From the NCBI RefSeq assembly GCF_029626025.1, contig NZ_JARUBF010000001.1, forward strand, positions 5,302,001 to 5,366,000: DNA of 64,000 nucleotides, written 5' to 3'. The DNA is from Solwaraspora sp. WMMD406. Lineage in GTDB: Bacteria; Actinomycetota; Actinomycetes; Mycobacteriales; Micromonosporaceae. This document shows positions 1-64,000 of this stretch, in pieces. Numbering within the stretch: the stretch's first letter is position 1; every line of letters begins with the position of its first letter. Under the pieces are notes generated by a model, which saw nothing but the letters and a program-made list of their open reading frames with translations, searched no databases and was not told the DNA's origin. A program made the translations under genes and the position numbers.

Positions 1-1362
1 GCCCGTAATGATCATCGGGCCGCGCTGCGGCGGACCGCCGACCGCGACGCGCTGGCCACGCTGATCCGGCTCTTCGTCTGCGCGCAGAGCGAACCCGTCG
101 AGGCGGTCACCGACGCGCTGGCTCCGCTGCCGGTCGACGACGCGCTCACCGCCGGGCTGGTCGAACCGGCGCCGGACGGGTCCGGCCTGCGTCAGGGCGT
201 CGATCTCGAACCGTACGGCGACAGCTGGTGGGTGATCTCCGACGTGCCGTCGCACGTACGGCCGGGCCGTCCGCTGGCCGCCGACCACGTTCTCGGCATC
301 GGTGGTTCGTCGACGACGTTGGCCGGTGCCGTGGCCCGCCGGCCGGTCGGTGACGCGCTGGATCTCGGCACCGGCTGCGGTGTGCAGGCGCTGCACCTGG
401 CGACGCACGCGGACACGGTCACCGCCACCGACCTGTCGGCTCGGGCGTTGCGGTTCGCCGCCACCACCGCCGCGCTCAACGGCCAACGGTGGGAGCTGCT
501 GCACGGCGACCTGACCGCCCCGGTCGCCGGCCGCCGGTTCGACCTGGTGGTGAGCAACCCGCCGTTCGTGGTCGGTCCGGGGGTCGCCACCCACATCTAC
601 CGCGACTCCGGCCGTATCGGCGACGGTGTCTGCGCCGAACTCGCCGCCGCCGCGCCCGATCTGCTCACCGACGGCGGCACCATGCACTACCTGGCCAACT
701 GGATGCACGTGGCCGGTGAGGACTGGACCGAGCGGGTCGCCGGCTGGGTGTCCGGTGCCGGGTTGGACGCCTGGGTGATCCAGCGTGAGGTGGCCGATCC
801 GGTCTCGTACGTCAACCTGTGGCTCGCCGACGCCAGCGAGGGGGCGGACGCGCACCGGGCGGCGGCCTGGCTCGACTGGTTCGACGCGCACAAGGTCGAA
901 GCTGTCGGTTTCGGTCTGGTCACGTTGCGGCGCGGCGGCCACCGTCAGCCGGTGGTCCGGATCGAGGAGCTCCGTCAGCAGGTCGCGCCGCCGCTCGGGG
1001 ACCGCATCGTGGAGTGGTTCGACCGGCAGGACTGGCTGCGGCGGCGGGAGGCCGACGCGTTGCTGGCCACCCGATACCGGGCTGTGCCGGGACTCCGGCT
1101 CCAGCAGGAGGCGACCATCGACGGCGACGCCGGTTGGGCGGTGGACCGGCAGATCATCACGATGTCCGACGGGCTGCGGTGGAGCGAGGAGATCGACCCG
1201 CTGGTGTTGGCGTTGATCGGTGGCTGCACCGGCGAGCTCGCCATGCGGGAGCAGCTGACCGTGCTGGCCGCCGCGCACGACGTCCCCGAGACGGATCTGG
1301 CCGAGGCCGTCACGCCGATCCTGGCCCGGCTGGTCGAACGCGGCGTCCTGCTGCCGTGCTGA
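1..1362 (+). CDS. Class I SAM-dependent methyltransferase, 5' end missing
   Basis: The frame is open from the first base, so the gene begins upstream of the window; 453 codons are present. A SAM-binding glycine-rich motif (DLGTGCGVQAL) lies near window codon 120 and the substrate-side motif NPPF near codon 186. NPPF/NPPY is typical of enzymes that methylate an amide or exocyclic amine nitrogen, such as HemK/PrmC and RlmG-type enzymes. The N-terminal part before the methylase resembles the actinobacterial DUF7059 extension. Dtd follows 12 bp downstream on the same strand, suggesting cotranscription. The substrate cannot be told from the sequence; rRNA or a protein glutamine are the family options. 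Confidence 0.85.
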   Translation, partial: ARNDHRAALRRTADRDALATLIRLFVCAQSEPVEAVTDALAPLPVDDALTAGLVEPAPDGSGLRQGVDLEPYGDSWWVISDVPSHVRPGRPLAADHVLGIGGSSTTLAGAVARRPVGDALDLGTGCGVQALHLATHADTVTATDLSARALRFAATTAALNGQRWELLHGDLTAPVAGRRFDLVVSNPPFVVGPGVATHIYRDSGRIGDGVCAELAAAAPDLLTDGGTMHYLANWMHVAGEDWTERVAGWVSGAGLDAWVIQREVADPVSYVNLWLADASEGADAHRAAAWLDWFDAHKVEAVGFGLVTLRRGGHRQPVVRIEELRQQVAPPLGDRIVEWFDRQDWLRRREADALLATRYRAVPGLRLQQEATIDGDAGWAVDRQIITMSDGLRWSEEIDPLVLALIGGCTGELAMREQLTVLAAAHDVPETDLAEAVTPILARLVERGVLLPC

Positions 1363-1374
1363 GCGGGTGACGGG

Positions 1375-1821
1375 ATGCGGGCACTGGTGCAGACGGTCAG
1401 CCGGGCGTCGGTCACAGTGGACGGTGAGGTCGTCGGGTCGATCGACGCCGGACTGTTGGTGCTGATCGGGGTGACCCACTCCGACAGCGTGGCGGTCGCG
1501 GCGGCGATGGCGCGCAAGGTCCACGAACTGCGGATCTTCCCGCCGGAGGAGCCGGACGGTGCCGGCACGCAGCGGTCGGCCGAGCAGATTGACGCGCCGA
1601 TCATGGTGGTCAGCCAGTTCACCCTGTACGGCGACGCGCGCAAGGGCCGGCGGCCCAGCTGGTCGGCGGCGGCCCCGGCCGAGGTGGCCGAACCGGTCGT
1701 CGCGGCCTTCACCTCGGCGCTGGCCGAGCGTGGCGCGACGGTCCGTACCGGCCGGTTCCGGGCGCACATGTTGGTGGAGAGCGTCAATGTCGGCCCGCAG
1801 ACGATCCTGCTCGAACTGTGA
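1375..1821 (+). CDS. dtd: D-aminoacyl-tRNA deacylase
   Basis: A 148-residue protein of the usual Dtd length. It hydrolyses D-aminoacyl-tRNAs, and glycine mischarged on tRNA-Ala, recycling tRNA and protecting translation in the cytoplasm. The start MRALVQ, the SQFTLYGD motif in the middle and the NVGPQT motif near the C-terminus (the family's Gly-Pro substrate pocket) are all visible. The ATG is 12 bp after the upstream methyltransferase stop. An internal insertion with [14 protein letters not shown] is a common variable loop. A small GC-rich hairpin follows 40 bp after the stop. Confidence 0.95.
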
Positions 1822-1863
1822 CCAACTCGGTGTCACACAGTGACGACCACACCTCGCGCGGAA

Positions 1864-1882
1864 CGGCCGGCGTAGCCGGCCG
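1864..1882 (+). terminator. Short GC hairpin after dtd
   Basis: CGGCCGGC, a GTA loop and GCCGGCCG form a perfect 8-bp stem 43 bp after the dtd stop. There is no T-tract, which is usual for actinomycete terminators. It separates dtd from the sigma-factor gene. Function is inferred from position. Confidence 0.4.
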
Positions 1883-2061
1883 ATCACCTCGCGTACACCG
1901 CCGGTCGGTACGGGGGACATCGGTGACGATCAGCTCCCGGATTCATGCCACCCTCCTCTTCTCCTCACTCCGACTTCACGCCCCAACCGCCAAGCTTGTT
2001 GTCACCAGCGGCACTCCGCAGCTGGTGCCAACCACTTGTCGACGCGGGGAGGCGACTGAGA

Positions 2062-3144
2062 GTGGTCACACGCAGTATCGAAGACGACAGCAACTCGACC
2101 GTCACGGGTGTGCCGGCGGCCTTGGCGGCGACCGACACCACCGACACCACCGGCTCCGACGGCCAGCACGACATCACGGCCGGCTCCGAAGGCCCGTACC
2201 AGCACGACCTTGACGCCACTGACGACCGCGGCGCCTCCGCCGACCTGGTCCGCGCATATCTCAACGGAATCGGACGTACCAAGCTGCTCACCGCGGTGCA
2301 GGAGGTCGAGCTCGCCAAGCGGATCGAAGCGGGGCTGTTCGCCGAGGAGAAGCTCGCCACGGGTGGCCGGCTCTCCGCGCGGCTGCGCGCCGATCTGGCC
2401 GTGATCGTCACCGAGGGCCGCGCGGCCAAGGATCACCTGCTGGAGGCCAACCTGCGGCTAGTGGTCAGCATCGCCAAGCGGTACACCGGACGCGGCATGG
2501 CCTTCCTCGACCTCATCCAGGAAGGCAACCTCGGCCTCATCCGCGCCGTCGAGAAGTTCGACTACACCAAGGGCTACAAGTTCTCCACCTACGCCACCTG
2601 GTGGATCCGCCAGGCCATCACCCGCGCCATGGCCGACCAGGCCCGCACCATCCGGATCCCGGTGCACATGGTCGAGCAGGTCAACCGGATGGTCCGGGCC
2701 CGCCGTGATCTCGCGGCGACGCTGGGACGCGAGCCCACCGTGGCGGAGATCGCCACTGCCCTGGCGGTCCCGGAGTTCCAGGTCATCGAGCTGATCTCCT
2801 ACGACCGGGAACCGGTGAGTCTGGATCAGGCGGTCGGCGAGGACGGCGAGAGCGCGCTCGGTGACTTCGTGGCGGCGGTGGATCCTCGGACGGCGGCCGA
2901 GTCGTCGGCTTCCGACGGCAAGCTGCGCAACGAGGTGGAGATCGTGCTGGCCACGCTGTCTCAGCGGGAGCAGGCTGTGATCCGGCTCCGCTTCGGCCTC
3001 GACGACGGTCGCCAGCGCACGCTCGACGAGGTCGGTCGGGAGTTCGGGCTGTCCCGGGAGCGGATCCGCCAGATCGAAAAGGTCACCTTGCTCAAGCTGC
3101 GTCACCCGTCGCGTGCCCAGCGCCTGGAGGTCTACGCCGGCTGA
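2062..3144 (+). CDS. sigB: Group 1/2 sigma-70 factor, SigB/HrdB-like
   Basis: An RNA polymerase sigma factor of about 360 residues. The GTG start at 2062 is preferred because GGGGAGGCG lies just upstream; longer in-frame starts would add an unlikely N-terminus. Region 1.2 ([12 protein letters not shown]), region 2 with the [19 protein letters not shown] and [15 protein letters not shown] core-binding and -10 motifs, region 3, and the region 4 helix-turn-helix ([19 protein letters not shown]) occur in order. The long acidic region 1.1 of a true RpoD is short, so a SigB-type paralogue is likely. The DtxR-type regulator at 8.2 kb echoes the mycobacterial sigB-ideR neighbourhood. It could still be the principal factor. 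Confidence 0.9.
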
Positions 3145-3250
3145 CGCCGGCGGTGGACCGAGCTGTGGGGCGGTGGCCTGACCGTGGGGGCGGCGGCCGG
3201 TCGGAATTGGGGGCTCCGACCGGCCGCCGGCGGTCCGTCGACCGCACCGA

Positions 3251-3328
3251 CCGCCCCGAGCCGACCCCGCTCACAGCCGCCCCGAGCCGACCCCGCTCAC
3301 AGCCGCCCCGAGCCGACCCCGCTCACAG
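3251..3328. repeat. Three 26-bp tandem copies over the pat stop codon
   Basis: A 26-bp unit occurs three times head to tail with no mismatches. On the minus strand every full copy contains CTGTGA, and the copy nearest the gene supplies the actual TGA stop (3323-3325) of the GNAT/acyl-CoA-synthetase gene. The extra copies therefore lie immediately downstream of that gene, between it and the convergent sigma-factor gene. Confidence 0.9.
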
Positions 3329-5920
3329 CCGACGCGGACCAATGTCGGGTCGCTGTCCCTGCGGATCCACGTCGACGCTGGCATGCAGGACCGACAAGCC
3401 GTCCGGCCGGGCCAGCACCGGGTTGAGCCGCAACCCACGGACCCGGGGCTGCTCGTCGGCGAGCCGGCCGATCCGCACCAGCAGGTCGATCACCGCGTCG
3501 CGGTCCACCACTCCGGTGCCCCGGTAGCCACACAGCAGCGGTGCCGCTCGCGGCTCGTCGACCAGTTCGGCGGCGTCCCTGTCGGTCAGTGGCACGGATC
3601 GCCACGCCCGGTCCCCGAGCAGGTCGGTGGCGACCCCGCCGAGCCCGAAGCCGATCACCGGACCGAAGGTCGGGTCGGTCACCAGCTCCACCACGCAGGC
3701 CACGCCGGGCGGCACCATCCGCTGGACCAGCACCTGCGGACCGAAGTGGGCGGCGATGTCCCGGTACGCGAGTGCGACCGCGTCGGCCGTCCCGAGGTCC
3801 AGCCGGACCGCACCGAGGTCCAGCCGGTGTCGCAGCCCTTCCGCCGCCGCCTTGAGCACCACCGGCAAACCCAGGGTGGTGGCGACCGCGACGGCCTGCT
3901 CGGCGTCACCAACCGGCGTCGATTCGACCACCGGCACCCCGTAGGCGGCGAGCAGGGCGGCCACGTCGGGCACCGGCACCCGCAACGCGTCGGCGGCCGC
4001 CGAGGCGTCGATCCCCGGCGGGTCGGGCACCACGCCGGGCGGGCTACGCAACCAGTCGGCGTAGTCGGCGACCCGGGCCAACGCCCGAACCGACTCCTCC
4101 ACCGACGGATAGGTGGGTACGCCGGCCGGCGGCCGCCCGGCCAGCAACGTCGCCACCGTCGGTTTGTCGCCGGCCAGAGCCACGCTGGCCAGGGCCGAGG
4201 TGAAATCGGCGTCGGAGTCGGCGAGCTGACCCGGCAGCGGCGGGGCGAAGACCACCACCAGCCCGTCCACCTCGGGGTCGACCGCGGCGTCCGCCAGCGC
4301 GTCGGCGAACTCGTGCGCGTCCGCTTCCGGGGCGACGGTGCGGGGATAGCCGGCCGCGACCCGCAGTCGCCGCGCCGTACAGGCCGTGGCGGCCAGGGTG
4401 GTCAGGGCCGAGGAGTTGCCGACCACGCCGACCCGCCGGCCGACCGGCAGCGGCTGGTGGGCCAGCAGCGTCCCGACGTCGAACAGTTCGGCGACGGTGT
4501 CCACCCGGATCACCCCGGATCTGGCGAACAGTCGAGTGGCTCCGGCCGCGTCCGGGCCGCCGACTCCGGCGCCGGCGCCGGCGTCCAGCCCGGCCGTACC
4601 GGCTGCCGACGGATCAGGGGCGGACACCGGCCGTACGGTGGACGCGAGCGCCACCACCGGTTTGGTCCGCCCGATCCGGCGGGTGAGGCGGGCGAACTTG
4701 CGCGGGTTCCCGAACGTCTCCAGATAGAGCAGGATCACGTCCGTACCGGGATCGTCCTGCCAGTATTGGAGCAGATCGTTGCCGGAGACGTCGGCCCGGT
4801 TGCCGGCCGAGACGAACGTGGACAGTCCCAGGCCGCGCCGGTCCGCCTCGGCGAGCAACGCCACCCCGAGCGCCCCCGACTGGCTGAAGAAGCCGACCCG
4901 ACCGACGGGCGGCAGGCGCGGGGCCAACGTGGCGTTCATCCGGATCCGGGGGTCGGTGTTGGCCACCCCGAGACAGTTGGGACCGACCACCCGTAGGCCG
5001 GCGTCGTGGGCGATCCGGGTCAGTTCCCGCTGCGCTGCGGCACCGGCCGGGCCGGTCTCGGCGAATCCGGCCGACACCACCACCACGCCGTGCGCGCCGG
5101 CCGCCGCCGCGTCCGCGACCACCCCCGGTACGCCGGCCGGGGGCACCGCGACCACGGCGAGGTCCACCGGCGTGCCGGCGTCGACCGCCCGACGGTACGC
5201 CGTGAGCCCGCCGATGCGCTCGACGCTCGGGTGGACCGCGACGACGTCACCGGTGAACCCGCCGTCGCGCAGATGACCAAGGATGGCCGCGCCGATACCC
5301 TGGCCGGTGGCGCTGGCGCCGTAGACCGCCACGGCGCGCGGTGTCAGCAGCCGGGCGATCGAACGGGCTTCGGCGCTGTGCTCGCGGCTCCACTGCACCT
5401 GCAGGGAGGCGTCGGTCGGCGCGATCGGGAAGCTCAGGTGGACCACGCCGTCGGCGTAGCGGCGACGGACCTGGTAGCCGGCGTCGGAGAAGACCCGGAG
5501 CATGGGCGCGTTGACCGGCAGGACCTCGGCGACGAACGATTCGATGCCCTCGGCTCGGGCGGCCGCGGCGAGGTGTTCCAGCAGCACCGAGCCGACGCCA
5601 CGGCCCTGGTGGGCGTCCTCGACGACGAACGCCACCTCGGCTTCGGTGGCGCCGGGTCCGAGGCGGTCGAACCGGCCGACGGCGAAGATCCGGTCACCGG
5701 AGACCACGACGAACGCCTCGCGGTCGTGGTGGTCGACGGTGACGAACCGTTCCAGGTCGCGCTCGGGGATGCGCGGGTACGGCGAGAAGTAGCGCAGGTA
5801 GCGGGTGCGTTCGGAGAACCGGGCGTGCATGGCGACGATCGCGTCGGCGTCGTCGGGGCGAATCTGCCGCAGGTGGACGGTGGTGCCGTCCCGCAGGAGC
5901 ACGTCAGCCGAACGGTCCAT
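3323..5920 (-). CDS. GNAT acetyltransferase fused to NDP-forming acyl-CoA synthetase-like domains (Pat type)
   Basis: An 865-residue protein. Residues about 5-165 are a GNAT domain with the acetyl-CoA loop GRGVGSVLLEHL. From about residue 190 come the CoA-binding (AVYGASATGQGIG), succinyl-CoA ligase-like (GFFSQSGALG) and C-terminal ATP-grasp (LPVVLKAAAEGLRHR) domains. The family acetylates a catalytic lysine of acyl-CoA synthetases; the synthetase-like part usually senses rather than catalyses. The GNAT domain is N-terminal, reversed from enterobacterial PatZ but like the streptomycete PatA arrangement. The ATG at 5920 is 5 bp after acuC, which encodes the likely deacetylase. The frame stays open far upstream through acuC, so the start was set by the domain boundary. 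Confidence 0.9.
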   Translation of the reverse strand: MDRSADVLLRDGTTVHLRQIRPDDADAIVAMHARFSERTRYLRYFSPYPRIPERDLERFVTVDHHDREAFVVVSGDRIFAVGRFDRLGPGATEAEVAFVVEDAHQGRGVGSVLLEHLAAAARAEGIESFVAEVLPVNAPMLRVFSDAGYQVRRRYADGVVHLSFPIAPTDASLQVQWSREHSAEARSIARLLTPRAVAVYGASATGQGIGAAILGHLRDGGFTGDVVAVHPSVERIGGLTAYRRAVDAGTPVDLAVVAVPPAGVPGVVADAAAAGAHGVVVVSAGFAETGPAGAAAQRELTRIAHDAGLRVVGPNCLGVANTDPRIRMNATLAPRLPPVGRVGFFSQSGALGVALLAEADRRGLGLSTFVSAGNRADVSGNDLLQYWQDDPGTDVILLYLETFGNPRKFARLTRRIGRTKPVVALASTVRPVSAPDPSAAGTAGLDAGAGAGVGGPDAAGATRLFARSGVIRVDTVAELFDVGTLLAHQPLPVGRRVGVVGNSSALTTLAATACTARRLRVAAGYPRTVAPEADAHEFADALADAAVDPEVDGLVVVFAPPLPGQLADSDADFTSALASVALAGDKPTVATLLAGRPPAGVPTYPSVEESVRALARVADYADWLRSPPGVVPDPPGIDASAAADALRVPVPDVAALLAAYGVPVVESTPVGDAEQAVAVATTLGLPVVLKAAAEGLRHRLDLGAVRLDLGTADAVALAYRDIAAHFGPQVLVQRMVPPGVACVVELVTDPTFGPVIGFGLGGVATDLLGDRAWRSVPLTDRDAAELVDEPRAAPLLCGYRGTGVVDRDAVIDLLVRIGRLADEQPRVRGLRLNPVLARPDGLSVLHASVDVDPQGQRPDIGPRRL

Positions 5921-5925
5921 GCTGG

Positions 5926-7107
5926 TCAGTCCCGGGGATCGTGCGGGTCCAGGCCGTGCAACGGAAACACCGACTTGCGGGTGGCGATGATCGCGCGGTC
6001 GACCGGATCCGGTTCGCCTTCCGGTTGCCACGGCTGATGCACCGGGTCGACGTCGTCGGTCATCCGCAGCGGCACCTGCCGGCCGGGACACCGGCGGGCG
6101 GCGAGGTCGCGCCACCGGGGCGGGGTGAGCGTCGCCGGGTGCAGCGCGTCGCCGGTGGCGACCGCCAGCAGATGGGTCCAGGCTCGGGGCACCACTTCGA
6201 CCAAGGCGTACCCGCCGCCGCCGGTGGCCACCCAGCGGCCGGCGCAGAGTTCGTCGGCCAGCGCCCGCAGCCGCAGGTAGATCGCGCGCTGGCCGTCGAC
6301 GCTGAGCCGCAGGTCGGCCAGCGGGTCGAGGCGGTGCGCGTCGGCACCGCACTGGGTGACCAGCAGCTGCGGTCGGAACGCCCGCAGCAGCGACGGGACG
6401 ACCGCGTGGAAGGCGCGCAGCCAGCCGGAGTCGGCGGTGCCGGACGGCAACGCGATGTTGACCGCGCTGCCTTCGGCGCCGGGGCCGCCGATCTCGTCGG
6501 GGAATCCGGTGCCGGGGAACAGTGCCAGCGGGGTTTCGTGCAGGCTGACGGTGAGCACCCTCGGATCGTTGTAGAAGATCTCCTGCACGCCGTCGCCGTG
6601 GTGCACGTCGACGTCGACGTACGCGATCCGTTCGGCACCGAGGTCGAGCAGCCGGGCGATCGCCACCGCCGGGTCGTTGTAGACGCAGAACCCGGCGGCC
6701 CGGCCCGGCATGGCGTGGTGCAGTCCGCCGGCGACGTTGACCGCCCGCCGTACCCGGCCCTGCCAGACCGCTTCGGCGGCGGCCATGGTGGCGCCGGCGA
6801 TCAGGGCGCTGGCCTCGTGCATCGACGGGAACGTCGGGTTGTCCGGGGTGCCGAGGCCGTACCCGGAGAAGAACGGGTCGTCGTGGGCGACCCGGACGGC
6901 GTCGAGGTAGTCGGCCCGGTGCACCCGGGCCAGGTCGGCGTCGGTGGCCGGCCGCGGGGCGAGGATCTCGACGCCGGGCCGGTCCAGCAGGCCGAACTCC
7001 CGGGCCAGCGCGACGGTCAACTCGACCCGGACCGGATCGAGCGGATGGTCCCCGAGGTCGTAGGCCATGAGCTGCTCGTCCCAGACCACCAGCGTCCCGT
7101 CCGACAT
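5926..7107 (-). CDS. acuC: AcuC-type protein deacetylase (class I HDAC fold)
   Basis: A 393-residue Zn-dependent deacetylase. The diagnostic GGLHHAMP (catalytic His pair), YVDVDVHHGDG (zinc Asp/His) and the late GADAH and GGGGYAL motifs are present in order. AcuC proteins remove acetyl groups from acyl-CoA synthetase lysines and reactivate them. The next gene, 5 bp downstream on the same strand, is the matching acetyltransferase, so the pair is a reversible lysine-acetylation switch for acetate or acyl-CoA metabolism. The ATG at 7107 (MSDGTL) was chosen over a longer frame because the conserved domain begins at once. No acs gene is in the window. Confidence 0.92.
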   Translation of the reverse strand: MSDGTLVVWDEQLMAYDLGDHPLDPVRVELTVALAREFGLLDRPGVEILAPRPATDADLARVHRADYLDAVRVAHDDPFFSGYGLGTPDNPTFPSMHEASALIAGATMAAAEAVWQGRVRRAVNVAGGLHHAMPGRAAGFCVYNDPAVAIARLLDLGAERIAYVDVDVHHGDGVQEIFYNDPRVLTVSLHETPLALFPGTGFPDEIGGPGAEGSAVNIALPSGTADSGWLRAFHAVVPSLLRAFRPQLLVTQCGADAHRLDPLADLRLSVDGQRAIYLRLRALADELCAGRWVATGGGGYALVEVVPRAWTHLLAVATGDALHPATLTPPRWRDLAARRCPGRQVPLRMTDDVDPVHQPWQPEGEPDPVDRAIIATRKSVFPLHGLDPHDPRD

Positions 7108-7178
7108 CTGGCCATCGTCGCACGTCTGCGGCCGCAGCCGCGCCCGCTCCCCTGCTCCTCTCTGCTCCCCTGCTCGGG

Positions 7179-8051
7179 TCAGCCGGGTTGGTCGCCGACC
7201 GCGACCGGCCGGGCCGGATCGGTGATCCACTCGCTCCAGGATCCGACGTAGAGCGCGGCGTCGGTGCGGCCGGCCCGATGCAGGGCCAGCAGGGTGTGGG
7301 CGGCGGTCACGCCCGAACCGCAGTACGCGCCGACCGTACTGTCGGGGCGTAGGCCGACGGCGGCGAACCGGTCACGCAGCGTGGTCGCGTCGAGCAGTCG
7401 GCCGTCCGGGCCGGTGTGCGACGTGGTCGGCAGGTTGACCGCGCCCGGGATGTGGCCGGCCACCGGGTCGATCGGCTCCGACTCGCCCCGGTACCGCTCG
7501 GGAGCGCGGACGTCGATCAGCAGCCCGCCCCGACGCGCCAACGAGGCGGCGGAGGCGGCGTCCAGCACCGGCAACCCGCCGGGGCGCACCGAGATGTCGC
7601 CGGGGTCCGGCCGGGCCGGGTCGGTGGTCACCGGCTGCCCGGCGGCCTGCCATCCCCGGTAGCCCCCGTCGAGGACCCAGGTCCGCCGGTGCCCGGCCCA
7701 CCGCAGCGTCCACCAGGCTCGGGCGGCGGCCCACCCGTCGCCGACGTCGTAGACGACGACCGGATGCCCGGCGCGCACCCCGGCGGCGCGCAGCGTCGTC
7801 TGCAGCCGGTCCGGGTCGGGTAGCGGGTGGCGTCCGCCCGCACCGGGCGGGCCGCAGAGGTCGGCGTCGAGGTCGACGAAGACGGCCGTGGGCAGGTGGC
7901 CGGCGTCGTAGTCGGCCCGTCCCGACGGCCCGGTCAGCCGCCACCGGACGTCGAGCAGGGTCGGCGGCGAGTCGGCGCGCATCGCGGCCGCCAGTGCGGT
8001 CACGTCAACGGTAGGGTTATCGACATCGAACACCCGACCAGTCAACACCAT
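7179..8051 (-). CDS. sseA: Tandem-rhodanese sulfurtransferase (SseA/CysA type)
   Basis: A 290-residue cytoplasmic protein with two rhodanese domains. The first (about 10-135) is non-catalytic but structural, with RADYDAGHLPTAVFVDL. The second (about 160-285) carries the cysteine loop CGSGVTA. That loop resembles 3-mercaptopyruvate sulfurtransferases more than thiosulfate-specific enzymes, so it probably moves sulfane sulfur from mercaptopyruvate or thiosulfate to an acceptor. It is divergent from the dtxR-type gene; their 124-bp gap must hold both promoters. A 71-bp gap separates it from acuC downstream. The physiological donor is uncertain. Confidence 0.9.
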   Translation of the reverse strand: MVLTGRVFDVDNPTVDVTALAAAMRADSPPTLLDVRWRLTGPSGRADYDAGHLPTAVFVDLDADLCGPPGAGGRHPLPDPDRLQTTLRAAGVRAGHPVVVYDVGDGWAAARAWWTLRWAGHRRTWVLDGGYRGWQAAGQPVTTDPARPDPGDISVRPGGLPVLDAASAASLARRGGLLIDVRAPERYRGESEPIDPVAGHIPGAVNLPTTSHTGPDGRLLDATTLRDRFAAVGLRPDSTVGAYCGSGVTAAHTLLALHRAGRTDAALYVGSWSEWITDPARPVAVGDQPG

Positions 8052-8175
8052 GCCGGCCCACCCCTGTTGGCCGCCGCGCGTCGGTTACGGCTGCTCATCG
8101 GCCGCGGCGTGGACGCTCGTCATCGCTGCCCGTCGGCCACGCAAGGTAGCATTGGACGCTGGAGGGCGACTGACC

Positions 8176-8904
8176 GTGAATGATCTTGTTGATACCACCG
8201 AGATGTATCTCCGGACGATTCTCGAACTCGAAGAAGAGTCCGTTCCGCCGCTGCGCGCCCGGATCGCCGAGCGGCTGCACCAGAGCGGTCCCACGGTCAG
8301 CCAGACAGTCGCCCGGATGGAGCGTGACGGTCTGCTCACCATCGAGGACGACCGGCATCTGCGGCTCACCGACACCGGTCGGGCCCAGGCGGTGTCCGTG
8401 ATGCGCAAGCACCGACTGGCCGAACTGCTCCTGGTCAACGTCATCGGCATGCCGTACGAAGAGGCCCACGAGGAAGCCTGCCGGTGGGAACACGTGATGA
8501 GCGACGCCGTCGAGCGCAAGGTCTACGACCTGCTCAACCGGCCGACCCGCTCGCCGTACGGCAACCCGATCCCGGGTCTGGACGCGCTGGGCGGCAGCCC
8601 GACCGTCGCCGCCGAGGCCGACACCTCCGGTGACGTCGAACGCAACCTGGCGTTCCCCGGTCTCACCGGCGCGGTCGTGGTGCGACGCATCTGCGAGAGC
8701 GTGCAGACCAACTCGGACGTGTTGCGCCAACTGCACGCCGCCGGGGTCGACCCGGGAGCCACCGTGACCGTCGCGCAGGGCCGCGACGGGGTGACGATCG
8801 ACCGGTCCGGCGAGCAGATCCATCTGCCCCGCGAGGTGGCGTCGCGGGTGTTCGTCGCGGCGGCGGCCGATCACGGGCGGTCCCTCGCCAGCGCCGCTGT
8901 CTGA
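8176..8904 (+). CDS. DtxR/IdeR-family metal-dependent transcriptional regulator
   Basis: A 242-residue regulator. The N-terminal winged helix contains IAERLHQSGPTVSQTVARMERDGLL, essentially identical in layout to DtxR/IdeR. The metal-binding dimerisation domain has the HEEACRWEHVMSD segment with the conserved Cys (C-x-W-E-H), and a C-terminal SH3-like FeoA domain follows. IdeR-type proteins repress iron-uptake genes when loaded with Fe(II). The GTG at 8176 follows GGAGGG by about 10 bp and gives the family N-terminus NDLVDTTEMYL. The strong hairpin at 8925 closes the transcript. Iron rather than manganese specificity is inferred from overall similarity. Confidence 0.93.
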   Translation: MNDLVDTTEMYLRTILELEEESVPPLRARIAERLHQSGPTVSQTVARMERDGLLTIEDDRHLRLTDTGRAQAVSVMRKHRLAELLLVNVIGMPYEEAHEEACRWEHVMSDAVERKVYDLLNRPTRSPYGNPIPGLDALGGSPTVAAEADTSGDVERNLAFPGLTGAVVVRRICESVQTNSDVLRQLHAAGVDPGATVTVAQGRDGVTIDRSGEQIHLPREVASRVFVAAAADHGRSLASAAV

Positions 8905-8924
8905 TCGGCGAGTCCCGAACCACC

Positions 8925-8953
8925 TGACGTGGCCGCTTCTCGCGGCCACGTCA
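8925..8953 (+). terminator. Perfect 12-bp hairpin after dtxR
   Basis: TGACGTGGCCGC, a TTCTC loop and GCGGCCACGTCA pair without mismatch 21 bp after the stop and are followed by CTTTTCG. It is an intrinsic-terminator-like structure that can also serve the convergent lipoprotein gene. Confidence 0.85.
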
Positions 8954-9035
8954 CTTTTCGCGTCGCGCCGTCACTCTTCGCGCTCGGCCCGATCACTTTC
9001 GCGCTCGGCCCGATCAATTTTCGCGCTCGGCCTGC
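8951..9035. repeat. Four 20-22 bp tandem copies over the lipoprotein stop codon
   Basis: Four imperfect copies begin at 8951, 8971, 8993 and 9014. Each starts with TCA, a TGA on the minus strand, followed by a TTCGCG...CGG core. The copy at 9014 is the real 3' end (QAEREN-stop) of the lipoprotein gene. The others lie downstream and overlap the foot of the dtxR terminator. Confidence 0.8.
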
Positions 9036-9622
9036 ACCCACCGCGCCAGTTCGACCATCTTCGGGGCGAGTTCGACGGCGGACAGTTCGTCGTCACCGGG
9101 AGCGAACGTCCACCGGACGCCGATCTGCTTCCGATCTCCGGTGATCCAGTTGACCTCCAACGCCGCGCCGTAGCCGGTGTCCGGGTCCGGTTTGATCGGA
9201 ATCCAGTAGGCCGCCTTGCCCAGATCGTCGATCTCCTTCGCGCCCACCGGTGCGACGTCGTCGGCGAAGACCGACGCGCTGGCCCTGGTGTCCGAGATCG
9301 ACACCATCAGGTCGGGCAGCGTCTCCTCGGCCGGACGCAACAGGCAGGTCTTGGTTTTGTCGTGGCCGCTGGCCGCCGCGACCTCGAACCGGAAGTCCAG
9401 GATCTTCTCGATCACGTCGTAGTCGAGCAGCGCGCACACTCCGCCGGACTCGGCGGCGGGCGGGCGGGGCACCTCGGGGTAGGGCTCGACCGGGCTGGGC
9501 GACGCGCCGGGCGTCGACTCGCCGGCCGGGGCCGCGGTCTGGGTGGCGGCGGCCTGGCCGGAACAACCGGCGGCCAGAGACAACACCAGGCCGACGCCGA
9601 GCGCGCGCAGCCGTACGCCCAC
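9014..9622 (-). CDS. Secreted lipoprotein, DUF3558-like
   Basis: A 202-residue lipoprotein. The GTG at 9622 is preceded by GGAGGTCACT, a near-ideal ribosome site, and gives a short basic N-terminus, a hydrophobic stretch and the lipobox LAAGC. A Pro/Ser/Ala-rich linker follows, then a globular domain with CALLDYDVI and TKTCLLRP, two cysteines that may form a disulfide. This layout resembles actinobacterial DUF3558 lipoproteins, whose function is unknown. The upstream frame continues but has no better start. A perfect palindrome 50 bp upstream could be its operator. Confidence 0.8.
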   Translation of the reverse strand: MGVRLRALGVGLVLSLAAGCSGQAAATQTAAPAGESTPGASPSPVEPYPEVPRPPAAESGGVCALLDYDVIEKILDFRFEVAAASGHDKTKTCLLRPAEETLPDLMVSISDTRASASVFADDVAPVGAKEIDDLGKAAYWIPIKPDPDTGYGAALEVNWITGDRKQIGVRWTFAPGDDELSAVELAPKMVELARWVQAEREN

Positions 9623-9671
9623 AGTGACCTCCCACGGGTCAGACCGGTCGAAAAAGGGGATTGTTCGTGGC

Positions 9672-9685
9672 ACACCGTACGGTGT
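9672..9685. promoter_or_regulatory. 14-bp perfect palindrome upstream of the lipoprotein gene
   Basis: ACACCGTACGGTGT is a perfect palindrome 50-63 bp upstream of the lipoprotein GTG. Its position suits an operator for a dimeric repressor. No regulator can be named. Confidence 0.35.
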
Positions 9686-9762
9686 CGGCCGGCCCGGCGG
9701 AAGCCCGCCACCCACGTTCCCGCACCGGGCGCGAAGTGCCGGCCGGCACCGACGTCGAAGGG

Positions 9763-10017
9763 TCAGTCTTCCCGCAGGTACGGGCAGTGCCGGCAGCCCT
9801 GGCCGCAGCAGGTGCCCCGGCCGGCGAGGAAGGCGGCGGTCAGCACGAACAACCCGCTGGCCGGATCGAGATAGCCGGGGTCACCGGCGGCGAGCGCGGC
9901 CGCGTGGGCCGCCAGGATCGCCGCCCGGTCCGGATGGTCGGGTGCCAGGCGGGCCGGATGCGGCTCGGTGAGGGGTCGGTCGGCCAACGGCAGCCGTCGC
10001 GCCCGCTCCCCCGCCAT
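9763..10017 (-). CDS. Small Cys-rich DUF5522-like protein
   Basis: An 84-residue protein starting at the ATG at 10017 (MAGERA). The C-terminal end is the informative part: a CCGQGCRHCPY motif with four cysteines in twelve residues, preceded by a conserved GYLDPASGLFVLTA segment. This matches small DUF5522 proteins, thought to bind metal or an Fe-S cluster through the Cys-rich tail; no reaction is established. It is transcribed away from the methyltransferase gene at 10125, with a 107-bp shared upstream region. Longer in-frame starts upstream would add an arginine-rich stretch with no homology. Confidence 0.8.
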   Translation of the reverse strand: MAGERARRLPLADRPLTEPHPARLAPDHPDRAAILAAHAAALAAGDPGYLDPASGLFVLTAAFLAGRGTCCGQGCRHCPYLRED

Positions 10018-10124
10018 ACCGGTGACTCTACGCAAATCGCCGGTGTGGTAACACTCGTGAGTCCACCCCGCACCGACCGCACCCGACCGCGCCCGACCGA
10101 ACCAACGAACCGAAACGGATCGTG

Positions 10125-11177
10125 ATGACCGCGTACGCCCTGTTGATCCACCCGTCCGCCAACCGGGTGTACGCCGAGTCAGCCGTCGCGCTGGCCGCCG
10201 CCGAACTGGCCGTGTTCGGCGACCGGACACTCGACGGGCGGCTCGGCGAGGTCACGGTCACCTCGATCGGCGGGCTGCCGTACGTGACCTTCACCGGTGA
10301 CGGGCTGACCGACCGGGATCTGTCGGTGCTGGCCAACCTGTCCGCCCGGTACGCGTTGTTCGCCCGCGAGGGCGACCTGCTGCGGCCGGTCGTGGTGACC
10401 GGCCGGGACCGCTTCGACAGCGACCTGATCACCATCCCGAAGTACGCCGGGAAGACCAACGAACAGTTCACCAAGCTTCTGCTCAACGTCACCGTGTTGG
10501 CGACGACCGGCCGGGACGGGGCCGCCGATCCGCTCGCCCCGGACGCCCCGCCGCTGCGGGTCCTCGACCCGATGTGCGGCCGGGGCACCACGCTCAACCA
10601 GGCGATGATGTACGGCTGGCACGCCGCCGGGGTGGAGATCGACGGCAAGGACTTCGAGGTGTACGCCAATTTCATCCGTACCTGGTTGAAGCACAAGCGG
10701 CTCAAGCACTCGGCCGAGATCGCTCAGGTGCGCCGTAACCGGACCCAGTTGGGCCGGCGCCTGGCGATCACCCTGGCGGCCAGCAAGGACGATCACAAGG
10801 CGGGGCGCACCCTGGATCTGACGATGGTGCACGCCGACACCCGCCGCAGCCGGGAGTTCTTCCGGGCCGGCGGCTTCGACGCGATCGTCACCGACGCCCC
10901 GTACGGGGTAGCGCACGGCACCCGTGGTCAGGCGGACCGGCTGACCCGCGACCCGCTGGGTCTGCTGGCCGAGGCGCTGCCGGTGTGGGTGGCGCTGCTG
11001 CGTCCCGGCGGGGCGCTGGGGATCTCCTGGAACACCCTGGTCGCCGCCCGCGACGATCTGGCCGCGCTGCTGGTCAAGGCGGGTCTGGAGGTGGCGGCCG
11101 GTCCGGGGTACGGCGATTTCGCCCACCGGGTCGACCAGGCGATCGTCCGCGACCTGATCGTGGCCCGCCGCCCCTGA
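10125..11177 (+). CDS. TRM11/UPF0020-family RNA (or DNA) N-methyltransferase
   Basis: A methyltransferase of about 350 residues with a THUMP-like N-terminal half and a Rossmann methylase domain. Motif I reads DPMCGRGTT, typical of the TRM11/RlmL group, and motif IV reads DAPYG in place of the commoner DPPYG. These enzymes methylate guanine N2 in tRNA or rRNA. A GTG three bases before the ATG (10122) is an alternative start. The ribosome site is weak (CGGATC). It stands alone, with a 744-bp gene-poor stretch following. Confidence 0.85.
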   Translation: MTAYALLIHPSANRVYAESAVALAAAELAVFGDRTLDGRLGEVTVTSIGGLPYVTFTGDGLTDRDLSVLANLSARYALFAREGDLLRPVVVTGRDRFDSDLITIPKYAGKTNEQFTKLLLNVTVLATTGRDGAADPLAPDAPPLRVLDPMCGRGTTLNQAMMYGWHAAGVEIDGKDFEVYANFIRTWLKHKRLKHSAEIAQVRRNRTQLGRRLAITLAASKDDHKAGRTLDLTMVHADTRRSREFFRAGGFDAIVTDAPYGVAHGTRGQADRLTRDPLGLLAEALPVWVALLRPGGALGISWNTLVAARDDLAALLVKAGLEVAAGPGYGDFAHRVDQAIVRDLIVARRP

Positions 11178-11921
11178 CCCGCCGTCCCTGACACGCGCCC
11201 GGATCGGCAAGGCGTCGGCCGCGCCACGTCATGGGTGAACGTTCCCACCGTCAGCGCGCGACGACGAACGGCATTCGCGGCGGTCGCGCACCCCGCCTCG
11301 ATCAACTCTCCACCGATGTGGCATAGCGACTCGATGTCGGACCGGGCCCAGGGCCCAGTGGCGCGCCGTCCGGACGACTGGCGCGGTCGGCGATGACGCC
11401 AGGCCGTACATCGCACCGGTTGCGATGTGGTCCGTGGCCAGAAGGCCGAGGTGACGATGGTGTCGGTCCCGACAGCGGACACTGCCAGTACACCGTCCTG
11501 CCACGGCGCGAACTCCGCCGCCGGTTGCCGCCAAGACACACCACACCCCTGACGACCACGTAGAGGGTCGCGTCCACGATGTCCCGACGCGGGCGTTTCG
11601 GCCTTCGACCAGACTCCTTCGTCGACGTCAGCTCGACTCGATCACCATCACAAGCCAACTATCAGGTCCGAAAGGTTCGCCCGCCGCCCTCCCTGCACGG
11701 ACTACCGATCCATCGGCGGGCATCCGTCGTACCTACTGCGCGACGCTCCTGTCACCAGCCTTAAACAACCCCGAGGACACCCAGCGGTCAAATAAGGCAA
11801 TCGCGGCTGAACCGGCGACGATGCGAACATCATTTGTGTTTCCTATTTGCTCCTTCTGCTGAGATTTGACCGCCTAGTCTCTGTATGTTCCCTGAAGGGG
11901 TGAGTTGAACGGAGGACGCAG
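11178..11921. other. Gene-poor stretch upstream of the surface locus
   Basis: No convincing gene is present. Reading frames on the minus strand (for example 11229-11546 and 11302-11658) have unlikely arginine-rich composition and no ribosome sites. The last 150 bp become AT-richer, with TTTGTGTTTCCTATTTGC and a TTGACC hexamer at 11866, and probably hold the promoter of the exosortase-like operon, but I could not match a -10 at good spacing. Confidence 0.5.
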
Positions 11922-12080
11922 GTGTACGGATCGCCCAAAGGGCCTCCTACGGGGGGCGGCCTCGCGGTGACGGGGATCGCTATGGGCTCGTGGGTCCTGG
12001 CCGGCATCGGGCTGGTGGTCCTGGGAGTGAGCCTTCTGGTGCTGTTCCGGAAGAGTGACCGTGCAGCAACGACAACCTAG
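11922..12080 (+). CDS. 52-residue miniprotein with a sortase-type LAVTG/TM/basic tail
   Basis: The GTG at 11922 sits six bases after GGAGG (11911-11915), a strong ribosome site. The peptide has about 13 Gly/Pro-rich residues, then LAVTG, about 22 hydrophobic residues and a basic tail FRKSDR. This is the tripartite layout of a cell-wall sorting signal; LAxTG is the class E sortase motif used by streptomycete chaplins. Yet there is no N-terminal signal peptide and almost no cargo. The frame ends inside the next gene (20-bp overlap), so it is translationally coupled to the exosortase-like protein. It may be a substrate or small subunit of that enzyme. Existence is well supported; function is not known. 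Confidence 0.7.
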   Translation: MYGSPKGPPTGGGLAVTGIAMGSWVLAGIGLVVLGVSLLVLFRKSDRAATTT

Positions 12081-12600
12081 AGTCAGATTTGTCCAGATGG
12101 TCGCTGGATTGGCCCTGTTGGGGACGGTGGCCGCGGTGCTGGTGAATCTCGAACAGATCGCGGAGGCGGAGGCTCAGGCCAATGCCGTTCTGGTTGGTCT
12201 GGTCGGTCTCGCGGACGCCGAACACATCCAGCGCACCGTCGTCTTCTTCGTGGACAACAGGCTCGTCGGATTCGTGGTGACCGTCGGTTGTTCAGTCGGC
12301 CTGCTCCTCGTGCCGCCAATCAGCATTATCGCGGTCCTGCTCGTCGGCGGACGGCTCTCACTGCGACGCGCGCTCGCAGCCTGCATGTTGATCGGCTCGG
12401 CGCTCGTGCTCGTCAACCAGTTGCGGCTGTCAGCGGCGGTGGGATCGATGAAGCTCTGGGGCTTCGAGCGAGGTTACGAGATCAGCCATGTCTTCATCGG
12501 GTCGATGGTGACCTCTGTCGGCCTTGTTCTGGCGATCGCGATCTTCGCAAGCGTATTGACCAAGACTCGCATCCTGCGGACAGGTTCCAATGAGCGTTGA
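12061..12600 (+). CDS. Short exosortase/archaeosortase-like transmembrane protein
   Basis: A protein of about 179 residues with four to five membrane segments (about 10-30, 68-96, 104-122, 144-166). Candidate active-site residues of the exosortase/archaeosortase superfamily occur in order and at plausible spacing: Cys77 in VTVGCSVG, Arg122 in VNQLRL, and His143 in GYEISHVFIG, each next to a membrane segment. These enzymes cut and transfer C-terminal tripartite signals on exported proteins. The size suits short XrtG-like forms, which in Firmicutes also sit beside a GT2 gene. Start at GTG 12061 has better GGAAG spacing than the GTG at 12055. It overlaps the miniprotein upstream and the GT2 gene downstream by 11 bp. 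Confidence 0.72.
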   Translation: MQQRQPRVRFVQMVAGLALLGTVAAVLVNLEQIAEAEAQANAVLVGLVGLADAEHIQRTVVFFVDNRLVGFVVTVGCSVGLLLVPPISIIAVLLVGGRLSLRRALAACMLIGSALVLVNQLRLSAAVGSMKLWGFERGYEISHVFIGSMVTSVGLVLAIAIFASVLTKTRILRTGSNER

Positions 12601-13957
12601 CGCGACCGGCTTCGAACTGATAAACACGTTTGCGTTCATACTCTGTGTAACCTTCTGCGCGTACGTGCTGAGCATCATGATCGTCTACCTGCGCAGGAAA
12701 CCCGCGTCAGCCGGCGACCCAGACGAGTTCGACTGGCATCTCATCGTGCCCTGCCGCGACGAGGCAGCAGTGATCGGCGAAACGGTACGACATCTCGTCG
12801 ACACCTTCGACAGCGCCACGATCTGGTGTGTCGACGACGGATCGGTCGACGGGACCCGCGAGATTTTGGAGACCTTCAGCGGGCTGGACCGGGTTCGGAT
12901 CCTCTGCCGTACCCCACCCAAAGCACGGCAGGGCAAGGGTGCGGCGCTGAATGAGGCATGGGCCGCCATCCGGTCCGCTGCGCGGAACGATGCAGCGGCC
13001 GGAAAATTGATCGTGGGCGTCATCGACGCCGATAGCAGGCTCGACGTCGAGTGTTTCGCGAAGCTCGCCGGGTCACAGTACTTCGGCGATTCGACGGTCG
13101 GGGCGGTCCAGGTCGAGGTCCGCATGGTGCAGTGCGGTTCAACTCGTAGCGCCGCAGTAAGTCACAGCCGGTGGGGTCGGATGCTGATCCGGTTGCAGGA
13201 TCTGGAGTTCCGGGCACCGATCGCGGCCATGCAAGAACTGCGACGCCGCACCGGCAGTGTGGGGATGGGCGGGAACGGGCAGTTCACTCGATTGTCGGTG
13301 CTGAACGAGATCGCGGAGTCCTACGGGACCCCTTGGCACGGCGCACTTCTGGAGGATTTCGAGCTCGGACTGCACGTGCTGCTTGTCGGGTCCCGTACCG
13401 AATACTGCCCCGAGGCCTGGGTCGAGCAGGAGGCACTCGTCACGGCGCGCCATCTTCTCCGGCAGCGGTCCAGGTGGGCACAGGGGTCGATGCAATGCGC
13501 CCGGTACTTCCCAGCCATTATGCGCTCGCGCCATGTCAGGAACTCGGCGGCCGTCGAGATCACGTACTTCTTGGCCGCGCCGTGGTTCCAACTCGTAGGC
13601 ACCGTAACGTACACGGCATGTCTCGGGGTCCTTGTCTATTACATCAGGAACACGTCTGATGGAGCGGCGGGATGGTGGACGCGCGGCGGCTGGGGCGTCA
13701 TACCCCTTATAGTAATTTTCGGAATACTTCCGTTCGCGGTCTGGGGGATCGCCTACCGCGTCCGGTGCGCGCAGAGCATCAGCCGGTCCACGGCGATTGG
13801 GATCGGGTTCTGCCACTGGGTCTACAGCTACGTCCAGTGCGTGGCGGTGTGGATGGCCTTCGTGCGCCTGCTGCGCGCGAAGTCGGACTGGCAGAAGACC
13901 GCGCGAGTCGGCACGACAGTGCCACCAGCGAGGCTTCAATCCAGCGCACCGGGCTGA
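12590..13957 (+). CDS. Membrane GT2-family glycosyltransferase
   Basis: A 455-residue processive-type family 2 glycosyltransferase. One membrane segment lies at about 10-33; the cytoplasmic GT-A domain shows VDDGSVDGT, the metal-binding IDADS, an ED pair in EDFELGL, and QRSRW (the Q-x-x-R-W acceptor motif). Three or more membrane segments follow at about 330-440. Such proteins polymerise and export a polysaccharide or glycosylate a lipid or protein carrier at the membrane. Its ATG overlaps the exosortase-like gene's stop, so the two are translationally coupled. The donor sugar is unknown; the epimerase two genes downstream hints at ManNAc. Confidence 0.9.
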   Translation: MSVDATGFELINTFAFILCVTFCAYVLSIMIVYLRRKPASAGDPDEFDWHLIVPCRDEAAVIGETVRHLVDTFDSATIWCVDDGSVDGTREILETFSGLDRVRILCRTPPKARQGKGAALNEAWAAIRSAARNDAAAGKLIVGVIDADSRLDVECFAKLAGSQYFGDSTVGAVQVEVRMVQCGSTRSAAVSHSRWGRMLIRLQDLEFRAPIAAMQELRRRTGSVGMGGNGQFTRLSVLNEIAESYGTPWHGALLEDFELGLHVLLVGSRTEYCPEAWVEQEALVTARHLLRQRSRWAQGSMQCARYFPAIMRSRHVRNSAAVEITYFLAAPWFQLVGTVTYTACLGVLVYYIRNTSDGAAGWWTRGGWGVIPLIVIFGILPFAVWGIAYRVRCAQSISRSTAIGIGFCHWVYSYVQCVAVWMAFVRLLRAKSDWQKTARVGTTVPPARLQSSAPG

Positions 13958-14008
13958 AACAAGCAGCTTCCCCTCACTGTAAGGAAAAGAAAGCACAAGG
14001 AGAATGTA

Positions 14009-14875
14009 ATGGGAAAGTATGGACGTCGCAGGCTGCGGATCTTCGGATCGGCGGTGGCCTTCGGGCTCACCGCGGTCCTGTTGATCGCGACACCTGCTCA
14101 GGCAGACACGTCACAGGTGAGTGCCTCGGCCTTGCAGATCGGACTCGTCGGCGGCGGTGTCGCGAGTTCAGGCACCTTCACCGCCAGCAACACCGACGGC
14201 GGAAGTGAGGTGACCAGCGGAAACAACGCCCCGGCGCTCACGGTGCTGGGCTCGCAGAACGTCATCACCGCAGGCGTACTCGGCCAGTACGGCACGGCCG
14301 AGTACCTGGGCGTCTCCCACGGCTGCGCGGGCGTGCTCGGCGCGGGCGGAACCTTCCAGTTCGGTCCGGGCGGGGACTGCACGGTTACCCCCGGTGCCGA
14401 GGTCACCTTCACGCTCGGCACCAGCGGACTGGCATCCATCAACCTGAGGGCCGACGCGATCTACGCGACGTGCACCGCGACGAGTACCCCGACCGCCACG
14501 GGGGACGCCACCCTGACCAACGCCCGGATCACGTCCACCACGCTGGGCGTCGAGACCACCCTGCTGGACCTGTCGCTCGACACCTCGCCGAACACCGGGC
14601 TGACCGTTCCGGGGCTGTTGTCGATCGTGGTGAACAGCCAGACCAGTTCGGGGCCGGGACAAATCGATGTCGCGGCGCTGCGTATCGAAGCACTCAGCGG
14701 GACACTCGCGTCCCTGGTCATCGGCAACGTCATCTGCGGGCCCAACGCGATCGCGCCGCCCATTCCGGTGATCCCGGTCGCCGGCGCACCACTGGCCGCA
14801 GGCGTACTCGCCGCCGCCGGACTGGGCTGGTACCTCGTCCGTCGACGCCGCAACGCCGCCGCCCAGGCCGCCTGA
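14009..14875 (+). CDS. Secreted protein with C-terminal anchor (choice-of-anchor-like)
   Basis: A 288-residue exported protein. AAGGAG precedes the ATG by six bases. A signal peptide (basic MGKYGRRRLR, hydrophobic core, TPAQA-D cleavage) leads into a Thr/Ser/Gly-rich beta-type domain with three cysteines (near residues 110, 130 and 152) and a fourth in VICGPN near residue 248. The end is tripartite: IPVIPVAGAP, a hydrophobic segment of about 20 residues and RRRR. That is a plausible substrate of the exosortase-like protein encoded two genes upstream, comparable to actinobacterial choice-of-anchor families. A 51-bp gap follows the GT2 gene; its stop overlaps the epimerase start (TGATG). Confidence 0.78.
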   Translation: MGKYGRRRLRIFGSAVAFGLTAVLLIATPAQADTSQVSASALQIGLVGGGVASSGTFTASNTDGGSEVTSGNNAPALTVLGSQNVITAGVLGQYGTAEYLGVSHGCAGVLGAGGTFQFGPGGDCTVTPGAEVTFTLGTSGLASINLRADAIYATCTATSTPTATGDATLTNARITSTTLGVETTLLDLSLDTSPNTGLTVPGLLSIVVNSQTSSGPGQIDVAALRIEALSGTLASLVIGNVICGPNAIAPPIPVIPVAGAPLAAGVLAAAGLGWYLVRRRRNAAAQAA

Positions 14876-16065
14876 TGCACACTGCGGACCAGCCAGCACC
14901 AGTGACCGTTCTCGTCGGCACCCGCCCGGAGGCGATCAAGTGCGCACCGCTGGTCAGGGCGCTGACGGGCGACCCCCGACTCACCTGCGAGGTCGTCGGT
15001 ACAGGTCAACACCGGGCACCGGTGGTCGAAGCCCTCGTACCGTTCGGCGTGCAACCGAGCCGGTTGTTCGAGCTGGAGCGGAGCAGTGGCTCGCTACCGG
15101 AGCTGGCCGCAGCGTTGACCACGGCCGCCGACCGGGAACTGAGGCGCTCCCGGCCGGCAGCCGTGGTCGTACACGGCGATACGCTCACCGCGTTGATCGG
15201 CGGCCTGGTCGCGTTCTGGAACGGGATCCCCGTCGTCCACCTGGAGGCGGGGTTGAGAACGCAGGACATCCATCAGCCCTTTCCGGAGGAAGTCAACCGA
15301 TCAGTGATCTCCCGGTTCGCGTCGCTGCACCTCGCTCCGACCCGGACCGCGGCGCTCAACCTCCTCAACGAGAAGGTGCCGGCACAGCGAATCGTGATCA
15401 CCGGGAACACGGTCGTAGACTCACTTCGGTACCTGATCGAATCGGGGAAGGCTGTTCCTCCCGCCTGGGTGGCCGACGTTTCGCATCGGCGACTCGTCGT
15501 CATGACCCTGCACCGTCGGGAGAACTGGGGTGACGGCGTGCGCCGGATCTGCGGAGCGGTCCGCCAGATCGTCGAACGGGACAGCGACACGGAGGTAGCA
15601 GTCGTCACGCATCCGAATCCGGAGGTCCGGTCGACGCTGACCGGGATGCTGTCCGGTGTTCGACGGGTCCGGCTCGTCGATCCGTTGTCCTACCCGTCCA
15701 TGGTCGGTCTGCTCGCGCGGGCCGATCTGGTGATCACGGACTCGGGCGGGATCCAGGAGGAAGCGGCGACCCTCGGGCTGCGGATGCTCGTCACGAGAGA
15801 TGTGACCGAGCGGGCGGAGGTTCTGCACGACGGGCTCGGCGAGTTGGTCGGCACCGACCCGCAGCTGATCGTGGCGCGGGCGCTTCACGCCCTGGCCCAA
15901 CCGAACCGGGTGCCGCTGGACCGAGCGCCGGCCCACCCTGCGTTGGGTGATGGTCGGGCGGCGGCGCGGGCGGCCGAGGCGATCGGCCACCTGTTGTTCC
16001 CAGACACCGGCAAACGGCTGGTCAACCACGAGCCGATGTCGACATCGATGGCGATGTCGACCTGA
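14875..16065 (+). CDS. wecB: UDP-N-acetylglucosamine 2-epimerase (non-hydrolysing)
   Basis: A 396-residue cytoplasmic enzyme interconverting UDP-GlcNAc and UDP-ManNAc. Hallmarks are VGTRPEAIKCAPL at the N-terminus, VHGDTLTA, HLEAGLRT, the EEVNR segment, LHRRENWG and DSGGIQEEA near residue 290. The start ATG shares its A with the TGA of the anchor-protein gene, so translation is coupled. UDP-ManNAc is a surface-polysaccharide precursor, making this the likely sugar supply for the GT2 enzyme. The C-terminal 15 residues are Met/Ser-rich and unconserved. A long hairpin follows 30 bp downstream. Confidence 0.93.
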   Translation: MHTADQPAPVTVLVGTRPEAIKCAPLVRALTGDPRLTCEVVGTGQHRAPVVEALVPFGVQPSRLFELERSSGSLPELAAALTTAADRELRRSRPAAVVVHGDTLTALIGGLVAFWNGIPVVHLEAGLRTQDIHQPFPEEVNRSVISRFASLHLAPTRTAALNLLNEKVPAQRIVITGNTVVDSLRYLIESGKAVPPAWVADVSHRRLVVMTLHRRENWGDGVRRICGAVRQIVERDSDTEVAVVTHPNPEVRSTLTGMLSGVRRVRLVDPLSYPSMVGLLARADLVITDSGGIQEEAATLGLRMLVTRDVTERAEVLHDGLGELVGTDPQLIVARALHALAQPNRVPLDRAPAHPALGDGRAAARAAEAIGHLLFPDTGKRLVNHEPMSTSMAMST

Positions 16066-16095
16066 GCGGACAGCGAAGGTCGACCCGCCCCAGCG

Positions 16096-16137
16096 GATCT
16101 TCTCCGGCAGCCGTGGTGGCGGCTGCCGGAGAAGATC
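16096..16137 (+). terminator. Perfect 17-bp hairpin after the epimerase gene
   Basis: Two 17-bp arms (16096-16112 and 16121-16137) pair without mismatch around an 8-base loop, 30 bp after the wecB stop. No T-run follows. It probably ends the transcript that begins at 11922 and leaves the acyltransferase under separate or read-through control. Confidence 0.8.
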
Positions 16138-16268
16138 TACCGCCCGGCGAAGTGAGCCGCCTGACACCGGCGCTCGGTGCGGTCCACGGGTGGGCGAACG
16201 GACAGATTCAGCCGGACATTGCCGGAGGCTGGGCGGCCAACCCGACTGAAAAGCCACGGAACGTGCAG

Positions 16269-17648
16269 ATGGTGACGGACATCATGTCAGCTCCCAGAAC
16301 CTTCGACATCCGCAGATTCCCGCGCCTGGCGGACCGCTTCGACGTCGAACGGAACTCGTTCGGACTGATCCGGCTGGTCTTCGCGCTCGGCGTCCTGCTG
16401 GCACACGCCCGGCCACTCGGCTACGCGCTCGCGCCCCTCGGCGCAAGGATCTCCGCCAACCAGAGCGACCTCGGCACGTTGGCTGTGCAGGGGTTCTTCG
16501 TCCTCTCTGGTTTCCTCGTCGCCGGCAGCGCGCTCAGGCACTCCCTGCCACGCTATCTGTGGCACCGCACGCTGCGCATTTTCCCGGCGTTCTGGACCTG
16601 CCTGTTGGTGACCGCCCTGATCATGGCGCCGCTCGTCGCGCTTGCTGAGGGTCGGCCACTACGCGAGTTCTGGACCCATCACGAGGGCCCGATCAGCTAC
16701 CTGGCCACAAACTGGTTTACATCGATGAACCAGTTCACGATCTCCGGTCTGCTCTCCCAAACCCCTTACGGGCAGGCCATGGGAGGACCGAGCGCCTTTG
16801 ACGGTTCGCTGTGGACACTCCGCTACGAACTGGCCTGCTATCTCCTGGTCGGGGTCCTCGCCGCCACCGCCGTGCTGCGCCAGGCACCCCGCGCGCTCAT
16901 CGCGCTGCTGGCCGGCACTTACATACTGATACTGCGCGACTTCGCCGCCGCGCCCGGCTGGGCCGTCCGGCCGGCTGGCGTGGACCAGATCGGCCCCTTC
17001 CCGCTGATCGGCTCCTTCGCCCCCACCTGGCTGCTCTACTTCAGCTTCCTGTTCCTCCTCGGCGCGACGGCCCGCGTCTACATGCACCGCATACCGATGG
17101 ACGGCAAAATGGCGGCCGTTGCCGCCGCCATCATGACGGCCAGTCTGGTCGTCGGAGGGTTCGCCGTAGTTGGCCTACCCTGCCTTGCATACCTTGTCAT
17201 CTTTGCAGGTGTCGCGCTTCCTGAGCGTTTCACTCGGATCGGCCGCAAGCGCGACTACTCGTACGGAATCTACGTCTACGGATTTCCCGTCCAGCAGATC
17301 GTCGCGCTGTTCGGCGGTGCGCAACTCGGCCTGACAGGCTACATCGCACTGTCCCTGGCCGGCACCCTGGCTCTCGCCGCCGCCTCCTGGCACCTCATCG
17401 AAGAACCCGCCATGACACTACGCAACGCCACACCCAGCCAATTCCCGACCCCATTCCGCCGCCTCTCACGCATCCTCCACACGCCCGCCTCCCTCCTCGC
17501 CGCACCGCGGCATTCACCATCGGACAAAGCGGCAGAAGACCCCGCTTCCACACCAATCCCGATGCGCACCTCGGACGAGGAACACAAACCCCAACAACGA
17601 CCACAACCCAAACATGCAAATGAAACCCGAATCTTGGAAGACGTCTGA
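16269..17648 (+). CDS. Acyltransferase family 3 (OafA-like) membrane protein
   Basis: A protein of about 459 residues with around ten membrane segments. NSFGLIRLVFALGVLLAHA at the N-terminus contains the family His, and FFVLSGFLVAGS and the RTLRIFPAFW segment follow. These proteins transfer acetyl or other acyl groups from the cytoplasm to sugars outside. The location suggests acylation of the locus' polysaccharide. The last 80 residues are hydrophilic and Pro/Thr-rich. Starts at 16269 (MVTDIM) and 16284 (MSAPR) are both possible; neither has a strong ribosome site. The hairpin upstream separates it from the epimerase. Confidence 0.85.
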   Translation: MVTDIMSAPRTFDIRRFPRLADRFDVERNSFGLIRLVFALGVLLAHARPLGYALAPLGARISANQSDLGTLAVQGFFVLSGFLVAGSALRHSLPRYLWHRTLRIFPAFWTCLLVTALIMAPLVALAEGRPLREFWTHHEGPISYLATNWFTSMNQFTISGLLSQTPYGQAMGGPSAFDGSLWTLRYELACYLLVGVLAATAVLRQAPRALIALLAGTYILILRDFAAAPGWAVRPAGVDQIGPFPLIGSFAPTWLLYFSFLFLLGATARVYMHRIPMDGKMAAVAAAIMTASLVVGGFAVVGLPCLAYLVIFAGVALPERFTRIGRKRDYSYGIYVYGFPVQQIVALFGGAQLGLTGYIALSLAGTLALAAASWHLIEEPAMTLRNATPSQFPTPFRRLSRILHTPASLLAAPRHSPSDKAAEDPASTPIPMRTSDEEHKPQQRPQPKHANETRILEDV

Positions 17649-17691
17649 TTCACATATTTTTCCCAGCAACAAGAGGTTGGTCATATTTCGG

Positions 17692-18333
17692 CTACCGAGG
17701 TCCGCCAAGCCGATGTTTGGGTTCGATGCGCACCGTGGTCGGGTCGAACCCACGTCCCTTCCGCCCGGACGGCAGATTCGTGACCGTCATCAGCCGGTCG
17801 ATCACCACCCGACGGCCCGCTGCGCCCGCAACCCCTCCACGTCGACCTGCGGGGCCGGCTCCGCCAGCAACTCGAACGCACGCGGATGCGTCACCGCGTA
17901 CACCACATGCGCGAACACCGCCGCGTCCACATGCGCCTGATTACGGGCCAGATGGTTACGCGCCTTACACGTGTACCGAGGCGCACGCCCCGCGACGGTG
18001 ACATGAACCGTCACCGCACGCCCCGTCTCCACACCCAGCGGGCTGCACACCCCGCACCGGTAGATCCCCGACCCCACCCACCGGGCAGCCGCCCCCGGCC
18101 CGGACCGCCGGGACGGATCGGTCAACAGATCCCGCACGGCGAAGAACACCGCCGGATCGACGATCGGCTTCCACGGCGCGACCACCCCCTCCAGGATCTG
18201 CCCGCCGTACACCATGAACCCCGCGTTACGCGGACGCAGCAGAATGTCCCGCAACCCCTCGGCCGACCACGCCGCGCCACTCACCGTCGACACCGACCCC
18301 GCCCGCAACTCCGCAGCCAACCGGGTCGAGGTC
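17692..18333 (-). pseudogene. Remnant of a large serine recombinase (phage-type integrase)
   Basis: Read on the minus strand, the part below 18330 shows a recombinase domain (AAWSAEGLRDILLRPRNAG, VDPAVFFAVRDLL) and the zinc-ribbon part (YRCGVCSP ... YTCKARNHL). The frame stops at 17802. The typical C-terminus (VIDRLMTVT, then RGFDP) continues in another frame to 17692, so residues have been lost by deletion and frameshift. The catalytic N-terminal resolvase domain is absent; the frame instead runs into the helicase fragment at about 18334. It marks a decayed integration site beside the surface locus. Confidence 0.8.
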
Positions 18334-18784
18334 GCCACGTTGTCGGTCAACTACCGGACCCCGGCGGAGATCATGGCGTACGCCGCACCGATGATCCGCG
18401 CCGCGTTGCCGGACGCCAACGTGCCGACCTCGATCCGGCACGGCGGCGTCCCGGTCGCGCGTCGGCCGGTCGCCGACCTGCGGCGGGTCCTGGACGGCTG
18501 GCTGGCCGATCACGCCGATGGCACGGCGTGCGTGATCGGCGTACCGCCGGTCGACGTCGACGCCCTGCCGGCGACGCCCCGGGTCCGGTCGCTGACTCCC
18601 GAGCTGGCCAAGGGACTCGAGTTCGACCTGGTGGTGGTGGTCGATCCGGCGTCGTTCGGCGACGGCGTCACCGGCGGTCGACCGGTACGTGGCGATGACC
18701 CGCGCCACCGGGCAGCTGGTCGTGCTGGTCGACCAGGGAGCGGAGGCTCCCGGCAGCCCGGCGGCGGCGGTCCGCCGGAGGTGA
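18334..18784 (+). pseudogene. C-terminal remnant of a UvrD-like DNA helicase
   Basis: The plus strand encodes LSVNYRTPAEIMAYA, then PELAKGLEFDLVVVVDP: motifs of the UvrD/HelR C-terminal helicase domain. At about 18673 the frame breaks (DGVTG), and the expected continuation (VDRYVAMTRATGQLVVLVD) is found in the next frame, ending at the TGA at 18784. The 5' two-thirds of the gene are missing, replaced by the oppositely oriented recombinase remnant. Truncation plus frameshift make it non-functional. Confidence 0.82.
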
Positions 18785-19102
18785 TCTGGGGGGCGGCGAC
18801 TCCGGCGCGCCCCGGGGCGCCGAGCGTGCCCGGAGGTCAGGTCCGGGCTCTGATGCCGTTCTCTGGTCATCGCTACCCGCCGGGTAGCACGCGCGCAGGA
18901 AAGGGCCATTGCGGCGGCTGAGGCTGGCTGGGACGGCTGGTGCGGCTAGCAGCCAGGGAGGCGGAACGCCACCAGCGGTTTGCGATTCACTCGAAGGTCG
19001 ATTCTTCTGTTGTTCCAGTTATCTGGTGTTCTGCGAGGTGCTCCCATCTTCCCAGGTCCGGGATCCGGACCGCCGTCACCACTCGGGAAGAAGAGGTATG
19101 AC
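18785..19102. other. Intergenic stretch before the DUF4394 gene
   Basis: No gene is visible. It contains an operator-like palindrome GCTACCCG-C-CGGGTAGC (18872-18888) about 215 bp upstream of the DUF4394 start, and a somewhat AT-richer part (GATTCTTCTGTTGTTCC) near 19005 where a promoter could lie. Confidence 0.4.
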
Positions 19103-20089
19103 ATGGCAAACAAGTTGCTCAACCGTGGCCTGATGCTCGCGGGCCTCGCGGGCCTGGTCGGCGTGGCCGTGACCGTCAGTACCACGCTCATGGCCACGCC
19201 GGCTTCCTCCGACAGCGGAGTGGAGCCGCAGGTGGAGTCGGCGACCGCACCTGACCGGTCCGGTTGCGCGGTGCAGCGGGGCGGGGCGGGCGGGGGTGCC
19301 AAGGACAGCGGTGGCAGGGACCACCACGGCCGGGGCAGGCTCATCTCGGTCGGGCTCACCGTCGACCAGAAGCTGGTCATCTTCGATGTCGATGCACCGG
19401 GAAAGGCATGGGACATCGGCACGGTCAGCGACGATCTGGAGGGTGACACCTATCTGCTCGGTATCGACTACCGCGTACAGAACGGCGAACTGTACGGGGT
19501 CGGCAACGTCGGCGGCATCTATCTGCTCGATCTGTGCAACATCGCTGCGGAGAAGGTGAGTCAGCTGACCGTCACCCTGCAGGGCAAGTACTTCGGTGTC
19601 GACTTCAACCCTGCCGCCGACCGGCTGCGGATCATCAGCGACGCGGGCCAGAACCTGCGCCACGACGTCAACCCGGACGGTGCCACCATTGAGGACGGCA
19701 CCCTGACCTACCCGCCGGCGCCGGAAACCGCTACCGGACTGTCCGGTGCTGCTTACACCAACAACGATCTCGACCCCGCCACCGCCACGACCTTGTTCGA
19801 CCTCGACACCAACCTCAACCAGGTCGCGCTCCAGTCACCAGCCAACTCCGGCCAACTCGCCGCCACCGGCCAACTCGGCGTCGAACCTCACCCCAACGCC
19901 GGCTTCGACATCTACAGCACGGTGCGCGACGGCCGCACGGTCGCCGTGCAGGGCTTCGCCGCCCTAGACGCCAACGGCCACAGGAGCCTATACAAGATCA
20001 ACATCCTGACCGGCGCGGCAGACAAGGCCGGGAACTTCCCGAAGAAGTACAACGTCACCGACCTGGCCCTGCCCCTGAACCAGCTCTGA
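19103..20089 (+). CDS. Exported DUF4394 domain protein
   Basis: A 328-residue secreted protein. AAGAGG lies about 6 bp before the ATG (MANKLLNRG); longer in-frame starts lack a ribosome site. A signal peptide with cleavage near ATPASS-D leads to a hydrophilic Gly/His-rich stretch and then a DUF4394 domain of about 230 residues: repeating short beta-propeller-like elements such as ELYGVGNVGGIYLLD, FGVDFNPAADRLRIISD and SLYKINILTG. The domain resembles a six-blade propeller of unknown ligand. A perfect hairpin 25 bp after the stop ends the unit, so it is probably monocistronic. Confidence 0.88.
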   Translation: MANKLLNRGLMLAGLAGLVGVAVTVSTTLMATPASSDSGVEPQVESATAPDRSGCAVQRGGAGGGAKDSGGRDHHGRGRLISVGLTVDQKLVIFDVDAPGKAWDIGTVSDDLEGDTYLLGIDYRVQNGELYGVGNVGGIYLLDLCNIAAEKVSQLTVTLQGKYFGVDFNPAADRLRIISDAGQNLRHDVNPDGATIEDGTLTYPPAPETATGLSGAAYTNNDLDPATATTLFDLDTNLNQVALQSPANSGQLAATGQLGVEPHPNAGFDIYSTVRDGRTVAVQGFAALDANGHRSLYKINILTGAADKAGNFPKKYNVTDLALPLNQL

Positions 20090-20114
20090 CCTCGTAAACG
20101 ACGCGGTGCGGACT

Positions 20115-20148
20115 CCCGGGTGGTCGCCAATCGTGGCGACCACCCGGG
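20115..20148 (+). terminator. Perfect 15-bp hairpin after the DUF4394 gene
   Basis: CCCGGGTGGTCGCCA, an ATCG loop and TGGCGACCACCCGGG pair completely, 25 bp after the stop. A tight loop and GC-rich stem fit an actinomycete intrinsic terminator. Confidence 0.85.
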
Positions 20149-20222
20149 CATCTGGGCGAATCGCCTGCGGCAAGCCCTTGGCCGACCGCACCGATCGCTG
20201 ATCATCGGTACATTGTCGGTCG

Positions 20223-20933
20223 ATGGCCACCTGTGACGATGTCCGCCGAGCGCTCGCCGACATCGCCGACCCGCGTCGCGCCGAGCAGACCCGCCGATTC
20301 CTGCAGATCCGACCCGGCGGGTACGGCGAGGGCGACCAGACGATCGGCGTACCGGTGCCGGACCAACGCCGTATCGCCGGTCGGTACTGGCGTGACCTGT
20401 CGCTTGCCGAGACGACGCGGCTGCTGACCGGCGACGTGCACGAGGAACGGCTGACCGCGATCTTCATCCTGGTGCGCATGTTCGACAAGGGCAGGCAGCG
20501 GCAGCGGGCCGCCGTCTTCGACACCGTGCTGGCCCACACTGACCGGATCGACAACTGGGACCTGGTCGACTCGTGTGCCCCGTACATCGTCGGGCCGTGG
20601 CTACTCGACAAGGATCGGACGGTGCTGAACCGGCTGGCCGTCTCGGAGCTGGTCTGGGACCGACGGATCGCGATCATGGCGACGTTCGCCTTCATCCGGG
20701 CCGGGGACTTCGACTGGACACTACGGCTGGCGCGACGGCTGCTGCACGACCCGCACGACCTGATCCACAAGGCCGTCGGCTGGATGCTGCGCGAGGTCGG
20801 CAACCGCGACCGTACGGTGGCCGAGCAGTTCCTGACCCGGCACCAACGGGACATGCCGAGGGTGATGCTGCGGTACGCCATCGAGAAGTTCGAGCCGCAG
20901 CGCCGCGCCGCGTACCTCGCCGGCACGGCCTGA
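20223..20933 (+). CDS. DNA alkylation repair protein, AlkD-like HEAT-repeat glycosylase
   Basis: A 236-residue all-helical protein of AlkD length. The signature NWDLVDSCAP (Trp and catalytic Asp of AlkD) is near residue 110 and IHKAVGWMLREVG (second DNA-contacting Trp) near residue 185. AlkD excises bulky or positively charged alkyl bases (3-methyladenine, 7-methylguanine) without base flipping. The ATG at 20223 starts directly after a terminator and a short gap, so the gene has its own promoter. A 22-bp inverted repeat follows its stop, facing the convergent SHOCT operon. Confidence 0.9.
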   Translation: MATCDDVRRALADIADPRRAEQTRRFLQIRPGGYGEGDQTIGVPVPDQRRIAGRYWRDLSLAETTRLLTGDVHEERLTAIFILVRMFDKGRQRQRAAVFDTVLAHTDRIDNWDLVDSCAPYIVGPWLLDKDRTVLNRLAVSELVWDRRIAIMATFAFIRAGDFDWTLRLARRLLHDPHDLIHKAVGWMLREVGNRDRTVAEQFLTRHQRDMPRVMLRYAIEKFEPQRRAAYLAGTA

Positions 20934-20975
20934 CCGGTCGGTCCGGCTTCCGTATCGCGGCGAAACGTTTGATCG

Positions 20976-21038
20976 CGTCGAGGTGACGGCTACGCACCTC
21001 AAACCGCAAGGATGACGTGCGTAGCCGTCACCTCGACG
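20976..21038. terminator. 22-bp inverted repeat between convergent genes
   Basis: Arms 20976-20997 and 21017-21038 are perfectly complementary around a 19-base loop. It lies 43 bp after the alkD-like stop and 73 bp beyond the stop of the convergent SHOCT gene, so it may terminate both transcripts. Confidence 0.75.
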
Positions 21039-21110
21039 TGGTTCACGACGGTTGCGGCTGCCCGCCCGGCCCCGTGGTCCGGGCGGGCAGCCGACGCGGT
21101 CGCCGCGATG

Positions 21111-21542
21111 TCATTCGCAGAAGACCTTCACCTTGGTGTCGGGCTGGTCGACGTCGACGGTGAGATCGTCGAGCTGTTCGACCAGCTCCTCGATGTGCTG
21201 CGGCTTGAGCTGGGTGAGGTCGATCGGCACGCCCGACTTTGCCAGCTCCGCGTTGACGTGGGTCAGCGCCTGCGGCGGGATCAGGCTGGTGAGCCGCACG
21301 CCGGCGCGCAACAGTTGCAGCGGCACCCGGACGTTGATCCGGGCCGGTCCGTCGCCGCCGGCTTCCTCGGCCGAGTCCACGACGACGCGCAGGTACTTCG
21401 GTCGGGCTTTCGGGCTGGCCGCGCCTGCCTGTGTCGCCTCCGGCTGCTCCCGGTCGAGGGCGTCCATCAGCTGCTCGGCCTCGGTTGCGGTGATCTTCCC
21501 TTCGGCCAGCATCTCCAGGATCTGGCGGCGTTGCTCGTTCAT
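21111..21542 (-). CDS. SHOCT-like domain protein
   Basis: A 143-residue protein. The start at 21542 (MNEQRRQ) is preferred because GAAGGAG stands eight bases upstream; a longer frame from 21566 would overlap the previous gene's stop. Residues 1-35 (RRQILEMLAEGKITATEAEQLMDAL) form a SHOCT-like helical pair as in YvlB/LiaX proteins. The remainder is a predicted beta domain with LRVVVDS and INVRVPLQLL, followed by an acidic stretch and a single C-terminal cysteine. YvlB-type proteins act in envelope-stress responses; transfer of that role is inference. Third gene of a coupled operon. Confidence 0.78.
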   Translation of the reverse strand: MNEQRRQILEMLAEGKITATEAEQLMDALDREQPEATQAGAASPKARPKYLRVVVDSAEEAGGDGPARINVRVPLQLLRAGVRLTSLIPPQALTHVNAELAKSGVPIDLTQLKPQHIEELVEQLDDLTVDVDQPDTKVKVFCE

Positions 21543-21562
21543 CTCGGGCTTCTCCTTCGCTG

Positions 21563-21823
21563 TCATCTGACACTGACCAGCAGGGCCGTGCGGCCCTGGG
21601 CGAACTCGACGTGGGCGCCGGGCAGCGCCCATAGCAGACCTCCGGCAGCGCGCAGCGCGCCGGTCGGGCTGATCCGACACATCAGGCAGGCGATCAGGCC
21701 GCCGGCCAGGGCGACCAGTAGCAGTGGCGACAACATCAGCAGCACCGGCAGGACCGGGATCCACAGCCGTCGTCGGCGGCCGTCGCCCTGACGCCAGCGC
21801 ACCGTCACCAGCTGCGGGATCAT
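21563..21823 (-). CDS. Small membrane protein between DUF2089 and SHOCT genes
   Basis: An 86-residue protein with one long hydrophobic region (about 22-50, RLWIPVLPVLLMLSPLLLVALAGGL), probably one or two membrane passes. A basic N-terminus precedes it and a soluble tail follows. Its ATG overlaps the stop of the DUF2089 gene (ATGA), and its stop lies 20 bp before the SHOCT gene start, so the three are cotranslated. No family is recognised. It may tether the SHOCT-like protein or respond to membrane state. Confidence 0.7.
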   Translation of the reverse strand: MIPQLVTVRWRQGDGRRRRLWIPVLPVLLMLSPLLLVALAGGLIACLMCRISPTGALRAAGGLLWALPGAHVEFAQGRTALLVSVR

Positions 21824-22200
21824 CGGGGACCGTCCAGCTCGGCCAGCGCCTGCTGGACGCTGATCTCCCCGCGCCGCAGCCGGTCGACGACCTCGGCGCT
21901 GGCCGATGCCGGATCGGTGTCGGCGATGTCGAGCTGCTCGACGAAATCGAGCTGCTCGGCGATCCGGTTGAGCCGGGACTTGACCGTCGGGTAGCTCACC
22001 CCGAAGATCCGCTCCATCTCCTTGATCGACCCGTGCGACCGGACGAACGCGGCGACGAACACCTGGTCGTCGGCGCTGAGTTGGGCCAGCTGCGGCGGCT
22101 CGAACTGGCCCTCGACGGCGACGCCGCTGTCGGCCAGCCGCACCCGCTCGACCACGAACGGCTGCCCGCGCGTCAGGTCGGTCAACTCCTGCCAGTCCAC
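21820..22200 (-). CDS. DUF2089 helix-turn-helix protein
   Basis: A 126-residue protein. The central FVAAFVRSHGSIKEMERIFGVSYPTVKSRLNRIAEQL is the DUF2089 helix-turn-helix, resembling sigma region 4. The end (RLRRGEISVQQALAELDG) repeats the SHOCT-like theme of the partner gene. DUF2089 proteins of Bacillus and actinomycetes usually lie next to YvlB/SHOCT genes and probably regulate them. It is the first gene of the operon; the AT-rich DNA at 22230-22315 upstream likely carries the promoter. Confidence 0.82.
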   Translation of the reverse strand: MDWQELTDLTRGQPFVVERVRLADSGVAVEGQFEPPQLAQLSADDQVFVAAFVRSHGSIKEMERIFGVSYPTVKSRLNRIAEQLDFVEQLDIADTDPASASAEVVDRLRRGEISVQQALAELDGPR

Positions 22201-22340
22201 TGCTCGGCTCCCCTGCTCTCGGCGATCTGCTCGCCCCTTATTTGTACCTCACTTTTCTCGTCCGTACCACATCATGATCTTGATTTTTTTTATGTCGATC
22301 TTGATTTTCTTACTTCGCCAGCTCAACGGCCCACACATGC

Positions 22341-22411
22341 GACTGGCGGCGGACCCACCCACCCGTCGGACGCGCAGGACGCGTCGACAGATGAGGGATC
22401 CGCCGCCAGTC
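22341..22411 (-). terminator. 13-bp inverted repeat beyond the esterase-CBM2 remnant
   Basis: GACTGGCGGCGGA (22341-22353) and TCCGCCGCCAGTC (22399-22411) pair perfectly across a 45-base loop, about 30 bp beyond the esterase-CBM2 stop. The 22201-22340 part upstream is strikingly AT-rich for this genome (T8 run at 22275-22282). Confidence 0.5.
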
Positions 22412-22439
22412 ACGCAAGCGGGTCGGAGACCCGGGATGA

Positions 22440-23250
22440 TTACGGGCTGGTGCAGCTCACCGCCGGGCTTGACGGGGAGCCGGTGCCGAGAAACCCGAAG
22501 GTCGCCGTACCGCCGGCCGGCAGTTGGCCGTTGTACTCGACGTTACGGACGGTCACGGTCGACCCGCTGACGTTCAGCGTGCCGTTCCAGCTCTGGCTGA
22601 TGCCCTGACCGCTGGCGAAAGTCCACCGGGTGGTCCAGCCGTTGATCGCCGCGCTGCCGGCCCGGACGGTGACCTCGCCCTGGAAGCCGCCCGGCCACGA
22701 ACCGATGGTCCGGTACGTCGCGGTGCACGCACCAGTCGCGGGCGGTGGAGTCGTCGGTCCCGGCGGCGGGGTCGGATTCGGCGGCGAGGTCGTCGGGTCC
22801 GGACCCGGCGTGGCACCGAACTGGGTGAAGAAGTCCCAGGTCTCCCCCGGCAGCCAGGTCCGGGTGCCGCTGTCACCGGGGGCACCGTCCTGCGGTGCGG
22901 CGATGTGACCACCGTCGAACGCCGCCCACACCACCGGGTAACCGGCCCGGCAACCCGAGTACGTGGTGGTGCAGTGGGTCAGGCTGCCGACCGGCGGCTC
23001 CGGCGGGTTCTGCGGCGTGCAGCCGTTGTTGCGGACGAACCGGTCCCGCATCGACCGGCCGCTGGCAATGACGTCACTGACGCCGTGCGCCCCGAAGTAC
23101 GCGATCGGCTGTGCCGCCGCTGCAGCCGCTGAGTTCGCGGGGTGGACCGTACAGGGCCACCGCCCGGAACACGTCGTCTCGGGCACAGGCCAGGGCGTAG
23201 CTCATCGCCGCGCCGTAGCTGAAACTCCCAGTGACGCGGTGAACGGGCAC
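22440..23250 (-). pseudogene. Broken secreted esterase (LpqC/CE1 type) with C-terminal CBM2
   Basis: On the minus strand a fragment around the nucleophile elbow (FSYGAAMSYALACARDDVFRAVA) lies in one frame from about 23250. Near 23110 the frame shifts, and the enzyme resumes as QPIAYFGAHGVSDV ... VVWAAFDGGHIAAP (catalytic His), a Pro/Thr linker and a cellulose-binding CBM2 (SWPGGFQGEVTVRAG, NGWTTRWTF, SQSWNG). The signal peptide and N-terminal third are missing. Intact relatives are feruloyl or acetyl-xylan esterases acting on plant biomass. The 248-residue in-frame part beginning MPETT could be misannotated as a gene. Confidence 0.8.
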
Positions 23251-23261
23251 GGATCCGTCGG

Positions 23262-23381
23262 TTACACCCGGCTCCAGCGCTGATTGGCGTTGCCGTGGCA
23301 GTCCCAGACCACGACCCTGGAGCCGTTGGTCGCGTTGCTCGGGATGTCCAGGCACTTGCCGAGGACCCGCAGGGTCTGGCC
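23262..23381 (-). pseudogene. C-terminal scrap of a ricin-type (CBM13) lectin domain
   Basis: About 40 codons ending at 23262 read LRVLGKCLDIP, then VVVWDCHGNANQRW: the last gamma repeat of a ricin/CBM13 beta-trefoil, including the Q-x-W motif and both cysteines. Nothing of the parent enzyme remains. It abuts the DUF1152 fragment of opposite strand at about 23385 and the esterase remnant on the other side. Confidence 0.75.
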
Positions 23382-23385
23382 GCTC

Positions 23386-24018
23386 GGCGTACAGCCGCTG
23401 CGCGACGCGTACCGTTTCCTGATCGACCGGCACGACATCGACGCGGTGGTCCTGGTCGACGGCGGCACCGACATCCTGTTGCGCGGCGACGAGAGCGTCC
23501 TCGGCACCCCGGTCGAGGACGTCACCAGCCTCGCCGCCGTGGCCGGCATCGACCTCGCCGTCAAGCTGGTGACCTGCCTCGGCTTCGGCATCGACGCCTA
23601 CCACGGGGTCAACCACGTCCAGGTGCTGGAGAACATCGCCGCGTTGGACCGCGACGGCGGGTACCTCGGTGCGTTGTCGATCCCCGGTGCCAGTTGGGAA
23701 GCCACGCTCTACCGCGACGCGGTCGCCGACGCCCAGGCGGCGACGCCGCAGCGGCCGAGCATCGTCAACGGGCAGATCGCGGCGGCCACCGCCGGCGCGT
23801 TCGGCGACGTGCGGTTCACCCGGCGCACCAGCGGCAGCCCGCTGTTCGTCAACCCACTGATGGCGGCCTACTTCACCGTCGACCTCGACAAGCTCGCCGC
23901 CCGATGCCTCTACCTCGACCGGATCGAGAACACCTACGGCAGACGGCAGGTGATCACGCGCGTCGAGGCGTTCCGCGACGAGGTTGCCACCCGCGTCCCC
24001 CGCGCGTACCCGCACTGA
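23386..24018 (+). pseudogene. C-terminal part of a DUF1152 protein
   Basis: About 210 codons show DUF1152 hallmarks: AVVLVDGGTDILLRGDE, LGTPVEDVTSLAAV, LGFGIDAYHGVNHVQVLENIA and a long C-terminal domain to AYPH-stop. The N-terminal third is missing: upstream the frame enters the reverse complement of the ricin fragment without homology or a ribosome site. The remaining frame is intact, so the truncation may be recent. DUF1152 function is unknown. Confidence 0.75.
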
Positions 24019-24250
24019 CCGCACGTAGTACCAGGTGCCGGCGTCGGTCTGGCTGGTCGGTGGCACCGGTCGGGCAACAAGTCTTGACTGACGCCGCACG
24101 ACAAGATAACGATGTCGGTAAATATAGATGCCAGCAATTCCGTCCACCTCGGCGCGGCACCCGGCGCGTGGTGGCGTCTCGTCCCTCGACCGCACCCACC
24201 CACCCCGCCGGTTGCTTCGCGCCGCCTCGCACAGGGAGGAGCACGCGAAG

Positions 24251-24530
24251 ATGAAGAACGTACCCCCCGCACCGTAAGAAACCGACGCGGCCGCCTGCTC
24301 AGAACGCTGATCAGCGGAGCCTGCGCCGTAGCGTTGGTCACGACCGGCACCGCCGCGCTCCTGGCCACCCCCGCCCACGCCGAAGCCGACCGGCAGGTCT
24401 GCTCGAACACCACCGGCACGCACAACGGGTTCTACTTCTCGTTCTGAGAGGACAGCGGCGACGCCTGCATGGTGCTACGCGAGAACGGCCGGTACTCCAG
24501 TTCGTGGGGCAGGAGCACCAACAACTGGAC
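24251..24530 (+). pseudogene. GH11 endo-xylanase remnant with nonsense mutation
   Basis: The frame shows a Tat/Sec-like leader (RRGRLLRTLISGACAVAL ... TPAHA) and then the start of a family 11 xylanase (TGTHNGFYFSF). Directly after SF a TGA replaces the conserved Trp codon (TGG) of the family's SFW motif; reading through gives EDSGDACMVLRENGRYSSSWG and NNW, after which homology ends. The natural ATG at 24251 is in another frame, so at least three lesions exist: a frameshift, a stop and 3' truncation. Confidence 0.8.
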
Positions 24531-24561
24531 CGGTGTCACCGGTGATCGAGGTGCGGGACGT

Positions 24562-25008
24562 TCAATCGGTTTCGATGCGCAGGCTCCGTGCCAAGGCCGG
24601 GATCATCACCGCCGCCGGAACGATGTGCAGCCCGAGCAGGGCGACGGTGGTGGCGGCGTCCGCCTCGACGAGGAACGGCGGGACGAGTGAGACCACGGTC
24701 AGCGAGGCTGCCGTCCAGACGAACCGCTCGGCTGGGCGGGCGCTCCACAAAAGCAACGAGGCGGCGATGACGACGCCCACGATCGAGAAGAAGCCGGTCA
24801 CCACAGCGAACCCGGCCAACGGGATCGCTTCGCCATCAGCGGAGACCTCGAAGTCGACGCCGGCCACCCGGACCAACGCGGCGGCGACGGTGGTGACCAG
24901 CACCGCCGCGAGGGCGGCGATGAGGCCGGTGCCGGCGAGCCGGCTGAGCTGCCGGCTGGTGCTGCGGCGGGCAGCTGCCGGGCGTGCAGGTGCCCCGGTG
25001 AAGTTCAT
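24562..25008 (-). CDS. DUF6069-like four-helix membrane protein
   Basis: A 148-residue protein with four predicted membrane helices (about 24-48, 62-88, 96-112, 118-140) after a basic Ala-rich N-terminus (MNFTGAPARP). The pattern matches actinobacterial DUF6069 proteins, often found next to ECF sigma factors. It follows the sigma-factor gene by 64 bp on the same strand and is probably in its operon. No catalytic motif is visible; a sensor or accessory role to the sigma factor is conceivable but unproven. Confidence 0.75.
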   Translation of the reverse strand: MNFTGAPARPAAARRSTSRQLSRLAGTGLIAALAAVLVTTVAAALVRVAGVDFEVSADGEAIPLAGFAVVTGFFSIVGVVIAASLLLWSARPAERFVWTAASLTVVSLVPPFLVEADAATTVALLGLHIVPAAVMIPALARSLRIETD

Positions 25009-25072
25009 GTACTTCCTCCGTCATTCACGTTCGACAGCTGGCGTATGGAAGGTGGTCGGCCCGTAGCCGGTG

Positions 25073-26071
25073 CTACTGCGGGCTGTCCGCTGGCAGGCGC
25101 TCCGGCAGCCCGAGCCGCGGGAACTGGGCGGCGTGGAAGGTGACGATCTCGGTGATCGCCCCGCCGGTGACCCGCAGGACGTCGATCGTCAGCGGCAGGT
25201 ACGCACCCTTCTCTTCCCGCCAGTGGTAGAACCCGATGGCGGGCTGCCGGTTCACGCAGGTCTGGACGGTGCGCAGGCGGCCCAGGTCCTGGAAGCCGTC
25301 CTCGATCCAGCTGTTCACGACCGTGTCGCGGCCGACCTGCAAGCCTGGCGTGGGCGGCATCGAGCAGCGAACGTCGTCGCGCAACATCGAGGTGAGCGCG
25401 GGGATGTCCGTGGCCACGCTGGCGTCGGTGTAGCGGCGCACCAGGTCGCGCGTACCCGCGTCGTCCTGGCCGCCGGTCCAGTCCTGCCGCTCGGCGGGCA
25501 GGTGTCCTCGCATGCCGGCGCGGGCCCGCTGCAGCGCGCTGTTCACGGAATTGACGGAGTCACCGAGCAGCTCGGCGACCTCCTTGGCCGGCCAGCCGAG
25601 CACGTCTCGCAGAATCAGCACGGCTCGTGGACGGGGCGCGAGGTGCTGGACCGCGACAAGGTACGCCAACTCGATCGTCTCCCGCGCGACAGCGACCGCC
25701 TCCGGCTCGTCGGCGTCGTCTGCAGGCAGTTCGTCGAGCAGCCGATCCGGGTACGGCTGCAGCCACGGCGCCTCACCGCCATGCGCGGGCTCCGGGCGGC
25801 GCTTGGCTAGCAGGTCCAGGCAGGCGTTGGTGGCGATCCGGTACAGCCAGGCACGAATCGTCGACCGCCCTTCGAAGGTCTCCCGCCGCCGCCAGGCACG
25901 CAGGAACGTCTCCTGCACCGTGTCCTCGGCGTCCTCGAACGACCCGAGCATCCGATAGCAGTGCACGTGCAACTCCCGCCGGTGCCGCTGCGTCAGTTGT
26001 ACGAACGCCGGTTCGTCGACCTCGCTCAGCCTGCTGCCGCCCAGCTCCACCAACCGCGTGTCCGCACCCAT
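25073..26071 (-). CDS. ECF sigma factor with C-terminal SnoaL-like domain (SigG/SigJ type)
   Basis: A 332-residue sigma factor. Region 2 (ELHVHCYRMLGSFEDAEDTVQETFLRAW) lies at about 30-60, and the region 4 helix-turn-helix (LGWPAKEVAELLGDSVNSVNSALQRAR) at about 160-190. Residues 205-325 form a SnoaL_2/NTF2-like fold (RDLVRRYTDASVATDIPALTSML). Such ECFs lack a classical anti-sigma factor, the C-terminal domain controlling activity, perhaps by ligand binding. GGAAGGA precedes the ATG at 26071; a longer frame lacks a ribosome site. An AT-rich inverted repeat lies about 100 bp upstream. Confidence 0.9.
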   Translation of the reverse strand: MGADTRLVELGGSRLSEVDEPAFVQLTQRHRRELHVHCYRMLGSFEDAEDTVQETFLRAWRRRETFEGRSTIRAWLYRIATNACLDLLAKRRPEPAHGGEAPWLQPYPDRLLDELPADDADEPEAVAVARETIELAYLVAVQHLAPRPRAVLILRDVLGWPAKEVAELLGDSVNSVNSALQRARAGMRGHLPAERQDWTGGQDDAGTRDLVRRYTDASVATDIPALTSMLRDDVRCSMPPTPGLQVGRDTVVNSWIEDGFQDLGRLRTVQTCVNRQPAIGFYHWREEKGAYLPLTIDVLRVTGGAITEIVTFHAAQFPRLGLPERLPADSPQ

Positions 26072-26168
26072 CACGTCATCCTTCCGCCTCGCCGTGTCCC
26101 GTCCTAGGTGTGACGGGTACAGGTGCGAAAACTCATCACCGGGGAGCCAGGGAGCGGACCGCAGCCGC

Positions 26169-26233
26169 AAGATCAGATGATGTAAATACGGAAGTTCATC
26201 GGCGTGTCGACCGTATCTACATCATCTGATCTT
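26169..26233. repeat. AT-rich 23-bp inverted repeat upstream of the ECF sigma gene
   Basis: Arms 26169-26191 and 26211-26233 differ at one base and flank a 19-base loop. The arms contain GATCAGATGATGTA, unlike the GC-rich surroundings. It lies 98 bp upstream of the sigma ATG and 67 bp beyond the stop of the hydrolase operon, so it could be that operon's terminator, a sigma-gene control element, or a small mobile-element relic. Confidence 0.7.
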
Positions 26234-26299
26234 GGCGACCGGCAGTAACGCGCCCGACTCCGGTGCCGGTGAAGCTGCCACCGGCACCGGGAGCCCGGG

Positions 26300-27145
26300 T
26301 CAGACCGGCAGGGGCGTGGCCGTGCCGGGGGTCAGCCAACGCAGGCTGCGCCGTACCGGCTCCGGGGCGACGGTGAACGCGGCCTCGACCGCCGCGCGGC
26401 CCTCGGTGAAGTGGTCCCAGCCCTCGTAGTGCACCGGCACCACCGTGCGCGCCTCCACCAGGGCGCACAGCTCGACACCGTCGGCGGCTGTCATCGTGTA
26501 CCGCAGCGGGCCGGTCAGGCCGAACCGCACCGCCCCCAGATGCAGCACCATCGTGCCGATCGGGAACCGCTGCGCCACCTGCCGTACCCCGGGGTAGAGC
26601 ACCGTGTCACCGGTGATCCACAACACGCCGTACCGCTGGCCCGGCCAGCGCAACGCGAACCCGGTCACCTCACCCGCCACCGGGCGGCTCAGCGGCGGCC
26701 CGTGCCGACACGGAGTCGCGGTCACCTCGACTGTCGGACGACCCGGCGCGGTCAGCTCGGTGCCGCCCCACGGCGCGAGCCCGACGACCGAGCCGGTACT
26801 GACCACCGGCCCGGAGCCGACCACCGCCACGCGGCCAAGGGCGGCGGCCCCGAGGCGACGGCTGCCGGCCATCGTGGTGACGACCCGGTCGGCGTACGGC
26901 AACAGCGCCCGGCCGGCGTCGTCGAGGTTGTCGGCGTGGTGGTCGTGGGTCAACAGGACCACGTCGATGTGGCCCAGCGTGTCCGCCGGCACCGCCGGGC
27001 CGGCCAGTTTGCGTGACGCCGTGCCCCAGCCGAACCGGTAGGTCCGGCCGGGATCGTCGAACGTCGGATCGGTCAGGATCCGCCAGCCGGCCACCTCGAT
27101 CAGCGTGGTGGGACCGCCGATGTGGGTGATCCGCATCTCGCTCAT
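26300..27145 (-). CDS. MBL-fold metal-dependent hydrolase, UlaG-like
   Basis: A 281-residue metallo-beta-lactamase-fold protein. MRITHIGGPTTLIEVAGWRILTDPTF is the family's opening; LLTHDHHADNLD is the metal motif (H-x-H-x-D-type), and TPCRHGP, GDTVLYPG and VPVHYEGW supply later ligands. UlaG-like enzymes hydrolyse lactones or phosphodiesters; the substrate here is unknown. ATG at 27145 overlaps the upstream hydrolase stop (ATGA). It is the last gene of a four-gene hydrolase operon that ends before an AT-rich inverted repeat. Confidence 0.85.
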   Translation of the reverse strand: MSEMRITHIGGPTTLIEVAGWRILTDPTFDDPGRTYRFGWGTASRKLAGPAVPADTLGHIDVVLLTHDHHADNLDDAGRALLPYADRVVTTMAGSRRLGAAALGRVAVVGSGPVVSTGSVVGLAPWGGTELTAPGRPTVEVTATPCRHGPPLSRPVAGEVTGFALRWPGQRYGVLWITGDTVLYPGVRQVAQRFPIGTMVLHLGAVRFGLTGPLRYTMTAADGVELCALVEARTVVPVHYEGWDHFTEGRAAVEAAFTVAPEPVRRSLRWLTPGTATPLPV

Positions 27146-27936
27146 CTCGCGTGCCGCAGTGCCCAGTCGAGGACCTCGTCGGCGATGTTCTCCCACCCCT
27201 TCTGAGCCGGCAGCAGGTGGGCGTAGCCCTCGTACTCGATCCGTTCGGTGACGGTGTTCGACTTGTAGTGCTTGGCGTTGGACGCCTGGATCGCCGGCGG
27301 CATGATGTGGTCCTCGCTGCCGGAGACGAACAGCAGCGGTGCCCGGTCGTCGTTGTGGTAGTCCACCCAGATGTCCTGGTGGCCGGGCTGGAAGTTCGCC
27401 AGCACGCTGCCCCACAGGATGCCGCCGCTGGCCGGGATAGCGTACCGCTCCCAGAGCGCCCGGCCCTCCTCCTCGGTGAACGTGTTGGTGAAGGCGTACT
27501 GCCACTGCTCGAAGGTCAACGGCACCGCCTTGTGCCGGTTCGCCGGGCTTTTCAGCACCGGGAACGTCGACTTCACCTGCGACAGCGGCACCACCCGGAC
27601 GCCTTCGGTGGGTGCCGAGTTCATCGCCACCCCCACCGCGCCGAAGCCGTGGTCGAGCAGGACCTGGGTGAACGCGCCGCCGGCCGAGTGGCCGATGATG
27701 ATCGGCGGATTCGCCAGCTCGCCGATGATCGCCTCGTAGTGGCTGATGATCTGCGGCACCGTGGATTGCAGGATCGGGGTCGGGTCGGCGTTGAGCGCCT
27801 CCACCTCCACCTCGTACCCCGGGTAGGCGGGTGCCAGGACCCGGAAGCCCTTGGCCTCGTAGTGGCTGATCCAGTGTTTCCAGCTGCGCGGGGTGACCCA
27901 GAATCCGTGGATCAGCACGATGGTGTCGGGTGCCAT
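27142..27936 (-). CDS. Alpha/beta hydrolase
   Basis: A 264-residue cytoplasmic alpha/beta hydrolase. The oxyanion region reads VLIHGFWVTPRSW, the nucleophile elbow GHSAGG (about residue 101), the acid SGSEDHIMPP and the catalytic His YAHLL. The family covers esterases, lactonases and dehalogenases; no substrate can be assigned. It is the third gene in the operon, 60 bp after the previous hydrolase, with its stop overlapping the MBL-fold gene start. The 60-bp spacer contains most of a stop-anchored 14-bp tandem repeat. Confidence 0.85.
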   Translation of the reverse strand: MAPDTIVLIHGFWVTPRSWKHWISHYEAKGFRVLAPAYPGYEVEVEALNADPTPILQSTVPQIISHYEAIIGELANPPIIIGHSAGGAFTQVLLDHGFGAVGVAMNSAPTEGVRVVPLSQVKSTFPVLKSPANRHKAVPLTFEQWQYAFTNTFTEEEGRALWERYAIPASGGILWGSVLANFQPGHQDIWVDYHNDDRAPLLFVSGSEDHIMPPAIQASNAKHYKSNTVTERIEYEGYAHLLPAQKGWENIADEVLDWALRHAR

Positions 27937-27954
27937 GTCAGGCGTCCTCTCCGG

Positions 27955-28023
27955 TCAGGAAGTCGAGTTCAGGGAGCCGTGGTCAGGGAGCCGTGGTCAG
28001 GGAGCCGTGGTCAGGAAGTCGAG
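27955..28023. repeat. 14-bp tandem repeat x3 over a hydrolase stop codon
   Basis: TCAGGGAGCCGTGG occurs at 27969, 27983 and 27997. It is flanked on both sides by TCAGGAAGTCGAG (27955 and 28011). The copy at 27997 is the true 3' end (TTAP-stop) of the hydrolase gene; every unit starts with TCA, a TGA on the coding strand. Confidence 0.9.
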
Positions 28024-28833
28024 CAGGTCTCGGCCGAGCTGCTCGGGATGCGTGTCGGTGATGCCGTGCGGCGCACCGGGGTAAACGAGCAGCCGGGCGT
28101 TCTTGACCCGGGCCGCCGATGCCTGGCCGCCGACCGCGAACGGCACGACCTGGTCGTCGTCGCCGTGGATGACCAACGTCGGTACGTCGATCGCGTCCAA
28201 ATCGGGCCGGAAGTCGGTGGCCGAGAACGCGGCGATGCACTCGTACGCGTTGCGATGCCCGGAGGCCATGCTCTGCAGCCAGAACGCGTCCCGGATGCCC
28301 TGCGACACGATCACGCCCGGCCGGTTGTTGCCGAAGAACGGCCCGTCCGCCAGGTCTCGGTAGGTCTGGGAGCGGTCCGCCAGCGAGCCGGCCCGGATGC
28401 CGTCGAAGACCTCGATCGGTACGCCGCCCGGGTTGTCAGGCGTCCGTAGCATCAGCGGCGGCACCGCCGAGACGAGGACGACCTGGGCGACCCGGCCGGT
28501 GCCGTGCCGGCCCACGTACCGGGCCACCTCACCGCCGCCGGTGGAGAAACCGACCAGGGTCACGTCCCGCAGGTCCAGGGTGTCGATCAGGGTGGCCAGG
28601 TCGTCGGCGTAGGTGTCCATCTCGTTGCCGTCCCACGTCTGGGTCGACCTGCCGTGGCCGCGCCGGTCGTGGGCGATCACCCGGAACCCGTTCTCGGCCA
28701 AGAACAACGCCTGGATCTGCCAGCTGTCGGAGTTCAGCGGCCAGCCGTGGCTGAGCACCACCGGTCGGCCCGAGGCGGGGCCCCAGTCCTTGTAGAAGAT
28801 CTCGGCGCCGTCGACTGTGGTCACGTACGGCAT
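27997..28833 (-). CDS. Alpha/beta hydrolase, non-haem chloroperoxidase type
   Basis: A 278-residue alpha/beta hydrolase typical of cofactor-free chloroperoxidases and related esterases. [18 protein letters not shown] opens the protein; [11 protein letters not shown] is the oxyanion site, GFSTGGGE the nucleophile elbow (about residue 97), [10 protein letters not shown] the acid and APHGITDTH the catalytic His. The peroxidase activity of these enzymes is a side activity; ester or lactone hydrolysis is likelier in vivo. Its ATG shares bases with the upstream gene's stop (TGATG). The stop lies within a 14-bp tandem repeat. Confidence 0.9.
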
Positions 28834-29675
28834 CAGGACACTCCCTTGATCGCGGCGAGGATGACGTCGGTGGTCGGGCCGGGCCTGGACACCATGACGG
28901 CGTGCGACGCCTTCACCTCGGTGACTCGGGCGCCCGCCCGCTGCGCCATGAACCGTTGGGCGGCGGCCGGGATGACCTGGTCGTCGGTGGCGACCAACGT
29001 CCACGACGGGATCGTGGCCCAGGCGGGTTCGCCGGCCGGCTGGCCGAGCGTGGCGAGGTCGGCCGGGCGTTGGGTGGCGGCCATCACGGCGGCGGTGCCG
29101 GCCGGCACGTCGGCGGCGAACACCGACCGGAACACCGACGTCTTGATGTAGCCGTCGTTGCCGCCCGGGTAGGGGCGGATGTCGAGGGCGGTCGGGTCGA
29201 GTCGGCTGCCGGGGAACTGGCCGGACAGGCCGCCGACGGTGTCACCGGCGTCGGGGGCGAACGCCGCGACGTACACCAGCGCTTTCACGTCCGGGTCGCC
29301 GGTCGCGGCGGAGGTCGTGACGAAACCGCCGTACGAGTGGCCGACCAGCACGATCGGGCCGTCGATGGTGTCCAGCACGCTGCGCAGGTAGGCCGCGTCG
29401 GAGTCGACGCCGCGCAGCGGGTTGGCCGGGGCGATCACCGGGTAGCCCTTGCGTAGCAGGGTGCGGGCCACGTCGGTCCAGCCGGACGCGTCGGCGAACG
29501 CGCCGTGCACGAGCACGACCGTCGGCTTGGGACCGTGGTGGTGATGGTGGCCGGCCGTCGTCGCGGCCGGACCGGCTGCCGCACCGCTCACCGCTGCGGT
29601 GGCGCTCGCCCCGAGCAGTACGGCGACCGCCAGGGCCAGACGCGGCAACCGCTTCCGGTGCAAGGTTCTGAACAT
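28833..29675 (-). CDS. Secreted alpha/beta hydrolase with natural His run
   Basis: A 280-residue exported hydrolase. [21 protein letters not shown] starts a signal peptide cleaved near the AAAG region, followed by GHHHHHG, a natural five-histidine run. [14 protein letters not shown], the nucleophile elbow GHSYGG (about residue 118), ATDDQVIP and the His in KASHAVMVS form the catalytic set. Such proteins are close to signalling-lactone and pyrethroid esterases. It is the first gene of the operon; its stop overlaps the next start. The ATG at 29675 gives the best leader; a longer frame adds a non-signal segment. Confidence 0.88.
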
Positions 29676-29810
29676 CGAAGCTCCCCACAGTGCCGGCCGC
29701 GTTCGGGCCGGCGTTGCGAGCAATGTCGCACTGTCGCGATGGTCGGAGTTTTCTGACGACGCACAGCACTTTCGTCTCGTTGCACAGTTCGACAGCGGGT
29801 GCGTCCGTCG

Positions 29811-29888
29811 GCGTCAGCCGAGCCACCGTCAGCGTCAGCGTCGGCGTCAGCCGAGCCACCGTCAGCGTCAGCGTCAGCGTCAGCCGAG
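29811..29888. repeat. 33-bp tandem repeat over an AraC-regulator stop codon
   Basis: A 33-bp unit starts at 29811 and 29844, with a diverged third copy from 29877 that is the actual 3' end of the regulator gene (TCA at 29880-29882 is its stop). Each copy begins GCGTCAGCCGAG and contains nested GTCAGC hexamers. Confidence 0.85.
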
Positions 29889-30881
29889 GCCGCCGTCGCC
29901 CGCCGAAGACGAGGTCGCCAGCTCGCGCCGACCGGGTACGGCTCGCGCCGCGACCAGCTGCCGGGGCGTGACACCGAAGGCTTCCCGGAACTTGGTGGAG
30001 AAGAAGCTCGGGTTGGAGAAACCCCAGGCACGGGCGAGCGCGGCGATCGAGGTGTACCGGCGGTGCGACGCCGTCAGGTCGGTCCGGGCACCCTGCAGGC
30101 GTTGCTCGATGATGGACCGTTCCAGGCTCTGCCCCATCGTCTCGTACAGCTTGTACAGGGCACGCAGCGAGATGGCGTTCGCCGCCGCGATCCGCGCCGG
30201 GGTCAGGTCAGGATCGCGCAAATTGGTACGCACGTACGCCTGGACCCTGGCCTGCATCGACGACTGCATGGCGTCGCCGAGCCGCCGGCCGTCGCCGGCC
30301 GCCGAGACCACCAGCGCCCGCATCAACTCGGCGGACGCGGCCCCGAGCTCGGCGGCACCGGGACCGTCGGCCAGCTGCTCGGCCTGCGCGGTCACCCGGG
30401 CGACGTGGTCACGGACCAGGTCGTAGAGCGGGCTGCGGCGTGGTTCCCGGGCGGCGGCGTGGATCATGTCGCGGGGCACGCCGAGCTGGTCGACGTCCAC
30501 ATGCAGGGCGTACGAGGCTCCGCCGCCCTCCCAGCCGTAGACGTAGGGCAGCGACAGGTCGACCAGCATCAGGTCCCGTGGCCCGTACAGCCGATCTTCG
30601 CGGGCCCAGCTCAGGTGGTTGTCGGTGCGCATCGGCAGGGCCAGCACGATCGACGTCTCGGCGCTGGACCGGGCGATCGCCGGCGTACGGCGTAGCGTGG
30701 TGCCGGACGCGTCGATGTTGAACACCTTCGCGGCGCCGAAGTCGGAAACCGTCATCTTCGCGTGGATCGCCGCTGGGTCCTCGAACGTCGCCATGCTGGC
30801 CGAACAGTTCGCGCTGACCGTGGCCTGGAACGCCTCGGCGCGTTCCCTGGCCGGCAGCGACCGCGTGTCGAGAACGAGCAT
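29880..30881 (-). CDS. AraC-family transcriptional regulator
   Basis: A 333-residue regulator. Residues 1-190 form the AraC-binding_2-like sensor domain (MLVLDTRSLPARERAEAF, PRDLMLVDLSLPYVYGW). The C-terminal double helix-turn-helix contains LTPARIAAANAISLRALYKLYETMG and YTSIAALARAWGFSNPSFFSTKFREAFGVTP. GGGGAGG six bases before the ATG supports the start. It lies immediately upstream of the hydrolase operon on the same strand and shares its design with the next gene, so the two are probably paralogues controlling that operon. A lysine-free Ser/Gly tail ends in the tandem repeat. Confidence 0.9.
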   Translation of the reverse strand: MLVLDTRSLPARERAEAFQATVSANCSASMATFEDPAAIHAKMTVSDFGAAKVFNIDASGTTLRRTPAIARSSAETSIVLALPMRTDNHLSWAREDRLYGPRDLMLVDLSLPYVYGWEGGGASYALHVDVDQLGVPRDMIHAAAREPRRSPLYDLVRDHVARVTAQAEQLADGPGAAELGAASAELMRALVVSAAGDGRRLGDAMQSSMQARVQAYVRTNLRDPDLTPARIAAANAISLRALYKLYETMGQSLERSIIEQRLQGARTDLTASHRRYTSIAALARAWGFSNPSFFSTKFREAFGVTPRQLVAARAVPGRRELATSSSAGDGGLG

Positions 30882-30979
30882 GGTTGCCTCCCCATCCGGC
30901 GCTGACGGTGTGAACGTAGCGCCGGAGTTCGGCGTCGCTGAGGGGCTCAGCGTGCACAGATGTTGCCCACAGTGCACGC

Positions 30980-31945
30980 TCAGGGCGGCGGCGTGTCCCC
31001 GTACGAGCGGCGCAACTGCCCCGGTGAGATGCCGTAGCGGGTTTTGAACCGCCGGGTGAAGTGCGTCGTGTCCCGGAACCCCCAGCGGTGGGCGATCGCC
31101 GCGACCGGCCGGTACCGGTTCTCCGGCTGCCGCAGGTCGTGCCATGCGTGCTGCAGCCGCTCGCTGATGATCCACTGTTCGAGGCTGATGTCGGCCTGCG
31201 CGCACACCTTGTACAAGTGCCGCAGCGACACGTTGTGCGCGGTGGCGATGCGGCCGGGCGTCAGGTCCGGGTCGGCCAGGTGCTGCCGGACGTACGTGCG
31301 GACGCGGGTGAGCAGCGTCTCGGCGAGCACCTGGCTGGTCAGCCGGTCGGCGTGGGCGGCCGACGCCAGCAGTGCCCGGGCCAGTTCGACGCTGGCCGTG
31401 GTGACGGACGCCGCCGCCGGGTCAGCGGTGACCCGCGCCGGGTCGTGGACGAGGTGCGCGATGTGATTGGTGACCATGCCGTACAGCGGGCTGGCCCGCA
31501 GCCGGTGGATGGCCTGCCGGATGACGTCGATCGGCAGGCCGAGCTGGTCGCTGGGGATCTGGATGCAGCCGGCCGCGCCGTCACCGGACCAGGAGTAGTC
31601 GTACGGTGCGGACAGGTCGACGGCGAGCAGCTCGCCGGGTGGGACGACCTGCAGGTGTTTGTGCTGCTCGAGATGTCCGTGGGCCTGCCGCTGGACGGAC
31701 AACGCGACGACCGGCATCGCGTCCTGCTTGGCCTGTCTGGCGGTACGCAGCAGCCGGATCCCGGTGGAACGGCTGATGAAGATGTTGGCGTTGCCCAGGT
31801 CCCACAGTTCCATCCGGCAGAAGATGTCGCCGTCGGGGTCTTCGTGGATGACGTGGCACGGTGCCGAGGCGTACATCATCGCCAGGTAGACGGCTTCGAC
31901 GCGGTCCGGTTGCGGCAGGTCCGTGGTGTCGAGAACGTACGGCAT
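30980..31945 (-). CDS. AraC-family transcriptional regulator (paralogue)
   Basis: A 321-residue regulator with the same architecture as its neighbour: a sensor domain (MPYVLDTTDLPQPDRVEAVY; PPGELLAVDLSAPYDYSW) and C-terminal helix-turn-helix pair (LTPGRIATAHNVSLRHLYKVCAQ; RPVAAIAHRWGFRDTTHFTRRFKTRYGISP). Alignment by eye shows matching blocks along the full length, indicating a duplication. It is transcribed toward the hydrolase operon with a 98-bp gap to the second regulator, and divergently from the mazEF-type pair, whose promoter region it shares (66 bp). Confidence 0.9.
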   Translation of the reverse strand: MPYVLDTTDLPQPDRVEAVYLAMMYASAPCHVIHEDPDGDIFCRMELWDLGNANIFISRSTGIRLLRTARQAKQDAMPVVALSVQRQAHGHLEQHKHLQVVPPGELLAVDLSAPYDYSWSGDGAAGCIQIPSDQLGLPIDVIRQAIHRLRASPLYGMVTNHIAHLVHDPARVTADPAAASVTTASVELARALLASAAHADRLTSQVLAETLLTRVRTYVRQHLADPDLTPGRIATAHNVSLRHLYKVCAQADISLEQWIISERLQHAWHDLRQPENRYRPVAAIAHRWGFRDTTHFTRRFKTRYGISPGQLRRSYGDTPPP

Positions 31946-32011
31946 CGATGTCCGCTTCTCCTGTTGTGTGCCTGCCCCGAAATATAGGCCGGCGGTGAGT
32001 AGGATGAAAGT

Positions 32012-32260
32012 ATGACCGTCAAGCTGAGTATCAGCGTCCCGGACGAGGTGGCCGCCTATCTTCAGCAGCAGGGCAACGTGTCCGCCGCCGTGACCGAGGC
32101 GGTCCGCCGGGTGCTGCCCGAGGCGCGACGCGCTCGTCAGCGCGAGGCCGCCCTGGCGTACGGCGAGTACCTGCGACAACGGACCGCCCAGCAGGTCGCC
32201 GACGAGCGGAGCCTGATCGAGGCCGGCAACGACGTCGCACTCCGCGACTCGCAGTGGTGA
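32012..32260 (+). CDS. MazE/CopG-type antitoxin
   Basis: An 82-residue protein with a ribbon-helix-helix-like N-terminus (VKLSISVPDEVAAYLQQQG, NVSAAVTEAVRRVL) and a basic, helical C-terminal tail that would wrap the toxin. The ATG follows GTAGGATGAAAGT. The last codon overlaps the start of the MazF-type toxin (GTGA), the usual antitoxin-toxin coupling. Such antitoxins neutralise the RNase and repress their own promoter. Confidence 0.85.
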   Translation: MTVKLSISVPDEVAAYLQQQGNVSAAVTEAVRRVLPEARRARQREAALAYGEYLRQRTAQQVADERSLIEAGNDVALRDSQW

Positions 32261-32571
32261 AACGCGGACAGATCTGGACACTTCTGCGCGGCAGCAGCCA
32301 GCATCGCGTACTGGTCATCAGCAACGACGAGTACAACGCCGTCGAGGAGCTGGCCGTTTGGGCGCTCGTCGTCGTGCGCGACGTGCCACACCCCAACCAC
32401 CTGGCGGTACGCCTGGGCGACGGCGACCCGCTCAGCGGCGCGTTCATCCGGATCCACAGTCTCGTACAGATCCTTGACCGCAGCGCGCTACACGACAACC
32501 ACGGGTTCGTGTCGCACGCCACGATGCTCGCCGTGGAGGACGCGGTCCGGGAATTCCTGGAGCTGCCCTGA
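32257..32571 (+). CDS. MazF/PemK-type mRNA interferase toxin
   Basis: A 104-residue protein of the CcdB/PemK fold. The MKRGQIWTLL start corresponds to the usual K-R/P-G-x-(I/V)-W motif of MazF (Arg-Gly-Gln-Ile-Trp), and VLVISNDEYNAV and IRIHSLVQILDRSAL follow at the expected places. These enzymes cleave mRNA at short motifs. The GTG start overlaps the antitoxin stop; a GTG three bases earlier is equally possible. The next gene, immediately downstream, is broken. Confidence 0.88.
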   Translation: MKRGQIWTLLRGSSQHRVLVISNDEYNAVEELAVWALVVVRDVPHPNHLAVRLGDGDPLSGAFIRIHSLVQILDRSALHDNHGFVSHATMLAVEDAVREFLELP

Positions 32572-32572
32572 C

Positions 32573-33150
32573 GTGGCAGAAATCGAGCAGTCAGCGATGC
32601 GGGACGCGACGACCCGCGACAACGCGGCCTGGTGCGCGGCGGTCTGCCGGGCCCACGGCATCCCCGGCACCGTCACCGACGCCGCCTGGTGCGGCTAGCG
32701 CCGGACGCCGCCGTACTTATCCCGACGCGGTCACCCTGCGGCCCGACGCGACACCCGCCGACATTCTCGCCCGGATCGACACGACGTCTCCGGGGTGCTC
32801 GGTCAAGGACAGCTTCGCCGCGCTCGACCTCGCCCCGGACGGCTTCGTCGAGCTGTTCACCGCACAGTGGATCCACCGCCCGGCGGGGCTGCCCCTACCT
32901 GCAGCGCCGGTCGGGTCACCACTGCCGCCGCGTTGCGCGACTGACGTCGTCGGCCTGTCCGACCTGTTCGCCACCCACAGTGGCGACCAGTCCGATGTCT
33001 GGGCGGCCGCCGTCCTGGCGACAGCCGCCCACTTCCCGGGCCTGCTGCTGGTCGGATACGAGCAGGGCGACGATCTCGCTCTCGCCCGCGCGCACGGCTT
33101 CACCCCAATCGGTGCCCTCCGGGGTCTGGCTTCACCAGCCCTGACCGTCG
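32573..33150 (+). pseudogene. Broken GNAT-type acetyltransferase gene
   Basis: From GTG 32573 the frame encodes VAEIEQSAMRDATTRDNAAW ... AAWCG and stops at 32698. About 20 bp later the expected continuation appears in another frame: YPDAVTLRPDATPADILARID, GCSVKDSFAALDL, FVELFTAQWIHRP, and finally HFPGLLLVGYEQGDDLALARAHGF, a recognisable GNAT-like end. The middle acetyl-CoA-binding part is shortened. Stop, frameshift and internal deletion suggest loss of function. The gene directly follows the toxin stop. The family assignment rests on remembered similarity and is moderate. Confidence 0.65.
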
Positions 33151-33155
33151 ACAGG

Positions 33156-34094
33156 TCAGCCGAACCAGGCGATGCCCTGCCCGTGTGGGCGGGTCCAGGC
33201 CAGCGGCCGGCCGTCCAGGGCGAGCACGTTGTGCAGCGTGTCGTCCGGTGGCGGCGGCACCGCGTCGTGGCGCAGGACGTCCGGTCCTTCGTTTGCCAGC
33301 CAGTGGCCGGGCAGGTCGCGTACCAGGTCGACAAAGTCCGACCGGCGCGGTGCCGGCACGTGGTAGAGCACGGCGGTGTGAAACACGACCAGCGTCGCGG
33401 CCGGCGGTGCCGACGCGGCCAACGCCGGCAGGTCGTCGACCAGGTCTCCCCGGACCAGCAACGGCGGATCGGCCGCCGCCACCGCCACGGCGGCGGCCAG
33501 CCGGGCCCGCCGATGCTCCTGCTCCGGCCAGATCAACGCGTCCAGCCAGGCCACGTCGGCGTCGTCGGTGACGTCCAGCGGGGTCAGGTCCAGCCCGGCC
33601 CGCCACACCACCTCCGGCCGGGTGCGCGGCGGCGTCAGCCCGGTCGTCGCGCAGTCGAGCAGCGGCTCACCCTCCCCCAGGATCGGTCCGCCGTCGTAGC
33701 GGTAGGCGTACCGGTCCGGGTAGAGACACAGGCCCGCCGACGCGCCGACTTCCAGCAGAGCCAACGGCTGCGGCAACGCCGCCAACACCGGCAGCAGTAC
33801 GGCGCACCGCCCGGCCTCGTTGGTCTGGGTGAGCCGGCTGCGCATCTGCGTCTCGATCGCCGGCCAACCCGCCACCGCGAAGTCGTGGAACGCGGCCGGG
33901 TCGTGAACCGGACCGCCGAGCAGCCGGACGACGACGAACAGCAGGTTGGGTTGCCGGGTCGGCGGCGGCAGCGAATCCAGCAATGCCAGGAGATCGTCGT
34001 CGCGGGACACCGCGTACGCCAAGCGTTCGTAGCTGGGCGACACGCCGGACGCCTGCCGGCGGGCGAAATCGGCGTACAGGTCGGCGGTGGTCAT
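33156..34094 (-). CDS. DUF2332 domain protein
   Basis: A 312-residue cytoplasmic protein spanning the full DUF2332 family length. Hallmarks include an N-terminal DLYADFARRQASGVSPSYERLA, LLEVGASAGLCLYPDRY (glycine-rich, methyltransferase-like motif), WRAGLDLTPLDV and the late VVFHTAVLYHVP segment. The fold looks like a SAM-type methyltransferase, but no activity is established. The ATG at 34094 (MTTADLY) was preferred over one 39 bp upstream because family members begin here. It is convergent with the broken GNAT gene and lies downstream of the PIN-toxin pair on the same strand. Confidence 0.85.
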   Translation of the reverse strand: MTTADLYADFARRQASGVSPSYERLAYAVSRDDDLLALLDSLPPPTRQPNLLFVVVRLLGGPVHDPAAFHDFAVAGWPAIETQMRSRLTQTNEAGRCAVLLPVLAALPQPLALLEVGASAGLCLYPDRYAYRYDGGPILGEGEPLLDCATTGLTPPRTRPEVVWRAGLDLTPLDVTDDADVAWLDALIWPEQEHRRARLAAAVAVAAADPPLLVRGDLVDDLPALAASAPPAATLVVFHTAVLYHVPAPRRSDFVDLVRDLPGHWLANEGPDVLRHDAVPPPPDDTLHNVLALDGRPLAWTRPHGQGIAWFG

Positions 34095-34157
34095 CGCCCG
34101 ATGATCGCCCCGCCGGGACGGTGCCGTCAGCATCCGGGACCCGAACGGGGAGCCGGA

Positions 34158-34592
34158 TCACACGTGGACCACCACGATCCGTTGGTCCTTTGGCAGATCC
34201 GGTTCCTCCACCAGCCTGTTCATGTCGTCAGGGTGGCTGGTCAGCAGCACCAGCGGGCGAGGAAGCTCCAAGGCCGTCGCAGCCACGACCGCGTCGATGG
34301 CGCATCGGTGTCCGGACAACCCGGTCGCGCCGAGCAGCTCCCCCGCTCGCCGGCCAAGCTCTGGACTCACCGGCACCGTGACGATCCGCGACAGGACGCG
34401 GTGCACGGCCGCGTCACGTCGACCGTTCCGGAGCACCTCGGTGAGCGTGATGGCGCTGACGGCCACTCTCACGCCGCGTTCCCGTGCCGTCGTCAGAAAG
34501 GCACGAGCCCTGCCGTCGCCTGCGGCGAGTTTGACGAGACCTTCGCTGTCCAGAACGAGCGTTCCGCTGCTGCTCGTTACGCGTCGGGCCAC
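34158..34592 (-). CDS. PIN-domain (VapC-like) toxin
   Basis: A 144-residue PIN domain. The first acidic residue sits in LVLDSEGLVKLA, the second in SAITLTEVLR (conserved Glu), and the third in CAIDAVVAATAL (Asp). VapC toxins are Mg-dependent RNases cutting tRNA or rRNA. The start overlaps the stop of the upstream antitoxin gene by 16 bp. The family fits but the first motif has DSE in place of the commoner DTS. The C-terminus (DDMNRLVE) is standard. Confidence 0.85.
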   Translation of the reverse strand: MARRVTSSSGTLVLDSEGLVKLAAGDGRARAFLTTARERGVRVAVSAITLTEVLRNGRRDAAVHRVLSRIVTVPVSPELGRRAGELLGATGLSGHRCAIDAVVAATALELPRPLVLLTSHPDDMNRLVEEPDLPKDQRIVVVHV

Positions 34593-34975
34593 GAGCGCCT
34601 CGCCTGGGCCAGCGTCTCCTCCGGGACCGGCCCGTGCTCCGTTTCCAGCATGGCGGCGAGTTCGCCGAGCAGGTCCAGCTCAAGCTGCCTGGCGACGGCT
34701 TCGGTCACGTACTGGCTGAACTCGCCACGTCCCACGCGTTGCTGGACAGCCGCCGTGAGGTCCTCGGGCATGGACACGCTGACTTTGCGTGCCCGGCCGA
34801 TCAGCCGGAGCCGGCCCGACTCGCCCGTACGCTCGCCCAGGAGCCGCATTGCCTCAGCCTGGAACTCGGGCGACGACTTGCCGAGGTCGTGTACCAGACC
34901 CAGCAGCTCCGCTGCCGAATGTCGCTCGACGCGATCCTCGAATGACGGTGTTGGTGGTAGCGGTTCCGCCGACAT
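34577..34975 (-). CDS. Antitoxin of the PIN toxin, long ribbon-helix-helix type
   Basis: A 132-residue protein. A helical N-terminal part (FEDRVERHSAAELLGLVHDL) precedes a ribbon-helix-helix-like block (KVSVSMPEDLTAAVQQRVGRGEFSQYVTEAVARQLE), a variant of the CopG pattern, and an acidic C-terminal tail that would contact the toxin. Length exceeds most VapB antitoxins (70-90 residues) because of the N-terminal extension. Its 3' end overlaps the toxin gene. The 20-bp tandem repeats at 35021 lie in its upstream region and might contribute to autoregulation. Confidence 0.75.
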   Translation of the reverse strand: MSAEPLPPTPSFEDRVERHSAAELLGLVHDLGKSSPEFQAEAMRLLGERTGESGRLRLIGRARKVSVSMPEDLTAAVQQRVGRGEFSQYVTEAVARQLELDLLGELAAMLETEHGPVPEETLAQARRSWPDA

Positions 34976-35020
34976 AGGGCCATACTACCGCCGGTGGCAA
35001 TCCGGCGCGGGCCTCGGCCC

Positions 35021-35080
35021 GACATCGCCGCATTGGACCCGACATCGCCGCACTGGACCCGACATCGCCGCACTGGACGC
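35021..35080. repeat. Three 20-bp direct repeats upstream of the antitoxin gene
   Basis: GACATCGCCGCACTGGACCC occurs at 35021 (one mismatch), 35041 and 35061 (last two bases differ). The array sits between the antitoxin start (34975) and the nrdJ terminator, so it could be a set of operator copies or a slippage product. Confidence 0.8.
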
Positions 35081-35137
35081 GAGGGGAGCGCCGTTGTCGT
35101 CACCGTGGCGCGGTGACGACAACGGCGCTCCCCTCGC
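35079..35137 (-). terminator. 26-bp perfect hairpin after nrdJ
   Basis: Arms 35079-35104 and 35112-35137 pair completely around a 7-base loop, 13 bp after the nrdJ stop. It is the longest perfect stem in the window and a clear terminator for the nrdR-nrdJ unit. Confidence 0.9.
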
Positions 35138-35149
35138 CGTGGAGCCCGG

Positions 35150-38100
35150 TCAGCTGCAGCCGGAGGTGGAGCCGCAGCCCTCACAGACGTAGCAGCTGCC
35201 CGCCGGGCGCATCTTCGTACCGCAGGTGAAGCAGAGCGGCGCGTCGGCCGCCGCCTTGCCCAGCACCGCCTCCAGCAGCTCCGTCGACGAATGCACCGAC
35301 GACGGTGCCGGCGTCACGGCGGCAGCCGGCGAGCTCGCCGTACCGCTGGCGGTGGTGGCCGACGACGGTGCCTTCGGCTCCGGCCTCGGATCGACCGGGG
35401 CGGACACCGGGGCGGACACCGCCATCGCCGACAGCTCCGAGGCCGCGCTCTCCGCCTCCGCCTCGGCCCGCATCTGCGCGGTCCGCTCGGCGGCGGTGAA
35501 GATGCCCAGCTCGGCCCGGCGGTCGTACGGCAGGAAGTCCAACGCCAGCCGGCGGAAGATGTAGTCCATCACCGACGCCGCCATCCGTACGTCCGGGTCG
35601 TCGGTCATGCCCGCCGGCTCGAACCGCATGTTGGTGAACTTCGCGACGAACGTCTCCAGCGGTACGCCGTACTGCAGGCCGATCGAAATCGCCACCGAGA
35701 AGGCGTCCATCACCCCGGCCAGCGTCGAACCCTGCTTCGACATCTTGAGGAAGACCTCACCGAGGCCGTCGTCCGGGTACGACGAGGCGGTCAGGTAGCC
35801 CTCGGCGCCGCCAACCGAGAACGACACCGTCTCCGACGGGCGCTTCTTCGGCAGCCGCTTGCGCACCGGCCGGTACTCGACGACCTTTTCGACGATCTTC
35901 TCGACGACCGCGGCCTGCTCGGCGGCAGCCTTCTCGGCCTTGTCCGCCTTGTCGGTCTTGGCCACCGACAGCGGCTGACCCACCTTGCAGTTGTCCCGGT
36001 AGATCGCCAGCGCCTTGAGGCCCAGCTTCCAGCCCTCGTAGTAGATCCGCTCGACGTCGGCGACGGTCGCCGCCTCCGGCATGTTGACCGTCTTGGAGAT
36101 CGCCCCGGAGATGAACGGCTGCACCGCCGCCATCATCCGTACGTGCCCCATCGGCGCGATCGACCGCTCCCCCATCGCGCAGTCGAACGCCGGGTAGTGC
36201 TCGGTCCGCAGACCCGGCGCGTCGACCACGTGACCGTGGTCGGCGATGTGCGCGACGATCGCCTCGACCTGCTCCTCCGGGTAGCCGAAGCTGCGCAACG
36301 CCCGAGGCACCGTCTGGTTGACGATCTGCATCGAACCGCCGCCGACCAATTTCTTGAATTTGACCAGCGCCAAATCCGGCTCGACACCGGTGGTGTCGCA
36401 ATCCATCATCAGACCGATGGTGTTGTGACTGACGAACCCCCCGGCGACGTAGGTGACGTTGGCCGGCACCGACAGGTCATAGGTCGGCTGTACGCCTCCG
36501 TCCTCGTTCGCCGCCACCGTCTCGTAGAGGTAGCCGAGCGCGTGCCCGAGGCGGTCGTCCAGCACCTCGCCGTAAATCTCACCGGCCAGCGTCCGCGACA
36601 CCCCGCCCGTCCTCGCCAGCGACTGCACGACCGCACCGCGCCTCGGGTGTCCGACCGGCACCAGCAGATCCCACAGCTCACGCGGCAGGTGAACACGATC
36701 CCGGTTGCCGGACTGGTGTGGGGCGACCACGATCTGCTCGGCCTTGCGGTGGCCGATGAAGCCGATCGTCTCCTCGAACCGGATCGCGTGGTCGGTGTTG
36801 CGCAGCCGCACCTGCCAGATGACGCTGCCCATGCCGCTGCGGGTCTGCCGGGTGGTGGTCGCCATCCCGAGCGACAGCAGCAGGGTACGGATCTCCGCGG
36901 CGAACGACTCGGTGGACGTCGACACCGACGGCACTCCCTCGAGCACCGTCCCGTCGGCCTCGAACAGGCCGCGCAGGAATGCGGTGTAGACGGTGACATC
37001 GTTGGTCTCCAGGATCGCCGACGGCACCCGGGGCGACCAGCCCTTACCGGTGTGTTCCGGGTGCGGCAACGTCTTGGCGAACCCGGCAGCCTGCCACCAG
37101 CGGGCCAGTCGCACGGAGGAGAAGGTCACCTCCTGGTATCCGGTACGCCCGGAGACCTCCGGCTCCAGCCCGAACAGGCCCTTGCCGAGCACCCGCAGCC
37201 GTTCCACCACGTCGAGGTCGGTGTCGGCGACGGCGAACCGCAGCCCCTTGGCGTGCAGGCTTCCGTCACCCATGAAGTAGCCGACCAGCTCGGCCAGCTC
37301 GGCGTCGACCGCGTCCGACACGTACAGCCGCCGGTCGCCGGCGTTGTACGCCTGGTCGAGTACGGGCAGCGGCACCCGATGTGGTTCGCCGACCAGGGTG
37401 CCGAGCTGCACTGGGACCAAGTCGCCGGGGACGACCTCGGCCATCCGCTTCCAGACCCATTCGCCGGTCGCCGGGTCCACCACCTTGATCCGGTGGGCCA
37501 GGGTGCCCTGGATCCGGTAGCCGCCGTCGGTGACCACCCGGCGGGTGGGTTCCTCGCCGTTGACGAAGAACTTCGTCGCCTGGCGGGCGCCCTCGTCGGT
37601 CGACACCATCATGTCGAGGTCCTGCCAACGCTCGCCGTAAACGTCGCCGATTTCACCGAGTCGCATCAGCCCACGGTCGGTGGTGACCATCGTGTCCGGA
37701 GTGAGGCAGCCGGTGGGCGCGAGTACTGAGGCTTGGGAATTGCGCCAGCCATACTTTTCGCCAATTTTATTGCCGATTTCCCATTGGCGGGCGGCTTCGC
37801 GAGCCAGGGCGGTGGCGGCCGGGCCGGTCGGGCGGATCTGGTCGCTGGCGGCGGCGTGCTTGCGCATCACCCGCTTGTGGCCTTCGGCGTTGCGGGCGTA
37901 GCCGTCGTAGGCACCGACGACGCCGGCGAGTTCGGCCGAGCGACGGTACGCGGTACCGGTCATCACCGAGGTGATGGCGGCGGCGTAGGAGCGGCCGGCT
38001 TCCGAGTCGTACGGCAGGCCGGAGGCCATCAGCAGCGCGCCGAGGTTGGCGTAGCCGATGCCGAGCTGCCGGAACGCCCGGGTGGTCTCACCGATCTTCT

Positions 38101-40510
38101 GCGTCGGGAAATCAGCGAAGCAGATGGAGATGTCCATCGCGGTGATAATGAACTCGACGGAACGGACGAACTTCTCGACCTCGAAGCCGCCGTCGGCCCG
38201 CAGGAACTTCATCAGATTGAGCGACGCGAGATTGCACGAAGAATTGTCCAAATGGACATATTCACTGCATGGGTTAGATGCGGTGATGCGTCCGCTCTCC
38301 GGGCAGGTGTGCCAGTCGTTGATGGTGTCGTCGTACTGCAGACCCGGGTCGGCGCATTCCCAGGCGGCCTGTGCAATGGTGCCGAAGAGCTTCTTGGCGT
38401 CGACGGTGTCGATGACCGAGCCGTCGAGCCGGGCCCGCAGGTCGAAGCTGCCACCGTCCTCGTATGCCCGCATGAACTCGTCGGAGACCCGGACCGAGTT
38501 GTTGGCGTTCTGGTACTGCACGCTGACGATGTCCGCGCCGCCGAGGTCCATGTCGAACCCGGCGTCGCGCAGCGCCCGGATCTTGTTCTCCTCGCGGGCC
38601 TTGGTCTGGACGAACTCCTCGATGTCGGGGTGGTCGACGTCGAGAATGACCATCTTGGCGGCCCGGCGGGTGGCGCCACCGGACTTGATGGTGCCGGCCG
38701 AGGCGTCGGCGCCGCGCATGAAGCTGACCGGGCCGGAGGCGGTGCCGCCGCTGGACAGCAGCTCCCTGGAGGAGCGGATCCGGGACAGGTTGACGCCGGA
38801 ACCGGAGCCGCCCTTGAAGATCAGCCCTTCCTCTTTGTACCAATCGAGGATCGAATCCATCGAGTCGTCGACAGCGAGAATGAAACAGTTGTGCACCCGC
38901 AGATTGTCGGAAAGGTACTCACCCGACTCGGTCTGGATGTCGTAGACCTCCATCGCCCCGATCTGCTCGACCCGGTCGATGACAAGACGCTTTGTCAGCT
39001 TGGCGGACCGGCCGACCTTCGCGAAACTCTCCTCCAGCTTGTCAGACTTGCGGAAGTCGACGAACCCGATCTCGGCGGCGAACAGGTCCCGGTCGCCGTG
39101 GTTCTGGATGCGCAGCGACCAAGTGCCGTGCCGGTTCGGCCGCGGATCCGCCTTGAAACCGACCCGGGCGAAGATCCCGAAGCGCAACAACAGCCGCTGC
39201 AGTCCACGGACCAGCGGCTCGCTGATCATGTCGACGCCGACCAGGGTGGAGGCTTCACGGGCCGAGACGTAGCCCTCAGCCTGGAAGATGCTCTTCAGAT
39301 AGGCCGCGACAACCGGCAGCGGCGCGGTGAACAACGTCGGCGGGACCACCATGTCGGTACCCCGGGCGAGCAGGCCCCACTTGTCGACGAACGGCCGCAG
39401 ATGCTCCCCGTACAGGCGGGTCCGCCGGCAGTCGAGGGTGACGTCCTGGGTGACGACGCGGCGTTCGCGGCGGTGCGCGCCTGGGAAGACGCGATCGATC
39501 GCGGCGACGACCCAGTCGAGTTCGTCGTCGTTGACGGTCATCGCCTCGATGGTCAGTGACCGGTTGGTGCCATAGTCGTACTGACCGACGAAGCCGTCCG
39601 ACTGCAGCCATCCGGCCAACGCCGCTTCGTAGACGTCGCCGGGACGGAACTCCGCCTCGCCGTCGCTACCCCGACGATGCCATTCGAGGGTGTCGCCGGC
39701 GACCAGGGTACCGGCCTCGACGAACCGACCGGTGCCCTCACCGGTCGATTTCCAGACCAGGTGGTCAGCGGTGACGTCCAGGGTGTAGCCGGCCTTGGTG
39801 TGCAGCCGCAGCACGTCCTTGGTGCCGTTGGCCTTGACCGCGAGAATCCGGGTGAGGCCGTGGGCGTCGTAGACCTTGGCGCCGATCGCGTTCTCCTCGA
39901 CCAGCTTGCCGATCGGAACCAGGCCGGCCGGCGTGCTCACCAACGAGTGGTACGGCTGACACGCCGAGACCTGCTGCGGGGAGGCCGTGCCGACGTTGAA
40001 CCAGACCGGCGAGTTGAAGCTGAACACCTGGTGCAGCAGCATCCAGGTCAGCTCGTGCTCGAAGATCTCGGCGTCGGCCGGCGTGGCGAAGTAGCCGTGC
40101 TGCTCGCCGGCGGCCCGGTAGGTCTTCACCACCCGGTCGATCAACTGCTTGAGCGACCACTCCCGCTGCGGGGTGCCCACCGCCCCCCGGAAGTACTTGG
40201 TGGTGACGATGTTGGCGGCGTTGACGCTCCACGACTCCGGGAACTCCACGCCACGCTGCTCGAAGTTGATCGAGCCGTCCCGCCAGTTGGTCATCACCAC
40301 GTCACGGCGCTGCCAGGTCACCTCGTCGTACGGGTGAACACCGTCGGTGGTCCAGACCCGCTCGACGGTGAGCCCAGCCGGGCCGGCTGCCTTGGCCCGC
40401 ACCCGGCCGTTGGAGCCGGCCTTGCCGTTGGCCTTCGCCGTACCGCTACCGCCGCTACCCGCGCCGCCGCCACTACCGCCTGTCTTCGCGGTCACACCTT
40501 CCCCCGCCAT
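35150..40510 (-). CDS. nrdJ: Adenosylcobalamin-dependent (class II) ribonucleotide reductase with two inteins
   Basis: The gene encodes 1786 residues, about 999 after removal of two inteins (residues 184-541 and 935-1363). The spliced enzyme reduces ribonucleotides to deoxyribonucleotides using a B12-generated thiyl radical and needs no oxygen. Visible features are a Gly-rich N-terminus, FNSPVWFNVG, the redox Cys at SA-CFILAVDD (directly after intein 1), the catalytic ASNPCSEY (Asn, radical Cys, Glu), DNSSCNLASLNL, the APTG-TIGLMMDCDTTG loop interrupted by intein 2, and a C-terminal CFTCGTKM...CYVCEGCG zinc ribbon. nrdR lies 179 bp upstream on the same strand. No class I genes are in the window. 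Confidence 0.96.
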   Translation of the reverse strand: MAGEGVTAKTGGSGGGAGSGGSGTAKANGKAGSNGRVRAKAAGPAGLTVERVWTTDGVHPYDEVTWQRRDVVMTNWRDGSINFEQRGVEFPESWSVNAANIVTTKYFRGAVGTPQREWSLKQLIDRVVKTYRAAGEQHGYFATPADAEIFEHELTWMLLHQVFSFNSPVWFNVGTASPQQVSACQPYHSLVSTPAGLVPIGKLVEENAIGAKVYDAHGLTRILAVKANGTKDVLRLHTKAGYTLDVTADHLVWKSTGEGTGRFVEAGTLVAGDTLEWHRRGSDGEAEFRPGDVYEAALAGWLQSDGFVGQYDYGTNRSLTIEAMTVNDDELDWVVAAIDRVFPGAHRRERRVVTQDVTLDCRRTRLYGEHLRPFVDKWGLLARGTDMVVPPTLFTAPLPVVAAYLKSIFQAEGYVSAREASTLVGVDMISEPLVRGLQRLLLRFGIFARVGFKADPRPNRHGTWSLRIQNHGDRDLFAAEIGFVDFRKSDKLEESFAKVGRSAKLTKRLVIDRVEQIGAMEVYDIQTESGEYLSDNLRVHNCFILAVDDSMDSILDWYKEEGLIFKGGSGSGVNLSRIRSSRELLSSGGTASGPVSFMRGADASAGTIKSGGATRRAAKMVILDVDHPDIEEFVQTKAREENKIRALRDAGFDMDLGGADIVSVQYQNANNSVRVSDEFMRAYEDGGSFDLRARLDGSVIDTVDAKKLFGTIAQAAWECADPGLQYDDTINDWHTCPESGRITASNPCSEYVHLDNSSCNLASLNLMKFLRADGGFEVEKFVRSVEFIITAMDISICFADFPTQKIGETTRAFRQLGIGYANLGALLMASGLPYDSEAGRSYAAAITSVMTGTAYRRSAELAGVVGAYDGYARNAEGHKRVMRKHAAASDQIRPTGPAATALAREAARQWEIGNKIGEKYGWRNSQASVLAPTGCLTPDTMVTTDRGLMRLGEIGDVYGERWQDLDMMVSTDEGARQATKFFVNGEEPTRRVVTDGGYRIQGTLAHRIKVVDPATGEWVWKRMAEVVPGDLVPVQLGTLVGEPHRVPLPVLDQAYNAGDRRLYVSDAVDAELAELVGYFMGDGSLHAKGLRFAVADTDLDVVERLRVLGKGLFGLEPEVSGRTGYQEVTFSSVRLARWWQAAGFAKTLPHPEHTGKGWSPRVPSAILETNDVTVYTAFLRGLFEADGTVLEGVPSVSTSTESFAAEIRTLLLSLGMATTTRQTRSGMGSVIWQVRLRNTDHAIRFEETIGFIGHRKAEQIVVAPHQSGNRDRVHLPRELWDLLVPVGHPRRGAVVQSLARTGGVSRTLAGEIYGEVLDDRLGHALGYLYETVAANEDGGVQPTYDLSVPANVTYVAGGFVSHNTIGLMMDCDTTGVEPDLALVKFKKLVGGGSMQIVNQTVPRALRSFGYPEEQVEAIVAHIADHGHVVDAPGLRTEHYPAFDCAMGERSIAPMGHVRMMAAVQPFISGAISKTVNMPEAATVADVERIYYEGWKLGLKALAIYRDNCKVGQPLSVAKTDKADKAEKAAAEQAAVVEKIVEKVVEYRPVRKRLPKKRPSETVSFSVGGAEGYLTASSYPDDGLGEVFLKMSKQGSTLAGVMDAFSVAISIGLQYGVPLETFVAKFTNMRFEPAGMTDDPDVRMAASVMDYIFRRLALDFLPYDRRAELGIFTAAERTAQMRAEAEAESAASELSAMAVSAPVSAPVDPRPEPKAPSSATTASGTASSPAAAVTPAPSSVHSSTELLEAVLGKAAADAPLCFTCGTKMRPAGSCYVCEGCGSTSGCS
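36422..37708 (-). other. Intein 2 of NrdJ (429 residues, LAGLIDADG endonuclease)
   Basis: It is inserted in the conserved APTG-T loop of the reductase. Cys1 begins block A (CLTPDTMVTTDRGL); GTLAHRIKV is block B. ELVGYFMGDG and FLRGLFEADG are the two dodecapeptide motifs, each keeping its acidic residue. The end is TYVAGGFVSHN followed by Thr as the first C-extein residue. All splicing residues are present, so both splicing and homing may be active. Confidence 0.93.
38888..39961 (-). other. Intein 1 of NrdJ (358 residues, LAGLIDADG endonuclease)
   Basis: It is inserted between QQVSA and CFILAVDD, directly before a redox cysteine that becomes the +1 nucleophile. Block A begins CQPYHSLVSTPAGL; block B is VTADHLVW; dodecapeptide motifs are LAGWLQSDG and LKSIFQAEG. 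The C-terminal part reads VYDIQTESGEYLSDN and ends RVHN before Cys. The Asn and penultimate His needed for splicing are intact. Confidence 0.93.
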
Positions 40511-40689
40511 CTCATCGCCCCCTCAGGTTCTCGCGCGGCGTTCCGCCACGCGGTCGTTTCCGTCTTCCCGCGGTCGTTTTCCGTGTGTGATGTGTCCGGC
40601 TTCTTGGCCTGCCGTACGCGCCAGGGTCCGCGGTCGGCCGGACAGGTCTGCGTGCGTGGGTTTCGGGCCGGCCTGGTGCGCGGGCCCGA

Positions 40690-41232
40690 TCAGCCGGGAG
40701 TGGCCCCGGCCGCCGCCGGGGTCGTCGCGTCCGAGGCGGTCGCGGCGTCGCTGGTACCGGTGTCGCTGGCAGCGGTGGACCGGGCCGTGGCGGCGGCCCG
40801 CAGCGTCTCGATCTCGCGTTCGAAGTCGTCGAGCGAGTCGAACGACCGGTAGACGCTGGCGAACCGCAGGTAGGCCACCTCGTCCAGCTCGCGGAGTGGT
40901 CCGAGGATCGCCAGGCCGACGTCGTGACTGGGGATCTCGGCCGCGCCCTTGGCCCGGACGGTCTCCTCGACCTTCTGGCCCAGCAGCGCGATCGCGTCGT
41001 CGTCGACCGGTCGCCCCTGGCAGGCCTTGCGGACGCCGCCCATGATTTTCGCCCGGCTGAAGGGCTCGGTCACGCCGCTGCGCTTGACCACCGCGAGCAC
41101 CGCCTCTTCGACCGTGGTGAACCGCTTGCCGCATTCCGGACAGGACCGCCGGCGGCGGATCAGCTGGCCGTCGTCGGCTTCGCGGGAGTCGACCACGCGC
41201 GAATCGGCGTGTCGGCAGTACGGACAGCGCAT
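40690..41232 (-). CDS. nrdR: Transcriptional repressor NrdR
   Basis: A 180-residue regulator of ribonucleotide reductase genes. The N-terminal zinc ribbon uses MRCPYC and SCPECGKRF; the ATP-cone domain ([30 protein letters not shown]) senses ATP/dATP. The C-terminal 30 residues are an Ala/Thr-rich low-complexity tail beyond the family core. It is cotranscribed ahead of nrdJ and divergent from lexA, the usual actinobacterial order. The ATG at 41232 fits the zinc-ribbon start; a longer frame lacks support. Confidence 0.95.
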
Positions 41233-41384
41233 GCCGAGATTCCCTTCCGTCAGGGTCGCGCGAGACCGGATCGGCGATCGGCCACAGTCGGTCGGCATCC
41301 GGTCCGAGCGCCGACCTTCACGTGGGTACGTGAGGTCGACCCCCTGGAGCGGGGACCCAACCTGTAGGCGACTTACGCCTTTGT

Positions 41385-41398
41385 AACTACTAGATGTT
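41385..41398. promoter_or_regulatory. NrdR-box-like palindrome
   Basis: AACTACTAGATGTT has the symmetric AAC-NN-CTAG-NN-GTT skeleton resembling NrdR boxes of actinomycetes. It lies 153 bp upstream of nrdR. NrdR boxes usually occur in pairs; a clear second copy was not found, so confidence is limited. Confidence 0.45.
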
Positions 41399-41543
41399 GG
41401 GGTCGACCGTATGCCGCCGGTCGAGCTCGGTCAAGTCGACACCCAGACGTGGCACGTTGGTCACAACCCAGCCGACGCGTCGTCACTGAGCCAACACCGA
41501 TGCGCGGCCGACGGTTACCGCCGACACCCGACCACCTCGATAT

Positions 41544-41559
41544 TCGAACACACGTACGA
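41544..41559. promoter_or_regulatory. LexA (SOS) box upstream of lexA
   Basis: TCGAAC-ACAC-GTACGA matches the actinobacterial SOS palindrome TCGAAC-N4-GTTCGA at 11 of 12 positions. It lies 139 bp upstream of the lexA start, consistent with autoregulation. Confidence 0.8.
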
Positions 41560-41697
41560 TAGCGCGGACATCCAGCCGACACGCGCGGCACACCTCGTAC
41601 AGATGTTTGAAACTGGCGGAATCTCTCGATACCGTCGTGGTCGACACCGATGGTGCGCCGAACCGGGTCGTACCGGGCGGCCAGTGAAAGGACGGAC

Positions 41698-42501
41698 GTG
41701 GCGACCGACGACAGGACAGGCGAGCCCCGACAGGCACCCGCCGACAAGAGCACCTTCTCGGCGGCCAACAGCGGCGTGTCGGTGCGGGGACGGGGTCGTG
41801 GCGCCAGCCGGTCGGGTGAGTCCCGCCTGCGGGCGGTCACGCCGGTGGTCAGTTCCTTTCCCGAGCCGGTGACCAGTGAGCTGACCACCCGCCAGCGCCG
41901 GATTCTGGAGTTCATCCGCAGCTGGGTCAGCCGGCACGGTTATCCGCCGAGCGTGCGGGAGATCGGCGAAGCGGTCGGCCTGGTGTCGCCGTCGAGCGTG
42001 GCCTACCAGCTCAAGGAGCTGGAACGGAAAGGTTTCCTGCGCCGGGATCCGAATCGGCCGCGCGCGGTCGACGTACGGCCCCCGAACGACGCCGTCGACG
42101 ACGAGGCGGCTCGGGCGATGCGTCCCGCTCCGGCGTACGTGCCGATGCTGGGCCGGATCGCCGCCGGTGGCCCGATCCTCGCCGAGCAGGCCGTCGAGGA
42201 CGTCTTCCCCCTGCCCCGCGAGCTGGTCGGCGAGGGCGAGGTGTTCATGCTCCAGGTCAAGGGTGACTCGATGCTGGACGCGGCGATCTGCGACGGCGAC
42301 TGGGTGGTGGTACGCCAGCAGCCGACCGCCGATTCGGGGGAGATCGTCGCCGCGATGATCGACGGCGAGGCCACGGTCAAGACCTACCGGCGGCGTGACG
42401 GCCACGTCTGGTTGATGCCGCAGAACGCCGCGTTCGACCCGATCCCCGGCGACGAGGCGACGATCATGGGTCGGGTGGTGGCGGTGCTCCGTCGGGTCTG
42501 A
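41698..42501 (+). CDS. lexA: SOS repressor LexA
   Basis: A 267-residue repressor-protease. GTG at 41698 follows AAGGACGGAC; about 60 residues of basic, disordered extension precede the winged helix ([27 protein letters not shown]). The cleavage site Ala-Gly lies in GRIAAGGPI, the catalytic Ser in GDSMLDAAI, and the Lys in ATVKTY. On DNA damage, RecA filaments stimulate self-cleavage and derepression. The upstream SOS box implies autorepression, and recA at 60.6 kb carries a similar box. The frame extends upstream to 41650 without a ribosome site. Confidence 0.95.
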
Positions 42502-42544
42502 CCCGACTCGCGGCATCAGCCGCCGAGGGCGGGAACCCGGGTCG

Positions 42545-44308
42545 TCAGCCGCGCCGGTCCCGGCGGTCCGTCTGGTCGGTAGCCGGGCGGCCGTAGACTC
42601 CGGCACCGCCGCCGTGCGGGTCGCGCCCGGCGGACGGCCGCTGGCCGCCGTCAGCAGGCGCGTCGTACCGGTCGGCCGGATAACCGGCCGACGGGTAGTC
42701 GCCGCCGGCGTCGCCGACCGGTCTGCCGCCGTACACCCCGGCGGTGGGTCTGGCCGTCGCGGGCTTGGCCGCCCCGTACACGGCACCGGAATCGGCCGGG
42801 CCGCCGTAGACGCCGTCCTTGCCGCTCGGCGGTGCGGCGGGCGGCGGTGCGGCGGCGGGCGGGGCGCCGTAGACGGCCCCGCTGCCGCCGGCTGCTGGTT
42901 TCGCCGCGCCGTACGCCGTGCCGGGGGGCGTGGCGGCACCGTAGACGCCGGCCTTCGGGGCTGCGGCCCGGTAGACACCGGATTTCTTGGTCGGCGGCCC
43001 GACCGGGCCCACCGGACGTCCGGCGACGACGGGCGGTCCGGGAGGCAGGGCACCGCTGCCGAGCCTGTCGCTGTCGAAACCGGCGGACGCGGCACCGCTG
43101 TCGAAGCCGGCCCGCTCGGCCGCTCGTTCGTCGTCGTCGCTGAGCCGATCGGCGCGCTTCCGGTCAAGGCCACCGCCGGTGGACTGTCCCCGGATGACCC
43201 GCCGGGCGCGGACGATGCCGTAGATGCCGACCCCGACCAGGATCGCACCGAGCAGCCCGACCGTGGCGATCAGGTAGTTGATGTCCTGCAGGGTGATCCG
43301 GTTGAGGAAGGAGGGTCCGTCGGACGTGTCGCCGCCCGCCGCGTCCTGTGGCGGCACGGCCACCTCGGTGCTGCGCGGGTAGCGCAGGATCTCGACCGGG
43401 GTTTCTTCCTCAAGGGTCGCGACGTCGGAGACGGTGACGAACTGGGCACCGTCCGGGGAGTAGGCGATGGCTTCGCCGAAGGCGTCGGTGAGCGGGGTGA
43501 TCCGGGGTTCTTCGGTGGTCATCACCGTGACCAGGTCACCGTCGGCGGGGACGTCCCATTCGAAGGCGTCGGCGTAGGTGCGGACGGCGAACCTGGTGCC
43601 GTCCAGGGAACGCGCCGCTCCGGTGACCGTGAGCCGTCCGGCCGCGGCGAACAGGTTGGGGGTGTCGGTGGTGGGCAGCTCCAGTTCGCCGACCTTCTCC
43701 ATCGGCACCGGATCGTCGTTGTTGCTGCGCAACTGCTCGACCGGGCGGTAGATCCCGGCCGGGCCGGTCGACTTGGTGATGAGCAGCGGGGTGCCGTCGT
43801 TGGCGATGAGCAGCGCTTCCGCGTCGTGGGGCCCGTCCGGGTAGCTGACCCGATGGATTTCGGGCTGGGCGGAGCCGTCCACCGGCATCGACCAGAGCGC
43901 GACGCGTTCCCGGCGCTCGTCGTTGGTGGGGTTGTCGCCGATGTCGGCGATCCACAGTGTCTGCCCGTCCGGGGACAGCGCCAGGTCCTCCGGGTCGAGC
44001 GGACGGGTCGGATACCGCACGGTGTCGTCGACGTCGCAGGAGGAGTCGAGGTAGAAGATCCGCTCGTTGCGGTCGATGTCGGTGCCGTCGTTGACGACGA
44101 TGTAGCCGTCGGCGGTGGCGATCAGGCCGGAGAGTTCCCGTAGTCGCTCGTCGGTGATCTCGCAGACCTGCTTGCCGGGCACCGCTCCCGGCTGACCGCC
44201 GGGAGCGGGGTCCTGAGCTGGCAGGGCGAGGGCAGGCCCGACCGGGACGCCGACCGCGACCGCGAGGAGTCCGGCGACGATCGGGACCGGAGTCAGGAAC
44301 CGACGCAT
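42545..44308 (-). CDS. Membrane-anchored extracytoplasmic propeller-like protein with repetitive GVYG tail
   Basis: A 587-residue protein. A signal peptide (MRRFLTPVPIVAGLLAVAVG, cleavage near PALA-L) is followed by a domain of about 330 residues with propeller-like repeats (LSGLIATADGYIVVNDGT, DPEDLALSPDGQTLWIADIGDN, GEAIAYSPDGAQFVTVSD). A membrane helix (LIATVGLLGAILVGVGIYGIV, about 360) leads to a basic cytoplasmic region and about 150 residues of Pro/Gly/Ala-rich sequence with at least eight VYG units. The outer domain resembles SdiA-regulated or esterase-like phytase propellers; function is unknown. It is convergent with lexA, ending 44 bp from its stop. Confidence 0.8.
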   Translation of the reverse strand: MRRFLTPVPIVAGLLAVAVGVPVGPALALPAQDPAPGGQPGAVPGKQVCEITDERLRELSGLIATADGYIVVNDGTDIDRNERIFYLDSSCDVDDTVRYPTRPLDPEDLALSPDGQTLWIADIGDNPTNDERRERVALWSMPVDGSAQPEIHRVSYPDGPHDAEALLIANDGTPLLITKSTGPAGIYRPVEQLRSNNDDPVPMEKVGELELPTTDTPNLFAAAGRLTVTGAARSLDGTRFAVRTYADAFEWDVPADGDLVTVMTTEEPRITPLTDAFGEAIAYSPDGAQFVTVSDVATLEEETPVEILRYPRSTEVAVPPQDAAGGDTSDGPSFLNRITLQDINYLIATVGLLGAILVGVGIYGIVRARRVIRGQSTGGGLDRKRADRLSDDDERAAERAGFDSGAASAGFDSDRLGSGALPPGPPVVAGRPVGPVGPPTKKSGVYRAAAPKAGVYGAATPPGTAYGAAKPAAGGSGAVYGAPPAAAPPPAAPPSGKDGVYGGPADSGAVYGAAKPATARPTAGVYGGRPVGDAGGDYPSAGYPADRYDAPADGGQRPSAGRDPHGGGAGVYGRPATDQTDRRDRRG

Positions 44309-44379
44309 CCGACGAGTGTCGCACGCCGCCCTGAGGGCAAATGTTACACAGCGGTCAATCACGTACAGTATTCGCGCTC

Positions 44380-45933
44380 TTACTTTTCGCTGCTGGCAAA
44401 GGGTGCGAGTTCAGCGGCCAGCGCGTCGTCGACGCGGGCGTCGAGCAGGGTGCCCGCCGCCGTGTGCCGGGTGTCGAGCACCTCGCCCCGGTGATGCACC
44501 CGGGACACGAGATCACCCCGGTGGTACGGCAGCACCACCCGTACCTGCACCGCTGGGCGGGGCAACCGGGCCTCGATCGCGGCCCGCAGGTCGTCGATCC
44601 CCCGCGCCCGCCGGGCCGAGACCAGGACCGCGTCCGGCCAGCGCCGCTTGAGGCGGAGCAACTCCTCCTCGCTCGCCGCGTCGATCTTGTTGATCACCAG
44701 CAGTTCGGGTCGGCGATCGGCACCGACGTCGGTGAGCACCTCCCGCACCGCGCGTACCTGCTCCTCGGGGTCGGGATGCGCACCGTCGACCACGTGCACC
44801 ACCAGATCGGCCTCGGCGACCTCTTCCAGGGTGGAGCGGAACGCCTCGACGATCTGGTGCGGCAGGTGCCGGACGAACCCCACGGTGTCCGACAGTGTGT
44901 AGAGCCGACCATCGGCCGTGTGCGCCCGGCGGGTCGTCGGATCGAGCGTGGCGAACAGCGCGTCCTCGACCAGCACCCCGGCACCGGTGAGCCGGTTGAG
45001 CAGGCTCGACTTGCCGGCGTTGGTGTAGCCGGCGATGGCCACGGCCGGAACGGCGTTACGGGTGCGGCGGGCGCGCTTGGTCTCCCGTACCGTCCGCATG
45101 CCTTTGATCTCCCGCCGCAGGCGGGCGATCCGGGTCCGGATCCGGCGGCGGTCGGTCTCCAGCTTGGTCTCACCCGGGCCGCGCAGGCCGACGCCGCCGC
45201 CCGCGCCGCCGCCCCGGCCGCTGCCGCCGCTCTGCCGCGACAGCGTTTCGCCCCAGCCCCGCAGCCGGGGCAGGAGGTATTCGAGTTGGGCCAGCTCGAC
45301 CTGGGCCTTGCCCTCCTTGCTCTTGGCGTGCTGGGCGAAGATATCCAGGATCAGCGCGGTCCGGTCGACGACCTTGACCTTGACCGCCTGCTCCAGGTTG
45401 CGCAGCTGGGACGGGGAGAGCTCGCCGTCGCAGATCACCGTGTCGGCGCCGGTGGCGAGCACCACGTCGCCCAACTCGCCGACCTTGCCCCGGCCGACGT
45501 AGGTCGACGGGTCCGGCCGGTCACGGCGTTGGATCAGCCCTTCGAGGACCTGGGAACCGGCGGTCTCGGCGAGCGCGGCCAGCTCGGTCAGCGAGTTTTC
45601 GGCATCGGTGACCGATCCGCTCTCCCAGACCCCGACCAGGACCACCCGCTCCAGCCGGAGCTGCCGGTATTCGACCTCGGTGACGTCGCTGAGCTCGGTC
45701 GAGAGCCCGGCCACCCGGCGCAGCGCGTGCCGGTCGGCCAGCTCCAGCTCACCGACCGTCTCCGGATCGCCGTCGAGCGCCAGCCGGTCGGCCAGGTCGA
45801 TCGGATCGTCCAGGTCAGGACCATCGCCGGGTACGCTCGTCAGCCCGTCGTCCGACGCGGCGGTCGATTCAAACGGCGCGGTGGTCGACTCGAGCGGCGC
45901 GGCGGCCGACTCGTCGGCGCGAAATGTACGCAA
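44380..45933 (-). CDS. hflX: GTPase HflX
   Basis: A 517-residue ribosome-associated GTPase that splits stalled or hibernating 70S ribosomes. The N-terminal HflX domain (YVGRGKVGELGDVVL, ICDGELSPSQLRNLE) and the Gly-rich linker GRGGGAGGG precede the G domain: G1 GYTNAGKSS, G3 DTVGF, G4 NKID. The likely start is TTG at 45933: AGGAGG lies six bases upstream, whereas no ATG or GTG with a site exists nearby. The first 60 residues are acidic and variable. It is divergent from the malic-enzyme gene, with a 191-bp gap. Confidence 0.92.
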   Translation of the reverse strand: MRTFRADESAAAPLESTTAPFESTAASDDGLTSVPGDGPDLDDPIDLADRLALDGDPETVGELELADRHALRRVAGLSTELSDVTEVEYRQLRLERVVLVGVWESGSVTDAENSLTELAALAETAGSQVLEGLIQRRDRPDPSTYVGRGKVGELGDVVLATGADTVICDGELSPSQLRNLEQAVKVKVVDRTALILDIFAQHAKSKEGKAQVELAQLEYLLPRLRGWGETLSRQSGGSGRGGGAGGGVGLRGPGETKLETDRRRIRTRIARLRREIKGMRTVRETKRARRTRNAVPAVAIAGYTNAGKSSLLNRLTGAGVLVEDALFATLDPTTRRAHTADGRLYTLSDTVGFVRHLPHQIVEAFRSTLEEVAEADLVVHVVDGAHPDPEEQVRAVREVLTDVGADRRPELLVINKIDAASEEELLRLKRRWPDAVLVSARRARGIDDLRAAIEARLPRPAVQVRVVLPYHRGDLVSRVHHRGEVLDTRHTAAGTLLDARVDDALAAELAPFASSEK

Positions 45934-46124
45934 AAGTTGCCTCCTCAGGCTTCGATCGTGACACGCGCGGGCCACGAACGCACCTGAAATTGTGGCGTAC
46001 CAGCTCAGCGGCGGTGACACGCCGGAGCACCGACCCGGCCCGGCCCATGGCGGGCCACGGCCGGGCACGCGCAAGAATGGTCGTGCGGCCGTCGGGCCGC
46101 CCCCACCAACGACGGAGGGAACCC

Positions 46125-47768
46125 GTGGCGACCACCCGCCTGCCCAGCGCCGGCTTCTCCATCACCATCCGGATCAGCATTCCGGCCGACGCGTCGGCGA
46201 TCGGCCGGCTGACGACCTGCGTCGGCGAGGCCGGCGCGATCGTCACCGCCCTCGACGTGGTCGATTCCGACCCTGTCAGCGTGGTGGTCGACCTGACCTG
46301 CGACACGGCCGACTCCGGACACGCCGACGACGTGGTCAAGGAACTCGAGGCACTGGACGGCGTCGAGGTCCGCAAGGTCTCCGACCGGACGTTCCTGCTG
46401 CACCTCGGCGGCAAGATCGAAGTCGCGCCGAAGGTGTCGCTGCGCAACCGTGACGAGCTGTCCCGCGCGTACACGCCCGGGGTGGCCCGGGTCTGTCTGG
46501 CCATCGCCGAGAACCCGGCCGACGCCCGCCGGCTCACCATCAAGCGCAACACGGTCGCCGTGGTCACCGACGGGTCGGCCGTACTCGGGTTGGGCAACCT
46601 CGGACCGGCCGCCGCGTTGCCGGTGATGGAGGGCAAGGCCGCGCTGTTCAAACGCTTCGGCGACGTCGACGCCTGGCCGGTGGTGCTCGACACCCAGGAC
46701 CCGGACGAGATCGTGTCCATCGTACGGGCGATCGCGCCCGGCTACGGCGGCATCAACCTGGAGGACATCGCCGCCCCCCGCTGCTTCGAAATCGAGTCCA
46801 AACTGCGCGACCTGCTCGACATCCCGGTCTTCCACGACGACCAGCACGGCACCGCGATCTGTGTGCTGGCCGCGCTGACCAACGCGCTGCGGGTGGTCGG
46901 CAAGCAGCTCGGCGACGTACGGGTGGTGGTCTCCGGGGCGGGTGCGGCCGGCACCGCCATCATCAAGCTCCTGCTGCGGCAGGGAGTCGGCGACGTCATC
47001 GCCTACGACCGGCCGGGGGCGCTGCACCGTGGCCTGTCCGGGCTCAACCCCGCCTGGCAGTGGCTGGCCGACAACACCAACTCGACCGGGTACGCCGGTG
47101 ACCTGCGCGGCGCGATCCGAGGTGCCGACGTGTTCATCGGGGTCAGTGCGCCCAATCTGCTCACCGGCGACGACATCGCCACCATGGCCCCGAACTCCAT
47201 CGTGTTCGCCCTGGCCAACCCCGACCCCGAGGTGGACCCGCGCGAGGCCCGCCGGCACGCGGCGGTGGTCGCCACCGGACGCTCGGACCAGCCCAACCAG
47301 ATCAACAACGTGCTCGCGTTCCCCGGGGTGTTCCGGGGAATGCTCGACGCGCACGCCGAAGCCTTCACCGACGAGATGGCCTTGGCCGCCGCCCGCGCCA
47401 TCGCCGACGTCGTGGGCGAGGACCGGATCAACCCGACGGTGATCGTGCCGAGCGTGTTCGATCCGCGGGTCGCTCCGGCGGTCGCGGCGGCGGTCCGGGC
47501 AGCCGCCCAGGCCGCGACGGCGGCAGCGGCCACGGCAGCCGGAGCGGCGGCCGCGGCGGACTCAGTCGCCGCGCTGTCGGACGGCGCAACGGGTCAGGGC
47601 GGCGCAACGGGCCCGGCCGGCGCTTCGGCCGGCGCTTCGGACGGCGCTTCGGGCCCGGCCGGAGGGGCGGCCGGGTCGGCGACCGAGGTGGTCGACGGGC
47701 TCCCCGCCACCGTGGTACAGGGCGGACCCGCGTCCATCGAGCAGCATCCCACCGCCGCCACCAACTGA
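46125..47768 (+). CDS. Malic enzyme with N-terminal ACT-like domain
   Basis: A 547-residue enzyme oxidatively decarboxylating malate to pyruvate with NAD(P). An ACT-like domain (about 10-85) precedes the catalytic part: [35 protein letters not shown] (metal and Lys region), [11 protein letters not shown] (dinucleotide binding) and [11 protein letters not shown] at 46125 follows GGAGGG. After residue 455 comes a low-complexity Ala/Gly/Ser tail of about 90 residues, encoded partly by 12-bp direct repeats (GGCGCAACGG, GGCGCTTCGG), absent from most homologues. Cofactor preference is not assigned. Confidence 0.92.
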
Positions 47769-47783
47769 CAGACAGCGGCCGGG

Positions 47784-48746
47784 CTATTGGTGGGTTCGGG
47801 CGCTGGTCAGGGCGGCCCGGGCGGCGGCGAGCAGATCGTCGCCGGCCGCGTCCAGCCAGCGCACCCGTCCGTCGCGGCGAAACCAGGAACGTTGCCGGCG
47901 GACGAACCGTCGGGTCGCCCGTACCGTGTCGGCCCGCGCCTGCGCGTCGGTGCAGTCACCGTCGATCATCCGGAGCACCTGCTGGTAGCCGAGCGCGCGG
48001 CTCGCCGTACGGCCGGCGCGCAGGCCCCGCGCGATCAGGTCGTGGGTCTCCGCGACCAGGCCGGCCGACCACATCCGGTCGACCCGTACGGCAATCCGCT
48101 GGTCGAGCTGATCGGTGGCCAGGTCGACGCCGAGTTGTACGGCGTCGTAGTGCGGCACCGGGTCGGGCAACGCGGCGGTGAACGGCCGGCCGGTCAGTTC
48201 GATCACCTCCAACGCGCGGACGATACGGCGACCGTTGCCGGGCAGGATGGCGCTGGCGGCCTCGGGGTCCGCCGCCGCCAGCCGGGCATGCAGGACCGCC
48301 GGGCCGAGCTCGGCAAGTTCTGCCTCCAGTCGCTCGCGGAGCGCCGGCTCGGTGCCGGGAAAGTCGAACTTCTCCAACACGGCGCGGACGTAGAGGCCGG
48401 AGCCGCCGACCAGCAGCGGCAGCCGGCCACGGCGGAAAATGTCGTCGATCGCCGCCCGGGCCAGCCGCTGGTATTCGGCGACGCTGGCCGGCGCGGTCAC
48501 CGGCCAGATGTCGAGCAGGTGATGCGGTACGCCGGCACGTTCGTCGAGGGTCAGCTTGGCGGTGCCGATGTCCAGCCCCTGGTAGAGCTGCATCGAATCG
48601 GCGTTGACCACCTCGGCGTCGAGTTCGTACGCCAGCGCGATGCTCAGCGCCGACTTGCCGGCGGCGGTCGGGCCGATCACCGCCACCACCCGGTCGGGGC
48701 GGACCGTCACGGCGGTACGCCGTACCGGCCCGGCGTTGGTGCTCAC
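47784..48746 (-). CDS. miaA: tRNA dimethylallyltransferase
   Basis: A 320-residue enzyme attaching a dimethylallyl group to N6 of A37 in tRNAs reading UNN codons. The P-loop is GPTAAGKSALS, DSMQLYQGLDIGTAK contacts the substrate, and LVGGSGLYVRAVLE and SRALGYQQVL are further family motifs. The GTG start at 48746 overlaps the preceding gene's stop (GTGA). miaB, acting next on the same base, is at 51.3 kb, so both modification enzymes are close. The C-terminal FVRRQRSWFRRD is standard. Confidence 0.95.
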   Translation of the reverse strand: MSTNAGPVRRTAVTVRPDRVVAVIGPTAAGKSALSIALAYELDAEVVNADSMQLYQGLDIGTAKLTLDERAGVPHHLLDIWPVTAPASVAEYQRLARAAIDDIFRRGRLPLLVGGSGLYVRAVLEKFDFPGTEPALRERLEAELAELGPAVLHARLAAADPEAASAILPGNGRRIVRALEVIELTGRPFTAALPDPVPHYDAVQLGVDLATDQLDQRIAVRVDRMWSAGLVAETHDLIARGLRAGRTASRALGYQQVLRMIDGDCTDAQARADTVRATRRFVRRQRSWFRRDGRVRWLDAAGDDLLAAARAALTSARTHQ

Positions 48747-49711
48747 TGGTTCCGGCTCCACGAAGCGACAAGGTACGCGACGCCGTACGGGGCGGCGTAG
48801 TAGGACAGTTCCGTCGTCCAGTCGGTCGTGGCCGGCACGGATTCGCCGACCACGGCGGTGGTGACCCGGCCGGTCTCGTCGGGGCGGGCCGCGGCGGCGA
48901 GCACCTGCCATGGTGCCCGCCCGGCGACGCGTACCTGCTCGGCGACCACCGGATCCAGACCGGCGAGTGCGGCCAGGTCGGCACCGGCCAGGGCGGCGGC
49001 GACCTGGTCGTCGAACGGTTCGGCGCGCTCGTCGTGGTAGCCGGGTGCGGCGGTCCCCCGACACGCCGAACCGTCGCCCATCACCAGCGCCGCCCATGGT
49101 GTCGTCCCGGTCAGCTGGCGTCCCCAGCGTTGGCAGGCAGCGGGTGGCAGATCGGCGGGAACGGCGTTCATCTCGACCCGCGTCGCGGTCGGGTCCACAC
49201 CGGCCCGAGACAGCAGCCAGGTGGCCACGGTGAGGCTCAACGGTAGTCGTCGCCCGTCGACGGTGTCGTCGTGCGTGGCAGCGTCGTCGTGCGTGGCAGC
49301 GTCGTCGTGCGTGGCAGCGTCGTCTGCCGCCGGGCCGAGCCGCACGTCGACTGGCACTCCCCAAGGCCGGAAGCTGGTGCGGACCCGCGCGACACGTCGG
49401 TTCGGGACGGGCTCAGCGGCGCGGTCCGGGGCCTTGGCAGTGCCGTTGACGCCAGCCGCGCCGTTCGATCCGTTCGCGCCACCGGTGGGGTCGGTGCCGA
49501 CGATGGGATCGACGCCGCCAGTCGGGTCGGTGCCGCCGGTGGGGTCAGTGCCGCCGATCACGACGATCCGGCTCGCGCCGCAGTCGAGTAGCCCACGAAC
49601 GGCGCGGTCGGCCGCGTCGCGCAGCCGCTCCAGTTCGCCGGCGGCCCGGCCGGCGGCTTGCGGCACGATCATCGGCGGATGTGGGCAGAAGGCGACACGC
49701 AGCAACGACAC
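48743..49711 (-). CDS. Class III extradiol dioxygenase-like protein of the miaA operon
   Basis: A 322-residue protein starting at GTG 49711 (VSLLRVAFCPHPPMIVPQAAG). The PHPP start, a conserved GDGSACR segment in the middle and the PYGVAYLVASW end match the LigB/extradiol-dioxygenase-like family that accompanies miaA in actinobacteria; metal-binding His residues sit in CPHPP. Residues about 55-140 are an insertion rich in GTDPTGG and AATHDD repeats, the latter encoded by three perfect 18-bp units. Substrate and even activity are unknown. It overlaps miaA by 4 bp. Confidence 0.8.
   Translation of the reverse strand: MSLLRVAFCPHPPMIVPQAAGRAAGELERLRDAADRAVRGLLDCGASRIVVIGGTDPTGGTDPTGGVDPIVGTDPTGGANGSNGAAGVNGTAKAPDRAAEPVPNRRVARVRTSFRPWGVPVDVRLGPAADDAATHDDAATHDDAATHDDTVDGRRLPLSLTVATWLLSRAGVDPTATRVEMNAVPADLPPAACQRWGRQLTGTTPWAALVMGDGSACRGTAAPGYHDERAEPFDDQVAAALAGADLAALAGLDPVVAEQVRVAGRAPWQVLAAAARPDETGRVTTAVVGESVPATTDWTTELSYYAAPYGVAYLVASWSRNQ
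49265..49318 (-). repeat. In-frame 18-bp repeat x3
   Basis: GTCGTCGTGCGTGGCAGC is repeated three times at 49265, 49283 and 49301, encoding AATHDD three times in the dioxygenase-like protein. Length variation here would keep the frame. Confidence 0.9.
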
Positions 49712-49976
49712 GGGCCTACGGTATCTGGCCCCATTGGTCGCTTTCGGCAACCTGGTGATGACGGAACGTCCGACGATTCGGCTATTTCGACGGCGGCACG
49801 TAGGTCATCGCCGGACAAGGACACCGTATGGTCACGGTCGGCGACAGGCGCTCGACGCGGGCGGGGTTGGACCTGTGACAATGCCCGGGGGAAACTTACC
49901 TGCAACCTAACTGCGCCGTGGCGGCGTTCATCGGGTGACCTCGATCCGGTGGGGCCGGGAGAACGAGGATGGGCAC

Positions 49977-51185
49977 ATGAGCGACTGGACGTCCTTCGGA
50001 CGGGTTGATGCCGACGGCACGGTCTACGTCAAGACGGCCGAGGGAGAACGGGCGGTCGGTTCCTGGCAGGCGGGGGCACCAGAGGAAGGGCTGGCGCACT
50101 TCGCCCGGCGCTTCGCCGATCTGGTGACCGAGGTCGATCTGACCGAGGCCCGGCTGCAGTCCGGAGCCGCCGACGCCGCGCACTCGCTCACCACGATCCG
50201 CCGGCTTCGGGCGTCGTTGGCCGACGCGCACGTGGTCGGAGATCTCGATTCGCTGGCGGCACGCCTGGACAAGCTCGCGGCGGTGGCCGACGAGAAGTCG
50301 GTGGAGGCTCGGGCGGCTCGCGAGGCGGCCCGGGTCGAGGCACTGGCCCGCAAGACCGCGTTGGTCGAAGAGGCCGAGAAGTTGGCCGCGGAGTCGACCG
50401 GTTGGAAGACCGCCGGTGACCGGTTCAAGGAAATCCTGGACGAGTGGAAGACGATCCGCGGCGTCGACAAAAAGACCGACGGCGAACTGTGGAAGCGGTT
50501 CGCCGCCGCCCGGGACGCCTTCACCCGACGTCGTGGTGCGCACTTCGCCACGTTGGACACTCAGCGCAAGCAGGCGCAGGCGGCCAAGAACGAGCTGGTC
50601 GCCGAAGCGGAGGCGTTGGCTGACTCCACGGAGTGGGCGGCCACCGCCAACCGGCTCAAGGAGCTGATGACCGAGTGGAAGGCAGCGCCACGGGCCTCGA
50701 AGGAGGCCGAGCAGAAGCTCTGGGAACGCTTCCGGGCCGCCCAGGACGCGTTCTTCACCCGGCGCAGCGAGGTCTTCTCGGCGCGCGACGCCGAGCAGCG
50801 GAGCAACCTGGAGCGCAAGCAGGCGCTGCTGACCGAACTCGAGGCGCTCGACGTCGACAGCGACGCACGCCTCGCGCAGGCCAAACTGCGGGAGATCCAG
50901 GGCCAGTGGCACGACATCGGCCGAGTGCCCCGGGAGGCGTCCGCCGGGCTGGACCGTCGGCTGCGCGCGGCCGAGGATCGGATACGCGAGGCGATGGACT
51001 CGGCGTGGCGGCGGACCGAGCCGTCGGCCAACCCGCTGTTGACCCAGATGCGCGAGCAGGTCGCCGAGGCAGAGCAGCGGCTCGCCCGCGCGCAGGCGGC
51101 GGGCGACGCGAAGCGGATCCGGGAGGCGGAGAAGGCCCTGGCCGGTAAGCGCCAGTTCCTGGAACTCGCCGAGAAGGCCGGCTGA
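49977..51185 (+). CDS. DUF349 coiled-coil protein
   Basis: A 402-residue protein, mostly helical. After a short beta-rich start (WTSFGRVDADGTVYVKTAEGER) come three or more DUF349 modules of about 70 residues, each with the signature W-K-x-(A/T)...W-x-x-F/R (DEWKTIRGVDKKTDGELWKRFAAAR; TEWKAAPRASKEAEQKLWERFRAAQ; GQWHDIGRVPREA). Long charged coiled coils connect them. DUF349 proteins are predicted to bind nucleic acids or ribosomes; function is unsettled. The ATG at 49977 follows GAGGATG. A 21-bp hairpin separates it from convergent miaB. Confidence 0.88.
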   Translation: MSDWTSFGRVDADGTVYVKTAEGERAVGSWQAGAPEEGLAHFARRFADLVTEVDLTEARLQSGAADAAHSLTTIRRLRASLADAHVVGDLDSLAARLDKLAAVADEKSVEARAAREAARVEALARKTALVEEAEKLAAESTGWKTAGDRFKEILDEWKTIRGVDKKTDGELWKRFAAARDAFTRRRGAHFATLDTQRKQAQAAKNELVAEAEALADSTEWAATANRLKELMTEWKAAPRASKEAEQKLWERFRAAQDAFFTRRSEVFSARDAEQRSNLERKQALLTELEALDVDSDARLAQAKLREIQGQWHDIGRVPREASAGLDRRLRAAEDRIREAMDSAWRRTEPSANPLLTQMREQVAEAEQRLARAQAAGDAKRIREAEKALAGKRQFLELAEKAG

Positions 51186-51225
51186 CGACCGGGCTCGCCC
51201 GGTCGCCGGCGACACATGTTCTAGC

Positions 51226-51271
51226 GACACACCAGGGCCGACCCGTCGGGACGGGTCGGCCCTGGTGTGTC
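51226..51271. terminator. 21-bp perfect hairpin between DUF349 and miaB genes
   Basis: Arms 51226-51246 and 51251-51271 pair completely with a 4-base loop (CGGG). Lying 41 bp after the DUF349 stop and 50 bp beyond the miaB stop, it can end both convergent transcripts. Confidence 0.9.
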
Positions 51272-51320
51272 CGGCTCTCGGGCGAACGCGTCGGCTCTCG
51301 CCCGTACGCGTCGATCGGGC

Positions 51321-52823
51321 TCAGCGCTCGCAGGCCGACGCGGCCAGCGGCGGCGTCGGCGGCGCGCCCACGGTCGGCAGACCCAGCAGCACACCACCAC
51401 CGGTACGGGGAGCCCGGCCGGCCTCGTAGGCGTCGCCGGCCCGGGTCCGCCGGTGGGCGACCGGCTCACCGTCGGCGTTGAGGTGATGCGGGGCGGCGTA
51501 GCTGACCACGGTCTCGACGATGTCGCCCGGCCGGATCCGCCCGGCCAGGGAACCCGCGTCGAAGTGCACCAGCCGGCCGTCGCGGGCCCGGCCGGACAGC
51601 CGACCGGTCCGGTCGTCCTTGCGGCCCTCGCCGACCGCGACCAGAACCTCGACGGTACGCCCGAGCAGCCGACGGTTCTCCGCCCAGGTGATCTCCTCCA
51701 GGCAGGCGACGAGGCGCTCGTAGCGCTCCCGCACCACCGCCTTCGGCACCTGGCCCGGCATGTCGGCCGCCGGAGTACCGGGACGCTTCGAATACTGGAA
51801 CGTGAAAGCCGACGAGAAACGAGCTGCGCGCACCACGTCCAGGGTCCGCTCGAAATCGGCATCCGTCTCGCCGGGAAAACCGACGATGATGTCGGTGGTG
51901 ATCGCCGCGTCCGGCATCGCCGCACGCACCTTGTCGATGATGCCCAGATAGCGGTCGGCCCGGTAGGAGCGGCGCATCGCGCGCAGAACGTCGTCGGATC
52001 CGGACTGCAACGGCATGTGCAGCGAATGGCAGACGTTCGGCGTCTCGGCCATCGCGGCGATCACGTCGTCGGTGAAATCCTTCGGGTGCGGGCTGGTGAA
52101 CCGGACCCGCTCCAGTCCGTCGACCGTACCGCAGGCGCGCAGCAGCTTGCCGAACGCGAACCGGTCACCGAACTCGACACCGTACGAATTGACGTTCTGG
52201 CCGAGCAGGGTCACCTCCAGCACGCCCTCGTCGACCAGTGCCCGTACCTCGGCCAGGACGTCGCCCGGCCGGCGGTCCTTCTCCCGGCCGCGCAGCGACG
52301 GCACGATACAGAAGGTGCAGGTGTTGTTGCAGCCGACCGAGATCGACACCCAGCCGGCGTAGGTCGATTCCCGGCGGGCCGGCAGCGTGGACGGGAAGAC
52401 GTCCAACGACTCCAGGATCTCCACCTCGGCTGCCGCATTGTGCCGGGCCCGGTCGAGCAGCACCGGCAACGAACCGATGTTGTGCGTGCCGAAGACGACG
52501 TCGACCCAGGGTGCCCGTTTGACGATTTCGCCACGGTCCTTCTGGGCCAGGCAACCGCCGACCGCGATCTGCATGCCCGGCTGCCGTTCCTTGACCGGAC
52601 GCAGATGGCCGAGGTTGCCGTACAGCCGGTTGTCGGCGTTCTCGCGTACGGCGCAGGTGTTGAAGACGACGACGTCCGGATCGTCGGACTCCCCCGCCCG
52701 GACGTAACCGGCCGCTTCCAACAGGCCGGAGATCCGTTCGGAGTCGTGCACGTTCATCTGGCAGCCGTAGGTGCGCACCTGATAGGTACGCGAGTGGCGG
52801 GGGTGTGCTGCGCTGGTAGTCAT
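51321..52823 (-). CDS. miaB: tRNA-2-methylthio-N6-dimethylallyladenosine synthase
   Basis: A 500-residue radical-SAM methylthiotransferase. The N-terminal UPF0004 domain carries the auxiliary-cluster cysteines ([22 protein letters not shown]); the radical-SAM motif is [12 protein letters not shown]; a TRAM domain ends the protein ([12 protein letters not shown] ... GRLVHFD). It adds the methylthio group to i6A37 made by MiaA. The ATG at 52823 (MTTSAAH) precedes the family start ([10 protein letters not shown]); the frame extends upstream but lacks homology. The C-terminal 50 residues are a Gly/Pro-rich extension. Confidence 0.95.
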
Positions 52824-52866
52824 GACACGAGACAGCGTAACCGGCCGGCCGCGCGCGCCGTCAGGG

Positions 52867-53370
52867 TCAGGCGACCGCACGGGTCGGCCACACCGAGTCC
52901 GGCGGCCAGCGCGACGCGGCGCAGCGCGGATCGTGCCGGCAGGAGGGCTCGCCACGGCCACACAGCCGCAGGTTGGTACGGCGCTCGCCGTAGTCGGTGG
53001 GTTCGAGGTCCACATGCGCCGGGCGCACCGTGTTATCCGGGGACACCAGCAGATGGCGGCCGGGGTCGAGGGTGTCGTCCGGCATCAGGCACCGGCGCCG
53101 TACCCGGTGGGCGAACGCCGCCAGCACCTGGATCTCCGCCGGCTCGACCGGGGCAGCGTAGCAGTCGACCGTGACCGGGAAGTCGCCCGTACCCTGCCAG
53201 ACGTCGCAGAGCACCACGCCTTCGGAGAACAGTTCTCCGGCGAGTGCGCCGCCGAGGGTCGACACCGGCCGGTCGAGGATCGCCGCGAGCGTCGCTCGGA
53301 TCCGCCCGGCGGCGAGTGGTCCGTCGATGGACCAGTTCCACATCGCGGAGCGGACCGAAGCAATCGCCAT
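52867..53370 (-). CDS. Hypothetical protein upstream of miaB
   Basis: A 167-residue protein of no recognised family. From [14 protein letters not shown] it is a mixed alpha/beta sequence with [11 protein letters not shown] and [21 protein letters not shown], and a C-terminal cluster of three cysteines ([19 protein letters not shown]) that could bind a metal. Coding likelihood is supported by GC-rich third positions and position 43 bp upstream of miaB on the same strand. No good ribosome site precedes the ATG at 53370, so the start may differ. Divergent from the glu transporter operon. Confidence 0.6.
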
Positions 53371-53540
53371 ACGATCATGTTGACGCGGCGTTCGTCCCGA
53401 TGCGGCCTGTGTTATCGCTCCGTGACCATTCGAGTTGCGTTCTGACACACAGCCCCGCCTAAAGTGGCGGGACAGACGCGAGATGACCTCGACCAATCAC
53501 TGCTGCAGGGATGGTGCATGGACAGGGACGGTGCGTGCCG

Positions 53541-54287
53541 GTGACAACGAGTCAACCTCTGATCATGCTCAGTGGGGTTAACAAGTGGTTCGGCCCGCTG
53601 CACGTACTCGACGATGTCGACCTCTCGGTCGAACGCGGCGAAGTGGTGGTGGTGATCGGGCCGTCCGGCTCCGGAAAGTCCACCCTGTGCCGCGCGATCA
53701 ACCGTCTGGAACCGATCGACTCCGGCACGATCACCTTCGACGGACGGCCGTTGCCGGCCGAGGGTCGGGCCCTCGCCCGCCTGCGCAGCGAGGTCGGGAT
53801 GGTCTTCCAGTCGTTCAACCTCTTCGCCCACAAGACGATCCTGGAGAACGTGACGCTGGGGCCACGCAAGGTCCGCAAGGAGAAGGCGTCGGAGGTCCGG
53901 GACCGCGCGATGCAGCTGCTCGACCGGGTCGGCATCGCCAACCAGGCCGGCAAGTTCCCGGCCCAGCTCTCCGGCGGCCAGCAGCAGCGGGCGGCGATCG
54001 CCCGGGCCCTGGCGATGCAGCCCAAGGCGATGCTGTTCGACGAGCCGACCAGCGCGCTCGACCCGGAGATGGTCGGCGAGGTGTTGGACGTGATGACCTC
54101 GCTGGCCCGGGAGGGGATGACCATGGTCGTCGTCACCCACGAGATGGGCTTCGCCCGGCACGCCGCCAACCGGGTCATCTTCATGGCGGACGGGCAGCTG
54201 GTCGAGGACGCCCCACCGGCGGAGTTCTTCGCCAACCCGCGCAGCGACCGGGCCAAGGACTTCCTGTCCAAGATCCTCACCCACTGA
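53541..54287 (+). CDS. gluA: Glutamate-type amino-acid ABC transporter ATPase
   Basis: A protein of about 248 residues, the ATPase of a polar-amino-acid importer. Walker [11 protein letters not shown]-loop FQSFNLF, signature [15 protein letters not shown], Walker [12 protein letters not shown] and the switch His in VTHEMGF are complete. GTG at 53541 gives the conventional N-terminus ([18 protein letters not shown]); an ATG at 53511 is the alternative. It is the first gene of gluABCD and works with the lipoprotein GluB and permeases GluC/GluD at the membrane. A 170-bp divergent promoter region lies upstream. Confidence 0.93.
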
Positions 54288-54402
54288 CATCGCCCACACT
54301 TCAGAGCCTCAGGTCACTGAATCCCCCGTACTCGACAGCTCATCCATCGTGGAGCCAGCCGCGATCCGGCCGGCTTCCCAACCCGAAGGAGATCACGAAA
54401 CG

Positions 54403-55287
54403 ATGCGCATCTCACGCGTGGCGGCGGTAGCCGCGGCGGCCACCTTGGCGTTGTCCATGACGGCCTGTGGTGACAACGCGGAAACCGGCGGTGAGAACCC
54501 CGACGTGGCGACCCCGAGCTTCGAGGCCGGCACCACGATGGCCGAGCTCAACGAGGCCCAGAAGATCGTCGTCGGCACGAAGTTCGACCAGCCCGGTTTC
54601 GGCAAGCAGGGGCTCGACGGCAAGCCGGTGGGCTTCGACGTCGAGATCGCCAAGCTGATCGCGGCCGAGCTGGGCATCCCGGCCGAGAACATCGAATACA
54701 TCGAGACCCCCTCGGCGGTCCGCGAAGAGGTGATCGAGCAGGACAAGGTCGACATCGTGGTGGCCACCTACACGATCAACGACAAGCGCAAGGAGCGGAT
54801 CGACTTCGCCGGGCCGTACTACGTCGCCGGACAGCACATCATGGTCCGCGCCGACGACGACTCGATCACCGGTCCGGAGTCGTTCGAGGCCGGCGACAAG
54901 AAGGTTTGCACCGCCCAGGGCACCACGCCGGCGGAGAACATCGCCCAGTATTTGGCGAACCCCGGCGAGCAGCTGGTGCTGTTCGACGTCTACCAGCGCT
55001 GCGTCGACGCGCTGCGCGGCGGCCAGGTCGACGCCGTCACCACCGACAACGTCATCCTGCTCGGCTTCATCGCCGACAACGGGGACGAGTTCAAGCTCGC
55101 TGGCGAGCAGTTCACCGAGGAGCCGTACGGCATCGGCCTGAAGAAGGGCGACGACGCCTTCCGGGACTTCATCAACGACACGTTGGAGAAGATCTACGAG
55201 GACGGCTCCTACGCCGCCGCGTGGGAATCCACCGCCGGCGAGTTCGACGACAACACGCCCGAAGGCCCGGCGGTCAACCGCTACTGA
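54403..55287 (+). CDS. gluB: Glutamate-type ABC transporter substrate-binding lipoprotein
   Basis: A 294-residue lipoprotein. AAGGAG precedes the ATG at 54403 by 11 bases. The leader ends at the lipobox LSMTAC. The solute-binding domain (family 3) shows KIVVGTKFDQPGFG, VGFDVEIAKLIAAELGI, VDIVVATYTINDKRKERIDF and TEEPYGIGLKKGD, where the acidic and basic residues bind the amino acid head group. The 115-bp gap after gluA is typical of this operon. Glutamate specificity is inferred from gene order. Confidence 0.92.
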   Translation: MRISRVAAVAAAATLALSMTACGDNAETGGENPDVATPSFEAGTTMAELNEAQKIVVGTKFDQPGFGKQGLDGKPVGFDVEIAKLIAAELGIPAENIEYIETPSAVREEVIEQDKVDIVVATYTINDKRKERIDFAGPYYVAGQHIMVRADDDSITGPESFEAGDKKVCTAQGTTPAENIAQYLANPGEQLVLFDVYQRCVDALRGGQVDAVTTDNVILLGFIADNGDEFKLAGEQFTEEPYGIGLKKGDDAFRDFINDTLEKIYEDGSYAAAWESTAGEFDDNTPEGPAVNRY

Positions 55288-55400
55288 CCGTCCCGGCCGT
55301 ACCTGAACGTCGTGTGGCCGGTCCGGGTCGTCCGCGACCCGGACCGGCACCTGAACTCCCGGCTGCTCGTCCGGGCGGGTGAAGCGGAGAGAGGTCCCGT

Positions 55401-56108
55401 GTGAGAGTCCTCGTCGACTACTTCGACGTCTTCGTCGGAGGCTTCTGGCTCACCCTGCAGCTCTGCGTCCTCGCCGCGACCGGTGCCCTGCTGATCGGCA
55501 CGTTCGTCGCGGTTCTGCGGATCTCGCCGGTGCCGCCGCTACGCTGGCTCGGCTCGGCCTACGTCACGATCTTCCGCAACGTCCCGCTGACCATCGTGAT
55601 GTTCTTCTCCGCGTTCGGGCTGCCGGCGCTCGGTTCGAACGCCGACTTCCTGCGCATCCCGGGACTGTCGATCATCTTCTCCCGGCTCGGGATCGACCTG
55701 CCGTACTTCCGGTTCGCGGTCCTCGCCCTCAGCGTCTACACCGGAGCGTTCGTCTGCGAGGCGATCCGCAGCGGGATCAACGCCGTGCCGCCGGGGCAGG
55801 CCGAAGCGGCCCGCGCGATCGGGTTGACCTTCACCCAGAATCTGCGGCACGTCGTTCTGCCGCAGGCATGGAAGGCCGCGATCGTCCCGTTGGGCAGCGT
55901 GATCATCGCGATGATCAAGAACTCGGCGCTGGCCGGCTTCTTCGGCGTGGTGGGTGACCTGTCCAACTCGGCGCAGAGCCTGACCAGTTCCGGCGGTGAG
56001 CCGATCATCCCGGTGTTCATCGGCATCTCGATCGGCTTCCTGATCATGACGGTGCCGCTGGGCGTCCTGCTCGACCGGATCGAGAGCCGCCGGGCGGTGG
56101 CCAGGTGA
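55401..56108 (+). CDS. gluC: Glutamate-type ABC transporter permease
   Basis: A 235-residue inner-membrane permease with five membrane helices. The family signature reads TGAFVCEAIRSGINAVPPGQAEAARAIGLTF (EAA loop) near residue 115, and IFRNVPLTIVMFF lies ahead of it. GTG at 55401 follows GAGAGAGG. It pairs with GluD to form the channel. The stop TGA is followed at once by the start of the 57-bp repeat array. Confidence 0.92.
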   Translation: MRVLVDYFDVFVGGFWLTLQLCVLAATGALLIGTFVAVLRISPVPPLRWLGSAYVTIFRNVPLTIVMFFSAFGLPALGSNADFLRIPGLSIIFSRLGIDLPYFRFAVLALSVYTGAFVCEAIRSGINAVPPGQAEAARAIGLTFTQNLRHVVLPQAWKAAIVPLGSVIIAMIKNSALAGFFGVVGDLSNSAQSLTSSGGEPIIPVFIGISIGFLIMTVPLGVLLDRIESRRAVAR

Positions 56109-56449
56109 TGGCATGTGAGCTTGCGAGCCCCGCAGCCGCGAACGAAGAGGTGACACCCGTGAGCGCGAGGAGTGAGCTTGCGAGCCCCGCAGCCGCGAAC
56201 GAAGAGGTGACACCCGTGAGCGCGAGGAGTGAGCTTGCGAGCCCCGCAGCCGCGAACGAAGAGGTGACACCCGTGAGCGCGAGGAGTGAGCTTGCGAGCC
56301 CCGCAGCCGCGAACGAAGAGGTGACACCCGTGAGCGCGAGGAGTGAGCTTGCGAGCCCCGCAGCCGCGAACGAAGAGGTGACACCCGTGAGCGCGAGGAG
56401 TGAGCTTGCGAGCCCCGCAGCCGCGAACGAAGAGGTAGTCGACCAATGA
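56105..56449 (+). repeat. 57-bp tandem repeat array (five copies plus 38 bp) between gluC and gluD
   Basis: Copies start at 56116, 56173, 56230, 56287, 56344 and 56401 (partial to 56438) and are essentially identical. As 57 is divisible by three, a frame from 56105/56108 to 56449 stays open: 113 residues dominated by a 19-residue unit (ASPAAANEEVTPVSARSEL). Its start overlaps the gluC stop and its stop overlaps the gluD ATG (ATGA). Each copy also carries AAGAGGTGA ahead of a GTG, and the last copy supplies the gluD ribosome site. Whether the peptide is made is unknown. Confidence 0.9.
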
Positions 56450-57426
56450 GTCAGCAGAGCGTGTTGTACGACGCGCCCGGCCCCCGGGCTCGCCTGGTGA
56501 CCCTGATCGCCAGCGTGCTGTCCGCGATCGCCGCCGCGATCGGGGTGTACTTCCTCGTCTACCGGCCGCTCGCCGCCCGGGACCAGTTCACGATGGAGAA
56601 GTGGGGTCCGCTGATCGACCCCGGCAACGAGGTCTTCCACTTGGTGTGGGCGCGACTCGGCGAGGGCTTCCGGGCCACGTTGATCGCCGCCGGCCTGGCG
56701 ATCGTGTCGTCCTTGGTGCTCGGCACGGCGCTGGCGGTCGTGCGGATCCAGCTCAAGGCGCTGATGCGTCGCCGGTTCACCAACCTGGCCACGCCAGCGG
56801 CGATGGCGCTGCGGGTCGGCAGTTGGACGCTCAACGCGGTCAGCCGCTTCTGCGTCGAGGTGTTCCGCGGGTTGCCGGTGGTCATCACGATCTTCTTCGT
56901 GGCTCGCGGGCTGCCCGAGTTCGGCATCGATCTGGGTACCGCGCTGTGGTACCTGGTCATCGGGCTCACGATCTACAACATGGTCGTCATCGGCGAGATC
57001 CTGCGGTCCGGGATGGAGGGACTGCCGTCCGGGCAGCGGGAAGCCGCCGCCGCGATCGGCCTGTCGTCGTTCCAGACCACCCGGATGATCCTGCTCCCCC
57101 AGGCCTTCCGGATCATGCTGCCGTCGCTGATCAGCCAGCTGATCGTCGTGCTGAAGGACACCTCGCTCGGCTTCATCATCAGCTACCAGGAGACCCTGCG
57201 GATCAGCACGTTCCTCATCCAGAACCTGGACAACCCGATCCAGGTGTACGCCGTCGTCGGCGCGATCTTCATCGCGATCAACTACACCTTGTCGAAGGTG
57301 GCGGAGCTGGTGCAACGGACGCTGGCGCGCGGTCGGCGCACCGCCGACGCGACGGCGCCGACCCCGCCGCCGTCCACCCTGGCCGCCCAGCAGCCAGGAG
57401 CCGGCTCGACCCCGGGCGCCGCCTGA
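56446..57426 (+). CDS. gluD: Glutamate-type ABC transporter permease
   Basis: A 326-residue permease. It has a long cytoplasmic/periplasmic N-terminal part with one extra helix (about 17-42), then the permease domain with FRGLPVVITIFF and YNMVVIGEILRSGMEGLPSGQREAAAAIGLSS (EAA loop). The C-terminal 40 residues are Pro/Ala-rich. It completes the gluABCD importer. The ATG overlaps the stop of the repeat-encoded frame; AAGAGG of the last repeat copy is its ribosome site. A 28-bp gap leads to the convergent rny gene. Confidence 0.92.
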   Translation: MSQQSVLYDAPGPRARLVTLIASVLSAIAAAIGVYFLVYRPLAARDQFTMEKWGPLIDPGNEVFHLVWARLGEGFRATLIAAGLAIVSSLVLGTALAVVRIQLKALMRRRFTNLATPAAMALRVGSWTLNAVSRFCVEVFRGLPVVITIFFVARGLPEFGIDLGTALWYLVIGLTIYNMVVIGEILRSGMEGLPSGQREAAAAIGLSSFQTTRMILLPQAFRIMLPSLISQLIVVLKDTSLGFIISYQETLRISTFLIQNLDNPIQVYAVVGAIFIAINYTLSKVAELVQRTLARGRRTADATAPTPPPSTLAAQQPGAGSTPGAA

Positions 57427-57454
57427 CTCTCCGTCCGGCCCGCGCTTGTCGGGT

Positions 57455-59236
57455 TCAACGGGCGATCTCGGTGACCCGGGACTCGCGGACGACCGTCACC
57501 CGGATCTGGCCGGGATAGGTGAGTTCTTCCTCGATCTGCTTGGCCACGTCCCGAGCCAGCACCGCCGCGCCGATGTCGTCGACGTCGTCAGGCTTGACCA
57601 TGACCCGGATCTCCCGACCGGCCTGCATGGCGAAGACCTTCTCGACCCCGAGCTTGCCGGCGGCGATCTCCTCGATGCGTTCGAGCCGCTTGACGTACGC
57701 CTCCAGGCTTTCCCGGCGGGCCCCCGGCCGACCGCCGGAGCAGGCGTCGGAGGCCTGGGTCAACACCGCTTCGACGGTCTGCGGCGCGACCTCGTTGTGG
57801 TGGGCTTCGATCGCGTGCACCACGTCTTCGGATTCGCCATACTTGCGGGCGACGTCGGCGCCGATCAGCGCGTGGCTGCCCTCCACCTCGTGGGTGAGTG
57901 CCTTGCCGATGTCGTGCAGGAACGCGCACCGCTTGATCAGCGGCACGTCGAGGCGCAGTTCGGCGGCCATCACGCCGGCGATGTGCGCGGTCTCGACCAG
58001 GTGTTTGAGCACGTTCTGCCCGTACGAGGTCCGGTAGCGCAGCCGGCCGAGGAGGGTGGTCAGCTCCGGGTGGATCTCGGTGATCCCGACGTCGACGAGA
58101 GCGTCCTCGGCCGCGCGCTGGCACAGCTGCTCGACCTCTTGTTTGGCGGTTTCGAACACCTCTTCGATCCGGTGCGGGTGGATCCGACCGTCGAGGACCA
58201 GCTTCTCCAGGGTCAGCCGGCCGATCTCCCGGCGTACCGGGTCGAAGCAGGACAGCAGCACCGCCTCGGGGGTGTCGTCGATGATCAGGTTCACCCCGGT
58301 GACCGATTCGAAGGCCCGGATGTTACGGCCTTCGCGGCCGATGATCCGGCCCTTCATCTCGTCGCCGGGCAGGTGCAGGACACTGACCACGCTCTCGGCG
58401 GTCTGCTCGCTGGCCACCCGTTGGATGGCGTCGACCACGATGTGCCGGGCCCGCTGGTCGGCGGTGTTGCGGGCGTCGGCCTCGATGTCCCGGACGAGGA
58501 TCGCCGCTTCCCGCTTGGCCTGGCCCTCGATCGCCTCGACGAGTTCGCCACGGGCCGCTTCGGCGGTCAGACCGGCCACCCGTTCCAGTTCGCGGAGCCA
58601 GCGGTCCTCCGCCTCGACCAGGTCGGCTTCCCGGGCAGCCAGTGCCGCTTTGCGTTCGGCGAGTTCGGCGGCGGTCGCGCTCAGGCGACGGTCGCGCTCG
58701 GCGACCCGGTCGGCCTCTTCGGCGTGTTGGCGTTCCCGCTCGTCCATCCGCTGGCCGCGTCGGTCGAGTTCGACGGACTGTTCCTTGACGGTACGGGAGA
58801 GCATGGCGATCTCCCGTTCACCGCTGCGCCGGGCTGCCGCCCGTACCTGCTCGGCTTCGGCCTCGGCCTGGCGGTGTGCGCGTTCCAGGATGGTGTCGGC
58901 TTCGGCGCGGGCCGCGTCGAGTACCCGGCGGGCCTCCGCGCGGGCCGCGCTGGCCTCGGCCTTGGCCGCCGCCGCGTCGGTACGGGCGGCAGCGGCGGCG
59001 GCTTTGGCCTGCTCGACGGCGGACGAGGCCTCGTCGGCCGCGGTGCGCAACGCGGCCAGGGACTGTTCCTGACGGTCGCGGGCGGCGACGAAGGCGGGGT
59101 CCTCCTCGGTGGGCACCGGTGTGGACGCGGGAACGGTGAGCTGCCGTAACGTGCGGGCGCCGAACACGAGTCCGGCCAGTACGGCCGCTGCGAGGACCAC
59201 GATCGCGGCGAGCAGTCCCCATTCCAGGCCAGTCAT
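57455..59236 (-). CDS. rny: Ribonuclease Y
   Basis: A 593-residue membrane-anchored endoribonuclease starting mRNA decay. One N-terminal membrane helix (LEWGLLAAIVVLAAAVLAGLVFG), a long Ala/Glu/Arg-rich coiled coil (about 60-265), a KH domain (GRIIGREGRNIRAFE) and an HD domain (HDIGKALTHE, then AHHNE) appear in order. ATG at 59236 (MTGLEW) gives the canonical N-terminus; the upstream frame is open but unrelated. The recA-recX-rny order is usual in actinobacteria. A 497-bp gap upstream probably contains its own promoter. Confidence 0.94.
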   Translation of the reverse strand: MTGLEWGLLAAIVVLAAAVLAGLVFGARTLRQLTVPASTPVPTEEDPAFVAARDRQEQSLAALRTAADEASSAVEQAKAAAAAARTDAAAAKAEASAARAEARRVLDAARAEADTILERAHRQAEAEAEQVRAAARRSGEREIAMLSRTVKEQSVELDRRGQRMDERERQHAEEADRVAERDRRLSATAAELAERKAALAAREADLVEAEDRWLRELERVAGLTAEAARGELVEAIEGQAKREAAILVRDIEADARNTADQRARHIVVDAIQRVASEQTAESVVSVLHLPGDEMKGRIIGREGRNIRAFESVTGVNLIIDDTPEAVLLSCFDPVRREIGRLTLEKLVLDGRIHPHRIEEVFETAKQEVEQLCQRAAEDALVDVGITEIHPELTTLLGRLRYRTSYGQNVLKHLVETAHIAGVMAAELRLDVPLIKRCAFLHDIGKALTHEVEGSHALIGADVARKYGESEDVVHAIEAHHNEVAPQTVEAVLTQASDACSGGRPGARRESLEAYVKRLERIEEIAAGKLGVEKVFAMQAGREIRVMVKPDDVDDIGAAVLARDVAKQIEEELTYPGQIRVTVVRESRVTEIAR

Positions 59237-59733
59237 GCCGACACCCGGGGCGTACCCAGCCCACCGTGTCCCGCCGACTTCCTGCGCTGCGCCACGACCG
59301 CCTCCAGTCCGCCGTCGACCGTCCGGAGGCCCGTCGCTCCGGTCCGGTCGCGGCTGTTGGAACACCCGACCGTGGCAGCTGACCATTGATCAGACAGCAC
59401 CGACTCGGTGCTGCGCGCCCAACGCCCGGTAAGGCCGCCGGAGGTGCCGTCGTGACCGGACCGGCCTGTCCGGTAACGACGTATCTGACTACTGAGCTGC
59501 TGCGAAGTGATGCCGTACTGTTATGCGATCTATGTTGTGCGGTTAGCCTGCGACGGATCGGTTGTTCGTCTGTAACGCGAGGCTAGGTCGCGAGGGGCCA
59601 TTCGGTCAAGAACTCATGATCGAGCGACTAGCCCAACGTAGGGCAGCTGAACGCTCACAGGCAGCTTACTTCGCTCAGGATGTCCAGGGATGAGTCGGAA
59701 AAATGGCACACCAGGCGGACGACTGTCGTCCCG
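59237..59733. other. recX-rny intergenic region
   Basis: No gene is convincing. Short open frames have no ribosome site or family resemblance. A part around 59500-59560 is AT-richer (CTGTTATGCGATCTATG) and may hold the rny promoter. A small inverted repeat ACCGGA...TCCGGT is at about 59456. Confidence 0.45.
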
Positions 59734-60462
59734 TCAGGTGGACCAGTCGGTTCCAACATCCGGGTCCGGCGCGGCATCGATCATCGCGTCGGCGTCCACC
59801 GAGGCGGTGAAATCGGCCGCCTCGGCGCTCTGGGCGGCGAGCGCCGCCCGTACCACCGGCACCGCGACGCCGGCGGAGTAGCCCTTGCGGGCCAACATCC
59901 CGACCAGCCGGCGGAAGACCGCGACCGGCGGCCCGTGGATGGTCCGAAGCTTGCGGTCGACCAGCTCACGTGCGGTGGATTGTTCGGTGGCCTCGTCGAG
60001 CCCGTCCAGGGCCTCGCGGGCGGTCTCCGGGTCGACCCCCCGTTGTCGCAGTTCGACGGCGAGGCTACGGCGGGCGAGACCACGTCCGTGATGACGGCTG
60101 GTCACCCAGGCGCTGGCGAACGCGGCGTCGTCGATCATCCCGACCTCGTCGTAGCGCTGAAGGACCGACTGCGCGACGTCGTCGGAGATGCCCCGCCGCC
60201 GCAGGACGGTAGCGAGCTCGGCGCGGGTGCGGGGGCGGGCCGCGAGCTGCCGCAGGCAGATGTCACGAGCCCGCTGCGCCTCGTCGACCGGTGGCGACTC
60301 GCGGGCCGGCACCGGGGTCGCTCGCCCGTCGGTCGATCCGCCGTTGGGCGCGCCGGCCGGGCCGCCCGCCGACGCGCTGTCGTCCGTGCGAGTGGCGCGC
60401 GGGCGGGGCGGTGCAGCGTCCCAGCCCCGCCCGGTCCGCGCGCCGCGCCGCCGTCCGGCCAC
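59734..60462 (-). CDS. recX: Regulatory protein RecX
   Basis: A 242-residue RecA modulator. GTG at 60462 (VAGRRRG) has GGGGGA upstream; longer frames give arginine-rich junk. After a variable basic N-terminus of about 75 residues come three RecX helical modules: AQRARDICLRQLAARPRTRAELATVL, DDAAFASAWVTSRHHGRGLARRSLAVELRQRGV, and the C-terminal VFRRLVGMLARKGYS. RecX binds RecA filaments and limits recombinase activity. It follows recA by 145 bp and is probably read through from the SOS-controlled recA promoter. Confidence 0.93.
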   Translation of the reverse strand: MAGRRRGARTGRGWDAAPPRPRATRTDDSASAGGPAGAPNGGSTDGRATPVPARESPPVDEAQRARDICLRQLAARPRTRAELATVLRRRGISDDVAQSVLQRYDEVGMIDDAAFASAWVTSRHHGRGLARRSLAVELRQRGVDPETAREALDGLDEATEQSTARELVDRKLRTIHGPPVAVFRRLVGMLARKGYSAGVAVPVVRAALAAQSAEAADFTASVDADAMIDAAPDPDVGTDWST

Positions 60463-60607
60463 GTGATCGTCCCCCTGCGTGTGTCGTCTCGCCTCGTCAC
60501 CTGGGTCGCCCGGGCGACGCCAATGGCGCGGGTGATCAGCCGCACCGCTTCGCCGCCGCCATCGTCGGCACCCGGGCGAACAGTTCGCCGGGCCCGCCGA
60601 CGTGCGG

Positions 60608-61654
<1,047 letters not shown>

Positions 61655-62076
61655 TGCTGCCACCCCTACGTTCGCCGACTTCCCTGGCGTCTTGGCTGAG
61701 CTTCTCGTCACGCGGAACACGCTAGGCGCTGGGTCCGACAGAAAACAGCCGACTGGCCGCAGCCTGTGGACGAGCTCCACGCTGTGGACAATAGCCGAAC
61801 AGGTGTACGACTGGGGGGATCGACACGCCAGGAAGTATCTCAGCTGCCCAGGGCGGCCAAATCAGCAGCTCAGCGCAGCCAGGCTCACACGGTGGGCAAC
61901 AGCCGACGACCAAAAGTCGCCATGCCGACACCGAGCGTCGACGACGTACGGGAATCGCGATTCGGACGAACACCGCCGGCATTTACTCGCCGAACCGCAG
62001 CACCGTCACATAAGGCAATCGATCCGTCACCGAACTTGCCGATCGAGGCCTGGCGGGATGGCAGCAGCACCGGTCG
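61655..62076. other. recA upstream control region
   Basis: It is gene-free apart from weak open frames. It contains the SOS-like box at 61795 and two DnaA-box-like sites: TGTGGACGA (61765-61773) and TGTGGACAA (61783-61791), the latter an exact reverse complement of TTGTCCACA. The DUF3046 gene upstream on the same strand ends at 62077. Confidence 0.55.
61795..61810. promoter_or_regulatory. LexA (SOS)-like box upstream of recA
   Basis: CCGAAC-AGGT-GTACGA matches TCGAAC-N4-GTTCGA at 10 of 12 positions, 141 bp upstream of the recA start. Its right half-site GTACGA is the same variant as in the lexA box. Confidence 0.7.
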
Positions 62077-62277
62077 TCAGCGCAATCGGGACGGCACCCG
62101 ATCGGGGTAGGCGGCACAGATCGCGCGCCACACCACCACCGTCTCCTCACCGGCCGACAGCGCCTGGGTGACGGTCCGCCCACCCAACTCGGCCAACACC
62201 TGATCAGCGGCGATGCTGTGGGCGTACGCCGTACCGAAAACCTCTTCCAGACGGGTCCAGAAGTCCGTCAACCGCAT
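62077..62277 (-). CDS. DUF3046 small protein
   Basis: A 66-residue protein beginning MRLTDFWTRLEEVFGTAYAH and ending YPDRVPSRLR, a complete match in size and layout to DUF3046. These proteins lie directly upstream of recA in many actinobacteria. The function is unknown. It is probably helical and cytoplasmic. The ATG at 62277 is the family start; the longer frame upstream is translated repeat DNA (RWE repeats) and should be ignored. Confidence 0.9.
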   Translation of the reverse strand: MRLTDFWTRLEEVFGTAYAHSIAADQVLAELGGRTVTQALSAGEETVVVWRAICAAYPDRVPSRLR

Positions 62278-62360
62278 CCTGCTCCGTCGCTCTCTCTCAG
62301 TGTGCTTCGCCGGCATCCGACCGACCGGCTCCCACCGACTCCCACCGGATCCCTCTGACT

Positions 62361-62410
62361 CCCACCGGCTTCCACCGGCTTCCACCGGCTTCCACCGGCT
62401 TCCACCGGCT
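62361..62410. repeat. Five 10-bp tandem repeats downstream of the MFS gene
   Basis: TCCACCGGCT is repeated five times (the first copy begins CCC), with degenerate copies extending to about 62322. It fills the gap between the MFS transporter stop (62428) and the DUF3046 start (62277). Confidence 0.9.
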
Positions 62411-62427
62411 CCGGCGGACGCCGGCGG

Positions 62428-63747
62428 TCACCGCCGCGCCGCGGCGGCCGGCACGGGCCGCAGCGCGAGCGCCAGCAACGGTACCGTGGCCAGCGCCGCG
62501 AGCATGTTGAGCACCGGGTAGCCGGCCCATCCGACGATCACGCCACTCACCGCGCCCGCCGCCGCGCCGGCCAGGCCCATCGTCAGGTCGGACAGGCCCT
62601 GCACCGATGGCCGGACGTCGACCGGCACCGACTCGGACAGCAACGTCGAACCGGCGACCATCGTGCCGGACCACCCCAGACCGAGCAGCACCAGCCCGAC
62701 GACCAGGCGTACGGTGTCGTGACCGGCCGTACCGGCGACCGCGCAGGCGGCCAGCAACAGGCCGATCCCGCCGAGGATCACCGGACGGCGGCCCACCCGG
62801 TCGGTGAGCCACCCGACCACCGGGGCGAGCGCGTACATGCCGGCGATGTGCAGGCTCAACACGATCCCGACGACCTCAAGGACATCGTCGTCGCCATGGG
62901 CCGTACCGAGATGCACCGGGGTCATCGCCATCACGCCGACCATCACCAGGTGGCCGACCGCGACGGCCGCGATACCGAGACGGGCGGCGGGGCTGGCGGC
63001 GACCACCCGCAGCGCGGGTCGCAGACCACGGCCGGTTCGATCCGCTGGCGCGCCAGCGGCGGGCGCACCAGCGGAGTAGGCAGACCCGGCGGCGGCCAGT
63101 CGGCGGGCGGTGAGCAGCGGATCCGGCCGGAGCCCGACAGCCAGGATCAGCGCGGCAAGCAGGAACGCCCCGACGCTGAACACGAACGGACCGGACAGCG
63201 ACGGCAGTCCGAATCCGCTCACCGACCGGTCGGCCAGCGAGGCGAAGTTCGGCGCGGTGACCGCCCCGATGGTGGTCGCCCAGACCACCAGGGACAGTTG
63301 CCGTCCGCGACGGGCCGGCTCGGCCAGATCGACCGCCGCGTACCTGGCCTGCAAACCCGCCGTGGTGGACCCGCCGAAGAGCAGCATGCCGACGAAGAGC
63401 AGCGGGACCCAGTCCAGCACGGCCGCCGCCACCACCAGCGCCGCGCCGGTGGCGCCGACGAGGTATCCGAGCACCAGGCCGGGGCGGCGGCCGCGCTCGT
63501 TCATGATCCGCACCACCGGTACGGCGAGCAGTGCCCCGCCCACCACCGCGGCGCTCTGCGCCAAGCCGGAGACGGTGGTGCCGCCGAGACGGGCGGCGAG
63601 CAGGCCACCCACGGAGATCCCGATGGTGACCCCGATACCGCCGACGACCTGCGTGCCGGCCAGCAGGCGCAGGGTGCGTCGCTGGATCCGGGCGACGTCG
63701 ACGCCGGTCGAGGTGGGGGTGGAACGTGGGGTGGTGAGCGCTGCCAT
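62428..63747 (-). CDS. MFS transporter
   Basis: A 439-residue membrane protein with twelve predicted helices in two halves joined by a hydrophilic loop (about 205-245) rich in Ala/Gly. The helix 2-3 loop reads RIMNERGRRPGLVLGY and the equivalent loop in the second half WLTDRVGRRPVILGG, both variants of the MFS motif A (G-x-L-x-D-R-x-G-R-R). It is a proton-coupled exporter type; the substrate is unknown. ATG at 63747 is 72 bp after the glycosylase stop, and the pair may be cotranscribed. It ends before a 10-bp repeat array. Confidence 0.88.
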   Translation of the reverse strand: MAALTTPRSTPTSTGVDVARIQRRTLRLLAGTQVVGGIGVTIGISVGGLLAARLGGTTVSGLAQSAAVVGGALLAVPVVRIMNERGRRPGLVLGYLVGATGAALVVAAAVLDWVPLLFVGMLLFGGSTTAGLQARYAAVDLAEPARRGRQLSLVVWATTIGAVTAPNFASLADRSVSGFGLPSLSGPFVFSVGAFLLAALILAVGLRPDPLLTARRLAAAGSAYSAGAPAAGAPADRTGRGLRPALRVVAASPAARLGIAAVAVGHLVMVGVMAMTPVHLGTAHGDDDVLEVVGIVLSLHIAGMYALAPVVGWLTDRVGRRPVILGGIGLLLAACAVAGTAGHDTVRLVVGLVLLGLGWSGTMVAGSTLLSESVPVDVRPSVQGLSDLTMGLAGAAAGAVSGVIVGWAGYPVLNMLAALATVPLLALALRPVPAAAARR

Positions 63748-63819
63748 CAGTGTCCCTCGGTCGGCCCGTACCGGTCCAGCCGGTGAAGGGGTGGGTAGCT
63801 GGGGTGAGCCGGCGAGGAG

Positions 63820-64000
63820 CTAGCCAGCGAGGAGCTTGCCGGCGACGGTGAGATCGGCGACCAGACCACGGTAGGCGGTCTCCCGGTCGTCGGCCCGCAG
63901 CACGGCGGAGGGGTGGATCGTAGCCACCAGCCGGGCCGGGGCGACCGGGAAATCCCGCGCCCGCTGCGCCGAGTCGGGCCAGGGCATCGGTACGCCGCGC
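63820..64000 (-). CDS. C-terminal end of a uracil-DNA glycosylase (UdgX/family 4 type)
   Basis: Only the last 59 codons are in the window; the gene starts beyond 64000. GVPMPWPDSAQRARDFPVAP and TIHPSAVLRADDRETAYRGLVADL carry the HPSAVLR motif of family 4/UdgX-type uracil-DNA glycosylases, which removes uracil from DNA; UdgX forms a covalent link through a His outside this fragment. The end is TVAGKLLAG-stop. A 15-bp duplication (63805-63834) repeats the last codons and stop. Confidence 0.8.
   Translation of the reverse strand, partial: RGVPMPWPDSAQRARDFPVAPARLVATIHPSAVLRADDRETAYRGLVADLTVAGKLLAG

Follow-up and report, generated by a model that had tools for sequence, protein, structure and literature searches.

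How a polysaccharide made by a single GT2 synthase is retained on a Gram-positive wall is, to our knowledge, largely an open question, and the locus described here poses it on the scale of one small gene: what does a protein of 52 residues, carrying a sortase signal, do beside a sugar-polymer synthase? Analysis of the window, that is, the whole 64,000-nucleotide stretch of Solwaraspora sp. WMMD406 DNA, confirmed five genes on one strand, which encode, in this order, a miniprotein, a short exosortase-like enzyme, a GT2 synthase, a secreted anchor protein and a WecB epimerase; a hairpin and an OafA-like gene lie beyond the epimerase.

11922..12080, + strand: miniprotein, 52 aa, GTG start with GGAGG upstream (NF058583, 28.6 bits)
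12061..12600 (or from GTG 12055), + strand: short exosortase-like membrane enzyme (XrtS/R/P matches, Cys/Arg/His triad)
12590..13957, + strand: processive-type GT2 polysaccharide synthase (DD, DAD, ED and QRSRW motifs; NF053846; PF13641, 5.8e-20)
14009..14875, + strand: secreted choice-of-anchor P family protein (NF040603, 39.2 bits, cut-off 27)
14875..16065, + strand: non-hydrolysing UDP-GlcNAc 2-epimerase, WecB type (TIGR00236, 313.6 bits, cut-off 210; PF02350)
16096-16113/16120-16137, no strand assigned: perfect hairpin, 18 + 18 nt, 100% complementary, 6-nt loop, 30 bp past the epimerase stop
16284..17648, + strand: OafA-like membrane acyltransferase (PF01757, 2.7e-18)

The gene junctions are those given by an earlier, sequence-only reading (overlaps of 20, 11 and 1 bp and one gap of 51 bp), the first overlap growing to 26 bp if the exosortase-like gene starts at GTG 12055. 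Of the relative loci fetched, the 10 closest (L020-L029) all show the same order of the five genes (in L029 the GT2 gene is split across two frames), so the arrangement is far more than chance: soil bacteria share it as a conserved gene set for building the cell surface, and its distribution is sporadic, at 18 of 300 Micromonosporaceae genomes. The hairpin, previously described as a perfect 17-bp structure ending the unit, is indeed perfect, but its arms are 18 nt long and it need not mark the end of the unit, because it is followed by the OafA-like gene in the same orientation; a terminator scan did not list 16096-16137. The longest open frame of the OafA-like gene begins at 16113, and ATG 16284 is its likely start because homology begins near residues 39-70. 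A strong OafA-like homologue is present in seven of the ten relative loci, in four of them as the gene immediately downstream of the epimerase and in the same orientation. A scan of viral contigs gave nothing useful.

The miniprotein starts with Met-Tyr and continues with a short Gly/Pro-rich tail, an LAVTG sortase motif, one transmembrane helix and an Arg/Lys tail, with a predicted N-out topology. It thus has the layout of a sortase substrate (L[AP]xTG, hydrophobic helix, basic C-terminal tail) and is a sortase signal nearly without cargo. Its relatives, Gly-rich and with a single transmembrane segment, carry 12-45 residues ahead of the motif and keep its T and G, nearly always its L, and the basic tail, while the X position varies. 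Against the TIGR01167 profile the window miniprotein scores 13.4 (cut-off 15.9), with 4 of 10 relatives above the cut-off. Against NF058583, the LAXTG motif-containing small protein family, it aligns over model positions 1-52 of 54 with a score far enough below the cut-off of 65 bits that plain membership was rejected. An Actinokineospora miniprotein passes this model (84.3 bits), and nine of ten relatives tested fall under the cut-off or are unlisted; none of 396 genomes scanned exceeded it, and only two of the 30 loci that the model brought in, the window and one other (G417), hold miniproteins. The window protein is a distant relative of this family, whose name is silent on GT2 and on LPxTG forms. 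All 41 cassette miniproteins, picked by eye from pattern-scan matches, could begin with Met-Tyr; nine of them have a further start codon upstream of it. By comparison, Tyr2 occurs in 8 of 1,086 called genes. The pattern scan gave twelve other matches, including two in the window, that were not retained (anchor proteins, long frames and helix-less short frames), and two miniproteins from a search that required Tyr2 (L101, L118) were kept out of the 41.

The sequence-only reading had missed that the miniprotein bears a sortase signal and tracks the GT2 synthase, not the exosortase. A GT2 gene, in every case of the processive type, adjoins all 28 Micromonosporaceae miniprotein-profile matches that start at model position 1-2, among the matches listed, and also all 11 related 'MS' miniproteins of GT2-epimerase-DUF2334 loci, which invariably carry Ser2. 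By comparison, a GT2 gene lies within about 1.5 kb in none of 16 other loci with same-family sorting signals (the examined longer-frame rows, among the matches listed, whose profile match begins after position 2). Nor does any of the 53 other distinct places in the phylum samples (56 loci, three fetched twice) have one within that distance; the two miniproteins in these samples (4 loci) do have a GT2 gene nearby. Some control loci are truncated at contig ends. The start-position criterion was added last and is independent of GT2 presence, while a frame limit of 126 aa was chosen after inspection of the list; outside Micromonosporaceae, a GT2 gene stands beside only the two miniproteins among seven matches within that limit, so frame length alone does not predict GT2 there. 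The synthase partners belong to unlike GT2 subfamilies, and gene order differs among lineages. A role as exosortase-specific partner was rejected, since 22 of 33 short-frame Micromonosporaceae miniproteins have no match to our exosortase profile (A2, E <= 1e-3) in the fetched stretch. Among the best 80 of 168 GT2 loci, the miniprotein occurs in 35 of 47 exosortase loci and went undetected in 12, the exosortase went undetected in 7 of 42 miniprotein-bearing loci, and 26 of 80 lack both. The miniprotein is not obligatory for every GT2 either: many GT2 loci are without it, including four with GT2 and epimerase (L165-L168).

That the second gene encodes an exosortase-type enzyme, as proposed earlier, is supported by matches to XrtS (1.1e-14), XrtR (3.5e-14) and XrtP (1.8e-12) and by the triad C77/R122/H143 (C79/R124/H145 when counted from 12055, as in alignment A2), which adjoins transmembrane segments, as in the exosortase/archaeosortase superfamily, and is the same in all 16 homologues of that alignment. 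Every curated cut-off is missed, however: the enzyme scores 47.5-54.7 bits against the XrtP/R/S models (cut-offs 145-200) and 17.9 against TIGR04178 (cut-off 23), which exosortases of cassette relatives pass (32.7 and 42.0), as they do PF09721 (27.9, cut-off 25.7). It is the only match in its own genome at E <= 1. Its AlphaFold2 model (pLDDT 86.5) has no PDB match at E <= 0.001; no solved exosortase structure is known to us. In Firmicutes, XrtG pairs with a GT2 of the TIGR03111 type. The idea of an exosortase next to a GT2 is shared, but the suggested kinship with XrtG was abandoned, as neither TIGR03110 nor TIGR03111 matches the window proteins at E <= 1.

The GT2 protein comes closest to NF053846, the XrtP-associated glycosyltransferase (514.7 bits over residues 10-439 of 455), just missing a cut-off of 520 that a cassette relative passes with 669.5 bits. 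It has the motifs of a processive GT2, and QRxRW plus DxD are present in 17 of 17 synthases checked. It shares QxxRW and DxD with PgaC/IcaA, NodC and cellulose-type synthases, although the PgaC match is weak (5.3e-15, far below the curated cut-off). PgaC/IcaA-type synthases are partnered by PgaD/IcaD, whereas the partner here is a sortase-tagged miniprotein. The secreted anchor protein, presumed to be the exosortase substrate, has an N-terminal signal-like helix and a C-terminal tail of APPIPVIPVAGAP, a hydrophobic stretch and RRRR. In a 16-locus alignment this tail (APPIPVIP-x-AGAP, hydrophobic, RRRR), noted earlier, is kept in close relatives and looser in five distant ones; the beta-rich model of the protein has no PDB match at E <= 0.001.

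The known systems nearest to the locus are XrtP/R/S with their associated GT2 (NF012139, NF012138, NF033767, NF053846), which share a short exosortase, the GT2 family and a choice-of-anchor protein; these models do not include the miniprotein, WecB or the OafA-like gene, and the window proteins fall short of them (exosortase 47-55 bits, GT2 by 5 bits). The claim that no actinobacterial system of this kind had been described holds for the open-licence literature, in which we recognised no such paper from titles and abstract starts among the matches listed, but the parts (XrtP/R/S, XrtP-associated GT2, choice-of-anchor P, LAXTG small protein) are already catalogued singly in NCBIfam. No open-licence paper combines 'exosortase' and 'choice-of-anchor', and among the matches listed since 2018 'XrtP' appears only in an unrelated engineering paper.

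A sortase link is seen in four Amycolatopsis loci with the order GT2, miniprotein (LAVTG), epimerase and class E sortase, the sortases scoring 178-193 bits against NF033747 (cut-off 160). All 12 genomes tested encode sortases, including one that has no miniprotein, so their presence does not discriminate. In one further locus (L203) a sortase profile match lies about 4 kb from the miniprotein. In the part of PMC5148588 consulted, class E is the LAXTG sortase class, which fits the Amycolatopsis cassette, and the named substrates of S. coelicolor SrtE1 are chaplins with cargo, unlike the nearly cargo-free miniproteins. A term search of the available part of PMC13251363, on Actinoplanes SrtE, gave no occurrence of exosortase, glycosyltransferase or polysaccharide.

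Our tentative preference, at somewhat under an even chance, is for an envelope-glycan cassette in which a sortase-linked miniprotein tethers or primes the synthase-made polymer. The exosortase and anchor protein are best read as an optional add-on module. Motif, placement, conservation and sortase linkage of the miniprotein are observed; its reaction and role we infer from them. By family, the WecB-type epimerase would supply UDP-ManNAc, and the processive GT2 may polymerise a HexNAc-type polymer across the membrane. The miniprotein N-terminus, Met-Tyr plus Gly-rich tail, would lie outside the cell; a class E sortase whose gene lies elsewhere in the genome would cut LAVTG between Thr and Gly and join a peptide of roughly 17 residues, MYGSPKGPPTGGGLAVT, to the wall, where it could anchor or prime the polymer and so leave the polysaccharide wall-bound. 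The exosortase would cut the anchor-protein tail and pass it to an acceptor, probably a lipid or the glycan of the cassette. The product may be O-acylated by the OafA-like enzyme; transfer to a ManNAc glycan with later acylation had been suggested before. A family of ~50-residue sortase-tagged proteins beside sugar-polymer synthases hints at an unrecognised route tying the sugar coat to the wall. A nearly cargo-free sortase substrate next to synthases across lineages offers a gene-sized test of polysaccharide retention, and the proposed role could account for a class of very small LAXTG/LPXTG proteins as well as for the clustering of exosortase, GT2 and epimerase.

Small transmembrane subunits assist PNAG and cellulose synthases, and the miniprotein could likewise be a structural synthase subunit, its sortase motif merely positioning it or being rarely used. 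It is Gly-rich with one transmembrane segment, it pairs with unlike GT2 subfamilies, and in exosortase-free Micromonosporaceae loci 6-46 bp separate it from the GT2 match (60-90 bp in L150), a closeness consistent with stoichiometric co-expression. Yet a variable X beside a conserved T, G and basic tail, with L kept in almost every case, is what a sortase substrate demands, the Amycolatopsis operon includes a class E sortase and lineages differ in gene order, and we consider this reading rather unlikely.

Lower still we place an ordinary XrtP-like protein-sorting locus in which the miniprotein serves as a very small sortase substrate or as a peptide signal, has no connection with the glycan and was co-inherited. 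The single cataloguing of the parts and the sporadic distribution would suit it, but the 28/28 and 11/11 adjacencies, among the matches listed, span several GT2 groups while the controls gave 0/16 and 0/53; the same kind of miniprotein beside unlike GT2s means that co-inheritance alone is insufficient. Similarly improbable is a stricter form of the favoured tether, a protein primer whose N-terminal Tyr2 (Ser2 in one subgroup) receives the GT2 chain before ligation to peptidoglycan by sortase, with the exosortase adding protein to the polymer; if true, sortases would anchor polysaccharides, not proteins alone. Ser2 in the DUF2334-type miniproteins means that a Tyr-specific role is not general, and a Tyr-only mechanism was rejected.

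We find it harder to credit that the miniprotein is the exosortase acceptor, the anchor-protein C-terminus being joined to its N-terminal amine so that the sortase-fixed miniprotein bridges protein and wall. Its presence in 35 of 47 exosortase loci and the Met-Tyr start available in 41 of 41 miniproteins fit, but it occurs where the exosortase went undetected (7 of 42 loci among the best 80 of 168; 22 of 33 short-frame Micromonosporaceae miniproteins). Finally, a chance open reading frame, short and high in GC as it is, is scarcely credible, as start and protein are conserved across many genera and one family member, from Actinokineospora, passes a curated model.

The miniprotein that opens the cassette is a sortase signal almost free of cargo; its second residue bears a hydroxyl group and its tail is basic. 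It is tightly linked to a processive glycosyltransferase, both within the conserved cassette and in loci of other composition. The genes concerned in the window are:

11922-12080, forward strand, miniprotein of about 50 residues
12061-12600, forward strand, exosortase-like protein
12590-13957, forward strand, GT2 glycosyltransferase
14009-14875, forward strand, anchor protein
14875-16065, forward strand, epimerase
16284-17648, OafA-like protein

These positions bear out the five genes and junctions described in the sequence-only reading; the hairpin it reported is present, with a stem of 18 bp rather than 17 bp. A profile built from 24 miniproteins was searched against 300 genomes of the family. 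Among the matches listed, a processive GT2 gene adjoins all 33 miniproteins in frames of ≤126 aa. Exosortase cassettes account for 11 of them (the exosortase gene lying in between), Phytohabitans for one and GT2-epimerase-DUF2334 loci for another 11; the other 10 stand next to a different, PgaC-like GT2, a kind that reached only 18-30 bits with NF053846, the XrtP-associated glycosyltransferase model, in the four tested. When the profile match was instead required to start at model position 1-2, GT2 adjoined 28/28 of the matches listed, six of them in longer open frames (L169, L203 and L208-L211); pooled, the two criteria give 39/39 among those matches. The motifs QRxRW and DxD were found in 17/17 GT2s inspected. 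No exosortase match (E ≤ 1e-3) was found within the fetched stretches of loci L150-L169 and L200-L207. Residue 2 is Tyr in all 16 miniproteins of the PgaC-like group vs Ser in all 11 of the DUF2334 group. This second form, MSxx[KR]V...LPVTG, lies directly upstream of GT2 in L151-L157 and L204-L207, and epimerase and DUF2334 genes come after in most (L157 ends at a contig end); DUF2334 was assigned by Pfam in two of these loci.

Other matches serve as controls. Sixteen other same-family matches among those listed, three with the next longer frames and thirteen long, had no GT2 within the ~3.4 kb fetched (2.2 kb for one locus). Of the 60 loci fetched from the phylum samples, the four with a miniprotein (the window and G417, each twice) have a GT2, and the 56 miniprotein-free loci (53 distinct places) had none. 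The frame-length rule breaks here, as seven matches are ≤126 aa and GT2 stands beside the two miniproteins only; the position 1-2 criterion holds. The converse fails, many GT2s being without a miniprotein. In five loci from Brevibacterium, Kocuria, Brachybacterium, Nesterenkonia and Aestuariimicrobium, the GT2s are ~610-630 aa long, neither miniprotein nor exosortase was detected near them, and a 558-670-aa multi-pass protein precedes GT2 in 4/5, the exception being the Kocuria locus.

In an alignment of 11 Micromonosporaceae miniproteins M1, Y2, GG and the L-A-x-T-G motif do not vary, nor do parts of the helix; LPFTG replaces LAxTG in Herbidospora and relatives. A pattern scan that did not demand Tyr found miniproteins in 40 of 80 named GT2 loci (the best 80 of 168). 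Counting the window as well, all 41 can start with Met-Tyr, mostly with a purine-rich stretch upstream, and nine have an additional upstream start codon; the background frequency of Tyr2 is 8/1086 called genes. Two further miniproteins came from a Tyr2-requiring search. In the best 80 of 168 loci, part of which are interrupted by contig ends, exosortase was counted in 47, the miniprotein in 42, both in 35, the miniprotein alone in 7, exosortase alone in 12 and neither in 26.

In one genus the miniprotein is also linked to a sortase. Four Amycolatopsis loci (L108, L111, L114, L119) carry GT2, a miniprotein with LAVTG, an epimerase and a class E sortase (178-193 bits, curated cut-off 160) in that order, with no exosortase detected; in L108 and L111, by our own gene calls, the sortase gene and the epimerase end share 4 bp. 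LAXTG is given as the motif recognised by class E sortases (PMC5148588). A sortase domain was found in 12/12 genomes tested, one of them without a miniprotein. Directly after the sortase (~9470-9657), all four loci encode a conserved 51-aa single-TM protein without a Pfam match (one tested) or NCBIfam match (two tested).

The exosortase profile matched in 18/300 same-family genomes. The order miniprotein, exosortase, GT2, anchor, epimerase is common to ten fetched loci (L020-L029; in L029 GT2 is broken across two frames). A strong OafA-like homologue occurs in 7/10 of these, in 4/10 on the same strand directly 3' of the epimerase. Exosortase, GT2 and anchor also occur in five more distant loci (L030-L034), where a search for the miniprotein found none. 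In locus L035 (5376-8609) the order is different: epimerase, LPVTG miniprotein, exosortase (scoring above the cut-off of TIGR04178) and GT2. Behind them come two proteins of 777 and 228 aa that match no family, the latter ending in a hydrophobic-RRR tail.

The enzyme has an exosortase-type triad: C79, R124 and H145 are invariant in 16/16 aligned homologues, and an AlphaFold2 model (pLDDT 86.5) places Cys directly ahead of a helix, with Arg and His located in the two long helices that come next. A PDB fold search with this model gave no resemblance at E ≤ 0.001. The window protein scored below the respective cut-offs of XrtS (54.7 bits), XrtR (53.2) and XrtP (47.5), and 17.9 with TIGR04178 (cut-off 23). 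Because relatives from similar cassettes score above the TIGR04178 or PF09721 cut-off, exosortase kinship appears sound for the group, as judged from sequence. The proposed XrtG kinship was not upheld, as the window proteins had no match to the XrtG pair (TIGR03110 and TIGR03111) at E ≤ 1 in the profile search. The window GT2 reached 514.7 bits with NF053846 (cut-off 520), the anchor protein and epimerase exceeded the cut-offs of the choice-of-anchor P and WecB models, respectively, and the OafA-like protein matched PF01757.

Exosortase and anchor protein together resemble an add-on module of the miniprotein-GT2 pair. The product would be a HexNAc polymer, probably containing ManNAc; the miniprotein would lie N-out, be cleaved by sortase and act as a tether or primer. 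DUF2334 proteins, which we take to be deacetylase-like, and one PF01522 deacetylase lie near miniprotein-linked GT2s and fit an amino-sugar polymer. The individual parts are already known to NCBIfam; no paper on their combination was recognised in the open-licence literature searched, and miniproteins of this kind, sortase signals with hardly any cargo, do not appear to have been described as partners of processive GT2 synthases.

In its own 7.16-Mb genome the exosortase-like gene is the sole match. The cassette may have been acquired, since GC content drops to 62-63% at 12-14 kb of the window from ~70% at 9-11 kb and the six other same-genus genomes in the 300-genome survey had no exosortase match. 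Elsewhere in the window, a DUF4394 protein (18980-20089; PF14339, 3.9e-70) is encoded ~1.3 kb past the OafA-like gene, and at 56115-56436 a 57-bp unit is repeated in tandem without a mismatch (5.6 copies, 100% identical).
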